The notes below the pieces were generated by a model. The model saw only the letters and a program-made list of their open reading frames with translations, searched no databases and was not told the DNA's origin. Shown one piece after another: positions 1 to 55,039 of a DNA stretch of 55,039 bases. Source of the DNA: Gudongella sp. (GTDB lineage Bacteria > Bacillota > Clostridia > Tissierellales > Tissierellaceae); the NCBI GenBank assembly GCA_024649995.1, contig JANKMX010000009.1, forward strand, positions 1-55,039. Direction: 5' to 3'. How positions within the stretch are numbered: the first letter of the stretch is position 1; every line of letters starts with the position of its first letter. The translations under genes and the position numbers were made by a program.

Positions 1-1096
<1,096 letters not shown>

Positions 1097-1200
1097 TCAT
1101 TAACGCAAAATGTTCAATGCTTTGTCACAAAGACTTAATATGGTCATCTTCACATTCAATGTATAATATAGATAGGATTAAATATGGAAAGGGGATAAAA

Positions 1201-1815
1201 ATGAAAAGAATTAGCTATATATTACTGTTGTCAATTTTAGTATTCTCCCTTCTTTCCGGCTCGGCAGCATTTGCACAGGATAAAACACCACCTGAAATAT
1301 TGAAGGAACTAGGGGTTCTTAAGGGTGACAAGGACGGAAACCTAATGCTTGACAGCTATTTGAAAAGACAGGACATGGTTGTCCTAATCAGTAGGTTGTA
1401 CAAGGAGGAGAATAAGGCCACCACCTATCTTCTTCCTGCAAAATTCAGCGACCTGAATGAAAACAACACCTACTACCATGGCTTCATACAATGGGCAGCG
1501 GACAAGAATCTTATCATAGGCATGGATGATGGCAGCTTTGGATTTGGTAAAAATGTTAAGGTAAGAGACTTTCAGGTGCTTCTTCTTAGAGTTCTTGACT
1601 ATAGGGAGGAATCCGGTCTCTACGATTCCGTTCCTGAAATTGCAGATAAGCTTGGCCTGATGAAGGGAATAAATGTTAATCCAAACGGTTATCTGATGAG
1701 AAGGACCATGGCTGATATGACCTTGAATGCTCTTAAGCTTAACAAGAAGGGTAGTCCGCTGACCCTGGCTGAGGTTTTGGAGCTGGACCTGGGAAAATAC
1801 GAGGGAAATGAATAG
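1201..1815 (+). CDS. Secreted SLH-like protein
   Basis: A 204-residue protein with a clean Sec signal peptide (MKRISY, hydrophobic core, cleavage near SAAFAQD). The mature part looks like two to three degenerate S-layer-homology modules: about residues 35-75, 80-130 (FSDLNENNTYYHGFIQWA, then GMDDGSFGFG) and 140-190. SLH modules usually anchor proteins to pyruvylated cell-wall polymers; this protein is almost nothing else, so it may be a small wall-binding or adaptor protein. The start at 1201 is chosen over an in-frame ATG at 1117 because of the AAAGGGGAT ribosome site and because the signal peptide begins here. A TATAAT box lies near 1161, but no convincing -35 was found. Function is inferred from domain type only. 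Confidence 0.8.
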   Translation: MKRISYILLLSILVFSLLSGSAAFAQDKTPPEILKELGVLKGDKDGNLMLDSYLKRQDMVVLISRLYKEENKATTYLLPAKFSDLNENNTYYHGFIQWAADKNLIIGMDDGSFGFGKNVKVRDFQVLLLRVLDYREESGLYDSVPEIADKLGLMKGINVNPNGYLMRRTMADMTLNALKLNKKGSPLTLAEVLELDLGKYEGNE

Positions 1816-1829
1816 ATTTCTTATAGACA

Positions 1830-1915
1830 GGAAAGCTTCGGCAACGATTTTTTCTCGGACCGCTCACGGCCGCTTGGCCAGGTAATGTCCTCGAAAAATG
1901 TTCCCTTCAGCTTTC
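1830..1915 (+). repeat. Repeat E, copy 1 (86-bp stem-loop element)
   Basis: Begins GGAAAGCTTCGGCAACG and ends CCCTTCAGCTTTC, so its ends pair (GAAAGCT with AGCTTTC). It has an apical GGCC-GCTT-GGCC hairpin and an inner GGAC/GTCC helix. A second copy in the opposite orientation lies at 18115-18201 and is about 90% identical. The basal stem differs compensatorily there. It follows the SLH-like gene and may also act as its 3' end structure, but there is no U-run. Confidence 0.8.
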
Positions 1916-1955
1916 TCAGTTTACAATATGAATTCGTAAGACAATTAAGTAAGTA

Positions 1956-2096
1956 ACTAGGGTCTAGGACTCTTCGCACTGCTCAGAGTGACAAATAATG
2001 TCATAAGTGCCCGGCAATAGAAATATCCAAAATCTTTGATTTTGATATATTTCATTGAGAGGGTAGCTGAGTATAACGAAGGATCCTGGACCCTAA
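1956..2096 (+). repeat. Repeat A, copy 1, split by a B element
   Basis: Left arm AGGGTCTAGGACTCTTCGCA through AGAGTGACA and right arm GCTGAGTATAACGAAGGATC through TGGACCCT form one imperfect palindrome matching the intact copy at 17989-18066. The middle, from about 2003 to 2065, is foreign to the intact copy and consists of repeat B. This is a nested insertion visible directly in the sequence. Confidence 0.82.
2008..2065 (+). repeat. Repeat B, copy 1 (58-bp hairpin)
   Basis: Starts TGCCCGGCAATAG and ends CATTGAGAGGGTA. The element folds end to end: TGCCC pairs with GGGTA, CAAT with ATTG, and GAAATATC plus AAAATC with GATTTT plus TATATTTC, around a TTT loop. Copies at 2227-2284 and 17643-17700 have exactly the same length and pair the same positions with different bases. 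It lies inside repeat A copy 1. Confidence 0.82.
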
Positions 2097-2226
2097 TAAT
2101 TTACCTATCTTTTCACTTCTTAGATATTACCTAAATCTTTACACTTTCCGCTTTCAACTTTCCAATAACTACCCCATGTCCTGGTTAAATCATTTGTCAT
2201 TTCATTGTGAATTGTGAATCGCCACG

Positions 2227-2284
2227 TGCCCGGCGATAGAATTCTAAGAAATCTATAATTTCACAAGAATTCATCGAGAGGGTA
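2227..2284 (+). repeat. Repeat B, copy 2 (58-bp hairpin)
   Basis: Same ends as copy 1 (TGCCCGGC and GAGAGGGTA). The inner arms are different in sequence yet still complementary (CGAT with ATCG, GAATTCT with AGAATTC, GAAAT with ATTTC). It stops 11 bp short of the stop codon of the minus-strand lyase gene ending at 2296, so it would lie in that transcript's 3' tail. Confidence 0.8.
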
Positions 2285-2295
2285 TGAATTGTGAA

Positions 2296-3486
2296 TTAAA
2301 TAATGTACTCTTCCCTTATTGCCTTAACAATCCTATCAAGCCCCTCCTTCAGAAACTCCCTGGGCGCGGCAACATTAAGCCTCATAAACCCGTCTCCACC
2401 ATCACCAAACCAGGTTCCTCCATCAAGGGCTACCTCACCCTTCTCAACAAGAACCCTCTCCAGGGTCTTTCCATCCTTTTCATAGGCTCTGAAATCAAGC
2501 CACATAAGATAGGTTCCTTCAGTTTCGGTAAAATCAATATCCGGAAGTCTTTCCTTCAGGTAGCCTCTTGTGAACTGAACATTTTCCTCCAGGTATACAA
2601 GCAGGTCTTCCAGCCACTCTTCACCATGACCATAGGCAGCCATAACCGCCTCAATGCTCAGAGGTCCCTGATTTCCGATGCTGTTCTTAAGGAGTACCTT
2701 CTCAACCCTGTCCCTGATCTCCTTGTTTGGGATAATTATGTTTGAGGCGTAGAAGCCAGCCAGGTTAAAGGTCTTTGTTGTTGAGGTCGCTGTGATTGAG
2801 ATGTCCTCAAATCTCTTGTCGACAGACGCAAACATTGTATGTCTGTTGTCCCCAAGGATCAAATCATTGTGAATTTCATCCGCCAATATAAAAATATCAT
2901 TCTCCAGGCATATCTCGCCCACTCTTCTAAGCTCTTCAGGACTCCATACCCTGGATACGGGATTGTGGGGACTGCAAAGTACATATAGCTTGTTTCTTGG
3001 GTCCCTTGCCTTCTCCTGGAGGTCCTCAAAGTCTATTTGGTAGCGGTTGTCCTTCAATACAAGAGGTGAATTGACAACTTCCCTCCCATTCTCCTTGATG
3101 CTTCTTGAGAATGGATAATAAACCGGCTCATTGATAATTACACCGTCGCCCTCTTCAGTTAGTGCTTGAATGGTGTAATTTACCCCTGGAACGATACCAG
3201 GAGTGAAGAGAATCCAGTCCCTTTCAATATCCCAGCCAAATCTTCTCTTCGTCCAGCTTATTACACCTTGGTAATACTGGTTTGGTCTTGCGGTATAGCC
3301 GAATATTCCGTTTTCAACCCTTTTTTTCAATGCATCCAAAATCTCAGGTGCAGCCTTGAACTCCATGTCAGCCACCCAGTATGGAAGCAGACCGGATTTG
3401 CCGAAAAGCTCCTTCTGAACCTCATCATCCCACTTTGAAGAATAGGTACCGCTTCTGTCAACAATTTCATCAAAATTATACGCCAT
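2296..3486 (-). CDS. PLP-dependent C-S lyase, MalY/PatB family
   Basis: A 396-residue fold-type I aminotransferase-like enzyme. Members cleave the C-S bond of cystathionine, cysteine or related S-conjugates to give thiol or sulfide, pyruvate and ammonia. Visible hallmarks are PYWVADMEF near residue 35, the CSPHNPVSRVW segment (171-181), DEIHNDL (203-209, with the PLP-pairing Asp) and the Schiff-base lysine in STTKTFNLAG (Lys238). Length is normal for the family. The ATG has a good AGGAGG. It lies 44 bp after the Lon-like protease gene on the same strand and may be cotranscribed with it. Whether it serves sulfur metabolism or regulation (as E. coli MalY) cannot be read from sequence. Confidence 0.9.
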   Translation of the reverse strand: MAYNFDEIVDRSGTYSSKWDDEVQKELFGKSGLLPYWVADMEFKAAPEILDALKKRVENGIFGYTARPNQYYQGVISWTKRRFGWDIERDWILFTPGIVPGVNYTIQALTEEGDGVIINEPVYYPFSRSIKENGREVVNSPLVLKDNRYQIDFEDLQEKARDPRNKLYVLCSPHNPVSRVWSPEELRRVGEICLENDIFILADEIHNDLILGDNRHTMFASVDKRFEDISITATSTTKTFNLAGFYASNIIIPNKEIRDRVEKVLLKNSIGNQGPLSIEAVMAAYGHGEEWLEDLLVYLEENVQFTRGYLKERLPDIDFTETEGTYLMWLDFRAYEKDGKTLERVLVEKGEVALDGGTWFGDGGDGFMRLNVAAPREFLKEGLDRIVKAIREEYII

Positions 3487-3530
3487 TTCTTTCCTCCTGA
3501 TTTATATTTTATTTATTGATCGCTTTTGTC

Positions 3531-5876
3531 TTAGTTGCTTATATCCTCAAGCTTTCTGTTGATTACCTGGTCCAGCTCCTCCATAGTCCTGTCCATAAGG
3601 ATTTGAACCCCTTCCTCGACATTGTCTATTGCGTATATATGAAAATCACCCTTCTCCACTGCCTGGATAACTTCATCCCTAAGCACCAGGTTCTTGATGT
3701 TTGATCTTGGAATAACAACTCCCTGTCTGCCTGTCAGTCCGATCAATCTGCATACCTGATAGAAGCCTTCAATCTTTTCATTGACTCCACCGATAGGCTG
3801 GATTTCACCCTTTTGGTTTACTGAACCCGTCACTGCCAGGTACTGCTTAATTGGAGCGTCAGCCATTGAGGAAAGTATTGCATAAAGCTCAGTGCTGGAT
3901 GCACTGTCTCCGTCAACCACTGAGTAGCTCTGCTCAAATCCCAGACCTATGCTTATGCCAAGGGGATTTTTCCTTGCATATCTCTGTCCCAGGTAGCCAC
4001 TCAGTATCAAAACGCCCTTATCATGAATCCTGCCGCTTTGCTTTGCCTCACGCTCGATATTGATGACGCCTTCCTCACCGCTGTAGACGGTGGCAGTTAT
4101 CCTACTGGGCTTTCCAAAGCTGTACTCACCGGTTCCCATGACTGCCAGACCATTTATCTGGCCAATCTTCTCACCATCTATATCAATCAGAAGTGTGCCC
4201 TCCATAAACATTTCATTCAGCTTCTGTTCATACTTGTTGGACCTGTATATCTTTTCATCTATGGCCTTTTTTACATGCTTTTCGTGGACATATTCAGAGC
4301 CCTCCTCTGTTGCCCAGAAGTCTGCCTCATAAAGAATTTCAATTATCTGGTTGAACTGGGTGCTCAACTTGTCCTGATGACCGGCAATTCTGGTGCTGTA
4401 TTCAACAACCCTGGATACGGCCATCTTATCAAAGTGCTTGATGTTGCTCTCCTTGCAGTGGGTTGCTATGAACTCACCCATCCGTTTAAGGTTATCGCCG
4501 CTCTTATCCATCTCTATATCGAAGTCAGCCATTACCTTGAAGAGCTTCCTGAAGTCATCGTCGTAGTTGTACAGGATATTGTAGGTGTAGTCATCACCTA
4601 TTATTATGACCTTGACATCCAGTGGTATTGGCTCTGGCTTAAGGGTTGCAGTGACTGCCATTCCCATAAGTCTGTTGTAGTTCTCTATGTTTATTTCATT
4701 TGTCTTCAGGGACCTTTTAAGCATTTCCCATGATATTGGGTTATTGAGGATCTCCTTCATCTGAAAGATGATGTATCCCCCGTTTGCCTGATGAAGGGAC
4801 CCGGGCTTTATCTGGGTGAAATCAGTTGTCAGTACACCCATCTGACTCTTGTATTCGATGTGCCCCATCAAGTTGTTGTATATGGGGTTTGATTCAAGGA
4901 TTATTGGGGCATTCTCAAGCTGACTGTTGTCCACAAAGAGATTCACCTTGTATCTTATGAAAAAGTTCTCATCATTTCCCGAAGGCAGGTCAAACAAGGA
5001 GAAGTTTTTGGGTGCATTCTTGTTCTTGAACTTACCCAGGTTCTCCAGAATGTCCTTTTCCAGCTCATTCAGGTATATGGCGGTTGCCGGCCTTTGGCCG
5101 TACTTGTCCATAAGCTTCTTGATATCATATCTTATAATTTCAAGGACAACATTCTGGTCCAGCTGGTTTATGTTCTCGGCCAGGTCCTCATCGAGAATTC
5201 TCAAATCGTTGAACTCCTCAACAGTTGCTATTCTCAGCTCCTCGTACTTCTCCATCATGTCTTCCCGCTCTTCCATGGTAAGGGCTGCATATTCCTCTTC
5301 ATTTATTGGTTTCCCTTCCTTCATTGGAATTGAAACCAGACCCTGCTCACTTGGAGTATATACAAACCCAAATTCTGCTGACTTTTCATTGAGCTTTTTC
5401 AGTACATTGCTCTTCTTTTGATTGAAAATCTTGATCACGTCATTTTTTCTTGTCTCATATTCAATACCTGAAAAGGTTTCAGGTATGGTCCTCTTAAGGT
5501 GCTCAATGAATCCCTCCAGCTCCTTTTTGAACTCCTTTCCCTGTCCAGGCTTGAAGGAAAGTGCCTTGGGGGATTCCTTCCTGTTGAAATTGTATACATA
5601 CACCCAATCCAATGGCACCGGCTCCTGCTTTGCATAGCCCTCGGCAATGGAATGGGTGAACGTGCTCCTGCCTGTTCCGCTTAAGCCTGCCACATAGATA
5701 TTATAGCCCTTCTTCTTGATCTTAAGACCAAATCCAAGGGCCTGGGTCCCTCTATCCTGTCCAATTATACCCTTTAGGGGGCTCATGTCCTCAGTGGTAT
5801 CGAAGTCAAGGTACTCCTGGTCACAAATGCTTGTAAGCTCTTCCGCCTTTAGTCTAAACTTATCCTTCACTATCAT
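3531..5876 (-). CDS. Lon-like ATP-dependent protease (AAA_32 / S16 type, LonB-like)
   Basis: A 781-residue soluble protease. The N-terminal AAA_32-type ATPase has the variant P-loop GLSGTGRST (residues 64-72), where Arg replaces the usual Lys; from memory this variant is normal for this subgroup. The C-terminal Lon proteolytic domain carries the Ser-Lys dyad in DGDSASS (Ser658) and GGVNEKIEG (Lys701). It differs from classical Lon by lacking the N-terminal substrate domain and from archaeal LonB by lacking membrane segments. Likely role: degradation of damaged or regulatory proteins. A GGGTATA box lies 32 bp upstream of the start, as before both universal stress genes in this window. The substrate is unknown. 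Confidence 0.9.
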   Translation of the reverse strand: MIVKDKFRLKAEELTSICDQEYLDFDTTEDMSPLKGIIGQDRGTQALGFGLKIKKKGYNIYVAGLSGTGRSTFTHSIAEGYAKQEPVPLDWVYVYNFNRKESPKALSFKPGQGKEFKKELEGFIEHLKRTIPETFSGIEYETRKNDVIKIFNQKKSNVLKKLNEKSAEFGFVYTPSEQGLVSIPMKEGKPINEEEYAALTMEEREDMMEKYEELRIATVEEFNDLRILDEDLAENINQLDQNVVLEIIRYDIKKLMDKYGQRPATAIYLNELEKDILENLGKFKNKNAPKNFSLFDLPSGNDENFFIRYKVNLFVDNSQLENAPIILESNPIYNNLMGHIEYKSQMGVLTTDFTQIKPGSLHQANGGYIIFQMKEILNNPISWEMLKRSLKTNEINIENYNRLMGMAVTATLKPEPIPLDVKVIIIGDDYTYNILYNYDDDFRKLFKVMADFDIEMDKSGDNLKRMGEFIATHCKESNIKHFDKMAVSRVVEYSTRIAGHQDKLSTQFNQIIEILYEADFWATEEGSEYVHEKHVKKAIDEKIYRSNKYEQKLNEMFMEGTLLIDIDGEKIGQINGLAVMGTGEYSFGKPSRITATVYSGEEGVINIEREAKQSGRIHDKGVLILSGYLGQRYARKNPLGISIGLGFEQSYSVVDGDSASSTELYAILSSMADAPIKQYLAVTGSVNQKGEIQPIGGVNEKIEGFYQVCRLIGLTGRQGVVIPRSNIKNLVLRDEVIQAVEKGDFHIYAIDNVEEGVQILMDRTMEELDQVINRKLEDISN

Positions 5877-5907
5877 CCCTCCCTGCTAGAGTTTCACTTA
5901 CACTGTA

Positions 5908-5914
5908 TATACCC
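5908..5914 (-). promoter_or_regulatory. GGGTATA box upstream of the Lon-like gene
   Basis: On the minus strand the sequence reads CATGGGTATATACAG, 32 bp before the protease ATG. GGGTAT is the -10 hexamer recognised by sigma-B/sigma-F type factors. The same heptamer precedes the two universal stress genes. A sigma-A reading (TTGGTA, 17 bp, TATATA) also fits here, so the case is weaker than for those two. Confidence 0.35.
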
Positions 5915-5954
5915 ATGAAATTCCCCAGTACCAATTATTTAGCCATCCAAGGGC

Positions 5955-5984
5955 AAAAAAGAAAAACCAGACCCCTCGGCCTGG
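5955..5984 (-). terminator. Rho-independent terminator after the small membrane peptide gene
   Basis: On the minus strand CCAGGCC-GAGG-GGTCTGG forms a 7-bp stem with one G-U pair, followed at once by TTTTTCTTTTTT. It ends the transcript of the 33-residue peptide and MFS genes and isolates the Lon-like gene downstream. Confidence 0.85.
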
Positions 5985-6009
5985 CAAACTGACTCCTCCA
6001 ATAATTTCT

Positions 6010-6111
6010 CTAGATGTAATACAAGGCATTCAGCAAAAGTGGTGCTATCATTGCAAATGCAATAACAATCACTATGATCATTGTGATTTTTTTCTTGTCT
6101 CTTATCTGCAT
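6010..6111 (-). CDS. 33-residue single-span membrane peptide
   Basis: Reads MQIRDKKKIT, then a 20-residue hydrophobic stretch (MIIVIVIAFAMIAPLLL), then NALYYI and a stop. The ribosome site is excellent (TTGGAGG, 7 bp before ATG) and a strong terminator follows 25 bp later, so this is very probably a real gene. Basic residues precede a single membrane span, so the N-terminus should face the cytoplasm. It begins 36 bp after the MFS gene ends and is likely cotranscribed. Many Firmicutes carry unannotated peptides of this kind; I cannot assign a family. Confidence 0.72.
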   Translation of the reverse strand: MQIRDKKKITMIIVIVIAFAMIAPLLLNALYYI

Positions 6112-6147
6112 ATTATATTCCTCCAATATCTTACCTTTGACTCTATT

Positions 6148-7350
6148 CTATATCTTTTTATCCCCTCTTGCAAGTCTTCTGTCCCCGTTCCTTCCAAAGT
6201 GCTGCAAAAATCCAAGGACCAGGGCAATCAAAAGTGCCGCTGCAGCGAGTAGGAAGGGAACCTTGCTTCCCAATCCATATGCAAAGCCGGCTATGATGGC
6301 TCCAGACATTTCACCCAAAGCCTTGACGGCATTGAATATTCCCGACATGAATCCCGCACCATGCTGGGAGTCCTCCACTGCAAAGTTCTGAAGAAGGGGG
6401 AACAGAATGGTGTGGAAGGTAAAGTAGAAAAGGCTCCATATCATAAATGGATAGGTTGAATCCCAAAGGTATATCATGGTTGCAGACATCAGTGCCAATC
6501 CCAGAAGTATCCTCATGGAGGTCCTTAACTCGGTTTTCCTGACTATCCACACATTTATGGTAAGGTTGGCAACAAGACCTATTATTCCGGTTGTTGCCTT
6601 CCAGATTCCATTTACTATTGGCTCAAAGTTCAATTCGTCACGCAGATAATAATTGAAGGCGTTATTGTTGCTGGAATAGGCAATAAAGGCAAAGAAGGTA
6701 ATTCCCAGGAATGATAGTATCCATGGTGTAAAAACCGCCTTCCGTTTATCTTCTTCTGCAAGAATGTTCCAGATGAACTGTGGCTTTGATCCCTTTCTCA
6801 TAGGCTTGTTGGATTCATCCATAAAGAAGTACATGCCAAGTCCTATAAGAATCATTACACCGCCCTGAATGAAGAATACATATCTAATGGGAAGATAGCC
6901 CAAGGCTCCACCTGTAAGAAATCCCACAGCCATTGAGACACTCATAAGGGCTGAATAGGCGGCTATCCTTTCCCCTCTCTTCTCCTCACTGCTCACATCC
7001 ACAACCATGGCCATAAGACCCACCATGAAGCCTCCTGTAAAGAGACCTGCTACTGCTCTCATGGTGAGTATCTGCCAGATATTGTTGGCGAGTCCATATA
7101 TTATCTGTGACGCACCATAGAGGATTGTTGAATAAACCAAGGTCATCCTTCTACTTTTGTTGTCCCCCCAGCTGCCCCACAGTGGAGATGTCAGGAAGGA
7201 TGCAAAGACCATCATCGCAAAGGACGTACCAAAAACATGGCTGGGCAGGTCCAGCATTGTGAAGTATGTTGGATTCACCGGATGGTGAAAGTTTGCCGTC
7301 ATGAAAATAAGTGATGCAAATAGCATTACCTTCTTATATTGATTGTTCAA
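6148..7350 (-). CDS. MFS transporter
   Basis: A 400-residue major facilitator protein with 12 predicted membrane spans. The loop after span 2 holds the family motif in degenerate form (GSWGDNKSRRMTLVYS), with similar helices in the second half (LLGLALMSAT). The cargo cannot be told; sugar-efflux or drug-efflux type is possible. The start is a TTG at 7348-7350 with GAAGGG 5 bp upstream; an inner ATG eight codons later has its ribosome site only 2 bp away. It has its own promoter and shares a transcript with the small peptide downstream. Confidence 0.85.
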   Translation of the reverse strand: MNNQYKKVMLFASLIFMTANFHHPVNPTYFTMLDLPSHVFGTSFAMMVFASFLTSPLWGSWGDNKSRRMTLVYSTILYGASQIIYGLANNIWQILTMRAVAGLFTGGFMVGLMAMVVDVSSEEKRGERIAAYSALMSVSMAVGFLTGGALGYLPIRYVFFIQGGVMILIGLGMYFFMDESNKPMRKGSKPQFIWNILAEEDKRKAVFTPWILSFLGITFFAFIAYSSNNNAFNYYLRDELNFEPIVNGIWKATTGIIGLVANLTINVWIVRKTELRTSMRILLGLALMSATMIYLWDSTYPFMIWSLFYFTFHTILFPLLQNFAVEDSQHGAGFMSGIFNAVKALGEMSGAIIAGFAYGLGSKVPFLLAAAALLIALVLGFLQHFGRNGDRRLARGDKKI

Positions 7351-7383
7351 TCTATCCCTTCTTTCAAAATACGTATAGAAGTT

Positions 7384-7412
7384 ATTCTATCATAACTGAA
7401 GGGGATAAACAA
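7384..7412 (-). promoter_or_regulatory. Sigma-A type promoter for the MFS gene
   Basis: Minus strand TTGTTT (7412-7407), 17-bp spacer, TAGAAT (7389-7384), 34 bp before the TTG start codon. Confidence 0.55.
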
Positions 7413-7439
7413 TTGTTTACTGCCTCGAAATTTCTCCTG

Positions 7440-7469
7440 AAAAAACCGCTGACCAAAAGGTCAGCGGTT
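7440..7469 (-). terminator. Terminator after oppA
   Basis: A perfect 11-bp stem, AACCGCTGACC / GGTCAGCGGTT with a 4-base loop, followed on the minus strand by TTTT. It ends the opp transcript 18 bp after the oppA stop codon. Confidence 0.92.
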
Positions 7470-7487
7470 GATAATCTGCTTATTCTA

Positions 7488-9152
7488 TTAGTTTACCAGT
7501 TCAGCAGCTGAGAAGTCGATAGTTCCAAGAACTGATCTGTCCCATCCTACTAGGTCTGGAGAAACTAGCATTACGTCTGTATAGTAGTAGATTGGCATTA
7601 CTGGAAGTTCTGTCATAAGAATTTCCTGTGCTTCGTAAAGTGCCTCAAAGTGCTCTGCTCCTCTTGTCTTTGCAGCAGTTGAAAGAAGCTCGTCATATCT
7701 AGCGTTACTATAGTTAGGATCGTTGTATGCATTCTCTGTTGTGAAGATTGCAAGAAGTCCCATTGGGTCCATAAAGTCTGTCAACCATCCACCTCTAGCC
7801 ATCTCATAGTCGCCTTCTTTTCTTGTATCCTGGAATACTGCCCACTCTTGGTTCTCAAGTTGAGTCTCGATACCAAGGTTAGTCTTAAGCATTTCCTGAA
7901 CAAGCTCAGCTACCTGCTGATGTCCTTCTGAAGTGTTGTACATGATTGTGAACTCTGGGAAACCTTCTCCATCTGGATATCCAGCTTCTGCCAACAATGC
8001 TTTTGCTTCCTCTACAGCACTGTTATCAGTTGGGATTCCGTAGGTTCCGGATTTCTCTGCAAAATCATTTCCTTCGTGGTCAAGGAATCCTACTGGTACG
8101 AATCCAGCTGCTGGAATCTGACCTGAAGCCATTGTCTCTGTTATAAGTGATCTGTCTACTGCAAGGTTAAGAGCTTTTCTAACTCTTACATCCTGGAACA
8201 GTTCAAGATCCATGTTGAAGTTGTAGTAGTAGGTTCCAAGTAGTGGGAATACGTAGAAGTTTGGATCTTCTGCCATCAATCTTGGAATCTCAGCTGATGG
8301 TACATCAGGTAGGAAGTGAAGCTCGCCACTCTGATATGCCTGATAAGCTGTTGAAGCCTCGTCGATGAACTTACCTTCGATTCTGTCAATCTTAACAGCA
8401 TCTGCATTCCAGTACTCATCGTTCTTAACAAGTGTAAGTCCGCCACCGATTGTATAGCTTGTTAGTTTGAAAGGTCCGTTTGATACTGCATTTGCAGGAT
8501 CTTTAGCCCATGCTCCATCTGCTCCGGCCTCAACTGCCTCTTGCTTGGTTGGCAGGAAGTGGTAGAAGGAAAGCAAACTTACGATATAGTCTGTAGGAGT
8601 CTCAAGTTGAACTTCCAATGTATAATCGTCAACTGCAGTTACTCCAACCTCGTCCAATGATGCTCCGTTTACTGCATCAAAAGCTCCAACTATGTTTGTA
8701 TATTCCCAAATCCAAGCATACTCTGATGCTGTTGCAGGATCCATTCCTCTTTTCCAGGAATAAACAAAGTCATGTGCAGTAAGTGGTGTACCGTCTGACC
8801 AGTTTGACTCTCTCAGGTTGAAAGTAACAGTCATACCGTCTTCTGATACGTCCCAGCTCTCAGCGATACCAGGATAGATCTCTCCACTTTTCTCTCTTAC
8901 TAGTCCCTCAAATGTCTGGTTGATTACGTCTCCACCGTCACTTGCTCCGTTAAGAACAGGGTCGATAGTCTTAGGGTCAGCACCGATATTCCAATTGAAA
9001 ACTGACTCTTCTGCTGCAGGCTCTTCTGCTGGCTCTTCTGCTGGCTGCTCAGCTGGTTCCTCTGCAGGTTCCTCTGCTGGTTGGCTACATCCAGCCAATA
9101 CTGTGATTGACATTGCCAAAACCAACAATAATGCTAATAGTTTCTTGTTCAT
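7488..9152 (-). CDS. oppA: Oligopeptide-binding lipoprotein OppA
   Basis: A 554-residue extracytoplasmic solute-binding protein (SBP family 5) that captures peptides for the OppBCDF importer. It has a lipoprotein signal with lipobox LAGC (Cys21), then an acidic Pro/Glu/Ala tether of repeated EEPAEQPAEEPA units to about residue 48. The binding domain begins FNWNIGADPKTIDP and contains the family signature around GLVREKSGEIYPGIAESWDV and DFVYSWKRGMDP. It is last in the operon, as often for an abundantly needed binding protein, and has its own promoter inside the end of oppF. Ribosome site GGAGGGG. Peptide specificity cannot be read. Confidence 0.95.
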   Translation of the reverse strand: MNKKLLALLLVLAMSITVLAGCSQPAEEPAEEPAEQPAEEPAEEPAAEESVFNWNIGADPKTIDPVLNGASDGGDVINQTFEGLVREKSGEIYPGIAESWDVSEDGMTVTFNLRESNWSDGTPLTAHDFVYSWKRGMDPATASEYAWIWEYTNIVGAFDAVNGASLDEVGVTAVDDYTLEVQLETPTDYIVSLLSFYHFLPTKQEAVEAGADGAWAKDPANAVSNGPFKLTSYTIGGGLTLVKNDEYWNADAVKIDRIEGKFIDEASTAYQAYQSGELHFLPDVPSAEIPRLMAEDPNFYVFPLLGTYYYNFNMDLELFQDVRVRKALNLAVDRSLITETMASGQIPAAGFVPVGFLDHEGNDFAEKSGTYGIPTDNSAVEEAKALLAEAGYPDGEGFPEFTIMYNTSEGHQQVAELVQEMLKTNLGIETQLENQEWAVFQDTRKEGDYEMARGGWLTDFMDPMGLLAIFTTENAYNDPNYSNARYDELLSTAAKTRGAEHFEALYEAQEILMTELPVMPIYYYTDVMLVSPDLVGWDRSVLGTIDFSAAELVN

Positions 9153-9272
9153 TTTTTCCCCTCCTTAATGATGTATGTTGCCTCTATTTAAACCAGGTAA
9201 AACCCGGATTAAATACTTCCTTAAGATGTTACACAAACGTGGTAAATAATGAGAATATTTTCAATATACTCT

Positions 9273-9300
9273 ATTATACCACAAATTCATCATTTGACAA
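9273..9300 (-). promoter_or_regulatory. Internal promoter for oppA
   Basis: Minus strand TTGTCA (9300-9295), 16-bp spacer ending TGG, TATAAT (9278-9273), giving an extended -10. It overlaps the oppF stop codon and lies 121 bp before the oppA start. It would allow binding protein to be made in excess of the membrane complex. Confidence 0.65.
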
Positions 9301-10270
9301 GATGGCAAGCCACAAAGTGACCTGGCTCAACCTCTCTAAGCTCTGGTGTCACCTCGGTACAGATGTCCATGCAATATCGGCATCTTGAACTGAATCTGCA
9401 GCCTTCAGGTGGATTTATCGGACTCTTCACATCTCCCTCAAGAATAATCCTCTTGTTAATCTTGTGCTGCTTTGGATCAGGTATTGGTATAGCTGACAGC
9501 AGCGCCTGGGTGTAGGGATGAAGAGGATTCTTGTAAAGCTCCTTGCTGCTAGTGATCTCCATCATCTTACCCAGATACATTACACCTATACGGTCCGATA
9601 TATGCTTAACCATTGACAGGTCATGGGCGATAAACAGATAAGTAAGTCCCATGTCATTCTGCAGGTCCTCAAGCATGTTTACAACCTGTGCCTGTATTGA
9701 AACGTCCAGAGCTGATATTGGCTCGTCACAGACTACAAGCTCCGGCTCCACAGCAAGTGACCTTGCAATACCTATACGCTGTCTCTGTCCTCCGGAAAAC
9801 TCATGTGGGTATCTGCTGGCGTGCTCTCTCTTCAAGCCTACCGTCTGCAGAAGGTTATATATCTTCTCCATCTTCTCGTCTCCAGAGTACAGGTTATGGG
9901 TTTCTATACCCTCTCCGATGATTTCTGAAACAGTCAGACGTGTGTTAAGTGAAGCATATGGGTCCTGGAATATCATCTGAAGCCTTTTTCTGTACTTCAT
10001 CATATCGTGCTGGGAAAGGTTTGTTATGTCCTCTCCATCGTATATTATCTTTCCTCCCGTTGGCTCGTAAAGCCTTACAACGCTTCTTCCAAGGGTTGAT
10101 TTTCCACATCCGGACTCACCAACAAGACCAAAGGTTTCTCCCTTGTAGATATCGAAGGAAACATCGTCAACCGCTGTAAGATATGCCTGCTCCCTTTTGA
10201 AGAAGCCTGTGCTTACGTCAAAGTATTTTTTAAGGTTCTGTAATTGTAGAAGTGGCTTTCTCTCCTCCAT
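9290..10270 (-). CDS. oppF: Oligopeptide transport ATPase OppF
   Basis: A 326-residue ABC ATPase of the oligopeptide/dipeptide importer, acting with OppD on the inner face of the membrane. Walker A is GLVGESGCGKSTLGR, the signature is FSGGQRQRIGIARSL, and Walker B with its Glu is VVCDEP. The C-terminal oligo_HPY extension holds four cysteines (CRFSSRCRYCMDIC) typical of the [4Fe-4S]-type cluster site in this family. The start MEERKPLL at 10270 is chosen because AAAGGGGG lies upstream and it begins one base after the oppD stop; a longer frame to 10318 would run back into oppD. Confidence 0.95.
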   Translation of the reverse strand: MEERKPLLQLQNLKKYFDVSTGFFKREQAYLTAVDDVSFDIYKGETFGLVGESGCGKSTLGRSVVRLYEPTGGKIIYDGEDITNLSQHDMMKYRKRLQMIFQDPYASLNTRLTVSEIIGEGIETHNLYSGDEKMEKIYNLLQTVGLKREHASRYPHEFSGGQRQRIGIARSLAVEPELVVCDEPISALDVSIQAQVVNMLEDLQNDMGLTYLFIAHDLSMVKHISDRIGVMYLGKMMEITSSKELYKNPLHPYTQALLSAIPIPDPKQHKINKRIILEGDVKSPINPPEGCRFSSRCRYCMDICTEVTPELREVEPGHFVACHLVK

Positions 10271-10271
10271 A

Positions 10272-11291
10272 TTATAAAGCCCCCTTTCTGTAACCCTCAA
10301 CCTCTGGTGCATCCTCATGCATCAACCAGCAGGCTGAAGTGTGATTCTCCCCTACGCTGAACATAGGAGGTGCTTCCTCTGTACAAATTTTCATAACGTT
10401 GGGACATCTTGTGGAGAATGGGCAGCCTGCAGGTGGCGACAAAAGGTCCGGTGGTGATCCGGCAATAGGCTTAAGCCTTCCCTTTTCCTCCGTATCCATT
10501 CTAGGTACTGACTTTAGAAGTCCTCTTGTATATGGATGCTGAGGGCTTTCAAAAATGTCCTCAACGGTTCCTTTTTCCATTGGCATGCCACCATACATGA
10601 CCACAAGGTCCTTGCAGGTCTCTGCAATAACTCCAAGGTCATGTGTAATCAGGATAATCGCCGTATCAAGCTTGGTGGAAATGTCTCTCATTATGTCAAG
10701 AATCTGTGCCTGTATGGTTACATCCAGTGCTGTTGTTGGCTCATCGGCTATAAGCAGCTTTGGATTGCATGACAGGGCCATTGCAATCATAACCCTCTGT
10801 CTCATACCCCCTGAGAATTCATGTGGGTATGACCTGATTCTCTTGGCAGGCTCTGGAATACCAACAAGATGAAGCATCTCAATGGCTTTTTCCTTGGCCT
10901 CCTTGTGACTTACCTTCTGGTGTCTTCTTATAACCTCTGTCATCTGGTTTTCTATCCTGAAAACCGGGTTAAGGGATGTCATGGGATCCTGGAAGATCAT
11001 TGCCATGTCATCTCCTCTGATGTTTGACATCTTCTGGTCGCTGTATTCCGTGATATCCTTTCCGTCAAATATTATGTTTCCTTCCTTGATCACTCCAGGG
11101 TGCTCAATAAGCTTCATAATTGACCGGGCAGTTACACTCTTTCCACTTCCCGACTCCCCAACAATTCCCATTACGTCTCCGCTCTTAAGCTTGAAGTCGA
11201 TGCCCCTAACAGCCTGAACCTCTCCGACATGGGTATAGAAGGAGGTCTTTAATCCATTTACCTCTAATATATAATCTTTATTATTTTCCAT
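10272..11291 (-). CDS. oppD: Oligopeptide transport ATPase OppD
   Basis: A 339-residue ABC ATPase partner of OppF. Walker A is GIVGESGSGKSVTAR, the signature is FSGGMRQRVMIAMAL, and Walker B is LLIADEP. The C-terminal oligo_HPY domain has the cysteine cluster CPFSTRCPNVMKIC. It lies 12 bp after oppC and nearly touches oppF, so translation is probably coupled. The ATG has an AGGGAG ribosome site. Confidence 0.96.
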   Translation of the reverse strand: MENNKDYILEVNGLKTSFYTHVGEVQAVRGIDFKLKSGDVMGIVGESGSGKSVTARSIMKLIEHPGVIKEGNIIFDGKDITEYSDQKMSNIRGDDMAMIFQDPMTSLNPVFRIENQMTEVIRRHQKVSHKEAKEKAIEMLHLVGIPEPAKRIRSYPHEFSGGMRQRVMIAMALSCNPKLLIADEPTTALDVTIQAQILDIMRDISTKLDTAIILITHDLGVIAETCKDLVVMYGGMPMEKGTVEDIFESPQHPYTRGLLKSVPRMDTEEKGRLKPIAGSPPDLLSPPAGCPFSTRCPNVMKICTEEAPPMFSVGENHTSACWLMHEDAPEVEGYRKGAL

Positions 11292-11303
11292 ATCTCAATC
11301 TCC

Positions 11304-12491
11304 CTATCCTTTTCTAAGTCTTGGGTCCAACGCATCTCTAAGTCCATCACCGATAAAGTTGAATGCCAGCATTGTAAATGCGATTGCCAACGCCGGGAAG
11401 AACAACTGGTACGGATATGTTGTAAGACCTGAAAGAGCATTGTTTGCCAGCGTACCCCATGATGCCATCGGCGCTGAAACACCAAGCCCGATAAAGCTTA
11501 GGAATGACTCGGTAAATACGGCTGAAGGAATCATCATGGCTATGGAAACTATAATAGGTCCCATGGCATTTGGTATAAGGTGTCTGAATATTATCTTGCT
11601 CTTTGACACTCCCATAACCCTTGCGGCAAGTACGAACTCCTGCTCCTTAAGGGACAGCATCTGCCCTCTTACAAGCCTTGCCATTGATACCCAGTATACA
11701 CTGCTTAGGGCGATTATGATATTTGTAAGTCCTCCACCCCTAAACCATACCATCAGGAGTATTACATAGAGAACAAGGGGAATGGAGTTTATGATATCAA
11801 CGATTCTCATCATGATATTGTCCACTCTTCCGCCTTCATATCCGGCGATGCTTCCGTAAACAACCCCAATAAACAGGTTGACTATTGTTGCGATAAATGC
11901 AACCAGTAGTGAAATTCTCGCACCATACATTACCCTTGTCAAAAGGTCTCTTCCAAGTGAATCCGTTCCAAATGGGAAGAGCTTGTTAAGCTTGGTCATT
12001 GCTGGGTATTGTGACACCTCGCCATCCAGCTCAAGGGTGAAGTCATAGTCATAGCCCATCTTGTTGGGAAGAAGGTTGTATGAGAAGTCAAGTATTACAT
12101 CCTCTTCTCCCAGTTGATAGGTATAGACCTTGTTGATCATGTCTCTTTTCAATGGATCGAGCACAAGTCTTTCAATCAAGGTTCCATCCTCTGCAACAAG
12201 AAATACGTTGTAGTCGTTGGATACGTGGAAGTATCTTCCGTCAAGCTCGTAAAGCTTAAGCGTGGGTGGTAGATTCTTGTATTCGTTGATCTGGTCTGAA
12301 TATGAAAAATCCGTAAAGTTCGGTCCAATTGTACCGAACAGTATTATAAGGATTACAACGACGATACCCATCATAGAAAGCTTGTTCTTCCTCAGCCTTC
12401 TCCATGCATCCTGCCAATAGGTTAGACTGGGTCTGATGGCTTCGTTGTCTTCTCCTGTCTGTTCAATAAAAACAAATTTGTCCTTTGACAT
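11304..12491 (-). CDS. oppC: Oligopeptide permease OppC with a large extracellular insert
   Basis: A 395-residue inner-membrane permease. The first span (about residues 38-58, MGIVVVILIILFGTIG) is followed by some 140 residues with no membrane helix, then the conserved five-span core with the EAA loop (AARVMGVSKSKIIFRHLIPN) that docks onto the ATPases. OppC proteins are usually about 300 residues, so roughly 90 extra residues sit on the outer side between spans 1 and 2; they include alternating Tyr/Asp/Leu stretches such as YELDGRYFHVSNDYNVF. Enlarged loops here occur in some Firmicutes. The gene starts 3 bp after the oppB stop. Confidence 0.92.
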   Translation of the reverse strand: MSKDKFVFIEQTGEDNEAIRPSLTYWQDAWRRLRKNKLSMMGIVVVILIILFGTIGPNFTDFSYSDQINEYKNLPPTLKLYELDGRYFHVSNDYNVFLVAEDGTLIERLVLDPLKRDMINKVYTYQLGEEDVILDFSYNLLPNKMGYDYDFTLELDGEVSQYPAMTKLNKLFPFGTDSLGRDLLTRVMYGARISLLVAFIATIVNLFIGVVYGSIAGYEGGRVDNIMMRIVDIINSIPLVLYVILLMVWFRGGGLTNIIIALSSVYWVSMARLVRGQMLSLKEQEFVLAARVMGVSKSKIIFRHLIPNAMGPIIVSIAMMIPSAVFTESFLSFIGLGVSAPMASWGTLANNALSGLTTYPYQLFFPALAIAFTMLAFNFIGDGLRDALDPRLRKG

Positions 12492-12494
12492 AGT

Positions 12495-13421
12495 CTACTT
12501 ATCCCCCTTCAGCTTGATACGTGGATCTATGAAGGCATAAGCCACATCCACTATGAATATCATTATCAGGTAGAACACAGCATAGAATACTGTGATACCC
12601 ATTATGGTAGTGTAGTCACGGTTACTTACACTTTCAACAAAGTGTCTTCCGATTCCAGGGATTGCAAATATCTTCTCAATTACAAATGATCCTGTAAGTA
12701 TAGCCGCAATCATTGGTCCAACATAGGTTACTACCGGGATAAGGGCATTTCTTACTGCATGCTTCATTATTACCGTGAATTCCTTTATTCCATTTGCTCT
12801 TGCTGTTGTTATGTAATCCTGTCTCAACACCTCAAGCATGCTGGATCTTGTAAGTCTTGTTACAAAGGACAGGGAATAACCTGCAAGTGCTATTACCGGA
12901 CCGATGTAGCTTCTCCATCCATCAAGTCCAAAGCTTGGAATCCACCCCAGCTTACCTGCAAAGATATATATTATAACTGTTGCTATTACAAAACTCGGTA
13001 CAGTGATGCCTATTGTCGCCAAAAACATTACAAAGTAGTCCAATGGGCTGTTTTGCTTAAGTGCTGAAATTACCCCCAAAGGTATTCCTATGGCCACTAT
13101 CAGGGCCGATGCAATCAAACCGATTTTTGCTGAAGCAGGGAAACCTGATTCAATCAGATCGTTAACTGAGGTACCAATCTTAGAATAGGATGGCCCCAGG
13201 TCAAATGTCACAAGCCCCTTCATATAGTTCAAATACTGAATTGGCAATGGATCATCCAGATTGTACTTGGCGTTCAATGCTCTCATTATTTCGTCGGGTA
13301 CAGGTCTTTCCCGTGTAAAGGGCCCTCCAGGAATTGAGTGCATCATTGTAAAGGTCAATGTAGTGATTAATATAATAGTTATCAACATTGATACAATGCG
13401 TTTTAAGTAAAAAGATCTCAA
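12495..13421 (-). CDS. oppB: Oligopeptide permease OppB
   Basis: A 308-residue, six-span permease and first gene of oppBCDFA. It begins with a membrane anchor (LKRIVSMLITIILITTLTF), the GGPF segment typical of OppB/DppB, and an EAA loop (TTARANGIKEFTVIMKHAVRN) that meets OppD/F. The start is TTG at 13419-13421, with AAGGAG 8 bp upstream. A strong promoter and a cre-like palindrome lie in the 330-bp region before it. Confidence 0.94.
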   Translation of the reverse strand: MRSFYLKRIVSMLITIILITTLTFTMMHSIPGGPFTRERPVPDEIMRALNAKYNLDDPLPIQYLNYMKGLVTFDLGPSYSKIGTSVNDLIESGFPASAKIGLIASALIVAIGIPLGVISALKQNSPLDYFVMFLATIGITVPSFVIATVIIYIFAGKLGWIPSFGLDGWRSYIGPVIALAGYSLSFVTRLTRSSMLEVLRQDYITTARANGIKEFTVIMKHAVRNALIPVVTYVGPMIAAILTGSFVIEKIFAIPGIGRHFVESVSNRDYTTIMGITVFYAVFYLIMIFIVDVAYAFIDPRIKLKGDK

Positions 13422-13470
13422 ATTTGTTACTCCTTTCTATGTATTTTATGAGTTGCAAATACTCTACCCT

Positions 13471-13499
13471 ATTCTACCATCTTTGCACTGATTTTTCAA
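13471..13499 (-). promoter_or_regulatory. Promoter of the opp operon
   Basis: Minus strand TTGAAA (13499-13494), 17-bp spacer, TAGAAT (13476-13471), 50 bp before the oppB start codon. Confidence 0.75.
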
Positions 13500-13525
13500 A
13501 ATACTTTTTCAACTCAACCACAGTC

Positions 13526-13539
13526 CGAAAGCGCTTTTC
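13526..13539 (-). promoter_or_regulatory. cre-like palindrome upstream of opp
   Basis: Contains AAAGCGCTTT, the core of an ideal CcpA site (TGAAAGCGCTTTCA); 11 of 14 bases match. It lies 27 bp upstream of the opp -35 box, a position where CcpA may activate or be neutral rather than block. One site with three mismatches is only suggestive. Confidence 0.35.
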
Positions 13540-13696
13540 ACTGTTGCAATGCTAGTCCTTTATTGCATTGGTCCGGTAGATGGCATATGTTGATATGAAC
13601 ATTTGAATACTCTATGCAAGCCTTTGCACAAGCTTCTGTCAATTGATTCTTTGCAAAGATTTTCTTTCATTATTTTTTTTTCATAGTGTTTGAATG

Positions 13697-13736
13697 AAAA
13701 GGGCACCCTGGTGTAAATCTGTTTACCAGCGTGCCC
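13697..13736 (-). terminator. Terminator after nrdJ
   Basis: GGGCACGCTGGTAAA and TTTACACCAGGGTGCCC pair with one mismatch, then TTTT on the minus strand. The plus-strand side is followed by ATATTTTTTAT, so the hairpin could work in both directions. Confidence 0.85.
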
Positions 13737-13751
13737 ATATTTTTTATCTGA

Positions 13752-15881
13752 TTAGATTGAACAGGGGCTATAGCCACAATCCTGGCATTCGGAGCATCCC
13801 CCTGAGTGGTTAAGCCTTCCACCACACATCGGACATGTGTCCGGGTCTTCCTTCAGCTGCTCCTCTGCAAGATGCATTATTTCCTCCTGCAATTCTTCAA
13901 TCTTGTCGATGTTGCTCTTCTTGTTGTTTGTTATAAGGATTCCACTTCTTGCACAGCCATCCCTGTAGATTGTGATTCCCTTAAGTCCCCTCTCCCATGC
14001 ATAAAGGTAGAGCTCCTCAACCTGGTCTACGGTGAACTCGTTTGGTACGTTGACCGTGGATGAGATGCTGGCATCTATATACTGCTGCCATGTGGCCTGG
14101 ACCTCGATCCTCTCCTTGTAGCCAAGGTTTGAGGTTGTAACTATGAAGTCAGGAAGCTCCTCTTCATAGGAAAGGTTGTTCTCCTCCATGTACTCCTTGA
14201 TGATAGGTGTGAATACCTTGTAGTAGGTATCCTCATGATGAAGCGATTCCGACTTTCTGGTGTATGACACCTGGAAGATTGGCTCCACACCATTGCTGCA
14301 GCCAACAAGTGTTGAGATGCTTCCGGTTGGTGGAATTGTAAGAAGCTGTGAGTTCCTAAGACCATGCTCCTTGATCAGGTCAAGAACATCCTCATCAGCA
14401 TTCTCCTTAAGGAACGGTGATGCAAGGACAGCGTCCAGATTGAATCTTGGGAAGGGACCGTCCTTCTCTGCAAGCAGGGCTGATTCTCTCAAAGCTTCAT
14501 TCACCATTATCCTACCGATCTGGTGGATCAATGATATCGACTCGCTGCTTCCATACCTTACCCCCATCTTTATGAACATGTCCGCAAGACCCATTATTCC
14601 AAGACCAATTTGTCTCAGGTCCCTTGACATATCCCTTTGCTGCTCCAGTGGGTGCAGGTTCATGTTTTCATCAAGAACCTCATTTAGATAGATCACACCG
14701 TTTCTCACCATTTCACCGAACTTCTCAAATTCAAATCTGGCATACTTTGTAAAGGGGTGCTTAACGTATTCACTAAGGTTTATGGATGAAAGGTTGCAGC
14801 TTCCAAATGCGGGAAGGGTCTCCTCCGCACATGGGTTTACTCCTGCAAATTCAAATGTTGGATCATGGCTCATAAGGTGCCATGAATCAATTTTGCCCTT
14901 GTAGAGGATTCCTGGCTCTGCCATGTTCCAGTTGTTGACGGCCAGCTTCTTGTAAAGGTCCCTTGCCCTTATGACCTTGCTCATTTCCTCACCGGTTGAT
15001 TCAACCTTGAAATAGAGCTCGTAGTCCGTATCATCCTTAACTGCCTGCATGAACTTGTCGTCAACGTTTACGGAAATATTGGCATAGGTAACCTTGCTCA
15101 GGTCGTTCTTAACATTTATAAAATCTTCAATATCCGGATGATTGCAATCGAGGTTCAGCATCAATGCTCCTCGTCTTCCCCTCATGCCTATAAGTCCCGT
15201 AACCATTGAATAAAGATCCATGAAGCTTACCGCACCGGTGGTTGTGCTTGCAGCATTGTTGACCTTGGATCCCTTTGGTCTAAGCTTTGAAAGTGTAAGT
15301 CCAACTCCTCCACCATATGAATAGGTTCTTGCCAGATACTTTGCAGTATCGAATATGGATTCAATATTATCTTCAACCTTTGGCATAACATAGCAGTTAC
15401 TCAAGGTTATTTTCCTACCCAGCTTATCGAGTCCACGTCCTGCAAGAATCCTACCTGCTGGCATGAACTTCTTATCCTTTATTGCCTTCTTGACGGGGTT
15501 GTTGTCTCCACTAACCCTTGTAAGGAAGTCATCGAAGGTTTCTGAATCATATCTGTACTTCTTCTCGTAAATATCCCTCTGAAGATCCGTCATGTTCCAG
15601 CCCTGCTCACGAAGTCTGGCCCTTTCCTCACGATAGATGATATACTTTCTTGCCACCTCAGGTCTTGACTTCATCAGCTCGACCTCGACGTAGTCCTGTA
15701 TCTCCTCGATATTAACTGTCTCCTTGCCACTGAATGCTTCGATTGCATTTTCGCCTATGGACTTTGCAAGCTCCTCGTCGATGCCCTTCTCGGTTTCATT
15801 CATGGCCTTCCTAACGGCTATTGCGATTTTTTCCGCTTCAAAATCCACAACCTGACCGTTACGCTTTTCAACTTTCAACAT
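13752..15881 (-). CDS. nrdJ: Adenosylcobalamin-dependent (class II) ribonucleotide reductase
   Basis: Reduces ribonucleotides to deoxyribonucleotides using coenzyme B12, so works with or without oxygen. An N-terminal ATP-cone (residues 1-95, MLKVEKRNGQVVDFEAEKI) senses ATP/dATP. The catalytic barrel carries SNCYVMPKVEDNIESIFDTA, the GGGVGLTLSKLRPKG loop, NPCAEETLPAFGSCNLSS and GCARSGIL. The tail CPMCGGRLNHSGGCSECQDC holds cysteine pairs expected to reduce the active site or bind zinc. At 709 residues it is a compact NrdJ. No nrdAB or nrdDG gene is in the window. Two NrdR-type boxes precede it, and a terminator follows. Confidence 0.95.
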   Translation of the reverse strand: MLKVEKRNGQVVDFEAEKIAIAVRKAMNETEKGIDEELAKSIGENAIEAFSGKETVNIEEIQDYVEVELMKSRPEVARKYIIYREERARLREQGWNMTDLQRDIYEKKYRYDSETFDDFLTRVSGDNNPVKKAIKDKKFMPAGRILAGRGLDKLGRKITLSNCYVMPKVEDNIESIFDTAKYLARTYSYGGGVGLTLSKLRPKGSKVNNAASTTTGAVSFMDLYSMVTGLIGMRGRRGALMLNLDCNHPDIEDFINVKNDLSKVTYANISVNVDDKFMQAVKDDTDYELYFKVESTGEEMSKVIRARDLYKKLAVNNWNMAEPGILYKGKIDSWHLMSHDPTFEFAGVNPCAEETLPAFGSCNLSSINLSEYVKHPFTKYARFEFEKFGEMVRNGVIYLNEVLDENMNLHPLEQQRDMSRDLRQIGLGIMGLADMFIKMGVRYGSSESISLIHQIGRIMVNEALRESALLAEKDGPFPRFNLDAVLASPFLKENADEDVLDLIKEHGLRNSQLLTIPPTGSISTLVGCSNGVEPIFQVSYTRKSESLHHEDTYYKVFTPIIKEYMEENNLSYEEELPDFIVTTSNLGYKERIEVQATWQQYIDASISSTVNVPNEFTVDQVEELYLYAWERGLKGITIYRDGCARSGILITNNKKSNIDKIEELQEEIMHLAEEQLKEDPDTCPMCGGRLNHSGGCSECQDCGYSPCSI

Positions 15882-15919
15882 ACCATTGCCCCCCTTATTA
15901 CTCCGTACTCTTGCTTATA

Positions 15920-15967
15920 CAACTATATATTGTGTATGAACGAAGCTCTATATACAACATATATAAA
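15920..15967 (-). promoter_or_regulatory. Pair of NrdR-type boxes upstream of nrdJ
   Basis: Minus strand ACACAATATATAGTTG (15935-15920) matches the NrdR consensus ACACAATATATTGTGT at 13 of 16 bases. A weaker box, TTTATATATGTTGTAT (15967-15952), begins exactly 32 bp away, the three-turn spacing typical of NrdR pairs. NrdR represses ribonucleotide reductase genes when dATP is high. No nrdR gene is in the window. The 289-bp region otherwise shows only AT-rich promoter-like sequence for nrdJ and fchA. Confidence 0.55.
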
Positions 15968-16170
15968 ATTTACCACATATACCATTAAATTACAAGATGG
16001 GTCAGGAAGAAAAATAGGTAAGTTTTTGTAACAATTTCTTCACATAAGAAAAGGTGAGAGCCAAAGTGGATATGGACTATTTTTTTGCATATGATAAAAT
16101 ACAATCAGGACTAATCATACCATAATTATTTAATTTTGTCTTTGGGATAATTGAAGATTGGAGGTGCATT

Positions 16171-16773
16171 ATGAGCTACACGGCGATATTGGACAAGATC
16201 CTGGACTCAAAGGACAGGACTGTTGGCGGTGACGCTGCTTCAGCCCTTTCAGGAGCAATGGCCTGCGGACTTATTGGCATGGTTGCAAGGCTTTCAATCA
16301 TGGGTCAATACGGTCTTGATGACCACCAGTTCATCAAGCTGGCTGAGGAGCTTGACGGAATATCCTTCAGACTTCTCCGTGGATCCCAGGAGGACGTGAA
16401 GGCCTATGCTGGTGTCTGTGATGCCTTGAAGCTTCCCCACGAGACCCGGGAGGAAATGGAGGAACGTCTGGAAAAAATCCAGGAAACAGGAGAAAGGGCT
16501 GCCGAGATCGCAAGGGACAACGGACACCTTTGCAAAAGGGTACTTAGGGTAGGACTGATCCTGAGAGGGAATTCCAACACAAATGTTGCAGCAGACCTGG
16601 AGGTTGGTATTACTCTGGCTCAGGTTGGAATCCAAGGTGCAATTGGAACAATGAAGGCCAGCCTGCCCCTTATCAGGGATGAGGAATTCAGAAAGGAATT
16701 GCAAAATGATATCAATGAATTGAGCAAGGAGGATAATTATTATGAAGATATTAATGGCAGAAGTCAACATTAG
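16171..16773 (+). CDS. fchA: Formiminotetrahydrofolate cyclodeaminase
   Basis: Converts 5-formimino-THF to 5,10-methenyl-THF and ammonia. The 200-residue helical protein has GGDAASALSGAMACGLIGMV near the N-terminus, the family's GG(G/D)xxxAL folate/active-site loop, and the conserved NVAADLEVGITLAQVGIQG in the second half. The ATG follows GGAGG by 6 bp. Its last 32 bp overlap ftcD in another frame, so translation is coupled. In anaerobes fermenting purines or histidine the pair feeds one-carbon units and ATP formation. No hut genes are nearby, so the formimino source is not shown here. Confidence 0.92.
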   Translation: MSYTAILDKILDSKDRTVGGDAASALSGAMACGLIGMVARLSIMGQYGLDDHQFIKLAEELDGISFRLLRGSQEDVKAYAGVCDALKLPHETREEMEERLEKIQETGERAAEIARDNGHLCKRVLRVGLILRGNSNTNVAADLEVGITLAQVGIQGAIGTMKASLPLIRDEEFRKELQNDINELSKEDNYYEDINGRSQH

Positions 16774-17620
16774 CGAGGGGACGGACCTTGACAAGGTAAA
16801 CCTTATCAAGGAGGAGCTTATGAAGGAAGGCGACCTTGAGCTTCTTGACCTTAACTCCGACAAGGACCACAACAGATCGGTCTTCACCTACAAGGGGGAG
16901 CCCCAGGCTGTTCTTGAGGGTACAAAGCGTCTTTCAAAGAGGGCAATAGAGCTGATAGACATGTCAAACCACAAGGGAAGCCATCCAAGGATGGGTGCTA
17001 TTGACGTTGTCCCTTTTATTCCAGTCAAGGATGTGACACTGGATGAGGCTGTTGAGATTTCAAGGGAATATGGCAAGTATCTTGGTAGCCTTGGAGTGCC
17101 TGTTTACTTCTATGAGGATTCAGCCACAAGGGATGACAGGAAATCACTTGTGAAAATCAGAAAGGGACAATATGAGGCCTTGCCTGAGAAGTTTCAAGAC
17201 GAAGCCTGGACTCCTGATGAGGGCCCATTCCAGTTCAATCCAAAGAGTGGAGCTACGGTAACCGGAGCAAGGTTCCCGCTTATAGCATTTAACATCAATC
17301 TTGCAACCGAGAATCTTGAGATTGGAAAGAAAATAGTTAAGGCAGTCAGGGGAGCAACCGGTGGATTCCAGCATGTGAGGGCAATCGCACTTGAGATACC
17401 CGAGAGGAAGATGGTCCAGGTTTCCATGAACCTTACCAACTATGAGAAGACCCCTATCCACAGGGTTTATGAGGTGATTAAGATGGAGGCGGAGAGGTAC
17501 AACATCGGAATCGCCGATACGGAGCTTGTGGGTCCCGTTCCAGTCTATGCCCTTGAGGAGCTGTTGAAGTTCTACATCAGGGTCAATGATGATTTCTCGG
17601 CTGAGCAGGTTTATATGTAA
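16742..17620 (+). CDS. ftcD: Glutamate formimidoyltransferase
   Basis: Moves a formimino group between formiminoglutamate (or formiminoglycine in purine fermenters) and tetrahydrofolate. The 292 residues match the single-domain bacterial enzyme and lack the cyclodeaminase half fused to it in animals; that half is the adjacent fchA. Seen are MAEVNISEGTDLDKV, SNHKGSHPRMGAIDVVPF, the loop VPVYFYEDSA, and NPKSGATVTGARFPLIAFNI. Start ATG at 16742 with AAGGAGG 8 bp upstream, inside fchA. It ends 22 bp before a repeat B element. Confidence 0.94.
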   Translation: MKILMAEVNISEGTDLDKVNLIKEELMKEGDLELLDLNSDKDHNRSVFTYKGEPQAVLEGTKRLSKRAIELIDMSNHKGSHPRMGAIDVVPFIPVKDVTLDEAVEISREYGKYLGSLGVPVYFYEDSATRDDRKSLVKIRKGQYEALPEKFQDEAWTPDEGPFQFNPKSGATVTGARFPLIAFNINLATENLEIGKKIVKAVRGATGGFQHVRAIALEIPERKMVQVSMNLTNYEKTPIHRVYEVIKMEAERYNIGIADTELVGPVPVYALEELLKFYIRVNDDFSAEQVYM

Positions 17621-17642
17621 TGCAATTAACAGAGTACAGTGA

Positions 17643-17700
17643 TACCATTTCAACAAAATATCTCAAAATCAAAGATTTTGGATGTTTTAGTTGCCGGGCA
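17643..17700 (-). repeat. Repeat B, copy 3 (58-bp hairpin)
   Basis: On the minus strand starts TGCCCGGCAACTAAAACATC and ends GTTGAAATGGTA. The loop region CCAAAATCTTTGATTTTG is identical to copy 1. The inner helix is CAAC/GTTG, where copy 1 has CAAT/ATTG and copy 2 CGAT/ATCG. The length is exactly 58 bp again. Confidence 0.82.
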
Positions 17701-17717
17701 CTTACAGTGAACAATGT

Positions 17718-17750
17718 GTTGTCATCCCGACTGTAATGGAGGGATCTGGT
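17718..17750 (-). repeat. Repeat D, half copy
   Basis: Minus strand CCAGATCCCTCCATTACAGT then CGGGATGACAAC, matching one arm of the D palindromes around 50.0-50.5 kb. The opposite arm is absent. It touches the left end of repeat C copy 1. Confidence 0.65.
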
Positions 17751-17755
17751 TTTTA

Positions 17756-17934
17756 TTCACTCTTAGGTGTTTGCCCGCAGTTCTTGATTCAAGTCCGAGA
17801 AAAATCATCAGCTCGTTTTTTCCATTGATTCCTATGCCGCTTCTCTTGGAGGAATCAAATCATTTCAAAATCCTCGCTGGATTTTTCAGTCGTTCTTTCA
17901 TATGAACCGCTTGCCAAAGCACCTTTCGAGTGAA
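17756..17934 (+). repeat. Repeat C, copy 1 (179-bp structured element)
   Basis: Ends TTCACTC and GAGTGAA are complementary; next to them GGTGTTTG can pair with CAAAGCACC (one bulge). Inside are two hairpins kept in both copies: GATTCCT/AGGAATC and AAATCC-TCGCT-GGATTT. The second copy, inverted at 25526-25704, has exactly the same length and is roughly 80-85% identical by eye. No open reading frame spans it. Confidence 0.82.
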
Positions 17935-17988
17935 CAACAGTTTTGATCCTGAGGTTCACTGAGGAGTCTTTTATAGCTTAGACAAAAC

Positions 17989-18066
17989 TTAAGGGTCCAG
18001 GACTCTTCGCGCTACTCAGAGTGACAAAATATGTCGTCCTGAGTGTAACGAAGGATCTTGGACCCT
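17989..18066. repeat. Repeat A, intact palindrome
   Basis: Left arm AAGGGTCCAGGACTCTTCGC continuing to AGAGTGACA. The right arm read on the other strand is CTAGGGTCCAAGATCCTTCG continuing to CTCAGGACGACA. This is the uninterrupted form against which the B insertion at 2008-2065 can be recognised. Confidence 0.82.
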
Positions 18067-18114
18067 AGTTTTTTGCTTTTGCAATTGTGAATTATAATAA
18101 CAATACCGACAAAC

Positions 18115-18201
18115 GGAAAGTCGAAGGGAACATTTTTCGAGGACATTACCTGGCCAAGCGGCCTCGAGCGGTCCGAGAGAAAATCGTTGCCGAGACTTTC
18201 C
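18115..18201 (-). repeat. Repeat E, copy 2
   Basis: On the minus strand starts GGAAAGTCTCGGCAACG and ends TTCGACTTTCC. The basal stem is GGAAAGTC/GACTTTCC, where copy 1 has GAAAGCT/AGCTTTC, so the pairing is kept while the bases differ. The GGCCGCTTGGCC apex and the GTCCTCGAAAAATGTTCCC tract are identical to copy 1. Confidence 0.8.
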
Positions 18202-18234
18202 TATTGAATCAGCCCAATGTTTAAATGAGAAACA

Positions 18235-19188
18235 TTATTCACTGTTCACTGATTCATCAAGCCTTTTAAGCGCCTCAAAAAACACCCCCATAAATTCATC
18301 CCGGTCAACATCCATAAGTACGTGTGCATTTGGAGGCTCGTGCCTCATGAGCTCTCCCGTATCCGCTGCCGTCCTTCCCCTATAGATTCCTATTGACGTG
18401 TCTATTTCAACCCGATAGTCCTCTCCCTTAAACATTTCCGGGTTCAGAAGATACATCACACTTACAACATCGTGAAGGGGATAGGTTGTAAGACCCTTCC
18501 GTCTATGGAAGTTGGTGTAGCTCTGGAGCAGACTCCCGGCCATCCTTGAAACGGATCCTTCAGAGCTCATCAGTTCCTTGATTTCTTCATCATTTATGGC
18601 AGCCTTGTTGGTAACCTCAAGTCCACTCATTGTAATTGGGACCCCTGAATCAAAAACTATCTTTGCCGCCTCTGGATCTGCATAGATGTTGAATTCAGCA
18701 AAGGGTGTCCTGTTTCCGGAAAATATGGAGCCTCCCATCAGTGAAATCATCTCGATTCTTTCCTTTGTTTCAGGAAAAACTGAAAACAAGAGGCCGATAT
18801 TTGTCAGGGGACCGGTTGGGATCAGGGTAACCCTGCCCTCAGCCTCCATGATCTTCTCCTTAAGAAATACAATTCCATTGTCTGATTCCAGTTGAAAAAC
18901 CGGAGCTGGAAATTCCCAGCCGTCCATTCCGCTCACACCATGTATCTCCCCTCCGTGAAGGGGGTCCTTGATCAGGGGCTTGGCCGCTCCGCATGCAGCT
19001 GGGATCTCAAGCTTAAGAAAGGTCCACAGCTTTCTTAGGTTTTTGGTGACCTTTGCAAGGGTCTGGTTACCTGAAACCGTTGTAACTCCAAGAATATTTA
19101 ATCTGTCCCGGTTGGCAAGCGCCAACAGGAGTGCCATTACATCGTCCACACCTGGATCGCAATCGATCAACACATTCCTCTTTTTCAT
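18235..19188 (-). CDS. Inosine-uridine-type nucleoside hydrolase
   Basis: A 317-residue calcium-dependent N-ribohydrolase that splits ribonucleosides into base and ribose. The N-terminal DCDPGVDD (residues 9-16) is the family's metal-binding signature. Further conserved segments are LIPTGPLTNIGLLF, FNIYADPEAA, and the C-terminal PLHDVVSVMYL carrying the last metal ligand. It follows deoD by 65 bp on the same strand, separated by a hairpin, forming a nucleoside salvage pair. Pyrimidine (RihA/B) or broad purine (IunH) preference cannot be told. Confidence 0.9.
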   Translation of the reverse strand: MKKRNVLIDCDPGVDDVMALLLALANRDRLNILGVTTVSGNQTLAKVTKNLRKLWTFLKLEIPAACGAAKPLIKDPLHGGEIHGVSGMDGWEFPAPVFQLESDNGIVFLKEKIMEAEGRVTLIPTGPLTNIGLLFSVFPETKERIEMISLMGGSIFSGNRTPFAEFNIYADPEAAKIVFDSGVPITMSGLEVTNKAAINDEEIKELMSSEGSVSRMAGSLLQSYTNFHRRKGLTTYPLHDVVSVMYLLNPEMFKGEDYRVEIDTSIGIYRGRTAADTGELMRHEPPNAHVLMDVDRDEFMGVFFEALKRLDESVNSE

Positions 19189-19213
19189 CCCAAACCTCCC
19201 TTTAAAACACCCA

Positions 19214-19235
19214 GGACCCTCCAGCTGGAAGGTCC
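19214..19235 (-). terminator. Weak hairpin between deoD and the nucleoside hydrolase gene
   Basis: GGACCTTCCAGCTGGAGGGT plus CC folds on itself with one mismatch. The following minus-strand sequence TGGGTGTTTTAAAG has only a short U-run, so it may be a leaky terminator or a processing stem that sets the ratio of the two gene products. Confidence 0.4.
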
Positions 19236-19253
19236 CTTAAGTTTACAGTTGTC

Positions 19254-19958
19254 TTATTCAGCAAGCTCCAGAGCTACTTCCATCATTTGAGTAAAGCTCT
19301 TTTCTCTTTCCTCTGGTGTGGTCTCTTCCTTGTTGACAATTGAATCGCTTACCGTAAGGATTGTAAGTGCATTTACCCCCGCATAGGCTGCATTTGCATA
19401 TAGCGCGTAGGATTCCATCTCAACAGCCAGGATGTTCATATCTATCCACTTGCTTCCGGCTTCATCATCCACAGTGTAGAAGACATCACTTGTAAGGATG
19501 TTTCCAACATGATATGGAATTCCCTTTTCCTCAGCGACTCTTGTGGCCTTTTTCAAAAGGTCCCAGGATGCAATTGCAGAGTAAGTACCTGGCAGCTTGT
19601 ATTGGTCGGCATAGCTTGAATTTGTGCTGGCACCCATTGCAAATATTACGTCATAAAGCTTGAGATCCTTCTGGTATGCTCCGCAGGAGCCAACCCTTAT
19701 AAGGTTCTTGACCCCGTAGAAATGAATAAGCTCATATGAGTATATTCCAATTGAAGGAACTCCCATACCCGTTCCCATAACAGATATTCTCTTGCCCTTG
19801 TAGGTTCCAGTGTAGCCGAACATATTCCTTACTGCATTGAACTGGACAGGACCCTCAAGAAAGGTTTCAGCAATGAACTTTGCTCTCAAAGGATCTCCTG
19901 GAAGCAGTATGGTTTCAGCTATTTCTCCCTTTTTTGCACCAATGTGAGGTGTTGACAT
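19254..19958 (-). CDS. deoD: Purine-nucleoside phosphorylase, DeoD type
   Basis: Phosphorolyses purine (deoxy)nucleosides to base and (deoxy)ribose 1-phosphate. The 234-residue product begins [20 protein letters not shown], followed by [44 protein letters not shown], the nucleoside-binding EMESYALY and the catalytic Asp in VSDSI. The start at 19958 is used because it has AAGGAG 7 bp upstream and matches the family N-terminus; a longer frame begins at 19979. First gene of the salvage pair. Confidence 0.95.
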
Positions 19959-20102
19959 ATGATCACTCCTTGTATTCATGTAGTTTATTTGTCATTCACA
20001 GTTAATGATACCCCTCAATGGCTGCAACAAACCAATTTCCATTAGTTTATCAAGTGTACTTCAAAAAAATGCCTTATTTCGTTAATTAATTAGTTAACAC
20101 TC

Positions 20103-20127
20103 ATTTAAAGCGTTAGTTACTGGGTAT
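20103..20127 (+). promoter_or_regulatory. Sigma-B-like promoter before universal stress gene 1
   Basis: ATTTAA, 13-bp spacer, GGGTAT. The general stress sigma factor of Firmicutes reads GTTTAA-N12-15-GGGWAT. It is 65 bp upstream of the ATG. A related arrangement precedes the second stress gene. Confidence 0.45.
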
Positions 20128-20192
20128 ATGTTAGGTAACATAGAATGTGATGTCCAGGTTATTTTAAAAGGCTAATTGAGGAGGCGATATTA

Positions 20193-20609
20193 ATGACCAA
20201 GAAAATCCTAGTACCAATTGATGGTTCTGAATGCTCCATAAAGGCTCTTTACAAGGCTACAGAGCTGGGAAAATTCTACGAAGCTGAGCTTACCCTAGTT
20301 ATTGTCATTGACAGCGGAAGGTTTGTTTCTGTTGATTTCAAGCAGGACATGATCAACTCAAGTATAGAGGCTGGCCAACATGTGCTTGAGGAAGCGGCTG
20401 GAAAGATAGGGGATTACCCCTTTGGTGTCAAATCAACCTACAGAATGGGCGATGTTGCCAATGAAATCATAACCATGGCAGAGGAGGGTGATTATGACCT
20501 TATAGTCATGGGAAGCAGAGGCCTTGGAGTATTCACAAGAGCACTTCTTGGTGGGGTCTCCCACAAGGTGGTATGCCACTCACCTATCTCTGTTCACGTT
20601 GTTAAATAA
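20193..20609 (+). CDS. Universal stress protein (UspA family) 1
   Basis: A 138-residue single Usp domain. It begins KKILVPIDGSECSIKALYKA and carries the ATP-binding pattern MGSRGLGVFTRALLGGVSH near the C-terminus (GxxG followed by G-S), so it probably binds ATP and dimerises. Usp proteins help cells survive stress or stasis by mechanisms not fully understood. The ribosome site TTGAGGAGG precedes ATG. A clearly paralogous gene is at 23374. Upstream is a GGGTAT promoter motif. Confidence 0.92.
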   Translation: MTKKILVPIDGSECSIKALYKATELGKFYEAELTLVIVIDSGRFVSVDFKQDMINSSIEAGQHVLEEAAGKIGDYPFGVKSTYRMGDVANEIITMAEEGDYDLIVMGSRGLGVFTRALLGGVSHKVVCHSPISVHVVK

Positions 20610-20619
20610 CCATTACTTA

Positions 20620-20642
20620 AGGACCCCTGATTCAGGGGTCCT
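20620..20642. terminator. Bidirectional hairpin between Usp 1 and the amidohydrolase gene
   Basis: AGGACCCCT-GATTC-AGGGGTCCT, a perfect 9-bp GC-rich stem between two convergent stop codons (20609 and 20648). The U-runs on either side are poor. Confidence 0.6.
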
Positions 20643-20647
20643 ATCAA

Positions 20648-22072
20648 TTAAAGCTTTCCTTCCTTCATAAACACTGCATTTGTTCCATTTATGCTGAAGA
20701 ACTCCCCAGATGCCCTTTTACCTATTGAATCTGGATACACTCCAACTTCACCTATTATTTCATCTTCATCCACGTTCATGAATTTCCCATCCCTATAGAT
20801 TATTTCCCCCTCAACAGCTGAAAGGCATACCTCATCTCCCCTGGCGCTGTAGACCAGGTTTGGCACCATGTTTCTCATGGGATAGGAGTAAACCGGACTC
20901 ATAGATGGCTTTTCAAGGTCTATTGCTATGAAATCGGCCCTTTTGCCAGCTTCAAGGGATCCAACCACATCTCCCAAACCTATTGCCCTGGCCCCCTCTA
21001 TTGTGGCCATCCTCAATGCTCTCCATGCTGGCATCACCTCAGGATCTGTGTATTTAATCTTGTTGAAGAGTGTCGCAAGCTTCATTTCATTTATTATGTT
21101 GTGGCAGTTGTTTCCGGGAGCCTGGTCAGAGCCCAGGGCCACATTTCCCCCGGCTTCCTGGAAGGCAACTGACGGTGGAACGATTCCATCTATTATCCCG
21201 ATGGAGCCTGGGCAAAGTATCATTCCTGCACCGCTCCGGGCTACCACCTTGGCCTCATCATCCCTGGCGTCTGTCAGGTGAACAGCCACCAGCCTTTCCC
21301 CTAGGAATCCTTCCTCCTTGAGCCATTCTATGGGTCTTTTACCATATCTTTTCTGGACCTGGTAGGTCTCCCTGTCACCCTGCTGGGTGTGCATGTGGAC
21401 CAAAGTATCCCTTTCTTCTGCAAGGTCATAGATTCTTTCCAGAAGCTCCCTGCCTACAAAGTCCGGCCCCTGTGGTCCGAACAGGACCTTTATTCTTCCA
21501 TTATCCTTGTTATGCCATTTGTCATAGAGCTCCAGGTTCCTAAGAAGCCCCCTTTCACCTAGGTCCCTGTTGAACAGGTACAATTCACCAGGCTCATAGA
21601 CCCTCTTTTCAGCCTCCCGGATCATGTGGGTAAGGTTACCTCTAGCCCCTAGCCTATGGATGAAGCCGGCGACGAACTCCATGTTTGTTTCGTAGTCACC
21701 CAGGGTCGTGGTGCCCGCCTTGACTGCCTCAATAATACCAAGCTTGCTGCCAGCATTACGTTCATTTTCGGTCAATACATTATCAAAGGGCTGAAGTCCA
21801 TACATCATCCAATTCCCAGTATCCTGAGCCAAGCCTCTCATTATGCCAAAGCCCGTGTGCATATGGGCATCAATCAAGCCTGGAAACACAGCCTTTTTCT
21901 TGAGCTGCAGGGCTTTCTCCCCTTCATATTCCTTTGATATCTCATCCCTTCTTCCAACTGCAACAATCCTTCCCCGGTCGATTGCCATGGCACCATCTTC
22001 AATATAGCCCACGCCCTCTCCCGTCATGGTATAGAGGTGATCTGAAACAACCACCAAGTCAACCTTATTCAT
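20648..22072 (-). CDS. Amidohydrolase (cytosine/guanine/SAH deaminase-like)
   Basis: A 474-residue metal-dependent hydrolase of the amidohydrolase superfamily, ATZ/TRZ-deaminase branch. Metal motif HMHTGF follows PGLIDA near residue 65; later come HMHTQQGD, AVHLTDA and the metal Asp in ALGSDQAPG. The final part (LGDVVGSLEAGKRADFIAID) is the typical composite barrel closing segment. Substrate may be a purine, a thioadenosine compound or another heterocycle. The first 8 bp overlap the M20 gene upstream, so the two are coupled and may act in one degradation route. Confidence 0.85.
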   Translation of the reverse strand: MNKVDLVVVSDHLYTMTGEGVGYIEDGAMAIDRGRIVAVGRRDEISKEYEGEKALQLKKKAVFPGLIDAHMHTGFGIMRGLAQDTGNWMMYGLQPFDNVLTENERNAGSKLGIIEAVKAGTTTLGDYETNMEFVAGFIHRLGARGNLTHMIREAEKRVYEPGELYLFNRDLGERGLLRNLELYDKWHNKDNGRIKVLFGPQGPDFVGRELLERIYDLAEERDTLVHMHTQQGDRETYQVQKRYGKRPIEWLKEEGFLGERLVAVHLTDARDDEAKVVARSGAGMILCPGSIGIIDGIVPPSVAFQEAGGNVALGSDQAPGNNCHNIINEMKLATLFNKIKYTDPEVMPAWRALRMATIEGARAIGLGDVVGSLEAGKRADFIAIDLEKPSMSPVYSYPMRNMVPNLVYSARGDEVCLSAVEGEIIYRDGKFMNVDEDEIIGEVGVYPDSIGKRASGEFFSINGTNAVFMKEGKL

Positions 22073-23216
22073 CCTTCAAGCCTCCTTCATATTCCTTTCG
22101 GATCTCCTCCAATGCTCCAGGAGTATTGTAGACATCCATCACAAATCTTGAAACAATTTCCCCTCCAAGGGAGATTGCCCTGTGAGTTTTTTTTGTTTTC
22201 ATTGCAAGGGCAAATTCCTCTGTATGTGCATTAAGATCCTTCCCTATGTCAATGTATGGATGAAAGGCAGGGCAAACGCTGCTCACGTTTCCAATATCAG
22301 ATGAGCCGCCTGTCTCGTCACTTGTATCCACAAGGGTCAATCCCAGATCCTGGTAGATTCCCTCCAATAAGGTTTCCCCCCTTATATTTCTTGAGAGACT
22401 GTCATACTTCTCCCCAATTTCCTCAACTTTCCAGGAGGTTCTGGTTGCCAGGGCAGCTGCCTGGGCACAGTCCATTACCCATTTGCTGATCTGGTCGAGA
22501 TACTCCCTCTTTTCAGCCCTAACAAGCACCTCCGCTTCAGTATAATGGGGAACTATGTTTGATGCGTCACCACCATTGACGATGTATCCATGCAATCTCA
22601 CATCATCCTTAAGATGCTGTCTCATCATATCCATGGCGTCAAAGAAAAGCCTGATGGAATTCAATGCATTTCTTCCCTCCCAGGGTATGCTTGATGCATG
22701 TGCTGGCTTGCCATGGAAGGTGAATTTGTAGGCATCCAGTGCCAGAAATTTTGAAAAAAGAGCATTCTTGTTGCTCATGTGGATCATAAGTGCAAAATCC
22801 ATACTATTGAACACTCCAGACTTAACCATTGGTACCTTGCCACCGTGCATCTCCTCGTCAGGAGTCCCGATTACGTGTATTTCAGCTGGTATCCTATCCT
22901 TGAGTTCATTCAGTACCAATGCAGCAAGGATGCTTATGGACCCGCTTGCACAATGACCACAGGCATGACCCAGTCCCCTTAAGGCATCGTACTCAACCAG
23001 TATTGCCGCCTTACTTTCCTTTCCCTTGTTGATTATTCCCCTAAAGGCTGTTTCCATACCTGCAAAGGGATACTCCACTGGTATTCCGTGGCTGGCAAGC
23101 AGCTGGACCATCCTCTTTGAGGATTTGTATTCCTCACCACCTATTTCCGGGTTATCAGCCATAAAATCATTCAGGGCTATTATTTCATCCTTGTATTTCT
23201 GGATCAATTCCTTCAT
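22065..23216 (-). CDS. M20 family amidohydrolase/peptidase
   Basis: A 383-residue zinc hydrolase of the M20D type (aminoacylase / aminobenzoyl-glutamate hydrolase-like). It has GLGHACGHCASG with metal ligands, GTPDEEMHGGKVPM with the catalytic Glu pair, and the lid-domain HGKPAHASSIPWEGRNAL. It most likely removes an acyl or aryl group from an amino acid. The start at 23216 is preceded by AGGAGG at 7 bp; an upstream frame to 23234 lacks one. It overlaps the following amidohydrolase gene by 8 bp. Confidence 0.87.
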   Translation of the reverse strand: MKELIQKYKDEIIALNDFMADNPEIGGEEYKSSKRMVQLLASHGIPVEYPFAGMETAFRGIINKGKESKAAILVEYDALRGLGHACGHCASGSISILAALVLNELKDRIPAEIHVIGTPDEEMHGGKVPMVKSGVFNSMDFALMIHMSNKNALFSKFLALDAYKFTFHGKPAHASSIPWEGRNALNSIRLFFDAMDMMRQHLKDDVRLHGYIVNGGDASNIVPHYTEAEVLVRAEKREYLDQISKWVMDCAQAAALATRTSWKVEEIGEKYDSLSRNIRGETLLEGIYQDLGLTLVDTSDETGGSSDIGNVSSVCPAFHPYIDIGKDLNAHTEEFALAMKTKKTHRAISLGGEIVSRFVMDVYNTPGALEEIRKEYEGGLKDE

Positions 23217-23311
23217 TATGATTCCTCCTGTCAAAAGATTTACCTATTTAACTTATCATAGCAAATTTGTACCTGCAGGTATAGTGAGGTTGGAGATTTT
23301 CTGATTATCAC

Positions 23312-23335
23312 ATTTATTTGAGACATATTGGGTAT
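23312..23335 (+). promoter_or_regulatory. Sigma-B-like promoter before universal stress gene 2
   Basis: ATTTAT, 12-bp spacer, GGGTAT, 38 bp before the ATG. It shares TTGGGTATATAGTTA with the CTGGGTATATGTTA before the other stress gene, although the rest of the leaders differ. Confidence 0.42.
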
Positions 23336-23373
23336 ATAGTTACGGAATAGCAAATACACGTGGAGGTGTGACA

Positions 23374-23808
23374 ATGAAAAAAATTCTTGTACCGATCGAC
23401 GGATCCGATTGCTCAAAGAAAGCCCTGCTCAAGGCCAAGGAGCTTGGCAAGGCATTTGATTCCCACATTACAATACTTACAATCATCGACAGCATACGAT
23501 ATCTTGACATGGACTTTAAATTCGATGCAGTCAGGGATGGGATTGACCTAAGCAAGCAGCTTCTTGTAAGCGCATTGGAGGATTTCAAGGACTATCCAGG
23601 TGAAGTGGAAACTATATACAAAACAGGTGATGTTGCTGAGGAGATTATCGATGTGGCCGAGGAGGGAGACTTTGACCTTATTGTCATGGGCAGCAGAGGT
23701 CTTGGTGTTTTTTCAAGGACAATTCTTGGAAGTGTATCCCACAAGGTTATCCAGCATTCAAAAACCACCGTCATGGTAGTGAAGGACTGCGGTCAGGCAG
23801 ATGAATAA
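23374..23808 (+). CDS. Universal stress protein (UspA family) 2
   Basis: A 144-residue Usp domain paralogous to the one at 20193 (KKILVPIDGSDCSKKALLKA against KKILVPIDGSECSIKALYKA, and MGSRGLGVFSRTILGSVSHK in the ATP-binding tail). The start ATG at 23374 has GGAGG 7 bp upstream; a GTG two codons earlier is too close to that site. It sits just upstream of nhaC in the same orientation, but 157 bp apart, so joint transcription is uncertain. Confidence 0.92.
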   Translation: MKKILVPIDGSDCSKKALLKAKELGKAFDSHITILTIIDSIRYLDMDFKFDAVRDGIDLSKQLLVSALEDFKDYPGEVETIYKTGDVAEEIIDVAEEGDFDLIVMGSRGLGVFSRTILGSVSHKVIQHSKTTVMVVKDCGQADE

Positions 23809-23965
23809 AGTATCCCTACCCCTCTAATTTTTTACATCTATTTCATCTGAATTGTCAGAAAACGATTGAAATTTTTCCTGAAATAGTGTAATCTATAATA
23901 AATCTGAGCGTAAAGCACATTGGGTGTGGAAACGTATTCAGATAATAACATATAGGGGGGTTTAT

Positions 23966-25357
23966 ATGAAAACAAAGAAAAAAGCAACAATCGGTCACGC
24001 ATTAATACCTATCTTAGTTCTAATAGTATCTTTGTTCAGTGGTATCGTTTACCTTGGTACCGACGCACATATTCCGATACTAATAGCAATCATTGTTGCA
24101 GCATTGGTGGGAATAGTAAGCCTGGGATACACCTGGGGTGAAATCGAGAAGGGAGCCATTGAGACCATTCAGATGTCAATGCAGGCCATACTGATACTTA
24201 TGATTATCGGTACTGTAGTTGGATCATGGATTCTTAGTGGAACAGTTCCTGCAATGATCTATTACGGTCTGCAGATCCTTTCTCCTGGAATATTCCTTGT
24301 TGCAACGGCAGCAATCTGTGCCATTGTTTCATTGGCAACTGGAAGTTCATGGACCACAGCTGGAACTGTAGGTATAGCTCTTATGGGAGTAGGCCAGGGA
24401 CTTGGAATGCCAGCAGCCATAGTGGCAGGTGCAGTTGTATCCGGAGCTTACTTCGGAGACAAGATATCACCTCTGTCAGATACAACAAACCTTGCACCGG
24501 CAATGGCAGGTTCAACACTGTTCGAGCATATCAAGTACATGTTCTGGACAACCATTCCTAGCTTTACCATAGCACTGATCCTTTACGGAATCATAGGTGC
24601 CAGATATGCTGGAAGCCAGCTTGATACAACTAACATAAACATTATACTTGATGGAATATCAGCCAACTTCTACATATCACCAATTCTATTGCTTCCACCG
24701 GTTATAGTAATCGCGCTTGTAATCATGAAGGTTCCTGCACTTCCAGGCCTAATGGCAGGTACAGTAGTAGGTGGAATCTTCGCAGCAATATTCCAGGGTT
24801 CAGATCTTGGAACAATCATCAACACTGCACACTATGGATTTGAGATAGACAGTGGCGTAGCAATGGTAGACGAGCTTCTTAACCGTGGTGGTCTTGACGG
24901 CATGATGTGGACAGTATCACTTATACTTCTAGCCATGACCTTCGGTGGTATCATGGAGAGAACTGGAATGCTTCAAGCAATAGCGGCAGGTATACTGAAG
25001 CTTGCAAACAACACTGGTTCACTTGTTGCTGCAACAATACTTACCAGTATTGCAATCAACATCCTTGCAGCTGACCAGTATCTTGCAATAGTAATTCCTG
25101 GTAGAATGTACAAGGATGCCTATGATGAGATGGGACTTGAACCAAGACTTCTTTCAAGAACATTGGAGGATGGAGGTACCCTTACCTCATCACTTATCCC
25201 ATGGAACACCTGTGGAGCCTATATGTCAAGTGTACTTCTAGTATCACCACTTGCATATGCACCATATGCATTCCTGAACCTGATCAATCCAGTTGTTGCA
25301 ATCATCTATGGATTTACAGGCTTCAGCATCAAGAAAGTAGAGCCAAAAGTAGAGTAA
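23966..25357 (+). CDS. nhaC: Na+/H+ antiporter, NhaC family
   Basis: A 463-residue membrane protein with about 11-12 spans. It exchanges sodium for protons (some relatives swap malate/lactate or amino acids). Family segments include ATGSSWTTAGTVGIALMGVG, GAVVSGAYFGDKISPLSDTT (the NhaC signature with SPLSDTTN) and SLIPWNTCGAYMSSVL near the end. The start at 23966 follows GGGGGG at 5 bp; an earlier in-frame start at 23924 would add a polar leader. The codons are enriched in ATA/AGG as elsewhere. A strong terminator follows 6 bp after the stop. Confidence 0.92.
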   Translation: MKTKKKATIGHALIPILVLIVSLFSGIVYLGTDAHIPILIAIIVAALVGIVSLGYTWGEIEKGAIETIQMSMQAILILMIIGTVVGSWILSGTVPAMIYYGLQILSPGIFLVATAAICAIVSLATGSSWTTAGTVGIALMGVGQGLGMPAAIVAGAVVSGAYFGDKISPLSDTTNLAPAMAGSTLFEHIKYMFWTTIPSFTIALILYGIIGARYAGSQLDTTNINIILDGISANFYISPILLLPPVIVIALVIMKVPALPGLMAGTVVGGIFAAIFQGSDLGTIINTAHYGFEIDSGVAMVDELLNRGGLDGMMWTVSLILLAMTFGGIMERTGMLQAIAAGILKLANNTGSLVAATILTSIAINILAADQYLAIVIPGRMYKDAYDEMGLEPRLLSRTLEDGGTLTSSLIPWNTCGAYMSSVLLVSPLAYAPYAFLNLINPVVAIIYGFTGFSIKKVEPKVE

Positions 25358-25363
25358 TCAAAA

Positions 25364-25393
25364 ACCAGCATTCCAAAGGGATGCTGGTTTTTT
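25364..25393 (+). terminator. Terminator after nhaC
   Basis: ACCAGCAT and ATGCTGGT pair, extended by a further C-G pair across AAA, then TTTTTT. A classical intrinsic terminator. Confidence 0.92.
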
Positions 25394-25435
25394 AATTCAC
25401 ATTTCACAATTCTCAATTCACAATTGCTAAAAGCT

Positions 25436-25481
25436 GAGATCCCTCCACTTTGGTCGGGATGACCGATAATAGGTCGATCTC
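25436..25481. repeat. Repeat D, shortened palindrome
   Basis: GAGATCCCTCCACTTTGGTC followed by GGGATGAC, then a shortened right arm GGTCGATCTC. The outer GAGATC/GATCTC ends pair; the inner part of the right arm is lost compared with the 60-bp copies at 50.0-50.5 kb. Confidence 0.7.
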
Positions 25482-25517
25482 AAGGGTCCAGGACTCTTCG
25501 CACTGCTCAGAGTGACA
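25482..25517 (+). repeat. Repeat A, half copy
   Basis: AAGGGTCCAGGACTCTTCGC then ACTGCTCAGAGTGACA, almost identical to the left arm of the intact palindrome at 17989. The right arm is missing and repeat C copy 2 begins 8 bp on. Confidence 0.75.
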
Positions 25518-25525
25518 ATCTAGTA

Positions 25526-25704
25526 TTCGCTCGCAGAGTGCTTTGGTAAGCAGTTCATATGAAAGAACGACTTTAAAATCCAGCGAGGATTTCGGAGTGT
25601 TTTGATTCCTCCAAGCGCAGCGGCATAGGAATCAACAAAGAAAACGAGCTGATAATTTTATTCGGACTTGAATCCAGAACTGCGTGCAAACACCTAAGAG
25701 CGAA
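25526..25704 (-). repeat. Repeat C, copy 2 (179-bp structured element)
   Basis: Minus-strand ends are TTCGCTC and GAGCGAA, complementary like the TTCACTC/GAGTGAA of copy 1, with an A-to-G change answered by T-to-C. The adjoining GGTGTTTG still pairs with CAAAGCACT through one G-U. Both internal hairpins are kept. Just beyond its left end lies AAGATTCCTCAGCTGAACTT-GAAATGACA, a degenerate D/A-type half-arm. Confidence 0.82.
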
Positions 25705-25762
25705 AAGCCAAGATTCCTCAGCTGAACTTGAAATGACAAACCTTAGGCCGATAGCATTAAAA

Positions 25763-26737
25763 TTATATTTTCATTTCCGGAATCACATTCAAGGGCTCCT
25801 CACCCTCAAGAATCCTGACCATGCACCTGGCGGCATTCCAGGCCAGATCATCATATGTCCTCTGGGTACCTGCGGCAATATGTGGAGAAAGTACTACATT
25901 GTCCATCTTAAGAAGTGGATTGTCTCCATCCAGGGGCTCCCTCTCATAGACATCAAGTCCAGCACCAGCAATCCTTCCTTCCTGAAGGGCACTGATAAGG
26001 GCCTTTTCATCAACAACCGGTCCCCTTGAGGCATTTACAAGGATGGCATTCCTCTTCATTAGGGAAAACTCCCTCTCCCCCATGAGATGATGGGTCTCAT
26101 CCGTTAGGGGTGTAAGAACAACAACAAAATCACTTTCAGAAAGGAGCTCATCCATTGGCTTGTAGGAGATTCCAAATTTCTTCTCAGCCTCCTCCTTCCT
26201 TGACCTGTTATGGTAGGAGACCTCCATCTTAAAGCCAAGACTGCAGCGTCTGGCAACCTCCTCACCTATCCTGCCCATTCCGATTATGCCAACCTTTGTT
26301 CCTGACACATCAAGTCCCATAAGGTGATTATTCTCAATCTTCTTCCAGCTGCCCTCCTTGACGAAGGAGTTGAGCTCGGTAATCCTTCTGGCAGTTGAAA
26401 TAAGCAGACCCATTACAAAATCAGCAACCGTATCATCCAGTATCTCTGGCGAATGGGTACCGATCACTCCTGCCTTCTTCATCTCATCTATGTCGAAGTT
26501 GTTGTAGCCAACTGTGATATTGCTTACCACCTTAAGCTTTTTCCCCTTATCCAGAAGCTTCTTGTCAATTGGTGTGATTAGGACTACGGCACCCTCAACC
26601 TCATCAATCCTTTCATAGATGTCATCATAGGTTATTGCCTTTGAATAATCCATCTGGATAAGTTCACAATGCTCACCCACATACTCCTTTATTTCATCCT
26701 TGACTGGATAGCCAATCAAAACCTTTGGTTTACTCAT
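25763..26737 (-). CDS. D-2-hydroxyacid dehydrogenase 1 (glyoxylate/hydroxypyruvate reductase-like)
   Basis: A 324-residue NAD(P)-dependent enzyme interconverting a 2-oxoacid and its D-2-hydroxyacid. The nucleotide fold has GIIGMGRIGEEVARR. Catalytic Arg, Glu and His are present in NASRGPVVDE, DVYEREPL and SPHIAAGT. It is followed by no gene on its strand for 400 bp. It is a close paralogue of the next gene (TVGYNNFDIDEMKKAGVIGT against SVGYNNYNIEDMKAMGVLGT), so a tandem duplication. Glyoxylate, hydroxypyruvate or a branched 2-oxoacid are possible substrates. Confidence 0.9.
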   Translation of the reverse strand: MSKPKVLIGYPVKDEIKEYVGEHCELIQMDYSKAITYDDIYERIDEVEGAVVLITPIDKKLLDKGKKLKVVSNITVGYNNFDIDEMKKAGVIGTHSPEILDDTVADFVMGLLISTARRITELNSFVKEGSWKKIENNHLMGLDVSGTKVGIIGMGRIGEEVARRCSLGFKMEVSYHNRSRKEEAEKKFGISYKPMDELLSESDFVVVLTPLTDETHHLMGEREFSLMKRNAILVNASRGPVVDEKALISALQEGRIAGAGLDVYEREPLDGDNPLLKMDNVVLSPHIAAGTQRTYDDLAWNAARCMVRILEGEEPLNVIPEMKI

Positions 26738-26749
26738 CCTGATTCCTCC

Positions 26750-27724
26750 TTACCTTTTCCTCAGTTCAGGCACTATATAGGGGCTGTCTCCCTTTTCCAG
26801 AACCTCAACAAGTGCCCTGGCTGCAACAACCGCCATCTCATCCCTGGTCTTTCTTGTTGCTGAGCCTATATGCGGCAGTGTAACCACATTCTTCATCTGG
26901 AGCAAGGGATTGTTCTTATCAATAGGTTCCCTTTCATATACATCAAGGCCTGCCCCTGCAATCCAGTCCTCCTGGAGGGCCTTTATAAGTGCCTCCTCGT
27001 CCACAACGGGTCCTCTGGATGCATTTATGAGGAAGGCTTCCTTCTTCATTTTCTTTAGCTCCTTTTCTCCAATAAGATGATGGGTCTCGTCCGTGAGGGG
27101 TGTCATCACCACAAGAAAGTCTGCCTTTTGGAGTAGCTGGTCCATTTCCATGTATCTGGCACCAAGTCTCTTTTCCGCATCCTCCTTCCTCTTCCTGTTG
27201 TAATAGATTATATCCATGTCAAAGCCCTGTGCCCTTTTGGCTACGGCTTCTCCAATCCTTCCCATCCCAACTATTCCAAGGGTTGAATGGTGGATGTCCT
27301 TTCCGAAGAACTTGTCCATTTCTCCCTTCCTCCAGTTACCAGCCTTGGTGTCTGCATCAGCCTCCACAATTCTTCTTCCAGAGGATATTACAAGTCCCAT
27401 GATAAGATCGGCAACGGTGTTGTCAAGGACTCCCGGAGTATTTGTTCCCAAGACACCCATTGCCTTCATGTCTTCAATATTGTAGTTGTTGTAGCCAACT
27501 GATATATTGCTTACCACCTTGAGGTTCGGTGCATGCTTCAATAGGTCCCTGTCGATTTTCATCCCCACCTCCAGGATTCCATCCACATCAGCTATGCTGT
27601 CAACTATTCCCTGAAATGTCTTCCTCCTTGAGAAATCCCACATGATGTAGTCACAATGCTGTCCAATGTACTCCTCTGCAGCTTTTGGAATTTCATTTGC
27701 AATAAATACCTTAGGTTTTTTCAT
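26750..27724 (-). CDS. D-2-hydroxyacid dehydrogenase 2 (paralogue)
   Basis: A 324-residue paralogue of the neighbouring dehydrogenase, 12 bp upstream of it. It has GIVGMGRIGEAVAKRA, catalytic Arg in NASRGPVVDE, Glu in VYEREPID and His in LPHIGSAT. The start ATG at 27724 is chosen because MKKPKVFIANEI aligns with MSKPKVLIGYPV of the paralogue; a TTG three codons earlier is nearer the AAAGGA site and remains possible. It lies 21 bp after the DUF401 permease gene, so the three form one transcription unit, perhaps importing and reducing one organic acid. Confidence 0.9.
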   Translation of the reverse strand: MKKPKVFIANEIPKAAEEYIGQHCDYIMWDFSRRKTFQGIVDSIADVDGILEVGMKIDRDLLKHAPNLKVVSNISVGYNNYNIEDMKAMGVLGTNTPGVLDNTVADLIMGLVISSGRRIVEADADTKAGNWRKGEMDKFFGKDIHHSTLGIVGMGRIGEAVAKRAQGFDMDIIYYNRKRKEDAEKRLGARYMEMDQLLQKADFLVVMTPLTDETHHLIGEKELKKMKKEAFLINASRGPVVDEEALIKALQEDWIAGAGLDVYEREPIDKNNPLLQMKNVVTLPHIGSATRKTRDEMAVVAARALVEVLEKGDSPYIVPELRKR

Positions 27725-27744
27725 ATTATCCAATCATCCTTTCT

Positions 27745-28971
27745 TTAAGCAAATATTGCCATGAGTGTCAAGGTTGTGGCAAATACAAGTAGCAGCTGAA
27801 GTGCAAAGTAAGGTCCGTATTCCTTGTACAGCTCACCTGTCGATACCTTCATTTCATTCAGGGTCAGTGCCTGGCAAAGATGAAGGGGTGAGTAGAAATA
27901 CCCTACAAAGGATACTGCCAAGAGGAAGAAGGTATAAATGTGCAGGGCATTGCTTCCAAGCCCCATCATGGAAAGCAGAGGCAATGTGACTGCCAATGCT
28001 GATGTCGGGTAGCCTGTGATGTATCCAAAGAAGAAGGATACAAGGGTGAAGATAAGCATTATCCTGATGTCCCCCTGGCTTCTCATCAACAGGTCATTGA
28101 TGATTCCAAGCATCTGGTCCATCTGTAGGATTATGTCCTTCAGGACCAGTATTGCCGTAACAAGGATTATGGTATTATAGTTGATAGAATTGAAGGACTT
28201 GTATAGGAAATCCTTCTTGTCACTTAAAAAGTATACTATTATAATGCTACCAATCATTGAAACGAAGAATGGCAGTCCAGTTATCAGGTTAATTACAACA
28301 GACATGTATATGGGTGATGTTATCAATACCAGGTCCAGAAGCTTCCTAAGGGATAGGTCCCTCTCCCTTTTCTCTCCGTTGCCCTTCCCTCTCATAAACA
28401 GCGTGTACCCGATGATGACGGTACCTGCAATAAAGGGAAGTCCAAACCCAATCACCTTGTATACATTCAACTGAGGAATTGCAGCCTTGACAAACATCAG
28501 AACCGATACAAATGGAAAGAGGAACATGGCAATATGCCTGTAGATAAGGTTTATCGCTGCTCTTCTGGCAGGAATGATATCCAGCTCATCCCCTATGCTG
28601 TTGATGAATGGTGCTGATAGGACTGCTCCTCCCGGAACGGACATTATTCCTATCATGGAAGGTATTATCATCATGATTACCTTCTTGCTTGTGATCAGCC
28701 CCAGTAGGGAATCCACGATTCTCTGCAGGATGCCATACTGCTTCAGTAGATTTCCAAGTATCCCGATAACAGCCACCGTCAGTATGGTATCCCTGGAGTA
28801 CTGGTCCAGGATGACACCCATAAATGTCTCTCCCAGCCTTAAAATCCCCAGACCTGAGAATATGCTGATGGACAGGGTCACGGCAAGTATTGAATGGCTA
28901 AGCTTAAATCCTTTTCTGATCATTATTGGTATAAGTCCGAATGATGCGAGTGTAACAAGTAGCTGTGTCAT
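27745..28971 (-). CDS. DUF401 family membrane protein (probable organic-acid permease)
   Basis: A 408-residue protein with about ten hydrophobic spans. The segments PSMIGIMSVPGGAVLSAPF and YITGYPTSALAVTLPLL fit the DUF401 family, which belongs with ion-transporter-like anion permeases; its substrate is not established. The start at 28971 follows TTAGGAG by 7 bp; reading back to 29106 would pass through the terminator hairpin of the next operon. First gene of the unit with the two dehydrogenases, which suggests a 2-oxo- or 2-hydroxyacid as cargo (inference). Confidence 0.8.
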   Translation of the reverse strand: MTQLLVTLASFGLIPIMIRKGFKLSHSILAVTLSISIFSGLGILRLGETFMGVILDQYSRDTILTVAVIGILGNLLKQYGILQRIVDSLLGLITSKKVIMMIIPSMIGIMSVPGGAVLSAPFINSIGDELDIIPARRAAINLIYRHIAMFLFPFVSVLMFVKAAIPQLNVYKVIGFGLPFIAGTVIIGYTLFMRGKGNGEKRERDLSLRKLLDLVLITSPIYMSVVINLITGLPFFVSMIGSIIIVYFLSDKKDFLYKSFNSINYNTIILVTAILVLKDIILQMDQMLGIINDLLMRSQGDIRIMLIFTLVSFFFGYITGYPTSALAVTLPLLSMMGLGSNALHIYTFFLLAVSFVGYFYSPLHLCQALTLNEMKVSTGELYKEYGPYFALQLLLVFATTLTLMAIFA

Positions 28972-29053
28972 ATTTCCGCTCCTAACATATAATTTCGTTA
29001 ATCTAATAATATCATATAAGTAAACCCTTTTGCCATATGTTAAAAAGATAACC

Positions 29054-29094
29054 AAAAAAACTCCCTTTGGGTGTCTTCCAACACCCAAAGGGAG
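29054..29094 (-). terminator. Terminator of the ilv operon
   Basis: A 14-bp perfect stem, CTCCCTTTGGGTGT with ACACCCAAAGGGAG around a 6-base loop, followed on the minus strand by TTTTTTT. It lies 17 bp after the methionine gamma-lyase stop. Confidence 0.94.
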
Positions 29095-29110
29095 CAATGT
29101 GATCAATTTT

Positions 29111-30310
29111 CTATTTCAGATTATCAAGTGCGGTCCTCAAATCCTGGACAATGTCCTCCACATCCTCAAGACCAACTGATAGTCTTACCAGACCATCCTC
29201 AATCCCGCTCTTCATTCTTTCCTCTTCCGTATAGGTTGAGTGGGTCATGGATGCCGGGTGCTGTATCAGGGTTTCAGTGTCACCCAGACTTACTGCAAGG
29301 GTGCATAGCTTGACTGTGTTCATAAGTTCCACACCGGCTTCAAGGCCACCCTTAAGGGTAAAGGCTATCATCGCTCCCGGCAGACTCATCTGACTTTTGG
29401 CCAGCTGGTACTGGGGAAAGCTCTTCAGTCCAGGATAAAGGACCTTTTCAACAGCCTGGTGCCCCTCCAGAAATTCCGCTACCTGCCGGGCATTCTCACA
29501 GTGCCTTTCCATCCTGATTCCAAGGGTCTTCATTCCCCTATTTATAAGGTAGGCATCAAAGGGTGAAAGGGATGCTCCCGTCATGTCCTTTATGCCAAAG
29601 AACCTTACCTGGTCAATGAACTCCTGGCTTCCAACTGCAAAGCCGGCTATAACATCCCCATGACCATTGAGGTATTTCGTGGCGGAATGGACAACCACAT
29701 CAGCCCCAAGCTCCAGTGGCCTCTGAATGTAGGGACTGCAGTAGGTGTTGTCCACAACCACAGTGCAGCCCTGGACCTCGTGGGCTATACCGGAGACCGC
29801 CTTGATGTCAACTATGGTCATGTTTGGATTTGCGGGAGATTCCAGATAAACCACCTTTGTGTTTTCCTTCATGGCTTTTCTTACATTCTCTGGATCCTCC
29901 ATATCAACAAGGGTAAGCTCAACTCCAAACCTTTCAAGTCCATGGGTAAGGTAGGCAAATGTGCAGCCATATAGGGTCTTGGCAGCAACGATATGGTCTC
30001 CTGTGGAAACCAGGCTCCATATTACAGATGTAATGGCTCCCATTCCCGATGCTGAGGATACCGCAGCCTCACCGCCTTCAAGATTTGCAATCTTTTCCTC
30101 AACCTGGGTGTTGGTTGGATTTCCAAGCCGGGAGTATATGTAGCCCTTCTCTTCTCCAGCAAATCTCCTTCCACCCTGCTGTGCATCGTCAAAAATGAAG
30201 GTTGATGTCTGGTATATTGGCGTGGCTAGCGCACCCATCTCATTTTTTCTGTAGCCTGCATGAACCGCCCTCGTTGAAAAGCCCTTGTTGTTCATCTGAT
30301 TGTCTTCCAT
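29111..30310 (-). CDS. Methionine gamma-lyase
   Basis: A PLP enzyme of the Cys/Met metabolism (trans-sulfuration) family, 399 residues. It would split L-methionine into methanethiol, ammonia and 2-oxobutyrate. Residues diagnostic of the lyase fall at the same numbers as in the Pseudomonas putida enzyme, as I recall it: Tyr59 and Arg61 in YSRLGNPT, Cys116 in TLYGCTFAY, the PLP lysine in [11 protein letters not shown] (Lys212), and Lys/Asp in GIKDMTGA. Cys116 separates it from cystathionine lyases. The start at 30310 has AGGGGG 6 bp upstream; the ATG at 30316 is too close. It is the last gene of the ilv operon, 13 bp after ilvE, so it probably supplies 2-oxobutyrate for isoleucine. Confidence 0.88.
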
Positions 30311-30323
30311 TCTCATCCCCCTA

Positions 30324-31244
30324 TTATTTGTCGTATACAGGTGTAAGGTATTCCCTGTACTTTTCGTTTCCTCCTGTTGTTATATTGAAGAACATATCCT
30401 TGAGCTTCTTGCACACCGGTCCCTCGTGACCGTCTCCAACCTTTCTGTTGTCCACCTCAACGACAGCAGTCACCTCCATTGCAGTACCGCTGAAGAAAAC
30501 CTCCTGTGCATTGTAAAGCTCTGTCCTTGAGACGCTCCGTTCTACAACCTCCATCCCCAGCTCTTCCCTGGCAAGGGTCATTACAGTATCCCTTGTGATT
30601 CCCTCCAGGATGTCATCTGACAGTGGAGGTGTCACAAGCTTGCCCTTCTTGACCAGAAATACATTTTCTCCAGGTCCTTCGCAGACCCTTCCATCATGTG
30701 TCAGAAAAATGGCTTCATCATAGCCGTTTTGAAGAACCTCAAGGGAAGCAAGTGCTGAGTTCAGGTATGCCCCCGTGGATTTTGTCCTGGGTGGTAGCAT
30801 TGTGTCAGTGATCCTCCTCCAGCTGGAAACAGCCACCCTTAGTTCAGATTTCCCAGCGTATTTGCCCATTGGCTGACAGTAGATCATAAGTCTGTTGTCA
30901 TCATCAAAGAGAGTTGGCATCAATGATTCCGAGCCCTTGTAGACAACTGGTCTGATATATGTAGTGGTCTTGAAATTGTTCTTTCTAAGAAGCTCCACCG
31001 TGACATCACAAAGCTCCTGTACCGTATATGGAATATCCATATTAAGGGCCTTGGCAGACTCAAGAAGTCTCTCGTAATGCTCCTTCAATCTGAAGCCGTA
31101 AAGCTGTCCCTTTTCATCATCCCAGTATGCCCTGATTCCCTCAAAGCAACCCAGACCGTAGTTGACTACCTTTGATCTGATGCTGATGCTAACATCCTTC
31201 TCATCCACTATCTCACCATTGAAAAACACAAAGCTCTGTTCCAT
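30324..31244 (-). CDS. ilvE: Branched-chain amino-acid aminotransferase
   Basis: A 306-residue fold-type IV PLP enzyme making the last step of Val, Leu and Ile synthesis from glutamate. Seen are [34 protein letters not shown] with the PLP lysine, the phosphate-binding [13 protein letters not shown] and the BCAT signature around [19 protein letters not shown]. It starts directly after the ilvB stop (TAG-ATG), so translation is coupled. Confidence 0.94.
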
Positions 31245-32909
31245 CTAAACATCTCCCCCTTCATATACCATCTCATTTATTGCCTTTCCTGCCGGAACTA
31301 TTGGGTATACCCACTGGTCGTTTGAAAACCTGCATTCCACAACAAAGGCCCTCCTCGTATCCTTTACCCCTTGAAGGGCCTCCTCAAGCTCCTTCGGGCT
31401 GTTGGCTCTAGTGCCCTGGATTCCGAAGGCACCGGCTAGCTTCATAAAGTCAACCTCATCACCCAGGTCAGTCTCAGAGTACCTCTCTTCACAGAACATT
31501 CCCTGCCATTGCCTAACCATTCCAAGTGAATTATTGTTAAATAGTAAAATTATAATAGGCAGGTTGTACTTTGCAACTGTACCCAGCTCATTGAAGTTCA
31601 TCCTGAAGCTTCCATCCCCTGTAACCAGAACCACCCTCTTGTCAGGGTTGGCAATCTGCGCCCCAATTGCAGCACCCATGCCATAGCCCATGGTTCCAAG
31701 GCCTCCCGATGACAGGAACGTCCTTGGCCTTTTGAATACCCAGTGCTGCCCCGTCCACATCTGATGCTGACCAACATCCGTTGCAACTATGGCTTCGGGG
31801 AACATCCCGTTTGCCAGCTTAAGGGCGGACACTCCACTCCAATCCTCAACATATACATTCTCTTCCTTCATTTCCTCTATCTGCTGAAGCCATTCACTTC
31901 TGTCTGACTCCTCCATCCTCTCCTTTAATATTGCAAGTATCTTCTTCATTGAGCCTGTAAGATTTGCATCAACGGCCTTGTTTTTTCCTATTTCAGATGC
32001 ATCGATATCAAGCTGGACCACCTTTGCCTTTGGTCCGAACTCCTCGGCCTTGCCGATCACCCTGTCGCTGAACCTTGCACCAGCCGCAATGATAAGGTCG
32101 CTGTGACACACTGCAAGGTTGTTTTCCTTGAAGCCGTGCATCCCAACAAGTCCAAGTGACAGCCTATGGTCCCTTGGAAAACCTCCCATGCCCATAAGGC
32201 TGGAAACCACTGGGATGTCTCCCTTTTCTGCAAACTCCACCAGCTCACCTGTTGTTCCCGAGGATATCACTCCACCACCAGCATATATCACTGGCCTTTT
32301 GGAGCTGTTTATCATCTGGACCACCATATCCATCTGGTCAAGATGCTCATTTGTTGCTTCCTCGTCTTGATTCGAGTCCGGCTGGGACCTTAAAAAGTCA
32401 ACACTTGTCATAAGGATATCCTTTGGTATATCCACAAGCACCGGTCCCTTTCTTCCTGAGCCGGCTATTCTGAAGGCTTCCCTTATTGTCTCGTCAATCT
32501 CCTCCACACTGTGTACCAGGAAATTGTGCTTGGTGATCGTCATTGTTATGGATGTTATATCAACCTCCTGGAATGAGTCCCGACCAAGAAGGGATGATGC
32601 AACCTGTCCTGTTATTACAACCATGGGAACCGAATCCGAATACGCCGTTGCTATTCCAGTGACGGTGTTGGTGGCACCTGGTCCCGAGGTTGCAAAGCAA
32701 ACCCCTGTCTTTCCGCTTGACCTGGCATATCCGTCTGCACCGTGGGATGCACCCTGCTCATGACTTGTTAGTATATGTCTGAAATGGTCACTATACCTTG
32801 TCAAGGAATCATAAAGTGGAATCACCGCACCTCCGGGATATCCGAATATGGTGTCTACACCCTCCCTTAGGAGGCACTCCATCACTACATCTGCACCTGT
32901 CAACTTCAT
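31245..32909 (-). CDS. ilvB: Acetolactate synthase, catalytic subunit
   Basis: A 554-residue ThDP/FAD enzyme condensing two pyruvates to acetolactate (Val, Leu) or pyruvate with 2-oxobutyrate to acetohydroxybutyrate (Ile). The N-terminal domain has FGYPGGAVIPLYD with the catalytic Glu in TSHEQGASHGADGYAR. The middle domain has RFSDRVIGK. The ThDP motif is GDGSFRMNFNEL ending in LFNNNSLGMVRQWQ. Its small subunit is encoded two genes upstream. Placed between ilvC and ilvE. Confidence 0.96.
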   Translation of the reverse strand: MKLTGADVVMECLLREGVDTIFGYPGGAVIPLYDSLTRYSDHFRHILTSHEQGASHGADGYARSSGKTGVCFATSGPGATNTVTGIATAYSDSVPMVVITGQVASSLLGRDSFQEVDITSITMTITKHNFLVHSVEEIDETIREAFRIAGSGRKGPVLVDIPKDILMTSVDFLRSQPDSNQDEEATNEHLDQMDMVVQMINSSKRPVIYAGGGVISSGTTGELVEFAEKGDIPVVSSLMGMGGFPRDHRLSLGLVGMHGFKENNLAVCHSDLIIAAGARFSDRVIGKAEEFGPKAKVVQLDIDASEIGKNKAVDANLTGSMKKILAILKERMEESDRSEWLQQIEEMKEENVYVEDWSGVSALKLANGMFPEAIVATDVGQHQMWTGQHWVFKRPRTFLSSGGLGTMGYGMGAAIGAQIANPDKRVVLVTGDGSFRMNFNELGTVAKYNLPIIILLFNNNSLGMVRQWQGMFCEERYSETDLGDEVDFMKLAGAFGIQGTRANSPKELEEALQGVKDTRRAFVVECRFSNDQWVYPIVPAGKAINEMVYEGGDV

Positions 32910-32962
32910 CTTCTCACCCCTGTATTCTAGTCATTGCAGCTCTCATGGAGCCCTTGGCAACC

Positions 32963-33955
32963 CTATTTCTTAAGCCAGCTCATCATTTTTCTGAGATCTC
33001 TTCCTACAACCTCCATCTGATGGTCCTGCTCCATTCTTCTTCTGGCTGTGAAGGAAGGTCTGTTTGCCTTGTTCTCAAGTATCCAGTTCTTTGCAAAGGT
33101 CCCGTCCTGGACCTCTCCAAGTACCTTTCTCATCTCGTTTCTGGTTTCCTCTGTGACAATTCTTCTGCCTACGGAATAATCCCCGTATTCAGCCGTATCA
33201 CTTACTGAGTACCTCATATAGCTAAGTCCACCCTGATTGATAAGGTCAACGATAAGCTTCATTTCGTGAAGGCATTCGAAGTATGCACTCTCAGGCTCAT
33301 AGCCCGCTTCCACAAGGACTTCAAAGCCTGCCTTCATAAGCTCTGTAACTCCTCCGCAAAGTACTGCCTGCTCTCCGAAAAGGTCTGTTTCAGTCTCCTC
33401 CTTGAAGGTGGTCTGAAGGACTCCGGCCCTGGCACCACCAATTCCTGCAGCATAGGCCAGGGCAACCTCCATGGCATCACCTGTTGGGTCCTGGTGGGTC
33501 GTAACCAGACAGGGTACTCCCTTGCCCTCCTGATATTGACTTCTCACTGTGTGTCCCGGTCCCTTTGGAGCAACCATGAACACATTCACATCCTCCGGTG
33601 GAACAATCTGTCCGTAATGGATGTTGAAGCCGTGGGCAAAGGCCAGGTAGTTACCAGGTGAAAGGTTGTCCCTTACATTGTTCTCATATAGCTCAACCTG
33701 CTTCTCATCATTTACAAGGAGCATCACCACATCAGCCCATTTGGTTGCCTCCCCCGATGTCATTACCTGAAGTCCGGCCTCCTGTGCCCTTTCCCAGGAC
33801 TTGCTCCCATCGTAGAGTCCAACCCTAACCTCCACACCTGATTCCATAAGGTTAAGTGCGTGTGCGTGACCCTGGCTACCGTAGCCTATTACAGCCACCT
33901 TCCTATCTTTAAGTACATTCAAATCACAGTCTTTTTCGTAGAACATCTTCGCCAT
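32963..33955 (-). CDS. ilvC: Ketol-acid reductoisomerase, class I
   Basis: A 330-residue NADPH enzyme that isomerises and reduces acetolactate or acetohydroxybutyrate. The Rossmann motif [13 protein letters not shown] lies near residue 25. Metal-binding acids are in [12 protein letters not shown] and the following [12 protein letters not shown], and SDTAEYGD holds the active-site Ser/Glu loop. Length is standard for the short class I enzyme. It follows ilvN by 27 bp. Confidence 0.97.
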
Positions 33956-33982
33956 TTTACCATCTCTCCCCTGTTATGTAAT

Positions 33983-34213
33983 CTATTCTGTAACCTCGTA
34001 GACATCCTGGAACCTTCTCATCTGAAGGATCATGTTGTTCATAAGGTCCTCGCTTTCAGCTCCAACGGTCAGTGTAAGCTTTGAAAGTGCATCATTAAGG
34101 CCCACTTCATATACTATTCCCTCAAGCTGGCAGCCTCTTTTTCTCATAAGTCCTGTAATCCTCATTAGAGTCTCCGGTCCGTTTTTTACCATTGCATTCA
34201 AAGTTCTTGTCAT
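33983..34213 (-). CDS. ilvN: Acetolactate synthase regulatory subunit, ACT domain only
   Basis: A 76-residue ACT domain (LNAMVKNGPETLMRITGLMR, then RGCQLEGIVYE), which binds valine or a related feedback ligand and activates IlvB. Usual IlvN/IlvH subunits have about 85-170 residues; here the C-terminal half is absent, as in short IlvN/IlvM forms. The start at 34213 has GGGAGG 8 bp upstream; an ATG two codons earlier lies only 2 bp from it. First gene behind the isoleucine T-box. The order N-C-B-E, with small before large subunit and ilvC between them, is unusual. Confidence 0.87.
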   Translation of the reverse strand: MTRTLNAMVKNGPETLMRITGLMRKRGCQLEGIVYEVGLNDALSKLTLTVGAESEDLMNNMILQMRRFQDVYEVTE

Positions 34214-34250
34214 TTTCATTTCCTCCCTTTATTTTTTGTTTTTGGGTATT

Positions 34251-34555
34251 AAAAAATCCCGCCTCTGAAATACTTGCATGTATTTCAGGGACGAGATAAT
34301 ATTCGCGGTACCACCCTGTTTTTCAATCCACTCACGCAGATTGACTCTTCAGGTCCAAGGACAAGCCTTTAACCATAGCCATATAACGGTGGCGCATCTT
34401 CCATTTGGAAGATTCCCGGTCGCAGCTACTTTTTACATTTCGCCTTGACAGCTCCGGAGTGATCATTCCTGCGTCCTCTGATCCTGACTCTCACCATCCA
34501 TCAGTTCTCTGTTATCAGACTCTCTGCAGTTTTGTCTCCGTCATCGCTCTTGTTT
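34251..34555 (-). promoter_or_regulatory. T-box leader, isoleucine specifier (AUC), of the ilv operon
   Basis: The T-box sequence GGGTGGTACCGCG is at 34316-34304 (minus). The terminator TCCCTGAAATAC/GTATTTCAG...GGGA with T6 lies at 34291-34251 and competes with an antiterminator. In Stem I the helices GGAG/CTCC and CTGC/GCAG enclose a specifier loop whose 3' side is GAATGATCA. The codon just before the last purine is ATC (34463-34461), isoleucine. Uncharged tRNA-Ile should let transcription continue into ilvN-C-B-E and the methionine gamma-lyase gene. Confidence 0.93.
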
Positions 34556-34573
34556 GTGATTTAAATTAAACTC

Positions 34574-34602
34574 ATTCTATAACTTTAAATTATGGGTGTC
34601 AA
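34574..34602 (-). promoter_or_regulatory. Promoter of the ilv T-box transcript
   Basis: Minus strand TTGACA (34602-34597), 17-bp spacer, TAGAAT (34579-34574), ending about 20 bp before Stem I. It is 38 bp downstream of the leuB stop. No intrinsic terminator is seen between leuB and this promoter, only an AT-only palindrome (AAATAATTTAAATTATTT), so leu read-through is possible. Confidence 0.85.
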
Positions 34603-34640
34603 CACCTTTTTTTAAATAATTTAAATTATTTAGAATATTT

Positions 34641-35726
34641 TCAATTGGCACCATTTTCAATGTTCTTGGCTATAAGCCTTGTAATTTCCTGTGTTCCCAC
34701 GGTTTTTCCGCCCTCCATGAAAACGTCTTCAGTATGATATTTTTCCTCAAAAACTTTTTTTACAGCACTCTCGATTGACCTTGCCTCCCGGGTGAGTCCA
34801 AAGGAATGCTCAAGCATCATGGATGCCGAAAGGATTGTCCCTATGGGATTGACCCTGTCCTGACCTGCGATAGTTGGAGCTGAGCCGTGTATCGGCTCAT
34901 ATATCCCCCTTTTCCCGTCACCCATGCTGGCTGAAGGCAAGAGACCTATTGACCCTGTCAGCATGCTTATCTCATCTGAAAGTATGTCTCCAAAGATGTT
35001 TGACGTCAGGATTACGTCAAACTGGGATGGGTTCCTTACAGCCTGCATGCAGGCATTGTCTATGTACATGTGAAAGAGCTCAACTTCAGGATAATCCAAA
35101 TGGACCTCTTCCACCACCTTCCTCCACAGCCTTGATGTATGGAGGACATTGGCCTTGTCCACACTTGTAACCTTTTTTCTTCTACCCATGGCAGCCTGAA
35201 AGGCCTTCCTGGCTATCCTCTCTATTTCCATGCTGCTGTATTCCTCAACATCCTCTGCCCTTTCTCCATTTTCATCCTCCCAGGTCCTTTTTCTGCCAAA
35301 GTATATTCCTCCCGTAAGCTCCCTTACAACACATATGTCAAATCCATTTTCCACTATGTGATTCTTTAGTGGAGAAGCCTCCTTCAGCTGAGGATAGAGG
35401 ATGCCCGGTCTAAGATTTGAATATGCCTTCATTGCCTTCCTCAATCCAAGGATAGCCGCCTCGGGTCTCAGCTCATGGGGAAGACCATCCCATTTGTCTC
35501 CTCCAACAGCACCAAAGAGGATGCTGTCACAGCTGTCCACAGTCTTAAGGGTAGCTTCAGGCAGGGGACTTCCCGTTGCGTCATAGGCTGCCCCTCCCAC
35601 TAAAACATCATGGTAGCTGAAATCTAATCCAAACACCTGGGAAACCCTGTCAAGAATCTGCATTGCACTTTCAACAACCTCCGGTCCCACACCGTCACCA
35701 CGTGCCACCGCTATTCTATATGTCAT
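34641..35726 (-). CDS. leuB: 3-isopropylmalate dehydrogenase
   Basis: A 361-residue NAD-dependent oxidative decarboxylase giving 2-oxoisocaproate in leucine synthesis. Typical segments are VARGDGVGPEV, the substrate loop LRKAMKAYSNLRPG with its arginines, RELTGGIYFG, the metal-binding segment VILTSNIFGDILSDE and PIHGSAPTIAGQDRVNP. Last gene of leuACDB, starting 1 bp after the leuD frame ends, so coupled. Confidence 0.97.
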   Translation of the reverse strand: MTYRIAVARGDGVGPEVVESAMQILDRVSQVFGLDFSYHDVLVGGAAYDATGSPLPEATLKTVDSCDSILFGAVGGDKWDGLPHELRPEAAILGLRKAMKAYSNLRPGILYPQLKEASPLKNHIVENGFDICVVRELTGGIYFGRKRTWEDENGERAEDVEEYSSMEIERIARKAFQAAMGRRKKVTSVDKANVLHTSRLWRKVVEEVHLDYPEVELFHMYIDNACMQAVRNPSQFDVILTSNIFGDILSDEISMLTGSIGLLPSASMGDGKRGIYEPIHGSAPTIAGQDRVNPIGTILSASMMLEHSFGLTREARSIESAVKKVFEEKYHTEDVFMEGGKTVGTQEITRLIAKNIENGAN

Positions 35727-35727
35727 A

Positions 35728-36222
35728 TTATTCTGCTCCTCCCGCTTTCACATAGCCCACAAGTCCGCCACTTTCAATTATCTTCCTGATAAAGGGCGGG
35801 TAGGCCTCCCCACTGTATACCCTCCCTGTAGTCATATTTATGATTTCACCTGTTTCATAGTTTACGGATATGTCATCCCCATCACTTATATCCCTGGAGG
35901 CTTCAGGGCTTTCGATTATTGGAAGTCCGATGTTAAAGGAGTTCCTGTAGAATATCCTTGCAAAGCTTTCTGCAATAACACAGCTTATACCAGCACCCTT
36001 TATGGCTATGGGAGCATGCTCCCTTGATGATCCACAGCCAAAATTCCTGCCTGCCACAACAATATCCCCCTCCTTGACCCTATTGCTGATTTCAGGGTCA
36101 AGGTCCTCCATAAAGTGTACTGCCAACTCCTTTGGATCCGCCGTAGACAGGTACCTTGCAGCTATTATAAGGTCAGTGTCAATATTGTCTCCAAGTTTGA
36201 TAACTCTTCCCCTTGATTCCAT
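35728..36222 (-). CDS. leuD: 3-isopropylmalate dehydratase, small subunit
   Basis: A 164-residue swivelling domain that, with LeuC, isomerises 2- to 3-isopropylmalate. It has [31 protein letters not shown] (the small-subunit signature) and [17 protein letters not shown]. It is the short LeuD form found in archaea and anaerobes. It begins directly after leuC. Confidence 0.96.
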
Positions 36223-37491
36223 CTATATCACCTCCAGATTTTCAGGGTTCTCTATATATCCGGCTACAGCCGAAGCAGCTGCCACAGCTGGACTTGCCAG
36301 ATAGACCTCTGACGTGTGATGACCCATCCTGCCTATGAAATTCCTGTTTGTTGTGGATACAGCCCTTTCACCCTCAGCCAGTATCCCCATGTGGCCTCCC
36401 AGACAGGGACCGCAGGTTGGAGTGCTTACAATGGCTCCAGCCTCTATGAATATCTCAATCAAGCCTTCCCTGACCGACTGAAGGTATATATCCTGGGTTG
36501 CAGGAAATATTATGGTCCTGACCCCCTTTGCAACCCTTCGACCCTTAAGTATCCTTGCAGCCATCCTCATGTCATCCAGCCTTCCGTTTGTGCAGGACCC
36601 TATTACAACCTGGTCTATATTAATCCTGGGAACATCATCAATGGAATGTGTGTTGTCCGGGCTGTGTGGAAATGATACAGTAGGTCTCACCTTTGACAGG
36701 TCAAGTTCAATTACCTGGTCATATTCCGCGTCATCATCTGGACTGTAGGTCTTCCATTCCCTCTTTGCTCTACCTTCCATGTAGCTTTCCGTGATCCCAT
36801 CCACAGGGAATATACCGTTTTTTGCACCTGCCTCTATTGCCATGTTTGAGATGGTGAACCTGTCATCCATTGTAAGATGCCTGACCCCCTCACCTGAGTA
36901 TTCCATGGACCTGTACCTTGCTCCGTCAACCCCTATCATTCCGATGATGTGAAGGATTATATCCTTGCCTGTAACCCACTTTTGTGGTTTCCCCTTAAGA
37001 ACTATTGAGATTGCTGATGGAACCTTGAACCAGGCCTTGCCCGTGGACATTCCAGCTGCCATGTCGGTGCTTCCAACCCCTGTTGAGAAGGCTCCGAGAG
37101 CCCCGTAGGTACAGGTGTGGGAATCCGCTCCAATCACCGCATCCCCTGCAACCACAATCCCCTTTTCAGGCAGCAGGGCGTGCTCTATTCCCATTTCCCC
37201 GATCTCAAAGTAGTTTGTTATACCCTGACTGTGGGCAAACTCCCTCATGATCCTGCATTGCTGGGCAGCCCTTATATCCTTGTTTGGGGCAAAGTGGTCC
37301 GGAACCAGGGCAATCCTGTCCTTGTGGAAAACCTCCCTGGATCCCATCCTTTCAAACTCAGCAATTGCGGGAGGAGCGGTGATATCATTGCCAAGCACCA
37401 TATCAAGGTCCGCCTCTATGAAATCTCCTGCAGCCACACTGTCCCTTCCAGCATGAGCTGCCATTATCTTCTGTGTCATTGTCATTCCCAT
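36223..37491 (-). CDS. leuC: 3-isopropylmalate dehydratase, large subunit
   Basis: A 422-residue aconitase-type [4Fe-4S] enzyme. Cluster cysteines are seen in [13 protein letters not shown] and [13 protein letters not shown]; other marks are [20 protein letters not shown] and [14 protein letters not shown]. Together with LeuD it is the short two-subunit archaeal-type isomerase of about 420 plus 160 residues. ATG at 37491, with further in-frame ATGs 2 and 4 codons later; GGGTGA supports the first. Confidence 0.96.
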
Positions 37492-37505
37492 TCAAATCAC
37501 CCTTT

Positions 37506-39038
37506 CTATACAGCCATTTCCTGGTGTGTCTCTTCTTCCTGCATAAGCTTGTTGACTGCGTTTATATATGCGCTTATGCTTGCCTCAACAACATCGATGC
37601 TGGCATCTCTCCCCACAAAATGCTTGTCCTTGTATCTTAGCTTCACCACCGCATATCCCAATGCATCAGTTCCCTCTGTGATGGATTGCAGGGAGAAGTC
37701 CTCAAGGGTTATATCCTTATGGACGCACTGCGCAATCGCTCTGAAGGAAGCATCCACAGGTCCCTGTGCAAATGAGATTCCCTCCCTGATTCCCTCTGGC
37801 GTATCCAGAACAACAGAGGCTGTGGTCGTTATGGTATTTCCACTGTTTACAACAAATCTCTCAAGCTTGTAGTAATCCCTTGTTTCCTTAATCCCTCTGG
37901 TTAGGAGTATCTCAATGTCCCTGTCAAAAATCTGCTTTTTCTTGTCTGCAAGATCCTTGAATTGAGCGAAGATAATGTTAAGCTGGTCATCGTCAATCTG
38001 ATATCCCAGGGAGGCCACCTTATCCTTGAATGCATGTCTACCGGAATGCTTGCCCAGGACCAGATTGTTGTTGCTCAGACCAATGGATTCCGGAGTCATT
38101 ATTTCGTAGGTTTCCCTGTTGCTAAGGACCCCATGCTGGTGTATTCCCGACTCATGGGCAAATGCATTGGCTCCCACAATGGCCTTGTTTGGCTGGACGT
38201 TCACTCCTGTGATGCTGCTTAGCATATTGCTGGTTCTGGTGATCTCAACGGTTTTGATATTGCTGTTTGCATCGTATTTGTCTCCTCTTACGGAAAGGAC
38301 CATAGCAATCTCCTCAAGAGCTGCATTGCCAGCCCTTTCACCTATTCCATTCACTGTACACTCTATCTGTGTCGCCCCTGCCTTGATTGCTGCAAGGCTG
38401 TTGGCAACCCCAAGTCCCAGGTCATTGTGGCAGTGGACTGAGATTTCCACCTGGTCCAGGTACTTGGATTTCCTTCTGATATCCATTATGAATTGGTAAA
38501 ACTCATCCGGCGTTGTATAGCCCACAGTATCAGGTATGTTGATGATTTTTGCACCTGCCTGTATCACCCTGTCAAATATCTCTGCCAGGAAGCCAGTGTC
38601 GCTTCTAGTGGCATCCTCCGCAGAAAATTCAACCTGGGGACAAAGGCTGGATGCATATGCCACCATCTCTTCTGCCCTGTCTGCCACCTGCTGAGGTGTC
38701 ATCTTCAGCTTGTACTCCATATGTATTGGTGATGTGGCGATAAAGGTGTGAATTCTTGGTTTTGATGCTCCCTTTACAGCCTCCCAGGCCTTGTCTATAT
38801 CATCCTTTACAGTCCTTGCAAGGACTGCCACAGTTGATTCAGTTATCTGGTCCGCTATGGCCTTTACAGATTGAAAGTCTCCAGGTGATGCGGCTGCAAA
38901 GCCCGCCTCAATAACATCAACTCCCAGCCTTTCCAGCTGCCTTGCCATCATTAGCTTTTCCCTGTGGTTCATGCTGCACCCTGGGGACTGCTCCCCATCC
39001 CTTAATGTTGTGTCAAAAAAACTGATTCTCTTTGTCAT
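37506..39038 (-). CDS. leuA: 2-isopropylmalate synthase
   Basis: Condenses acetyl-CoA with 2-oxoisovalerate, the committed step to leucine. The 510-residue protein has the DTTLRDGEQSPGCSM catalytic start, HCHNDLGLGVANSLAAIKAG metal histidines, NGIGERAGNAALEEI, and a C-terminal regulatory domain (about residues 390-505) where leucine binds. A full regulatory domain implies feedback inhibition on top of the T-box control. The ATG has GGAGGAT upstream. First gene of leuACDB. Confidence 0.97.
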   Translation of the reverse strand: MTKRISFFDTTLRDGEQSPGCSMNHREKLMMARQLERLGVDVIEAGFAAASPGDFQSVKAIADQITESTVAVLARTVKDDIDKAWEAVKGASKPRIHTFIATSPIHMEYKLKMTPQQVADRAEEMVAYASSLCPQVEFSAEDATRSDTGFLAEIFDRVIQAGAKIINIPDTVGYTTPDEFYQFIMDIRRKSKYLDQVEISVHCHNDLGLGVANSLAAIKAGATQIECTVNGIGERAGNAALEEIAMVLSVRGDKYDANSNIKTVEITRTSNMLSSITGVNVQPNKAIVGANAFAHESGIHQHGVLSNRETYEIMTPESIGLSNNNLVLGKHSGRHAFKDKVASLGYQIDDDQLNIIFAQFKDLADKKKQIFDRDIEILLTRGIKETRDYYKLERFVVNSGNTITTTASVVLDTPEGIREGISFAQGPVDASFRAIAQCVHKDITLEDFSLQSITEGTDALGYAVVKLRYKDKHFVGRDASIDVVEASISAYINAVNKLMQEEETHQEMAV

Positions 39039-39056
39039 TTTCCATCCTCCTTTTCA

Positions 39057-39325
39057 TAAAAAAAAATCCCCCGTCCCTATAGATATCACTCTATAGGGAC
39101 GAAGGATAAATCTTTCGTGTTACCACCCTAATTCGCAGCAAGCTGCCTCATTCCCGGACAATCATCCGGTATCCATATAACGGTGGCACCGTCACAGACT
39201 ACTTGCCGAAGCTTTCGCCCATGCTGCTTTGAAGCTAGTATTACATACCCATCCACTGCTGATTCACACCAACCATCAGCTCTCTTGAAGTAGATTCCAG
39301 GTATCTTTCTCTTCATCTTGGCATT
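39057..39325 (-). promoter_or_regulatory. T-box leader, leucine specifier (CUA), of leuACDB
   Basis: T-box sequence GGGTGGTAACACG at 39128-39116 (minus). The terminator GTCCCTATAGA-GTGATA-TCTATAGGGAC, then GGGGG and T9, is at 39101-39057, 19 bp before leuA. In Stem I helices GAAG/CTTC and ATACC/GGTAT enclose a loop whose 3' side ends ATACTAG. The codon before the final purine is CTA (39238-39236), leucine. Uncharged tRNA-Leu should switch on the operon. Confidence 0.9.
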
Positions 39326-39342
39326 TCTTAATATTGAAACCT

Positions 39343-39372
39343 ATTATATATGCAGGTGAATTTAAAAGTCAA
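39343..39372 (-). promoter_or_regulatory. Promoter of the leu T-box transcript
   Basis: Minus strand TTGACT (39372-39367), 18-bp spacer, TATAAT (39348-39343). It lies directly after the homoserine dehydrogenase stop codon. Confidence 0.8.
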
Positions 39373-39380
39373 CACAAATT

Positions 39381-40391
39381 TTACACTTTTCTAAATATTC
39401 TTTTTTTAATCTGAAGGATATCCCGGATTATTGCGGCTGCGGCCCCCCTTACATCAGATGCTCCCCCAAGGATCGCAAACTCTCCAAGATTGTCTGTCAC
39501 ATACTGTATGCCCTTGTTCTTACCCTGGACTCCATAGAAGATGTCCTCATGGGATACCATGACAGGCTTAACTACCACCCTTGGATTTTCAGCCTCAAGG
39601 TCCAGCTCACCAAGGAGCTTGTATCTCTTGTTCCTATCCTTGGCAGACCTTATGTCCTCACTGGTCAGATGGGTTATTCCCAGCACTTCCGCATCCTCCA
39701 GTTTAAGGGCTTTTCCTGCAAGGGCATTTGCAATTATGGTCATTTTTATGGCCGAATCCCAGCCCTCGACATCCTGGGTGGGATCGGCCTCTGCAATCCC
39801 TTCCTCCTGGGCCTTTTGGAGGGCAGCCTGATAGGTCATCCCTCCATTTTCCATAAGGTGGAGTATGTAGTTTGTTGTCCCGTTCAGGACCCCCCTGATT
39901 CCAAGAAGCCTTGAGCCCAGAAGGTCGTTTTCTCCTGCGCTTATGGTTGGAAGTGCAGCTCCTGCAGTTGCCCCTATGCCAAAGCCCAATCCCCTTTTTT
40001 CAGCCAGGTCCTTAAGGTCTCTGTAATGGAGCATAACCGGTCCCTTGTTGGCTGTAACAACATGCAGACCATTTTCCAGCGCCAATCTTATGGTAGACCT
40101 GGCAGGCTCTCCCGTGCTCTTGTTGGTTGGTGTCGCCTCAACCAGAAGATCCACCCTGTATTCATTAAGGATATCCGAAATCCTCCAGGCTCCAAAGCCC
40201 CCTTCTCCATATCCTTCCAGGTCTCTGGTCCTTCCAAGATAATCATAGAGCTTTTCTGGGTCCAGTCCTGCCTGGTCCCCAACCCCCGACCTGCTGTTTA
40301 GTGCAAATACAAGCTCAATATCATCCCTCTTCCCGATGAGATCCACAAGGGCTCTTCCAACCCCTCCAGTACCAACCAATCCTATCCTCAC
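39381..40391 (-). CDS. Homoserine dehydrogenase, short form without ACT domain
   Basis: Reduces aspartate semialdehyde to homoserine, precursor of Thr, Met and (through Thr) Ile. It has the Rossmann motif RIGLVGTGGVGRALVD, EATPTNKSTGEPA, NKGPVMLHY, and the catalytic region GTTNYILHLMENGGMTYQAA with EADPTQDVEGWDSAIK. At 336 residues it lacks the C-terminal ACT domain, so threonine feedback may be missing. The start is GTG at 40389-40391 with AGGAGG 6 bp upstream. It follows the EamA gene by 10 bp. Confidence 0.9.
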   Translation of the reverse strand: MRIGLVGTGGVGRALVDLIGKRDDIELVFALNSRSGVGDQAGLDPEKLYDYLGRTRDLEGYGEGGFGAWRISDILNEYRVDLLVEATPTNKSTGEPARSTIRLALENGLHVVTANKGPVMLHYRDLKDLAEKRGLGFGIGATAGAALPTISAGENDLLGSRLLGIRGVLNGTTNYILHLMENGGMTYQAALQKAQEEGIAEADPTQDVEGWDSAIKMTIIANALAGKALKLEDAEVLGITHLTSEDIRSAKDRNKRYKLLGELDLEAENPRVVVKPVMVSHEDIFYGVQGKNKGIQYVTDNLGEFAILGGASDVRGAAAAIIRDILQIKKRIFRKV

Positions 40392-40401
40392 AATATCCCT
40401 C

Positions 40402-41274
40402 CTAATCCCTATCAAAAGCTGTAATGATGACTACCGCTGCAAGTATCGAAATAAAGCCGGCTATTGTCCTTCCAGATATCACTTCATTAAAGAGCAGAGC
40501 ACCGATAATGATACTGGTCACGGGCTCAAATGTGCTGAGTATTGAAGTCTTCTGTGGTCCGATAAGGGCCACTCCTATCTGAAAGAAGCTTACCCCAAGG
40601 AAGGCCACAATTATTGACAATAGAACCGATACCCCCCATCCAAGGGGCGACATGGTGAAATCAAGACTCCCGGTAAACAGTCCAAATAGAAAGATCATTC
40701 CGCTTGCCGTTACACACAGGTAAAGGGTGAGCTTCAGTGAATTCATTGACTTCAGGCCGCTTCTATCAAGGTATACTATGTAGAATGCATAGGCCACAGA
40801 GGAGCCAAATGCAAGAAGAAAGCCCATAAGGTTTATGTTGGCCTCCGAATCATTCAAAAACATCATTCCAACTATGGCAAGGCTCACTGAAAGAAGCTTG
40901 GTCCCACTGGCCCTCTCTCTGAACATTATCACATACACCAGAATGACGAGTACCGGGTATGCAAAGTGCAGGGTGGTGGCTATCCCTGAGGCTATGTAGT
41001 TGTATGACATGTACAGGGTCAGGGCAGTTGTCCCATACCCCAAGGTCCCCACCAACAGAAGCTTTTTTGCCTCCTCCCGGCTTAGCTTGAGTCCAACCTT
41101 TTTGTTCCTGTTCACAAAGTATACAAGCACCGGAAGGACCAGAAAGAACCTCAGAAATGAAAGGGTTACAGGATTTCCCCCTTCCTGGTAGACGGTCTTT
41201 GCCATAAGCGGCATGCTCCCAAATACTAGTGCTGATATTACAACAGCCATGTAGCCCTTAAGCTTTTCAAACAT
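40402..41274 (-). CDS. EamA/DMT family transporter 1
   Basis: A 290-residue drug/metabolite transporter with ten spans in two EamA halves; the second half ends with the typical PVTSIIIGALLFNEVISG. Members export amino acids or other metabolites. Being 10 bp upstream of homoserine dehydrogenase, it may export threonine or homoserine, as E. coli RhtA does (inference). Likely one transcript with that gene. Confidence 0.87.
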   Translation of the reverse strand: MFEKLKGYMAVVISALVFGSMPLMAKTVYQEGGNPVTLSFLRFFLVLPVLVYFVNRNKKVGLKLSREEAKKLLLVGTLGYGTTALTLYMSYNYIASGIATTLHFAYPVLVILVYVIMFRERASGTKLLSVSLAIVGMMFLNDSEANINLMGFLLAFGSSVAYAFYIVYLDRSGLKSMNSLKLTLYLCVTASGMIFLFGLFTGSLDFTMSPLGWGVSVLLSIIVAFLGVSFFQIGVALIGPQKTSILSTFEPVTSIIIGALLFNEVISGRTIAGFISILAAVVIITAFDRD

Positions 41275-41350
41275 TTTGTCCTCCAGATTTTAGTCATTAC
41301 TTAGATTATAACCCTTTTGTCAAAATATTGCATAAAAGAATAGGAATTTC

Positions 41351-41386
41351 AAAAAAAATGATCCCCAGAATAATATCCCGGGGATA
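41351..41386 (-). terminator. Terminator after the GNAT gene
   Basis: Minus strand ATATCCCCGGGATATTATTC, then TGGGGAT and ATTTTTTTT. ATCCCC pairs with GGGGAT around the loop; a run of eight T follows one base on. Confidence 0.8.
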
Positions 41387-41407
41387 TGACCTTCATCATG
41401 AGATTTC

Positions 41408-42061
41408 CTAGGTGTCTCTTCTGAGCTTTCTGTGGTAGACAAGGGTGGTCATGACCTTCCCTTCATGCCACTCATACCTTACACTTGCAAGCTTGAACTT
41501 CCTTTTTGTCTTGAAGAGAACTGACGGAAGATTTGGTACCGGTGCAATGATGACCTCCTCAAAGATGTCGAACATTCCATCAGCCTTTATGTCCTTGATC
41601 AGCTTCTTGGACAGCATGCCTCCGATTCCCTGTCGCTTGAACCTGTCAAGAACGGCAATCTTGTCCAGCATAATGAAGTTCTCCAGGTTCTCCTGGTTGA
41701 AATCGGGCCTGAAATAGCAGTCATTCAGCCATTTCGGGTTTTCCCTGAGCCACACGTCCTTGGGAAGTCCGAAGGTGAATCCAAGAACAGAGCTGTAGTC
41801 GTCCTCTATGTATTCCGCAACATAGAAGTAGTCACTGATCTCCAGAGCTCTCCTAAGCTTGCTTTTATGGCCTTCAGGGTCTGAACCGTAATCATCCATC
41901 AAGAAACCCTGCATGGGATCCTGATTCTTTTTCCCAACTGAAGCTGCTACATGAAATATTCCATCAATATCCTTTTCAACGGCCTTTCTGACCACAACAT
42001 TTTCCAGATTGATTTTCTTAATGCCACTTGGCAATTTGACTCGTCTCTTTAACTGACTCAA
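41408..42061 (-). CDS. GNAT family N-acetyltransferase-like protein
   Basis: A 217-residue protein. The acetyl-CoA-binding stretch is recognisable in IAVLDRFKRQGIGGMLSKKL (R/Q-x-x-G-x-G/A pattern), preceded by the beta strands VLGFTFGLPKD and NFIMLDKIAV. The N-terminal 30 basic residues (LKRRVKLPSGIKKINLENV) are an addition to the core fold. The start is TTG at 42059-42061 with GGAGGAGGG just upstream. The acetyl acceptor is unknown. It is divergent from the anchored protein at 42174. Confidence 0.78.
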   Translation of the reverse strand: MSQLKRRVKLPSGIKKINLENVVVRKAVEKDIDGIFHVAASVGKKNQDPMQGFLMDDYGSDPEGHKSKLRRALEISDYFYVAEYIEDDYSSVLGFTFGLPKDVWLRENPKWLNDCYFRPDFNQENLENFIMLDKIAVLDRFKRQGIGGMLSKKLIKDIKADGMFDIFEEVIIAPVPNLPSVLFKTKRKFKLASVRYEWHEGKVMTTLVYHRKLRRDT

Positions 42062-42139
42062 AAAATCCCTCCTCCTTCTATCTAATATCTCCTTTTTTTA
42101 ATACCCTAGGTGGGGTGGATGAAACCTTTAATTTTGTGG

Positions 42140-42158
42140 TATAATTGTCACGACAATT
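42140..42158 (+). promoter_or_regulatory. Extended -10 promoter overlapped by a palindromic operator
   Basis: TGGTATAAT (extended -10 at 42140-42145) is overlapped by AATTGTC-AC-GACAATT (42143-42158), a perfect 7+7 inverted repeat with a 2-base centre. It lies 16 bp before the ATG of the next gene. A dimeric repressor bound here would block initiation. The regulator is not identified. Confidence 0.55.
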
Positions 42159-42173
42159 GAAAAGAGGTGCTTT

Positions 42174-42881
42174 ATGAAGAAAAAATTACTTATCCCAATG
42201 GGAGCAATCATCATAATCCTAACCCTTGCTATCTCCATGAATAAAAGCATATTCAAAATGGGAATGGATTACATAAATTACAGATACTTCAGCCAGGACA
42301 GAGCCGCTGGGGATTTCAGCGAAATTCAGGAAAACCCATTTGAGAAATATCTTGAAGAAAATGAGGTGGATTTGGAAGAGGCCAAATCCCCACCGGATGG
42401 TTCCAGCGAACCAGCTCCTGCGGAGAAAAGGACTGAGGAAATTGAGCAGTACAACTCTTCCAATGATAACATCCCCTCTAGCCCTGTCAACAATCCGACC
42501 CCGTCAACAAATCCCACTGAGGTCTCTGTCAGCAAACCCACCCTGGCACAGATAAGCAGGGAGTATATGCTTGAATTTGAAGGCATGGAGGCCAATTTCA
42601 GAAAAAATCTTGAGGGTCTTGTTGGGGAGGCAGTTGAGGATTACAACTCAGGACAATACAGCAAAAACACTCTGGCAGATATGTACCTTCAGAAGGGTGA
42701 AAGAATGGAGGTTGAATCAGACGAAAAATTCTACAGGCTTTTGGGACGTCTGGAACAAAAGCTCATCCAGCACTCCTTCAATACCAATATGGTAGGAGAG
42801 GTTGAAAGCTATTACATCAAGCTTAAGAAGTATGAAAAGAACAGAATGATAGACAAAGGAATGGCCCTTCTGGATGATTAG
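42174..42881 (+). CDS. Membrane-anchored protein of unknown function
   Basis: 235 residues. An N-terminal span (LLIPMGAIIIILTLAIS) or uncleaved signal is followed by an acidic then Pro/Ser/Asn-rich linker (about residues 60-115, rich in PSSP and NPTPSTNPTE), and a predicted alpha-helical C-terminal domain (about 120-230, mostly charged, e.g. MLEFEGMEANFRKNLEGLVG). The helical part should sit outside the cell. No family is recognised. It has its own promoter with an operator-like palindrome, and a terminator overlapping its stop codon, so it is a single-gene regulated unit. Confidence 0.75.
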   Translation: MKKKLLIPMGAIIIILTLAISMNKSIFKMGMDYINYRYFSQDRAAGDFSEIQENPFEKYLEENEVDLEEAKSPPDGSSEPAPAEKRTEEIEQYNSSNDNIPSSPVNNPTPSTNPTEVSVSKPTLAQISREYMLEFEGMEANFRKNLEGLVGEAVEDYNSGQYSKNTLADMYLQKGERMEVESDEKFYRLLGRLEQKLIQHSFNTNMVGEVESYYIKLKKYEKNRMIDKGMALLDD

Positions 42882-42894
42882 AAGAGCCATTTTC
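42861..42894 (+). terminator. Terminator overlapping the stop of the anchored protein gene
   Basis: ATGGCCCTTCT and AGAAGAGCCAT pair with one mismatch across the TAG stop, then TTTT. The next gene is convergent and ends 6 bp later. Confidence 0.65.
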
Positions 42895-42899
42895 ATGTC

Positions 42900-44039
42900 C
42901 TATTTAAGCTTTTGAGAAAGCAGTACAATTCTAGCAAGCCTTTCCCCTGTTTTCTCCAATAGACCTCCAGCCTCAGTCATTGCCTCACCAAGGCCCATTG
43001 GTCCATCGACAATAGGGAGGATCAGGTCAATCCCCATTGAGTAGAGCCTTTCCGTTCCATCTCCGATACCTCCAGCGATTGCGACAACTGGCTTGTTGAG
43101 CTTCTTGGCCCGCTTTGCGACACCGGCCGGAACCTTGCCCTTGACAGATTGTCCGTCAATCCTGCCCTCTCCCGTAATTACAAGATCCACATCCTTTAGC
43201 CGGTCATCGAACCTAAGAATATCAAGGACCATTTCTATTCCCGGTTTAAGGTCAGCTCCACAAAACGCCACCAGACCTCCACCAAGACCACCTGCAGCCC
43301 CAGAACCAAGTATATCAGCTATTGCGACATTCAGATCACTCTTAAGTATCTCTGCCAAATGACTTAGGTTATTATCCAGAAGCTTGACCATTTCTGGATC
43401 AGCACCCTTTTGGGGACCGTAGACAAAGGCTGCCCCATCAGGTCCAAGTAGTGGATTCTCAACATCACACATGACTGTAATCCGGGCATCCTTAAGGAGG
43501 GGAGTCACCTTTGACCTGTCAACCCTATCAAGCTGCCCAAGACTTCCACCACCCTCCGCCAAATCATTTCCATCCCTGTCCAGAAATCTGTAGCCCAGGG
43601 CCTTTGCCATCCCCATTCCGCCATCATTTGTAGCGGATCCTCCTATTCCCACATAGATTCTTCTAAAGCCTCTTTCAAGTGCTGACAGGATAAGCTCTCC
43701 GGTACCATAGGTTGTTGTAAGGGTTGGGTTTCTCTTTTCCTCCTCCACAAGCACCAAGCCTGAAGCCTCTGCCATCTCGATAATGGCGATCTCATCCTGA
43801 ACCACTCCATACTTGGCCTTGACCCTTTCTCCCAGGGGTCCTGTGACCTCCTCATAGATCAATTCCCCGTCCATTCCTGAAACCAGGGTTTCAACCGTTC
43901 CCTCTCCGCCATCAGCCATTGGAAGCTTTGCTATTTCTCCTTCCGGGCAAATCCTAAGATAACCCTTTTCAATCCTGTCCGCAACCTCCATGGTTGTTGC
44001 CGAGCCCTTAAATGAATCAGCTGCTATTAGTATCTTCAT
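42900..44039 (-). CDS. Glycerate 2-kinase (type I)
   Basis: A 379-residue kinase phosphorylating D-glycerate to 2-phosphoglycerate. It begins MKILIAADSFKGSATTMEVA, the typical GlxK/GarK start, with IGGSATNDGGMGMAKALGY and ITGEGRIDGQSVKGKVP as other family marks. It links glycerate from hydroxypyruvate/glyoxylate reduction to glycolysis, so may use the product of one of the 2-hydroxyacid dehydrogenases in this window. It lies 18 bp after the second EamA gene. Confidence 0.94.
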   Translation of the reverse strand: MKILIAADSFKGSATTMEVADRIEKGYLRICPEGEIAKLPMADGGEGTVETLVSGMDGELIYEEVTGPLGERVKAKYGVVQDEIAIIEMAEASGLVLVEEEKRNPTLTTTYGTGELILSALERGFRRIYVGIGGSATNDGGMGMAKALGYRFLDRDGNDLAEGGGSLGQLDRVDRSKVTPLLKDARITVMCDVENPLLGPDGAAFVYGPQKGADPEMVKLLDNNLSHLAEILKSDLNVAIADILGSGAAGGLGGGLVAFCGADLKPGIEMVLDILRFDDRLKDVDLVITGEGRIDGQSVKGKVPAGVAKRAKKLNKPVVAIAGGIGDGTERLYSMGIDLILPIVDGPMGLGEAMTEAGGLLEKTGERLARIVLLSQKLK

Positions 44040-44057
44040 TTTCTCTGCCTCCTGAGT

Positions 44058-44927
44058 TTATTCAACACTGATTTTATTCTTGAATTTTTCCCTTAGGACC
44101 TTGCCGTATCCACTGACTCCAAACAGGGCGATTGATATTAGGATGATTCCTGAAACTATCCTCAGGTTCAGTGGCTCTGCAAGGAAGAAGTAACCTATTA
44201 CAGCTGCCATAACCATCCTGCTTGAGGACAGCATGGATCCTGTTGCCGAATCAACGTACTTGAAGCCCTCCGTTGTGAAGACCTGTCCAAGAAAGCCAGT
44301 CCCTGCAGCCAGCAGAACAATTCCAGCCGAATCCATGGACAGGAGCCCGATGTCATCAATGACCAGAGGAAAATTAAGGAAGGTTCCAATCAGCATAAGA
44401 TAGAATACAATGATAATGCTTGTCTCCGTCCTTCTTGCCTGTGTCAGATAAAGGATGGATGTTCCAGCAAAGAAGGCTGACCCAAAGGATATCAGGTCCC
44501 CAATGTTAATGCTACTTAAGTGTGGATCGGAAACAATATATGATCCCACAAGGATCAGAAAGAGATATATGAATGCAGTTGGTCTAAGCCTCTCTCCTGT
44601 TACAAACCTTGCAAGGAGGAAAACGAAAACCGGATATGTAAGGTGGATCATGTTTGCATTTGTTATGGTGGTGTAGTTAAGGGATGCGGTCAAAAGAATC
44701 AATGCAGATGCATTAAGTGCAGACCTTATGAAAACCGGTCTTTTCCTTACAGGCTTAAAGGAAATTCCCCGATACAGCATATAGGCTCCAAGACCCACAG
44801 TGCCAAGAAAGTATCTGACAAAGGATGTTACAACCGCGTTCATTTCGGTGGAATTGGAAACCACCTTGCCAAAAAATGTGCTTAAGGTAAAAAACAGAGA
44901 TGACAAAAGCATCAGGAATACTCCCAT
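44058..44927 (-). CDS. EamA/DMT family transporter 2
   Basis: A 289-residue ten-span transporter with two EamA repeats (LLSSLFFTLSTFFGKVVSNS and the later AVIGYFFLAEPLNLRIVSG). The start at 44927 with AAGGG 5 bp upstream is chosen because it begins the first span; an upstream start at 45011 would put a charged leader through the preceding terminator. Transcribed with glycerate kinase, so its cargo might be glycerate or a related acid (speculative). Confidence 0.85.
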   Translation of the reverse strand: MGVFLMLLSSLFFTLSTFFGKVVSNSTEMNAVVTSFVRYFLGTVGLGAYMLYRGISFKPVRKRPVFIRSALNASALILLTASLNYTTITNANMIHLTYPVFVFLLARFVTGERLRPTAFIYLFLILVGSYIVSDPHLSSINIGDLISFGSAFFAGTSILYLTQARRTETSIIIVFYLMLIGTFLNFPLVIDDIGLLSMDSAGIVLLAAGTGFLGQVFTTEGFKYVDSATGSMLSSSRMVMAAVIGYFFLAEPLNLRIVSGIILISIALFGVSGYGKVLREKFKNKISVE

Positions 44928-44980
44928 TACGACCCTTCTTTCAAGTTTGATACTTAGATTATAGCATATTTCGTCTCTCA

Positions 44981-45008
44981 AAGGAAAAGCCCGGGAATAA
45001 TCCCGGGA
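44981..45008 (-). terminator. Terminator after the hemerythrin-like gene
   Basis: CCCGGGATTATTCCCGGG, a perfect 6-bp GC stem, followed on the minus strand by CTTTTCCTTT. Confidence 0.8.
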
Positions 45009-45013
45009 CAATT

Positions 45014-45484
45014 TTAGCCTAATAGCTCCCTGTACATTTCTCGTTCAATTCCGATGTAATTCTCCACCTCATGATGTAGCTTCTCCATCCTTTTATAGGT
45101 GTTGTCATAGGTTGGGCAGCCGCTTTCCGGCATTGTATAGCTGTTGGTTTTTTCCTTAAGCCCCTCAAGCTCCCCAAGGAGAATGTCATTATCCCCCTCA
45201 ACCTCCTGGACGGTCCTTCTTATTTCTTCCAAAAGCTCATCTGAGGGTTTCTTCTGGTAATCCCAAATCATAGGCAGAAGAACCATCTGCTTCTTCACAA
45301 GAGCAAGCTCAAGCTCGTTCTGGACCCTCCCATACTGTCTGTGGACCTGGATCAGCTCCTCCTTGCAATCATCGTAATGAACCTTCAGTATCTTATAGGC
45401 CAGGCTCTTTATTACGGGCAGCTCCTGCTTGAGAAATCCATGATGGTTATCCGCTATATCCTTGATGGTTTCCTTTATATCCAT
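45014..45484 (-). CDS. Hemerythrin-like protein, related to the RIC/ScdA C-terminal domain
   Basis: A 156-residue helical bundle. Iron-ligand-like histidines and acids are spaced as in HHE domains: NHHGFLKQELP near the start, KVHYDDCKEELIQVH, then LLPMIWDY, and YKRMEKLHHEVENYIGIERE at the end. Related domains of RIC/YtfE bind a di-iron centre and repair iron-sulfur clusters after NO or oxygen stress. The usual N-terminal ScdA domain is absent. The start at 45484 follows AGGAGGG; a longer frame begins at 45502. A monocistronic unit with its own terminator. Confidence 0.7.
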   Translation of the reverse strand: MDIKETIKDIADNHHGFLKQELPVIKSLAYKILKVHYDDCKEELIQVHRQYGRVQNELELALVKKQMVLLPMIWDYQKKPSDELLEEIRRTVQEVEGDNDILLGELEGLKEKTNSYTMPESGCPTYDNTYKRMEKLHHEVENYIGIEREMYRELLG

Positions 45485-45541
45485 ATATTCCCTCCTGTTC
45501 AATTTTCTTTTTACTATATACCCTAAGGGGTGGTCATTATC

Positions 45542-46012
45542 TCAAATTTTATCATAGAAAAGGGTCCATTCCCTCCATCCCCAGTTGCTCATCCTTCTTG
45601 GGCAGATCTTTCCACTTGCATCAAAATGCCTGACCACCCTTTCCTTGTGTATTGAGTGCTTACTCATCAGCTCCCGAATGAGCACAATTCCTCTACTTTT
45701 TGTCTCCTCCCAGTCACCATCAAGGTTTATGCAAAGCTCAACACCGATGGAGTTGCTGTTTGTGATTCCATATCTACCCCTCCCATCTCCACAATGCCAG
45801 GCGGCCCTGAAATCCTCAACAGTCTGGATCACCTCCTTGGAATCAACGAAGTAGTGGGCTGATGCATTTCTTCCAGGCTGGCTGAAATACCTGTAATGGG
45901 CGTATGCACCCGCTCCACTCCTCGGGTTTCCAGTGTCGTGAACCACAATGTATTCAATCCTCTTTCCCATCCTTGCTGCATGATTGTACCCTATCAGTAT
46001 TTTTCTAAACAT
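45542..46012 (-). CDS. N-acetylmuramoyl-L-alanine amidase (Amidase_2 type)
   Basis: A 156-residue peptidoglycan hydrolase that cuts the bond between MurNAc and the stem peptide. Zinc ligands are His25 in YIVVHDTGN, His129 in VVRHFDASGK and Cys137 in ICPRR; NASAHYFVD and IGVELCIN complete the fold. There is no signal peptide and no wall-binding domain, as in phage or lysis-type amidases such as CwlA. The first ATG overlaps the end of the sigma factor gene (ATGTTTAG), so translation is coupled. This binds wall lysis to the regulator. Confidence 0.9.
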   Translation of the reverse strand: MFRKILIGYNHAARMGKRIEYIVVHDTGNPRSGAGAYAHYRYFSQPGRNASAHYFVDSKEVIQTVEDFRAAWHCGDGRGRYGITNSNSIGVELCINLDGDWEETKSRGIVLIRELMSKHSIHKERVVRHFDASGKICPRRMSNWGWREWTLFYDKI

Positions 46013-46571
46013 GTAACCCCTCCATTTTCCCCCTCATCCTTTCCAATGCTCTCCTCTTTGTGTTGATTACTGTTCTGTAGGTGATTCCATGACGCTTTGC
46101 AATATCACCAATCGACAGGTTCTCAAAATAGAAGCCCAGAATCACCTGTCTCTCCCTGGTGGGAAGCTGGTGCACCATTTCCAGTATTTCAGAGCTCATT
46201 TCCCTGTCAATGTAATCCTCCTCCAGTTGAAAGGAATCTGCAAGGAGCTCCAGTAGCTCCTCTCCATCCTTTCCAGCTGAAGCATTTAGGGACAGCAAGC
46301 TCCTGTTCCTGTTCTTTCCAAGGTAGTGGAATCTTAGCTTGGATTTCATGTATCCAAGGAAGGGAACGCTGTAGTCCTCCCTGTACTCAACTATTGAATC
46401 CAGTATAAGGAGCCTTCCCTCCTGGATCAGGTCCTCCATTTCATCATTTCTGTTGTAGTATTTTCTTATTGAAGCTATTATAAGGGGCTGAAGCCTCATC
46501 AGCAGCTCAAGGACCGCATCCTCCCTGCCCACAGCAGCATCAAGATATATCTCCTGAATTGTTCTTTCCAT
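46005..46571 (-). CDS. Sigma-70-like transcription factor
   Basis: 188 residues with sigma region 2 (about 20-90, including DEMEDLIQEGRLLILDSI and FLGYMKSKLRFHYL) and region 4 with a helix-turn-helix (about 133-180, LPTRERQVILGFYFENLSIG and YRTVINTKRRALERM). Regions 1.1 and 3 are missing, as in small alternative factors of the ECF, ComX or TcdR/UviA kinds. Which group it joins cannot be settled without a tree. No anti-sigma gene follows; the next gene is a coupled amidase. The ATG has GAGGAG 6 bp upstream. Confidence 0.85.
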   Translation of the reverse strand: MERTIQEIYLDAAVGREDAVLELLMRLQPLIIASIRKYYNRNDEMEDLIQEGRLLILDSIVEYREDYSVPFLGYMKSKLRFHYLGKNRNRSLLSLNASAGKDGEELLELLADSFQLEEDYIDREMSSEILEMVHQLPTRERQVILGFYFENLSIGDIAKRHGITYRTVINTKRRALERMRGKMEGLHV

Positions 46572-46641
46572 GCCTTTCTCCTCTCAAGGCGCCTTTCTTT
46601 ATTCCCGGGTGACATAAGAATACCAGGCTTTGGCAAGCAAC

Positions 46642-46676
46642 AAAAAAATAGAGTAGCTGCTTTTCAGGCAGCTACT
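46642..46676 (-). terminator. Terminator overlapping the ComK-like stop codon
   Basis: AGTAGCTGC-CTGAAAA-GCAGCTACT on the minus strand, then CTATTTTTTT. The TAG stop is inside the stem. It separates the ComK-like gene from the sigma factor gene, which starts 71 bp beyond the U-run; any joint transcript would need read-through. Confidence 0.85.
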
Positions 46677-47256
46677 CGTATCCATTCTCCATCTTCAGGA
46701 GCAATGCATCGATTTTCATATACAGCCTTGCAATATCAGACTTCATTGCAGGTCCGTCCTGGCTTGTGTAGTATTCAATGGCCTCCACAACAAGGTCTGA
46801 CCTCTTCCTTCCCATAAGTTCCCTCACAAGGTTTCCCTGCCTCAATTGTTTTTTTGCAGTCTGCAATTTGCAGAGACAAGGGTGCTCGACACCATTTTCC
46901 ATTCGTACAAACGTTAGTCCTTCCCTTGAAAATACCTTCCTGATACCCTTAAGCTTAAAGTATCCCATTGCACCGTCATCCTTTCCGATTGGCTCCCGAA
47001 CCTTAAGCTGAATGTATATCCTGTCGGGATCGATTGGTATGGGAAGATTGCTCCTTGCTGAAACAAGCTTTCCATAATGATTGTTGGATGCCTTAAGGTC
47101 AAAATGATGGTATGAGCAAAGCTTTCTCAAGAAAGTCCTTAATGTACTCCTTATGACAACCACATCCTCCTGTAAAAAGACCTTTGTGCAGTTTCCGGAT
47201 TCTCCCTCGTAGGAAGGAACCATAACAAGAATATCCTGTTCAATCAATTCCTTCAT
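46672..47256 (-). CDS. ComK-like transcription factor
   Basis: 194 residues, close to the 192 of Bacillus subtilis ComK. By eye the order of conserved blocks agrees: a Cys-Thr-Lys-Val early strand (GESGNCTKVFLQEDVVVIRS), a Cys followed by a Tyr-Gly patch (CSYHHFDLKASNNHYGKLVS), then PIPIDPDRIYIQLK against ComK PIMVDPSNQIFLFP, an aromatic-Lys strand, and a late ENG turn against SNG. ComK turns on DNA-uptake genes at AAAA-N5-TTTT boxes. The ATG has AGGAGG 9 bp upstream. It is expressed from a strong promoter that contains a LexA-type box. No competence gene lies in the window. The family call rests on pattern, not a search. Confidence 0.6.
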   Translation of the reverse strand: MKELIEQDILVMVPSYEGESGNCTKVFLQEDVVVIRSTLRTFLRKLCSYHHFDLKASNNHYGKLVSARSNLPIPIDPDRIYIQLKVREPIGKDDGAMGYFKLKGIRKVFSREGLTFVRMENGVEHPCLCKLQTAKKQLRQGNLVRELMGRKRSDLVVEAIEYYTSQDGPAMKSDIARLYMKIDALLLKMENGYE

Positions 47257-47330
47257 CTGTTATACCTCCTGATGCAGCTCTGTGGCTTGAGCCTTGTTTT
47301 TCGATACCCTGATAGAAGCGAACTAAGAAA

Positions 47331-47359
47331 AATATACCAGAACACATGTTCGTTGTCAA
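47331..47359 (-). promoter_or_regulatory. Strong promoter of the ComK-like gene
   Basis: Minus strand TTGACA (47359-47354), 17-bp spacer, TATATT (47336-47331), 75 bp before the ATG. Its spacer is occupied by a LexA-type operator. Confidence 0.85.
47339..47352 (-). promoter_or_regulatory. LexA-type (SOS) box in the ComK-like promoter
   Basis: CGAACATGTGTTCT on the minus strand agrees with the Firmicute SOS box CGAAC-RNRY-GTTYC at 13 of 14 positions; only the last base differs. The inverted halves GAAC/GTTC are perfect. It lies wholly between -35 and -10, the classic place for repression. This is the only such match I noticed in the window. Confidence 0.75.
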
Positions 47360-47364
47360 GATTC

Positions 47365-47392
47365 AAAAAACCTGCTCCCTCTTGGAAGCAGG
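47365..47392 (-). terminator. Terminator after the M20C hydrolase gene
   Basis: Minus strand CCTGCTTCC-AAGA-GGGAGCAGG with one mismatch, then TTTTTT. The plus side is followed by CCATTTTT. Confidence 0.88.
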
Positions 47393-47416
47393 CCATTTTT
47401 AGCATTTTCAAAAAAG

Positions 47417-48646
47417 TTATTTTGTCAATTCAACCACAGTCTGAAGCATCAATTCAGCTCCATTTCCAAGATCCTCATACTCGGTCCATTCCTCCGGATC
47501 ATGGCTTAATCCTCTCACACTTGGTACGAAGATTATGTTGGATGGGGCAATGGCTGCAAGTACCATTGCGTCGTGGGCCGCCCCGGAATTCATGACATGG
47601 TACTTAAGACCCATTTCCTCAGCCCTTTTCTTTAGAAGATCTCCATTATCCCGATCCATTTCAACCGGTGGGAGATATACCCCTCTTTTGAATTCAATCT
47701 CTACAGGGTCGGCATAGCCGATTTTCTCCAGCTCCGTTTGTACCTTTTCGCTCATTGTGTTGATAACCTGGGAATCTGTAGCCCGGATATCCACAGATAG
47801 CTTAACAAGCTCGGGGATAACGTTGGATGCGTTTGGATAGATGCTCATCTCACCAACAGTTGCAACTGCATCCTTTCCCGTTTCCCTTGCAATCTCATTT
47901 ACAGCCACAATGAATTTTGCAGCAGAAACCAGGGCATCCTTTCTTCCAGCCATAGGTGTTGTACCGGCGTGACCTGAAAGTCCCCTGAACTTAACCTCGT
48001 ACCTGTCAAGACCAACAATTGTTTCAACAATTCCCACGTCCATTCCTGCACTTTCAAGGACTGGACCCTGCTCAATATGAAGCTCCAGGAAGGATTTCAC
48101 TGACCCCTTTTCTCTCCTGGCCTTATCAAGGTCAACCTTGATTCCGCACTCCTCCATAGCCTCCCTTAGGGGCTTGCCATTCATATCCTTGGTTCTGTCC
48201 AGCTCCTCCTGTGTAAGGAAGCCTGCCATGGCCCTAGTGTTTGACATGGCATTTCCAAACCTTGCACCCTCTTCGTCATTGAAGGCTGCAATCTCTATGG
48301 GATACCTGTGCTCTACTCCATTTTCATTCAAGGTTCTTGCTATCTCAATACCCGCAACTATTCCCGCCACACCATCAAATGGGCCTCCACCTATTCCCGT
48401 ATCATAGTGTGATCCAATCATGACAGGTGGCAATCCTGGCTCGGTTCCTTCCCTTCTTCCAAACAGGCTTCCATATCCGTCCTGGTAAACCTTAAGTCCT
48501 GCAGCCTCCATCTGTGCCATAAGATAGCCCTTGGCCTGGATGTCCTCCTTTGAGAAGGCCAACCTTGTGACTCCCCTACCTGGAGTACTGCTGAAGGATG
48601 CCAGGTTGTTTATGTCCCTCTTCACTCTTTCCATATTTATCTTCAT
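47417..48646 (-). CDS. M20C zinc hydrolase (N-carbamoyl-L-amino-acid hydrolase / allantoate amidohydrolase-like)
   Basis: A 409-residue di-zinc hydrolase. Metal and catalytic motifs are GSHYDTGIGGGPFDG, AFNDEEGARFGNAM with the Glu pair, LELHIEQGPVLE, and NSGAAHDAMVLA for the last His; the lid has GLSGHAGTTPMAGRKDAL. Family members hydrolyse N-carbamoyl amino acids, allantoate or ureidoglycine; the exact one cannot be told. It follows the D-serine dehydratase gene by 23 bp with a shared promoter, so the operon handles amino-acid-like nitrogen sources. Confidence 0.88.
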   Translation of the reverse strand: MKINMERVKRDINNLASFSSTPGRGVTRLAFSKEDIQAKGYLMAQMEAAGLKVYQDGYGSLFGRREGTEPGLPPVMIGSHYDTGIGGGPFDGVAGIVAGIEIARTLNENGVEHRYPIEIAAFNDEEGARFGNAMSNTRAMAGFLTQEELDRTKDMNGKPLREAMEECGIKVDLDKARREKGSVKSFLELHIEQGPVLESAGMDVGIVETIVGLDRYEVKFRGLSGHAGTTPMAGRKDALVSAAKFIVAVNEIARETGKDAVATVGEMSIYPNASNVIPELVKLSVDIRATDSQVINTMSEKVQTELEKIGYADPVEIEFKRGVYLPPVEMDRDNGDLLKKRAEEMGLKYHVMNSGAAHDAMVLAAIAPSNIIFVPSVRGLSHDPEEWTEYEDLGNGAELMLQTVVELTK

Positions 48647-48669
48647 ATGAATCCACCTTTCCAGTTAGA

Positions 48670-49917
48670 TTATTCCCCTAAAAACTTGCTTCTCTCCTCA
48701 GCTGGAACAAGACTTCCCCCTGTTGACCAAACCATTTGAACAGGCTCCCTGTCACGGTATCTGTCCTTTGTCAGGAACAGTCCGTTAAAGCCGGCTGTGG
48801 CCGAAGGTTCAACAAAGATTCCCTCCTGCCCGTACAGGGCCCTCAGGTATTTGAAAAGCTTGTCATCCTGTATTGTGAAGGCTCCTGTAAGGAGCTTGTC
48901 CATTACCTTTCCCACAAATGAGGACGGTCTTCCAACGGCTAGTCCATCCGCCTCTGTTTTATTGTCCAAGCCTATATCCTCAACGGATATCCCCTCGTGC
49001 CTTCCTGTTGCAAGACCCAGAAGCATACATGGCGAATGGGTTGGCTCTGCAAAATGGCACTCCACAAGGTCTCCATAGCTCAGCTTAAGACCGTAGGCAA
49101 CACCTCCAGGACCTCCGCCAACTCCGCAGGGAAGGTAGACCACCAGGGGATGCTTTTCATCCACAATCACACCCATTTCCTCAAGCTGTGACTTGACCCT
49201 CATTCCACCTGCCGCATAGCCAAGAAATAGGTCCCTGGAGTTTTCATCATCCACAAAGTGGCTCATAGGGTCACTGTCGGAATCCCTTCTGCCTTCCTCC
49301 ACTGCCTTTGAGTAGTCATCGGGATACTCAACAACCGTGACTCCCTTTGACCTAAGCATGTCCTTCTTCCACTGCTTGGCATCAGAGGACATATGAACCG
49401 TGACCTTAAAGCCCAGCTTTGCACTCATGATACCTATGCTCAATCCCAGGTTTCCGGTGCTTCCAACCTGGATCCTGTATTTGCTGAAAAAGTCCACAAA
49501 CTCCTTTTCAGCCAGCTTTCTGTAATCGTGGTCATAATGGAGCATCCCATTTTCAACCGCCAGTGTTTCGGCATGCTTTAGAACCTCGTAGATTCCACCT
49601 CTGGCCTTTATTGATCCGGCAATTGAAAGGAGATCGTCCCTTTTTAAGTACAATTCCCCGGGAATGGCACTTCCGCTGTCACGTTCAATCCAGCTCATCA
49701 TTTCCGGTATATGAGAAATGGGGGATTCTATAATTCCATCCTTTGATTCAGGAAACACCTTAGCCAAGTAAGGCGCGAAACGATGCAGTCTCTTCTCAGC
49801 CTCCATCACTTCATCCAATGTAATAGGAAGTTCACTCTTTATGTCATCAAATTTTCTGTATCCCGGGTTGGTCCAGTATACCTCCCGCATGGATTTGAGG
49901 TCATTAATTATATCCAT
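48670..49917 (-). CDS. dsdA: D-serine ammonia-lyase
   Basis: Converts D-serine to pyruvate and ammonia. A 415-residue fold-type II PLP enzyme with the Schiff-base lysine in [12 protein letters not shown] (Lys104), [20 protein letters not shown] for substrate binding, the phosphate-binding [18 protein letters not shown] and [10 protein letters not shown]. Length is slightly below the E. coli enzyme (about 440). It may detoxify or use D-serine released from peptides or cell walls. GGAGGG lies upstream of ATG, and a promoter with a hairpin-forming inverted repeat precedes it. No dsdC-type LysR gene is adjacent. Confidence 0.93.
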
Positions 49918-49938
49918 AATATCCCTCCAAATATAATA

Positions 49939-49961
49939 GTCTCAGATTACCCTTCTGAGAC
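49939..49961 (-). promoter_or_regulatory. Inverted repeat in the dsdA leader
   Basis: GTCTCAG-N9-CTGAGAC is a perfect 7+7 inverted repeat immediately downstream of the -10 box, about where transcription would start, and 22 bp before the ATG. Either an operator or an early mRNA hairpin. Confidence 0.5.
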
Positions 49962-49962
49962 C

Positions 49963-49991
49963 ATTATATAATAAATTAAGATTTTTGTCTT
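49963..49991 (-). promoter_or_regulatory. Probable promoter of dsdA and the M20C gene
   Basis: Minus strand AAGACA (49991-49986), 17-bp spacer, TATAAT (49968-49963). The -35 matches at four of six bases. Confidence 0.5.
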
Positions 49992-50038
49992 TATTATAGT
50001 GCTGTGAAAGAATTGACAAGGATCCTTCCTTTAAGATT

Positions 50039-50098
50039 GAGATCCCTCCGCTACGGTCGGGATGACATTTGTCATGCCGAGCTTAGTCGAGACATCTC
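50039..50098. repeat. Repeat D, full palindrome, downstream of the GIY-YIG gene
   Basis: Left arm GAGATCCCTCCGCTACGGTC then GGGATGACA; right arm read on the other strand GAGATGTCTCGACTAAGCTC then GGCATGACA. 60 bp, imperfectly palindromic. It ends 6 bp before the GIY-YIG stop codon. Confidence 0.85.
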
Positions 50099-50104
50099 GC
50101 TTTA

Positions 50105-50380
50105 CTATTTATCATACAAATCATTCCACGTTGGATTCATACTATCAACTAATGCTATCTTTTTCTCTCTTCTCCACTTTTTCAACTGTTTCTCTCTTAG
50201 TATTGCGCTTTCAACACTGTCAGTCTCTTCAACATATACTAGCTTGTTGACGTTATATTTATAGGTAAAACCATCAATCATCTTTGATTTATGTTCATAC
50301 ACTCTTCTGGTGATATCACTGGTTACTCCTATGTATAAAACATTGTTAGTTTTGTTGGTTAGAATGTATACGTAGTACAA
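50105..50380 (-). CDS. Solo GIY-YIG endonuclease domain protein
   Basis: A 91-residue stand-alone nuclease domain of the small UPF0213/YhbQ-like type. The two signature strands are YVYIL (residues 3-7) and YIG (16-18); Arg25 in DITRRVYEH and Glu63 in LREKQLKKW are the expected catalytic residues, so it should be active. The start is TTG at 50378-50380 with GGAGG 9 bp upstream. It lies between two nearly identical D palindromes, one 6 bp past its stop and one 42 bp before its start, and has no functional link to its neighbours. This looks like a small mobile unit. Its cutting target is unknown. Confidence 0.88.
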   Translation of the reverse strand: MYYVYILTNKTNNVLYIGVTSDITRRVYEHKSKMIDGFTYKYNVNKLVYVEETDSVESAILREKQLKKWRREKKIALVDSMNPTWNDLYDK

Positions 50381-50422
50381 TTTAAGTTACCTCCATTGGT
50401 ATGGTATAACAACCAAAAGCAT

Positions 50423-50483
50423 GAGATCCCTCCGCTCCGGTCGGGATGACAAGATGTCATGTCGAGCGTAGTCGAGACATCTC
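50423..50483. repeat. Repeat D, full palindrome, upstream of the GIY-YIG gene
   Basis: GAGATCCCTCCGCTCCGGTC then GGGATGACA; right arm TGTCATGTCGAGCGTAGTCG then AGACATCTC. It agrees with the copy at 50039-50098 at all but a few positions of both arms and lies in the same orientation. Confidence 0.85.
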
Positions 50484-50543
50484 ATACTTCATAGTCTACC
50501 CTCAAAAACTTAACCATTAACATTTAGGTATTAACCAAGTGCT

Positions 50544-50571
50544 AGATTCCTCCATTTCGGTCGGAATGACA
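50544..50571 (+). repeat. Repeat D, half copy
   Basis: AGATTCCTCCATTTCGGTCG then GAATGACA: one D arm only, followed by unrelated AT-rich sequence and the end of the dehydrogenase gene. Confidence 0.6.
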
Positions 50572-50616
50572 GTATGTCCATTGTTCACTTTTAAGCGTTC
50601 ATTGTCAATTGCTTTT

Positions 50617-51609
50617 TTAGCACTTTCCACTAACCACATTTTCGTTTCTCAAATTTACCGGTCTCTCTCCCCGTGCAATCCTGCCAACATCCCTTGCCGT
50701 AATCCTCAGCTGCTGTTCCTGGGCTTCATCGGAGAAGTAGGCACTGTGAGGGGTTACTATGACATTTGCAAGGCCCAAGAGACCCTTCTCGGCCTCTGTA
50801 GGGGGCTCATGGGTGAGGACATCAAGGCCGGCAGCAACGATCCTTCCACTCTTAAGCATATCATAGAGGGCCTCCTGGTCAATTATGGCTCCACGGGCGG
50901 TGTTTACAAGGACCAGACCCTCCCTGGTCCTTGAGAGGGCCTCCCTTGAGAAGATCCCCCTGGTCTCCTCCGTAAGTGGCGAATGTATTGTTATATAGTC
51001 GGATTCCGTTAGGAGTGTCTCGAATTCCACCTTCTGGACTCCATATTCATTCATCACGTCCTCATCCACATAGGGGTCATAGGAAATCATCCTCACCCCA
51101 AAGCCCTTTAGCTTCTGGGCAACAGCTCTGCCAATGGATCCAAAGGCAAATATACCTATAGTGGAGCCCTTAAGCCTCTTTACGCTTCCTATTCCATTTA
51201 CGGACCAGTCTCCCATGTCCACGTTTTTCTTCACATGAAGAAGCCTCCTGCCACAGGCAAGAAGCAGCATTACAGCATGGGCTGAAACCTCGTCCACACA
51301 GTAATCCTTTGCATTTGTAACCATGACACCGTTTCTTGTGGCGGCATCAATATCAGCAGCATCAAAGCCCGTGCTGGCAGTACAAAAGGCAATAAGGTCA
51401 AGGTCTCTGTAGAGCCCCTCATCCATCTGCTGATCCCAGGTCACAAGGATATCAACACCCTTCAGCTTCTCCAAGGCCTCCTCCCTTGAAAGAACAGGCT
51501 TTCCAAGGAAGGTGAAATCCTCAATTCCCTCATTCCTAATATATCCTTCAAGGCTCTGGACCTCTTCATCATTCATCCCAGGAACTCCAACCAATACAAC
51601 TTTTTTCAA
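50617..51609 (-). CDS. D-2-hydroxyacid dehydrogenase 3
   Basis: A 330-residue NAD-linked dehydrogenase, less similar to the tandem pair at 25.7-27.7 kb. The nucleotide fold reads GIFAFGSIGRAVAQKL (with Ala-Phe in place of the usual Gly-x-Gly spacing, but aligned). Catalytic Arg is in NTARGAIIDQ, Glu in LTHEPPT, His in TPHSAYF. The start is TTG at 51607-51609 with a GGGGGG site. It follows the aminotransferase gene by 12 bp, so it may reduce the 2-oxoacid that enzyme makes, a Stickland-like reductive branch (inference). Confidence 0.87.
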   Translation of the reverse strand: MKKVVLVGVPGMNDEEVQSLEGYIRNEGIEDFTFLGKPVLSREEALEKLKGVDILVTWDQQMDEGLYRDLDLIAFCTASTGFDAADIDAATRNGVMVTNAKDYCVDEVSAHAVMLLLACGRRLLHVKKNVDMGDWSVNGIGSVKRLKGSTIGIFAFGSIGRAVAQKLKGFGVRMISYDPYVDEDVMNEYGVQKVEFETLLTESDYITIHSPLTEETRGIFSREALSRTREGLVLVNTARGAIIDQEALYDMLKSGRIVAAGLDVLTHEPPTEAEKGLLGLANVIVTPHSAYFSDEAQEQQLRITARDVGRIARGERPVNLRNENVVSGKC

Positions 51610-51621
51610 AAGGATCCCCCC

Positions 51622-52782
51622 TTACTTGAATATATCCATCTTCTCCACCCTATCAAAGGCTTCCCCCATCTTTTCAACCCCAAGGGTTACAGCCAATCTC
51701 AGATAACCCTCCCCTCCAGGTCCAAAGGCACTTCCCGGCACCACGGCAACATGAGCCTCCTTAAGGAGCCTTTCTGCAAGCTCTGCGGAGGATAGTCCTG
51801 TTCCCTTGATGTTTGGAAAGAGGTAGAAGGTTCCCTTGGGTTCCATAACATGGACTCCCTTGAGCCTGTTAAGTCTCTTATAGGCAAAATATGTACGCTT
51901 TTTGAACTCCTCAACAAGTCCCGGCTGTATCTCTTTTCTCAGTCGCAAGGCATGTATTGCAGCCCTCTGGGAGATTGAGGGTGCCGAATATACGTTGTTT
52001 TCATTAACGCTCTTAATTACACCAATGAACTCCGGCTTTGCAATGATATAACCGATTCTCCATCCGGTCATTGCATAATCCTTTGAAAAGCTGCCAAGTG
52101 TTATTGTCCTTTCAGATAGTCCTGGAAGTGTCATTGTGTGAATAAATGGTGATTCATAGCTGTATATGGTGTATATGTCATCGGCAATTATGAGGATATC
52201 TTGCCTCTCTGCCACCTCTCCAATCCTTTCCAGGGTCTCCCTTGTCAGGCAGCTACCGATTGGGTTGTTTGGGGTGTTGATGATAACGGCCTTGGTTCTG
52301 TCAGTGATCATCTCCTCCAGCTTCCCCACATCAAGCTGATAATCATCCTCTTCCACCAGTTCCATAAAGACTGGCACTCCACCTGCCAGCCTTACCTGGT
52401 CGGAATATGGTGGAAAATAGGGCGAGGGTATAATTACCTCATCCCCTTCATCAAGGATGGATTCAAGGACCAGCCACATGCCCTGGCAGGCAGAGGTTGT
52501 GACCATGATTTCATCCAGACCTACAGTATGACTGTGTTCCTCCTGGAAGTATTTTGAGATTTCTTCCCTCAGCTCCTTCATTCCCACGGATTCAGTGTAT
52601 CTGGTGTAGCCTGCCTTGGCATCCTTGAAGGCTCCCTGGATTATCCTTTCATCGGTTATTATGTCCGGATCCCCTATGGTGAAGTTTATCAGGTCATCCA
52701 TTCCTGCCGCCTGGTCCGCACTTGCTGCCAGCTGACTAACCTCACCTTCCTGGTATCTCTTAGCAATATATCTCTTGTTCAT
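51622..52782 (-). CDS. Class I/II aminotransferase
   Basis: A 386-residue fold-type I PLP aminotransferase of the aspartate/aromatic subgroup. Seen are INFTIGDPD, INTPNNPIGSCL, DDIYTIYSY, the PLP lysine in LGSFSKDYAMTGWRIGYI, and the C-terminal substrate Arg in GYLRLAVTLG. Substrate could be aromatic, branched or aspartate-type amino acids. It precedes the dehydrogenase by 12 bp and follows murJ by 26 bp. Confidence 0.9.
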   Translation of the reverse strand: MNKRYIAKRYQEGEVSQLAASADQAAGMDDLINFTIGDPDIITDERIIQGAFKDAKAGYTRYTESVGMKELREEISKYFQEEHSHTVGLDEIMVTTSACQGMWLVLESILDEGDEVIIPSPYFPPYSDQVRLAGGVPVFMELVEEDDYQLDVGKLEEMITDRTKAVIINTPNNPIGSCLTRETLERIGEVAERQDILIIADDIYTIYSYESPFIHTMTLPGLSERTITLGSFSKDYAMTGWRIGYIIAKPEFIGVIKSVNENNVYSAPSISQRAAIHALRLRKEIQPGLVEEFKKRTYFAYKRLNRLKGVHVMEPKGTFYLFPNIKGTGLSSAELAERLLKEAHVAVVPGSAFGPGGEGYLRLAVTLGVEKMGEAFDRVEKMDIFK

Positions 52783-52808
52783 TTAGCTTTCCCCCATTCT
52801 GGACCATA

Positions 52809-54314
52809 TCAAGCCCTTGTTACAAAAATTGCCGCAAAAAAAGTTCCAAGTCCCAGTAGTGCTCCAAGCACCACCATGACAATACTTGAAATCAGTGACT
52901 CCCCAAGATAGCTTTCCACCCCAGACATTGTGATGACAAGTACCGATGCCATCATTACCCCTGCAAGGACTACCTTGAAGGACCTCAAGGTGATTTCCTT
53001 CCAGTGTAGAAAGTCCATACTGCTATCCAGGTCATAGACCCCATATACAGAGGCTATTATAACCGAAAGGCTGCTTCCAAGGGCAATTCCTCCCGGTCCG
53101 ATCCACAAGACAAATATGACATCAAAAATAATATTTAGAATAAGTGCAAATGCAGCCAGAACTATGGGGTCAGTGGTGTTTTCATTGGCATAGTAGAGCC
53201 TTGTCACAAGGAGCATGAGGCTGGTGCCGATTATTCCCACTGCATAGTAAACAAGCATCATTGAGGTTGCCTGAGTTGCCTGGGCTGTAAACTCACCTCT
53301 CTGGTAGAAGATCCTTACGATTGGCTCAGCCATGACGAGAAGCAGAATTGTTGCCGGAACCACAATCATTGTTATAAGCCTTAGTGAATACCTGAGGGAA
53401 TGGTCAAGCTCCACCTTGTCTATTCTGTGGTCCTTTTCAGATACCACAGGGAATATGGCGGTTACAAGGGACATGACCACTACACCGACAAACAGGTCTA
53501 TTATATCCTTTGCATAGCTAAGCTCAGCTATTGTACCTTCTGCAAGAAAGGATCCCACCGCATTGTCTATGGCCTGGTTAAGCTGATTGATGCCAAGGCC
53601 AATAACTATTGGAAAGAGGAATCTGTTCAGCCTTATGATGCTTCTGTCCTTTGTCACAAGGACTGGCTTGTACCTGTAGCCCTGCTTCTTGAAGACAGGT
53701 TTTGCCAGCATAAATGCCTGGGCTCCTACGGCGATCGTTCCAGTAACCATCAGACCCTCCAGGCCAAAGAAACGGCTTAGAAAGATCAGGTATCCAATAT
53801 ATATGAGTGCATTGGCAACCCCTCCCTTTGCCCCTGCCCTGAAAAGGTGCTGACTCTGGAGGTAGCCCCCAAAAATGGCCCTGTACACATGGGCCATTAC
53901 AATTGGAGCACCGTATCTGAACAGCCTCACTGCCTGGCTGTAGCCCTCCGGCCCAAAGCCGGGACCGAAGATCCTTACAATGTGGGGTGCCAATATGAAG
54001 TTCAGGACCATCAGGACCAGTCCAAGAATTGTCCAGTATGAGATCAGATTGTGGGTGAACTCAAACCTTCCCTTCTTTCCATCCCTCCGATCGATCTGGT
54101 GATAGATGGGAATCAGGGAAACAATGAGTGCATCGGCTACTATTCCTATGAGAAAAACCGATGCGGAAAAGGCCACAAGGTATGTGTCCGTCCTGAAGTT
54201 TGCTCCTATGAAAAAGGCCAGAAGAATTCCCTTGAGGAAATTCAACAGCCTTGCAAACAGTCCGAAGGTCAGGAGGTCCTGTGTCTGTTTTTTTATTGTC
54301 TGAAAGGACATCAT
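52809..54314 (-). CDS. murJ: MurJ/MviN-type lipid II flippase
   Basis: A 501-residue polytopic protein of the MOP exporter superfamily with about 13-14 spans. Seen are GILLAFFIGANFRTDTYLVA at the start (the MviN-type N-terminal pattern), PHIVRIFGPGFGPEG, and the arginine-bearing RIFYQRGEFTAQAT before span 10. It would flip lipid II for peptidoglycan synthesis. Firmicutes often have several MviN-like proteins and sometimes Amj, so this copy need not be the essential one. It lies 45 bp after proB. Confidence 0.85.
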   Translation of the reverse strand: MMSFQTIKKQTQDLLTFGLFARLLNFLKGILLAFFIGANFRTDTYLVAFSASVFLIGIVADALIVSLIPIYHQIDRRDGKKGRFEFTHNLISYWTILGLVLMVLNFILAPHIVRIFGPGFGPEGYSQAVRLFRYGAPIVMAHVYRAIFGGYLQSQHLFRAGAKGGVANALIYIGYLIFLSRFFGLEGLMVTGTIAVGAQAFMLAKPVFKKQGYRYKPVLVTKDRSIIRLNRFLFPIVIGLGINQLNQAIDNAVGSFLAEGTIAELSYAKDIIDLFVGVVVMSLVTAIFPVVSEKDHRIDKVELDHSLRYSLRLITMIVVPATILLLVMAEPIVRIFYQRGEFTAQATQATSMMLVYYAVGIIGTSLMLLVTRLYYANENTTDPIVLAAFALILNIIFDVIFVLWIGPGGIALGSSLSVIIASVYGVYDLDSSMDFLHWKEITLRSFKVVLAGVMMASVLVITMSGVESYLGESLISSIVMVVLGALLGLGTFFAAIFVTRA

Positions 54315-54346
54315 GGCAATTACCCCTTTTTGTCTGAATTACAGGA

Positions 54347-54377
54347 CTTCCCAGGAAGTCTAGGCTTTCCTGGGAAG
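54347..54377 (-). other. Perfect 11-bp hairpin across the proB stop codon
   Basis: CTTCCCAGGAA and TTCCTGGGAAG with a 9-base loop that contains the TAG stop of proB. No U-run follows, so a full terminator is unlikely; it may be an attenuating, processing or protective stem between proB and murJ. Confidence 0.6.
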
Positions 54378-55039
54378 AAATAGTGTACCCTTTTTCTCTC
54401 CTTCTGATATCTGGGTTATTATATCCTTTGTTTTTCCGTGTGCAACAATCATGGGTATTCCATATGCGTTGACCATTCTTGCAGCCTTGAGCTTTGTCTG
54501 TATACCGCCGGTTCCAAAGGAGCTGGTCTCACCGATGGATATCTCCTTCTCCAGCTTGTCAATATCCTCAACAACATCCACCAGACAGGCCTCAGGATTG
54601 TCATTAGGGTTGCAGTCATATATGCCGTCAATATCGCTGAGGATAAGAAGAAGGTCCCCTCCCCAGACAACGGTTGTGTATGCACCAAGCATGTCGTTGT
54701 CCCCGATTTTTATCTCGTCAACGCTAACAGTGTCATTCTCGTTGACTATTGGAACCACACCCTCGTCAATAAGTGTGAAAAGGGTGTTCCTAATGTTAAG
54801 TGTCCTTTCCTTGTGGTCGAAATCATCCTTTGTAAGGAGGATCTGCCCGATGTGGATCCCATGCTTGTTGAATATCCTCCTGTAGGAATCCATCAGCTCC
54901 ACCTGGCCGATTGAGCAAAGGGCCTGCTTGTAGTTTATATCCTGCTGCCTTGACCACTTTCCGATTGTTGAAACTCCTGCAATCCTGGCACCTGAGGAGA
55001 CTATTATCACCTTTTTACCCTGGTCCATAAGGGTCTTGA
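54360..55039 (-). CDS. proB: Glutamate 5-kinase (5' end beyond the window)
   Basis: Phosphorylates glutamate in the first step to proline. Visible from the strand KKVIIVSSGARIAG onward: SIGQVELMDSYRRIF, NENDTVSVDEIKIGDNDMLG (glutamate and ATP binding), LLILSDIDGIYDCNP and FGTGGIQTKLKAARM. The protein ends at LFLPRKA, so the C-terminal PUA domain of the long form is absent; the short kinase-only form is a known variant. The frame is open through base 55039, so the ATG at 55026-55028 is internal. No proA follows; murJ does. Confidence 0.93.
   Translation of the reverse strand, partial: KTLMDQGKKVIIVSSGARIAGVSTIGKWSRQQDINYKQALCSIGQVELMDSYRRIFNKHGIHIGQILLTKDDFDHKERTLNIRNTLFTLIDEGVVPIVNENDTVSVDEIKIGDNDMLGAYTTVVWGGDLLLILSDIDGIYDCNPNDNPEACLVDVVEDIDKLEKEISIGETSSFGTGGIQTKLKAARMVNAYGIPMIVAHGKTKDIITQISEGEKKGTLFLPRKA

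Follow-up and report, generated by a model that had tools for sequence, protein, structure and literature searches.

What is a small GIY-YIG nuclease gene doing between two nearly identical palindromes? The window, by which we mean the whole stretch of 55,039 nucleotides analysed here, comes from a Gudongella genome (G000; 2.55 Mb in 116 contigs) and holds two 61-bp "D" palindromes, 50039-50099 and 50423-50483, that are 90% identical and bracket the gene, with gaps of 6 bp and 42 bp to its open reading frame. A preliminary description, made from the sequence of the window, had proposed a self-spreading unit on the plan of REP palindromes and their RAYT transposase, with one nuclease and many target-like palindromes. 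The question reaches beyond this genus. For the CGTC-tagged REP superfamily, which includes Neisseria dRS3 and Rickettsia RPE-4 and RPE-6, a dedicated transposase is apparently lacking according to the passages available from its describers (Di Nocera, De Gregorio and Rocco, 2013; PMC3733652), and a table row for N. meningitidis in the part available of another paper gives 755 copies of dRS3 (PMC2267715).

Each D palindrome proved to be a head-to-head pair of hairpin units of about 29 nt, with their feet together (Table 1). The unit has the layout 5'-TGTC-AT...AT-CTC-3' and is asymmetric, with the GTC foot unpaired with the CTC tail. Among the units of the window the foot is TGTC (GGTC at 25436), the stem opens with ATxxx pairs and is then interrupted by a tandem G-A mismatch, and the tail is CTC, CTA or CTG. 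The palindrome is repeated above chance: the three best BLAST matches of full copies against their own genome gave E values of 6e-26, 8.5e-17 and 1.9e-15, and a palindrome model (R1) found at least 18 copies in G000 at E <= 0.1. Nuclease-less copies, which the preliminary description had placed at 17718, 25436 and 50544, were recovered as single units. Of five further units of the same superfamily, four are of a CTGA type, and the fifth, at 25710, is weak (E 0.012) and stands outside the CTGA/CGA typing. Two other features were seen near the palindromes. A 188-nt inverted repeat pair (17756-17943 and 25517-25704, 85% complementary) lies next to D-like units, and intergenic runs resembling ACAATTCACAATT or ACAATTGACAATGG occur in this genus at 50580-50622 of the window, L018:1310-1350 and L111:2470-2605.

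Table 1. Features of the window, with strand and basis of each call.
Feature	Position	Strand	Basis or remark
Small GIY-YIG nuclease gene, 91 aa, TTG start	50105-50380	-	ORF call and Pfam match
Probable ribosome-binding site, GGAGG on the coding strand	50390-50394	-	9 nt upstream of the start codon
D unit, polar hairpin TGTCATCCCGACC...GGAGGGATCTC	50039-50067	-	Palindrome model, 43.0 bits
D unit, head-to-head partner of 50039-50067, ATC tail towards gene	50070-50098	+	36.3 bits
D unit, start side of gene, ATC tail towards gene	50423-50451	-	41.3 bits
D unit, partner of 50423-50451	50455-50483	+	40.2 bits
Single D unit, outside the bracket	50543-50571	-	38.5 bits
Solitary D unit	17720-17748	+	34.3 bits
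Solitary D unit	25436-25464	-	33.3 bits
Unit of the same superfamily, CTGA type, probably not cognate	1966-1993	-	Palindrome model
Unit of the same superfamily, CTGA type	17999-18026	-	Palindrome model
Unit of the same superfamily, CTGA type	18032-18059	+	Palindrome model
Unit of the same superfamily, CTGA type	25490-25517	-	Palindrome model
Largest stretch without a clear counterpart in the congener G002	49995-50622	.	Minimum 50039-50483

The encoded protein matches the Pfam family PF01541 (GIY-YIG) above the cut-off (E 4.6e-18) and has the conserved Tyr, Tyr, Arg and Glu of the superfamily. Across a 35-row alignment of homologues Y5, Y16, G18, E63 and N82 are invariant and R26 and H30 nearly so (L051 was left out of one alignment, A4, for a stop within its translation). 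The preliminary description was right about a 91-residue GIY-YIG gene lying 6 and 42 bp from near-identical palindromes, but the Arg25 that it had listed as intact is invariant in a 7-row alignment only. In the predicted structure (mean pLDDT 96.5) the motif EKQLKKWRREKK, which comes after the conserved Glu63, falls at residues 65-74 in the turn between a helix that bears Glu63 (56-68) and a second helix (71-81). The nearest solved fold, and the sole match at E <= 0.001, is UPF0213 BH0048, with Slx1 next; the modelled likeness to Slx1, a branched-DNA nuclease, suggests a fold suited to a hairpin or cruciform target. Like other members of its superfamily, the protein would be expected to cleave DNA in a metal-dependent way. 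Close gene pairs have dN/dS values of 0.01-0.24 (11 of 18 listed pairs with finite dS, two rows being the same pair), so the protein is under purifying selection. G000 has two further GIY-YIG matches, a 627-residue ORF on contig C41 and a small gene on contig C72 that we take to be of the UPF0213/YhbQ type; beside the latter there was no palindrome within the stretch read. Three other identities for the nuclease were considered and rejected. Zero phage records match the protein at E <= 1e-8, PADLOC matches to defence genes are weak and partial only, and a RAYT-type enzyme is rejected, its NCBIfam and Pfam matches including no transposase family.

We looked for the same bracketing beside relatives of the gene. 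The discovery set consisted of the best 80 of at least 582 relatives from a profile scan of species genomes; by our own assignment, the titles of their records span at least 15 names of phylum rank. A finder scanned 150 bp on the upstream side and 160 bp on the downstream side, counted from the matched part of the gene, for a GTC foot followed by a stem starting AT or AC, with at least 6 of 9 pairs, the first four positions paired and a loop of 3-45. Among the 74 of 80 loci with both flanks long enough, such a palindrome occurred on at least one side in 62 and on both in 41; taken by side, it was found upstream at 49/77 loci and downstream at 60/77. Distant 150-bp windows at the same loci, more than 1000 bp off, were positive in 70 of 1734 cases, and shuffled flanks in 13 of 770. 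With stricter stems (at least 7 of 9 pairs) the comparison was 41/74 loci against 34/1633 distant windows. Two other sets, with flanks of 150 bp on each side, finder loops from 2 rather than 3 and distant windows from 400 bp off, gave a similar picture. Bracketing was seen at 63/87 alphaproteobacterial loci against 21/496 distant windows (89 of 121 listed places were taken and 87 of these counted), and at 79/94 loci of Bacteroidota against 92/1072 (94 of 100 genes, short flanks and identical genes having been dropped; 89 loci were among the matches listed, with about a dozen picked for closely spaced copies). The preliminary description had named as damaging a gene inherited vertically at this locus in many species with no palindromes; in the three sets the gene is usually not at a palindrome-free site. 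Some of the finder-negative loci (12/74, 24/87 and 15/94) show a palindrome by eye.

Other GIY-YIG genes detected by the same profile in the window's phylum served as controls, and a palindrome was found at 0 of 23; ten of these genes come from genomes that have one palindrome match or more. The two kinds of gene are well separated in 52 genomes of that phylum, with profile scores of 147.8-155.7 bits for the nuclease group and 27.7-60.5 bits for the other GIY-YIG genes; in other phyla, group members scoring between 77 and 147 bits occur. The association also appears when no motif is specified. An exact repeat of at least 14 bp, direct or inverted, joins the two 200-bp flanks of the same locus in 74/123, 51/86 and 62/97 cases, against 110, 47 and 64 per 2500 draws for flanks of mismatched loci and 0/23 for the control genes. 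GTC is invariant in alignments A3 and A6, as the finder requires it to be, and the stem pairs of A3 are strictly Watson-Crick; covariation in that stem is circular, because the finder requires pairing, and we did not use it as evidence. The distant windows, shuffles and control genes together rule out chance or hot-spot bracketing. We accordingly give very little credence to the idea that repeat-rich intergenic regions tolerate insertions and that the gene came to lie beside palindromes by accident: such regions do occur in these genomes, distant windows being 4-9% positive across the three sets, but the control genes lack palindromes even where the genome has them, most copies of the nuclease gene carry a matching pair, and a link between protein motif and palindrome, described below, is seen in new data.

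The units around the gene are also oriented. Where the nearest units within 250 bp were scored in the discovery set, the arrangements were +gene- 22, -gene- 11, +gene+ 11 and -gene+ 4. Unit tails mostly point towards the gene, with 69 +gene- against 21 -gene+ among opposite-facing pairs pooled over the sets; the tendency is weaker in Bacteroidota (25 against 13).

If gene and palindrome belong together, their numbers per genome are of interest. The gene is present in 6/398 genomes of the window's phylum (E <= 1e-12), 68/240 Alphaproteobacteria (E <= 1e-22) and 84/198 Bacteroidota. A single blastn query showed no homologue among E. coli genomes. By covariance model, 6/6 gene-bearing genomes of the window's phylum have at least four palindrome copies, as do 14/392 other genomes. 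A second model (R2) found at least five copies in 54/68 Alphaproteobacteria with the gene and 18/172 without it, with medians of 19 and 0, which answers the preliminary description's concern that D-like palindromes might be equally common in genomes lacking the gene. Per-genome counts at their top value are to be read as at least 18 in the window's phylum and at least 30 in Alphaproteobacteria. Both models had units next to the gene as their training data, and because the genomes are phylogenetically non-independent, the p values of Fisher's test overstate the significance. Exceptions occur in both directions: 14/68 gene-bearing Alphaproteobacteria have fewer than five R2-type copies, and 15/172 gene-less ones have at least ten. 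A profile search of the 14 palindrome-bearing, gene-less genomes of the window's phylum found no gene of the nuclease group, and palindromes without the gene occur in single-contig genomes (G301 and G018).

Genomes of this last kind are what one would expect if the palindromes spread by some other means and a homing-like nuclease gene cuts them and lands between them, recognizing them without spreading them. This is the main rival explanation, and the best named PHROG relatives of the nuclease, which are homing endonucleases, also speak for it. We nevertheless consider it unlikely. Palindrome abundance strongly tracks the gene, and, by the available passages, the 2013 description found no other dedicated enzyme (PMC3733652); the structure of the insertions, taken up below, tells against it as well.

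We next asked whether enzyme and palindrome change together. In genomes with several copies of the gene, palindrome pairs vary between copies and mostly match within a copy; the Algibacter genome G419 has seven copies, with units found by the finder in five and by eye in two. Palindromes matched in 29/40 comparisons within a locus, 10/188 across loci of the same genome and 41/1452 between genomes. Between phyla, proteins that are alike tend to have palindromes that are alike (protein distance against palindrome stem, 83 loci, different-phylum pairs; Mantel r -0.247, p 5e-4, the minimum for 2000 permutations), and the nearest protein in another phylum had the same stem in 44/83 cases against 16.7 expected. 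To assemble that set, nine loci that were refetched or duplicate were removed from 88 and 41 copies were added; the 83 that contained an element and lacked a stop were kept, and a locus whose title named no phylum was treated as a phylum by itself. Such covariation, on which the proposed recognition of the palindrome by the nuclease is based, would also be compatible with the homing-like rival.

The six residues after E-K-x-x-K go with the palindrome class. In the discovery set, post hoc and with the loci recounted under a single rule, proteins of the GG[SP]R type went with interrupted stems (15/15) and TTGCGA (14/15), those of the WxRxxK type with interrupted stems (42/44), those of the WHxxWK type with [GA]AACT (7/7), and other aromatic types with perfect stems (19/21). 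The rule was recorded before new data were fetched. Applied in its original form to alphaproteobacterial loci with an element, it gave 39 WxRxWK proteins with noGA and 2 with NNNGA, both of these having perfect stems; GSR was right in 2/2, WxRxKK right in two and wrong in two, and WHRxWK right in 0/1. The classes were redrawn after these data had been seen: aromatic replaced Trp only, perfect or interrupted replaced the GA string, and GG[SP]R was slightly widened. Under the redrawn rule, the 48 aromatic alphaproteobacterial proteins had 38 perfect, 7 interrupted and 3 mixed stems, and non-aromatic ones had interrupted stems in 4/5 (Fisher p 0.006).

For the redrawn rule the Bacteroidota were new data. 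Non-aromatic proteins there had interrupted stems in 34/34 cases, and WHxxWK proteins had perfect stems with [GA]AACT in 8/8, a sequence also found with 2/24 other aromatic and 1/26 WxRxxK proteins. The other aromatic proteins (n=24) had 16 perfect, 5 mixed and 3 interrupted stems. One prediction failed, TTGCGA accompanying GG[SP]R in 3/8 only. The Fisher value of 5e-14 is inflated by relatedness, and since chance finder matches would mostly land in the interrupted class, the rule is tested more severely by perfect stems and by [GA]AACT. On new data the predictions were borne out for the most part, not wholly. Within the WxRxxK type, the residue before W further separates the fifth stem base, post hoc: G goes with T in 36 and C in 7, and K, R, N, S, Q or H with C in 18 and T in 5 (p 1.7e-6). 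The window fits, with a KW-motif nuclease and CGA in all seven D units. CTGA, the type of the four further units in the window, tends to go mostly with GW-motif nucleases elsewhere; given this post hoc tendency, the earlier suggestion that the window's nuclease also mobilises the other repeat families there finds no support.

Having found that gene and palindromes go together, we looked for signs that they move together. In the congener G002 the same two neighbour genes (79% and 89% identity) are about 110 bp apart, against 699 bp in the window, and by alignment the nuclease gene and both palindromes are absent from the gap, reflecting insertion in G000 or loss in G002. G002 aligns at 49917-49994 and 50623-50640, with short inner alignments of doubtful meaning. 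The genus has four genomes, one of which (G001) holds a 70% homologue elsewhere (L018) with D-like units on both sides. In Azospirillum lipoferum 4B the gene lies in the sufB-sufC gap with palindromes on each side, and the insert is absent in A. ramasamyi (96%), A. oryzae (96%), B510 (95%) and A. thermophilum (90%). Shinella sp. PSBB067 has, in the same sufB-sufC gap, an independent-looking unit with a different palindrome. A Planktothrix unit sits between an MmeI-type gene and drmA; at this locus (L106, a Planktothrix agardhii plasmid) the annotation gives the MmeI gene as type IIL and drmA as the DISARM helicase gene. Between two gonococcal records, which differ around the locus and both have the gene, no insertion was resolved, and the comparisons caught no insertion at the level of strains.

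Duplications give some indication of what is copied. At L383 two copies 1.1 kb apart and 91% identical share 349 bp from CGTC foot to CGTC foot, and their immediate flanks differ. At L377 (G731:C86:43500-47800) three palindrome-gene units stand in tandem at a spacing of about 410-420 bp, and at L375 a 99% duplicate of 420 bp ends just beyond the palindromes. At L191 (G422:C112:26700-28350) the unit is flanked by a direct duplication of 48 bp, which repeats the beginning of a coding gene; on our reading of the translation, that gene encodes an E2-type dehydrogenase component. The genome in question (G422, a Flavobacterium MAG) has four GIY-YIG units, L190-L193, within about 9 kb, three of which have palindromes without a GTC foot, and an 18-bp inverted duplication lies at the left edge of L193 (G422:C112:24650-26350). 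A general target-site duplication was not found: among 218 loci, adjacent direct repeats occurred in 4 of 88 units stemmed on both sides, two of them the same locus. Gene copies number 2-8 in 13 of 26 genomes (26 of the 80 of the discovery set) and reach 10 per genome.

The insertion sites examined are unrelated loci (sufB-sufC, MmeI-drmA and DAL-HADH), with sufB-sufC hit twice. That they are not one conserved allele, and that the L383 duplicate is bounded by palindrome feet, both count against the homing-like rival. A domesticated host function would account for the strong purifying selection, for the co-occurrence of gene and palindromes, and for the modelled fold closest to UPF0213 and the branched-DNA nuclease Slx1; the nuclease would then trim or resolve REP-type hairpins and cruciforms, protecting replication, and be kept near them by selection and not mobility. 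We regard this as improbable given the patchy distribution of the gene, the many genomes with several copies, mostly each with its own palindrome pair, and the empty orthologous sites. Patchiness, multiple copies and empty sites amount instead to mobile-element-like behaviour, and together with the foot-to-foot duplicate they are signs of the self-spreading unit that the preliminary description proposed.

How does this system relate to those already known? The units resemble the CGTC superfamily, as far as the available passages describe it, in being short polar hairpins with an unpaired CGTC or TGTC at one end and stems beginning AT, in forming head-to-head dimers and in having many genomic copies (PMC3733652). 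A. lipoferum is among the carrier species listed in those passages. Perfect-stem units by the gene in A. lipoferum 4B and Rhizobium sp. CIAT894 end in CCA, the tail given there, and the repeats next to the N. gonorrhoeae gene have the dRS3 stem. Window units, apart from the one with GGTC at 25436, have a foot within the range given in the passages (CGTC, with variants TGTC and CCTC). The stem given there, 8-9 bp from AT with a loop of 4-5, fits the perfect-stem classes, and the G-A mismatch type of the window lies outside those passages. Alphaproteobacterial units mostly carry the CCA tail but those of the window do not, so we treat the latter as a variant beside the published families, not a member. 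The published families, in these passages, come without a dedicated enzyme, whereas the units here bracket a GIY-YIG gene and lie beside it in more phyla than the published five. The term GIY is absent from the 2013 paper (PMC3733652), the passages available from a 2006 GIY-YIG survey make no link to palindromes, and neither nuclease nor transposase occurs as a term in a 2025 REP survey. Among the matches listed from the open-licence PMC literature none makes the GIY-YIG-palindrome link, which may have been published elsewhere.

The REP/RAYT-like plan of the preliminary description is supported. As in RAYT/REPtron systems (TnpA-REP, GTAG-tagged REPs, REPINs), inverted palindromes stand on either side of one small nuclease gene, more palindromes lie elsewhere, singly or in pairs, the unpaired foot is conserved, and some classes have stem mismatches, as E. 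coli REP has in the passages available. The enzyme, however, is GIY-YIG, unrelated to the HUH tyrosine transposase, and the foot is GTC, not GTAG. Its gene is patchily distributed and multicopy in many genomes; TnpA-REP genes, by contrast, are described in the passages available as housekeeping-like. A classical IS or MITE has terminal repeats with short target duplications of fixed length; the units here showed adjacent direct repeats in 4 of 88 cases and one 48-bp duplication (L191).

Free-standing GIY-YIG homing endonucleases spread selfishly through DNA cutting. The window's nuclease has the catalytic domain in common with them, but its roughly 90 residues leave no room for an extra DNA-binding domain, and unrelated insertion sites, with matching sequence carried as flanking palindromes, differ from a single conserved empty allele. 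Small GIY-YIG proteins of the UPF0213 type, presumably the YhbQ group, are similar in size and fold (closest solved structures 1ZG2 and 1YWL); they differ in that the L019 protein, as read by eye, has no NPxWxDL tail, and in the absence of palindromes at the 23 other GIY-YIG genes.

A second gene family shows a similar arrangement. DUF559 (PF04480) genes, which we take to encode a nuclease, adjoin CCCTCTCCC/GGGAGAGGG-type palindromes in Alphaproteobacteria, seen by eye in the five plasmid loci, one of which (L149) is in a sufB-sufC gap; the DUF559 genes in question are at L149:1029-1439, L222-L225, L316-L333 and L342-L345. In a set of 22 loci, one truncated locus having been dropped, the flanks of the same locus shared a match of at least 14 bp in 10/21 cases against 20/420 for mismatched flanks, and GTC-type palindromes were present at 2/21. 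The arrangement has the look of a second system that runs in parallel and whose enzyme is unrelated. As for GIY-YIG, none of the matches listed in the open-licence PMC literature links DUF559 to palindromes.

The gene-palindrome pairing recurs in many bacterial groups, with enzyme and repeat changing together, and the nuclease is therefore probably the missing partner enzyme of a widespread family of repeats. We accordingly favour, as the probable reading of the comparative evidence, that the GIY-YIG protein is the cognate, palindrome-recognizing enzyme of TGTC/CGTC-tagged REP-type palindromes and forms mobile units with them. Palindrome, gene and palindrome would make up a mobile unit of about 350-450 bp, with GTC feet outward and ATC tails to the gene, and solitary and paired palindromes would be its non-autonomous offspring. 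Cutting and the mode of spread we infer as follows. The nuclease may bind its own palindrome when this is folded as a hairpin or cruciform, and nick beside the GTC foot, which is unpaired; repair or replication could then use the 3' end set free to copy the palindrome or the whole unit to a new site, probably while the DNA is single-stranded. GIY-YIG enzymes cut by hydrolysis and are not known to join strands as HUH transposases do, so the unit should rely on the host's repair or replication to spread.

There is about an even chance, in our judgement, that these units exemplify a general and very large class of minimal mobile elements, "nuclease-REPs", in which a lone hydrolytic nuclease of about 90 residues and the palindrome that it recognizes manage without transposase, recombinase or reverse transcriptase, through structure-specific nicking and host repair. 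The short turn after the conserved Glu would read the palindrome in a code that could be tabulated, DUF559 with CCCTCTCCC/GGGAGAGGG would be a parallel class, and the two would jointly explain many orphan intergenic palindromes, including dRS3. With a candidate enzyme whose recognition motif is largely predictive, the question of the partner enzyme can be put directly to the test, with a 90-residue protein and a 29-nt hairpin. Such an enzyme would also assign a role to genes listed in public records simply as "GIY-YIG nuclease family protein", and would point to a compact nuclease family whose specificity is seemingly set by few residues.
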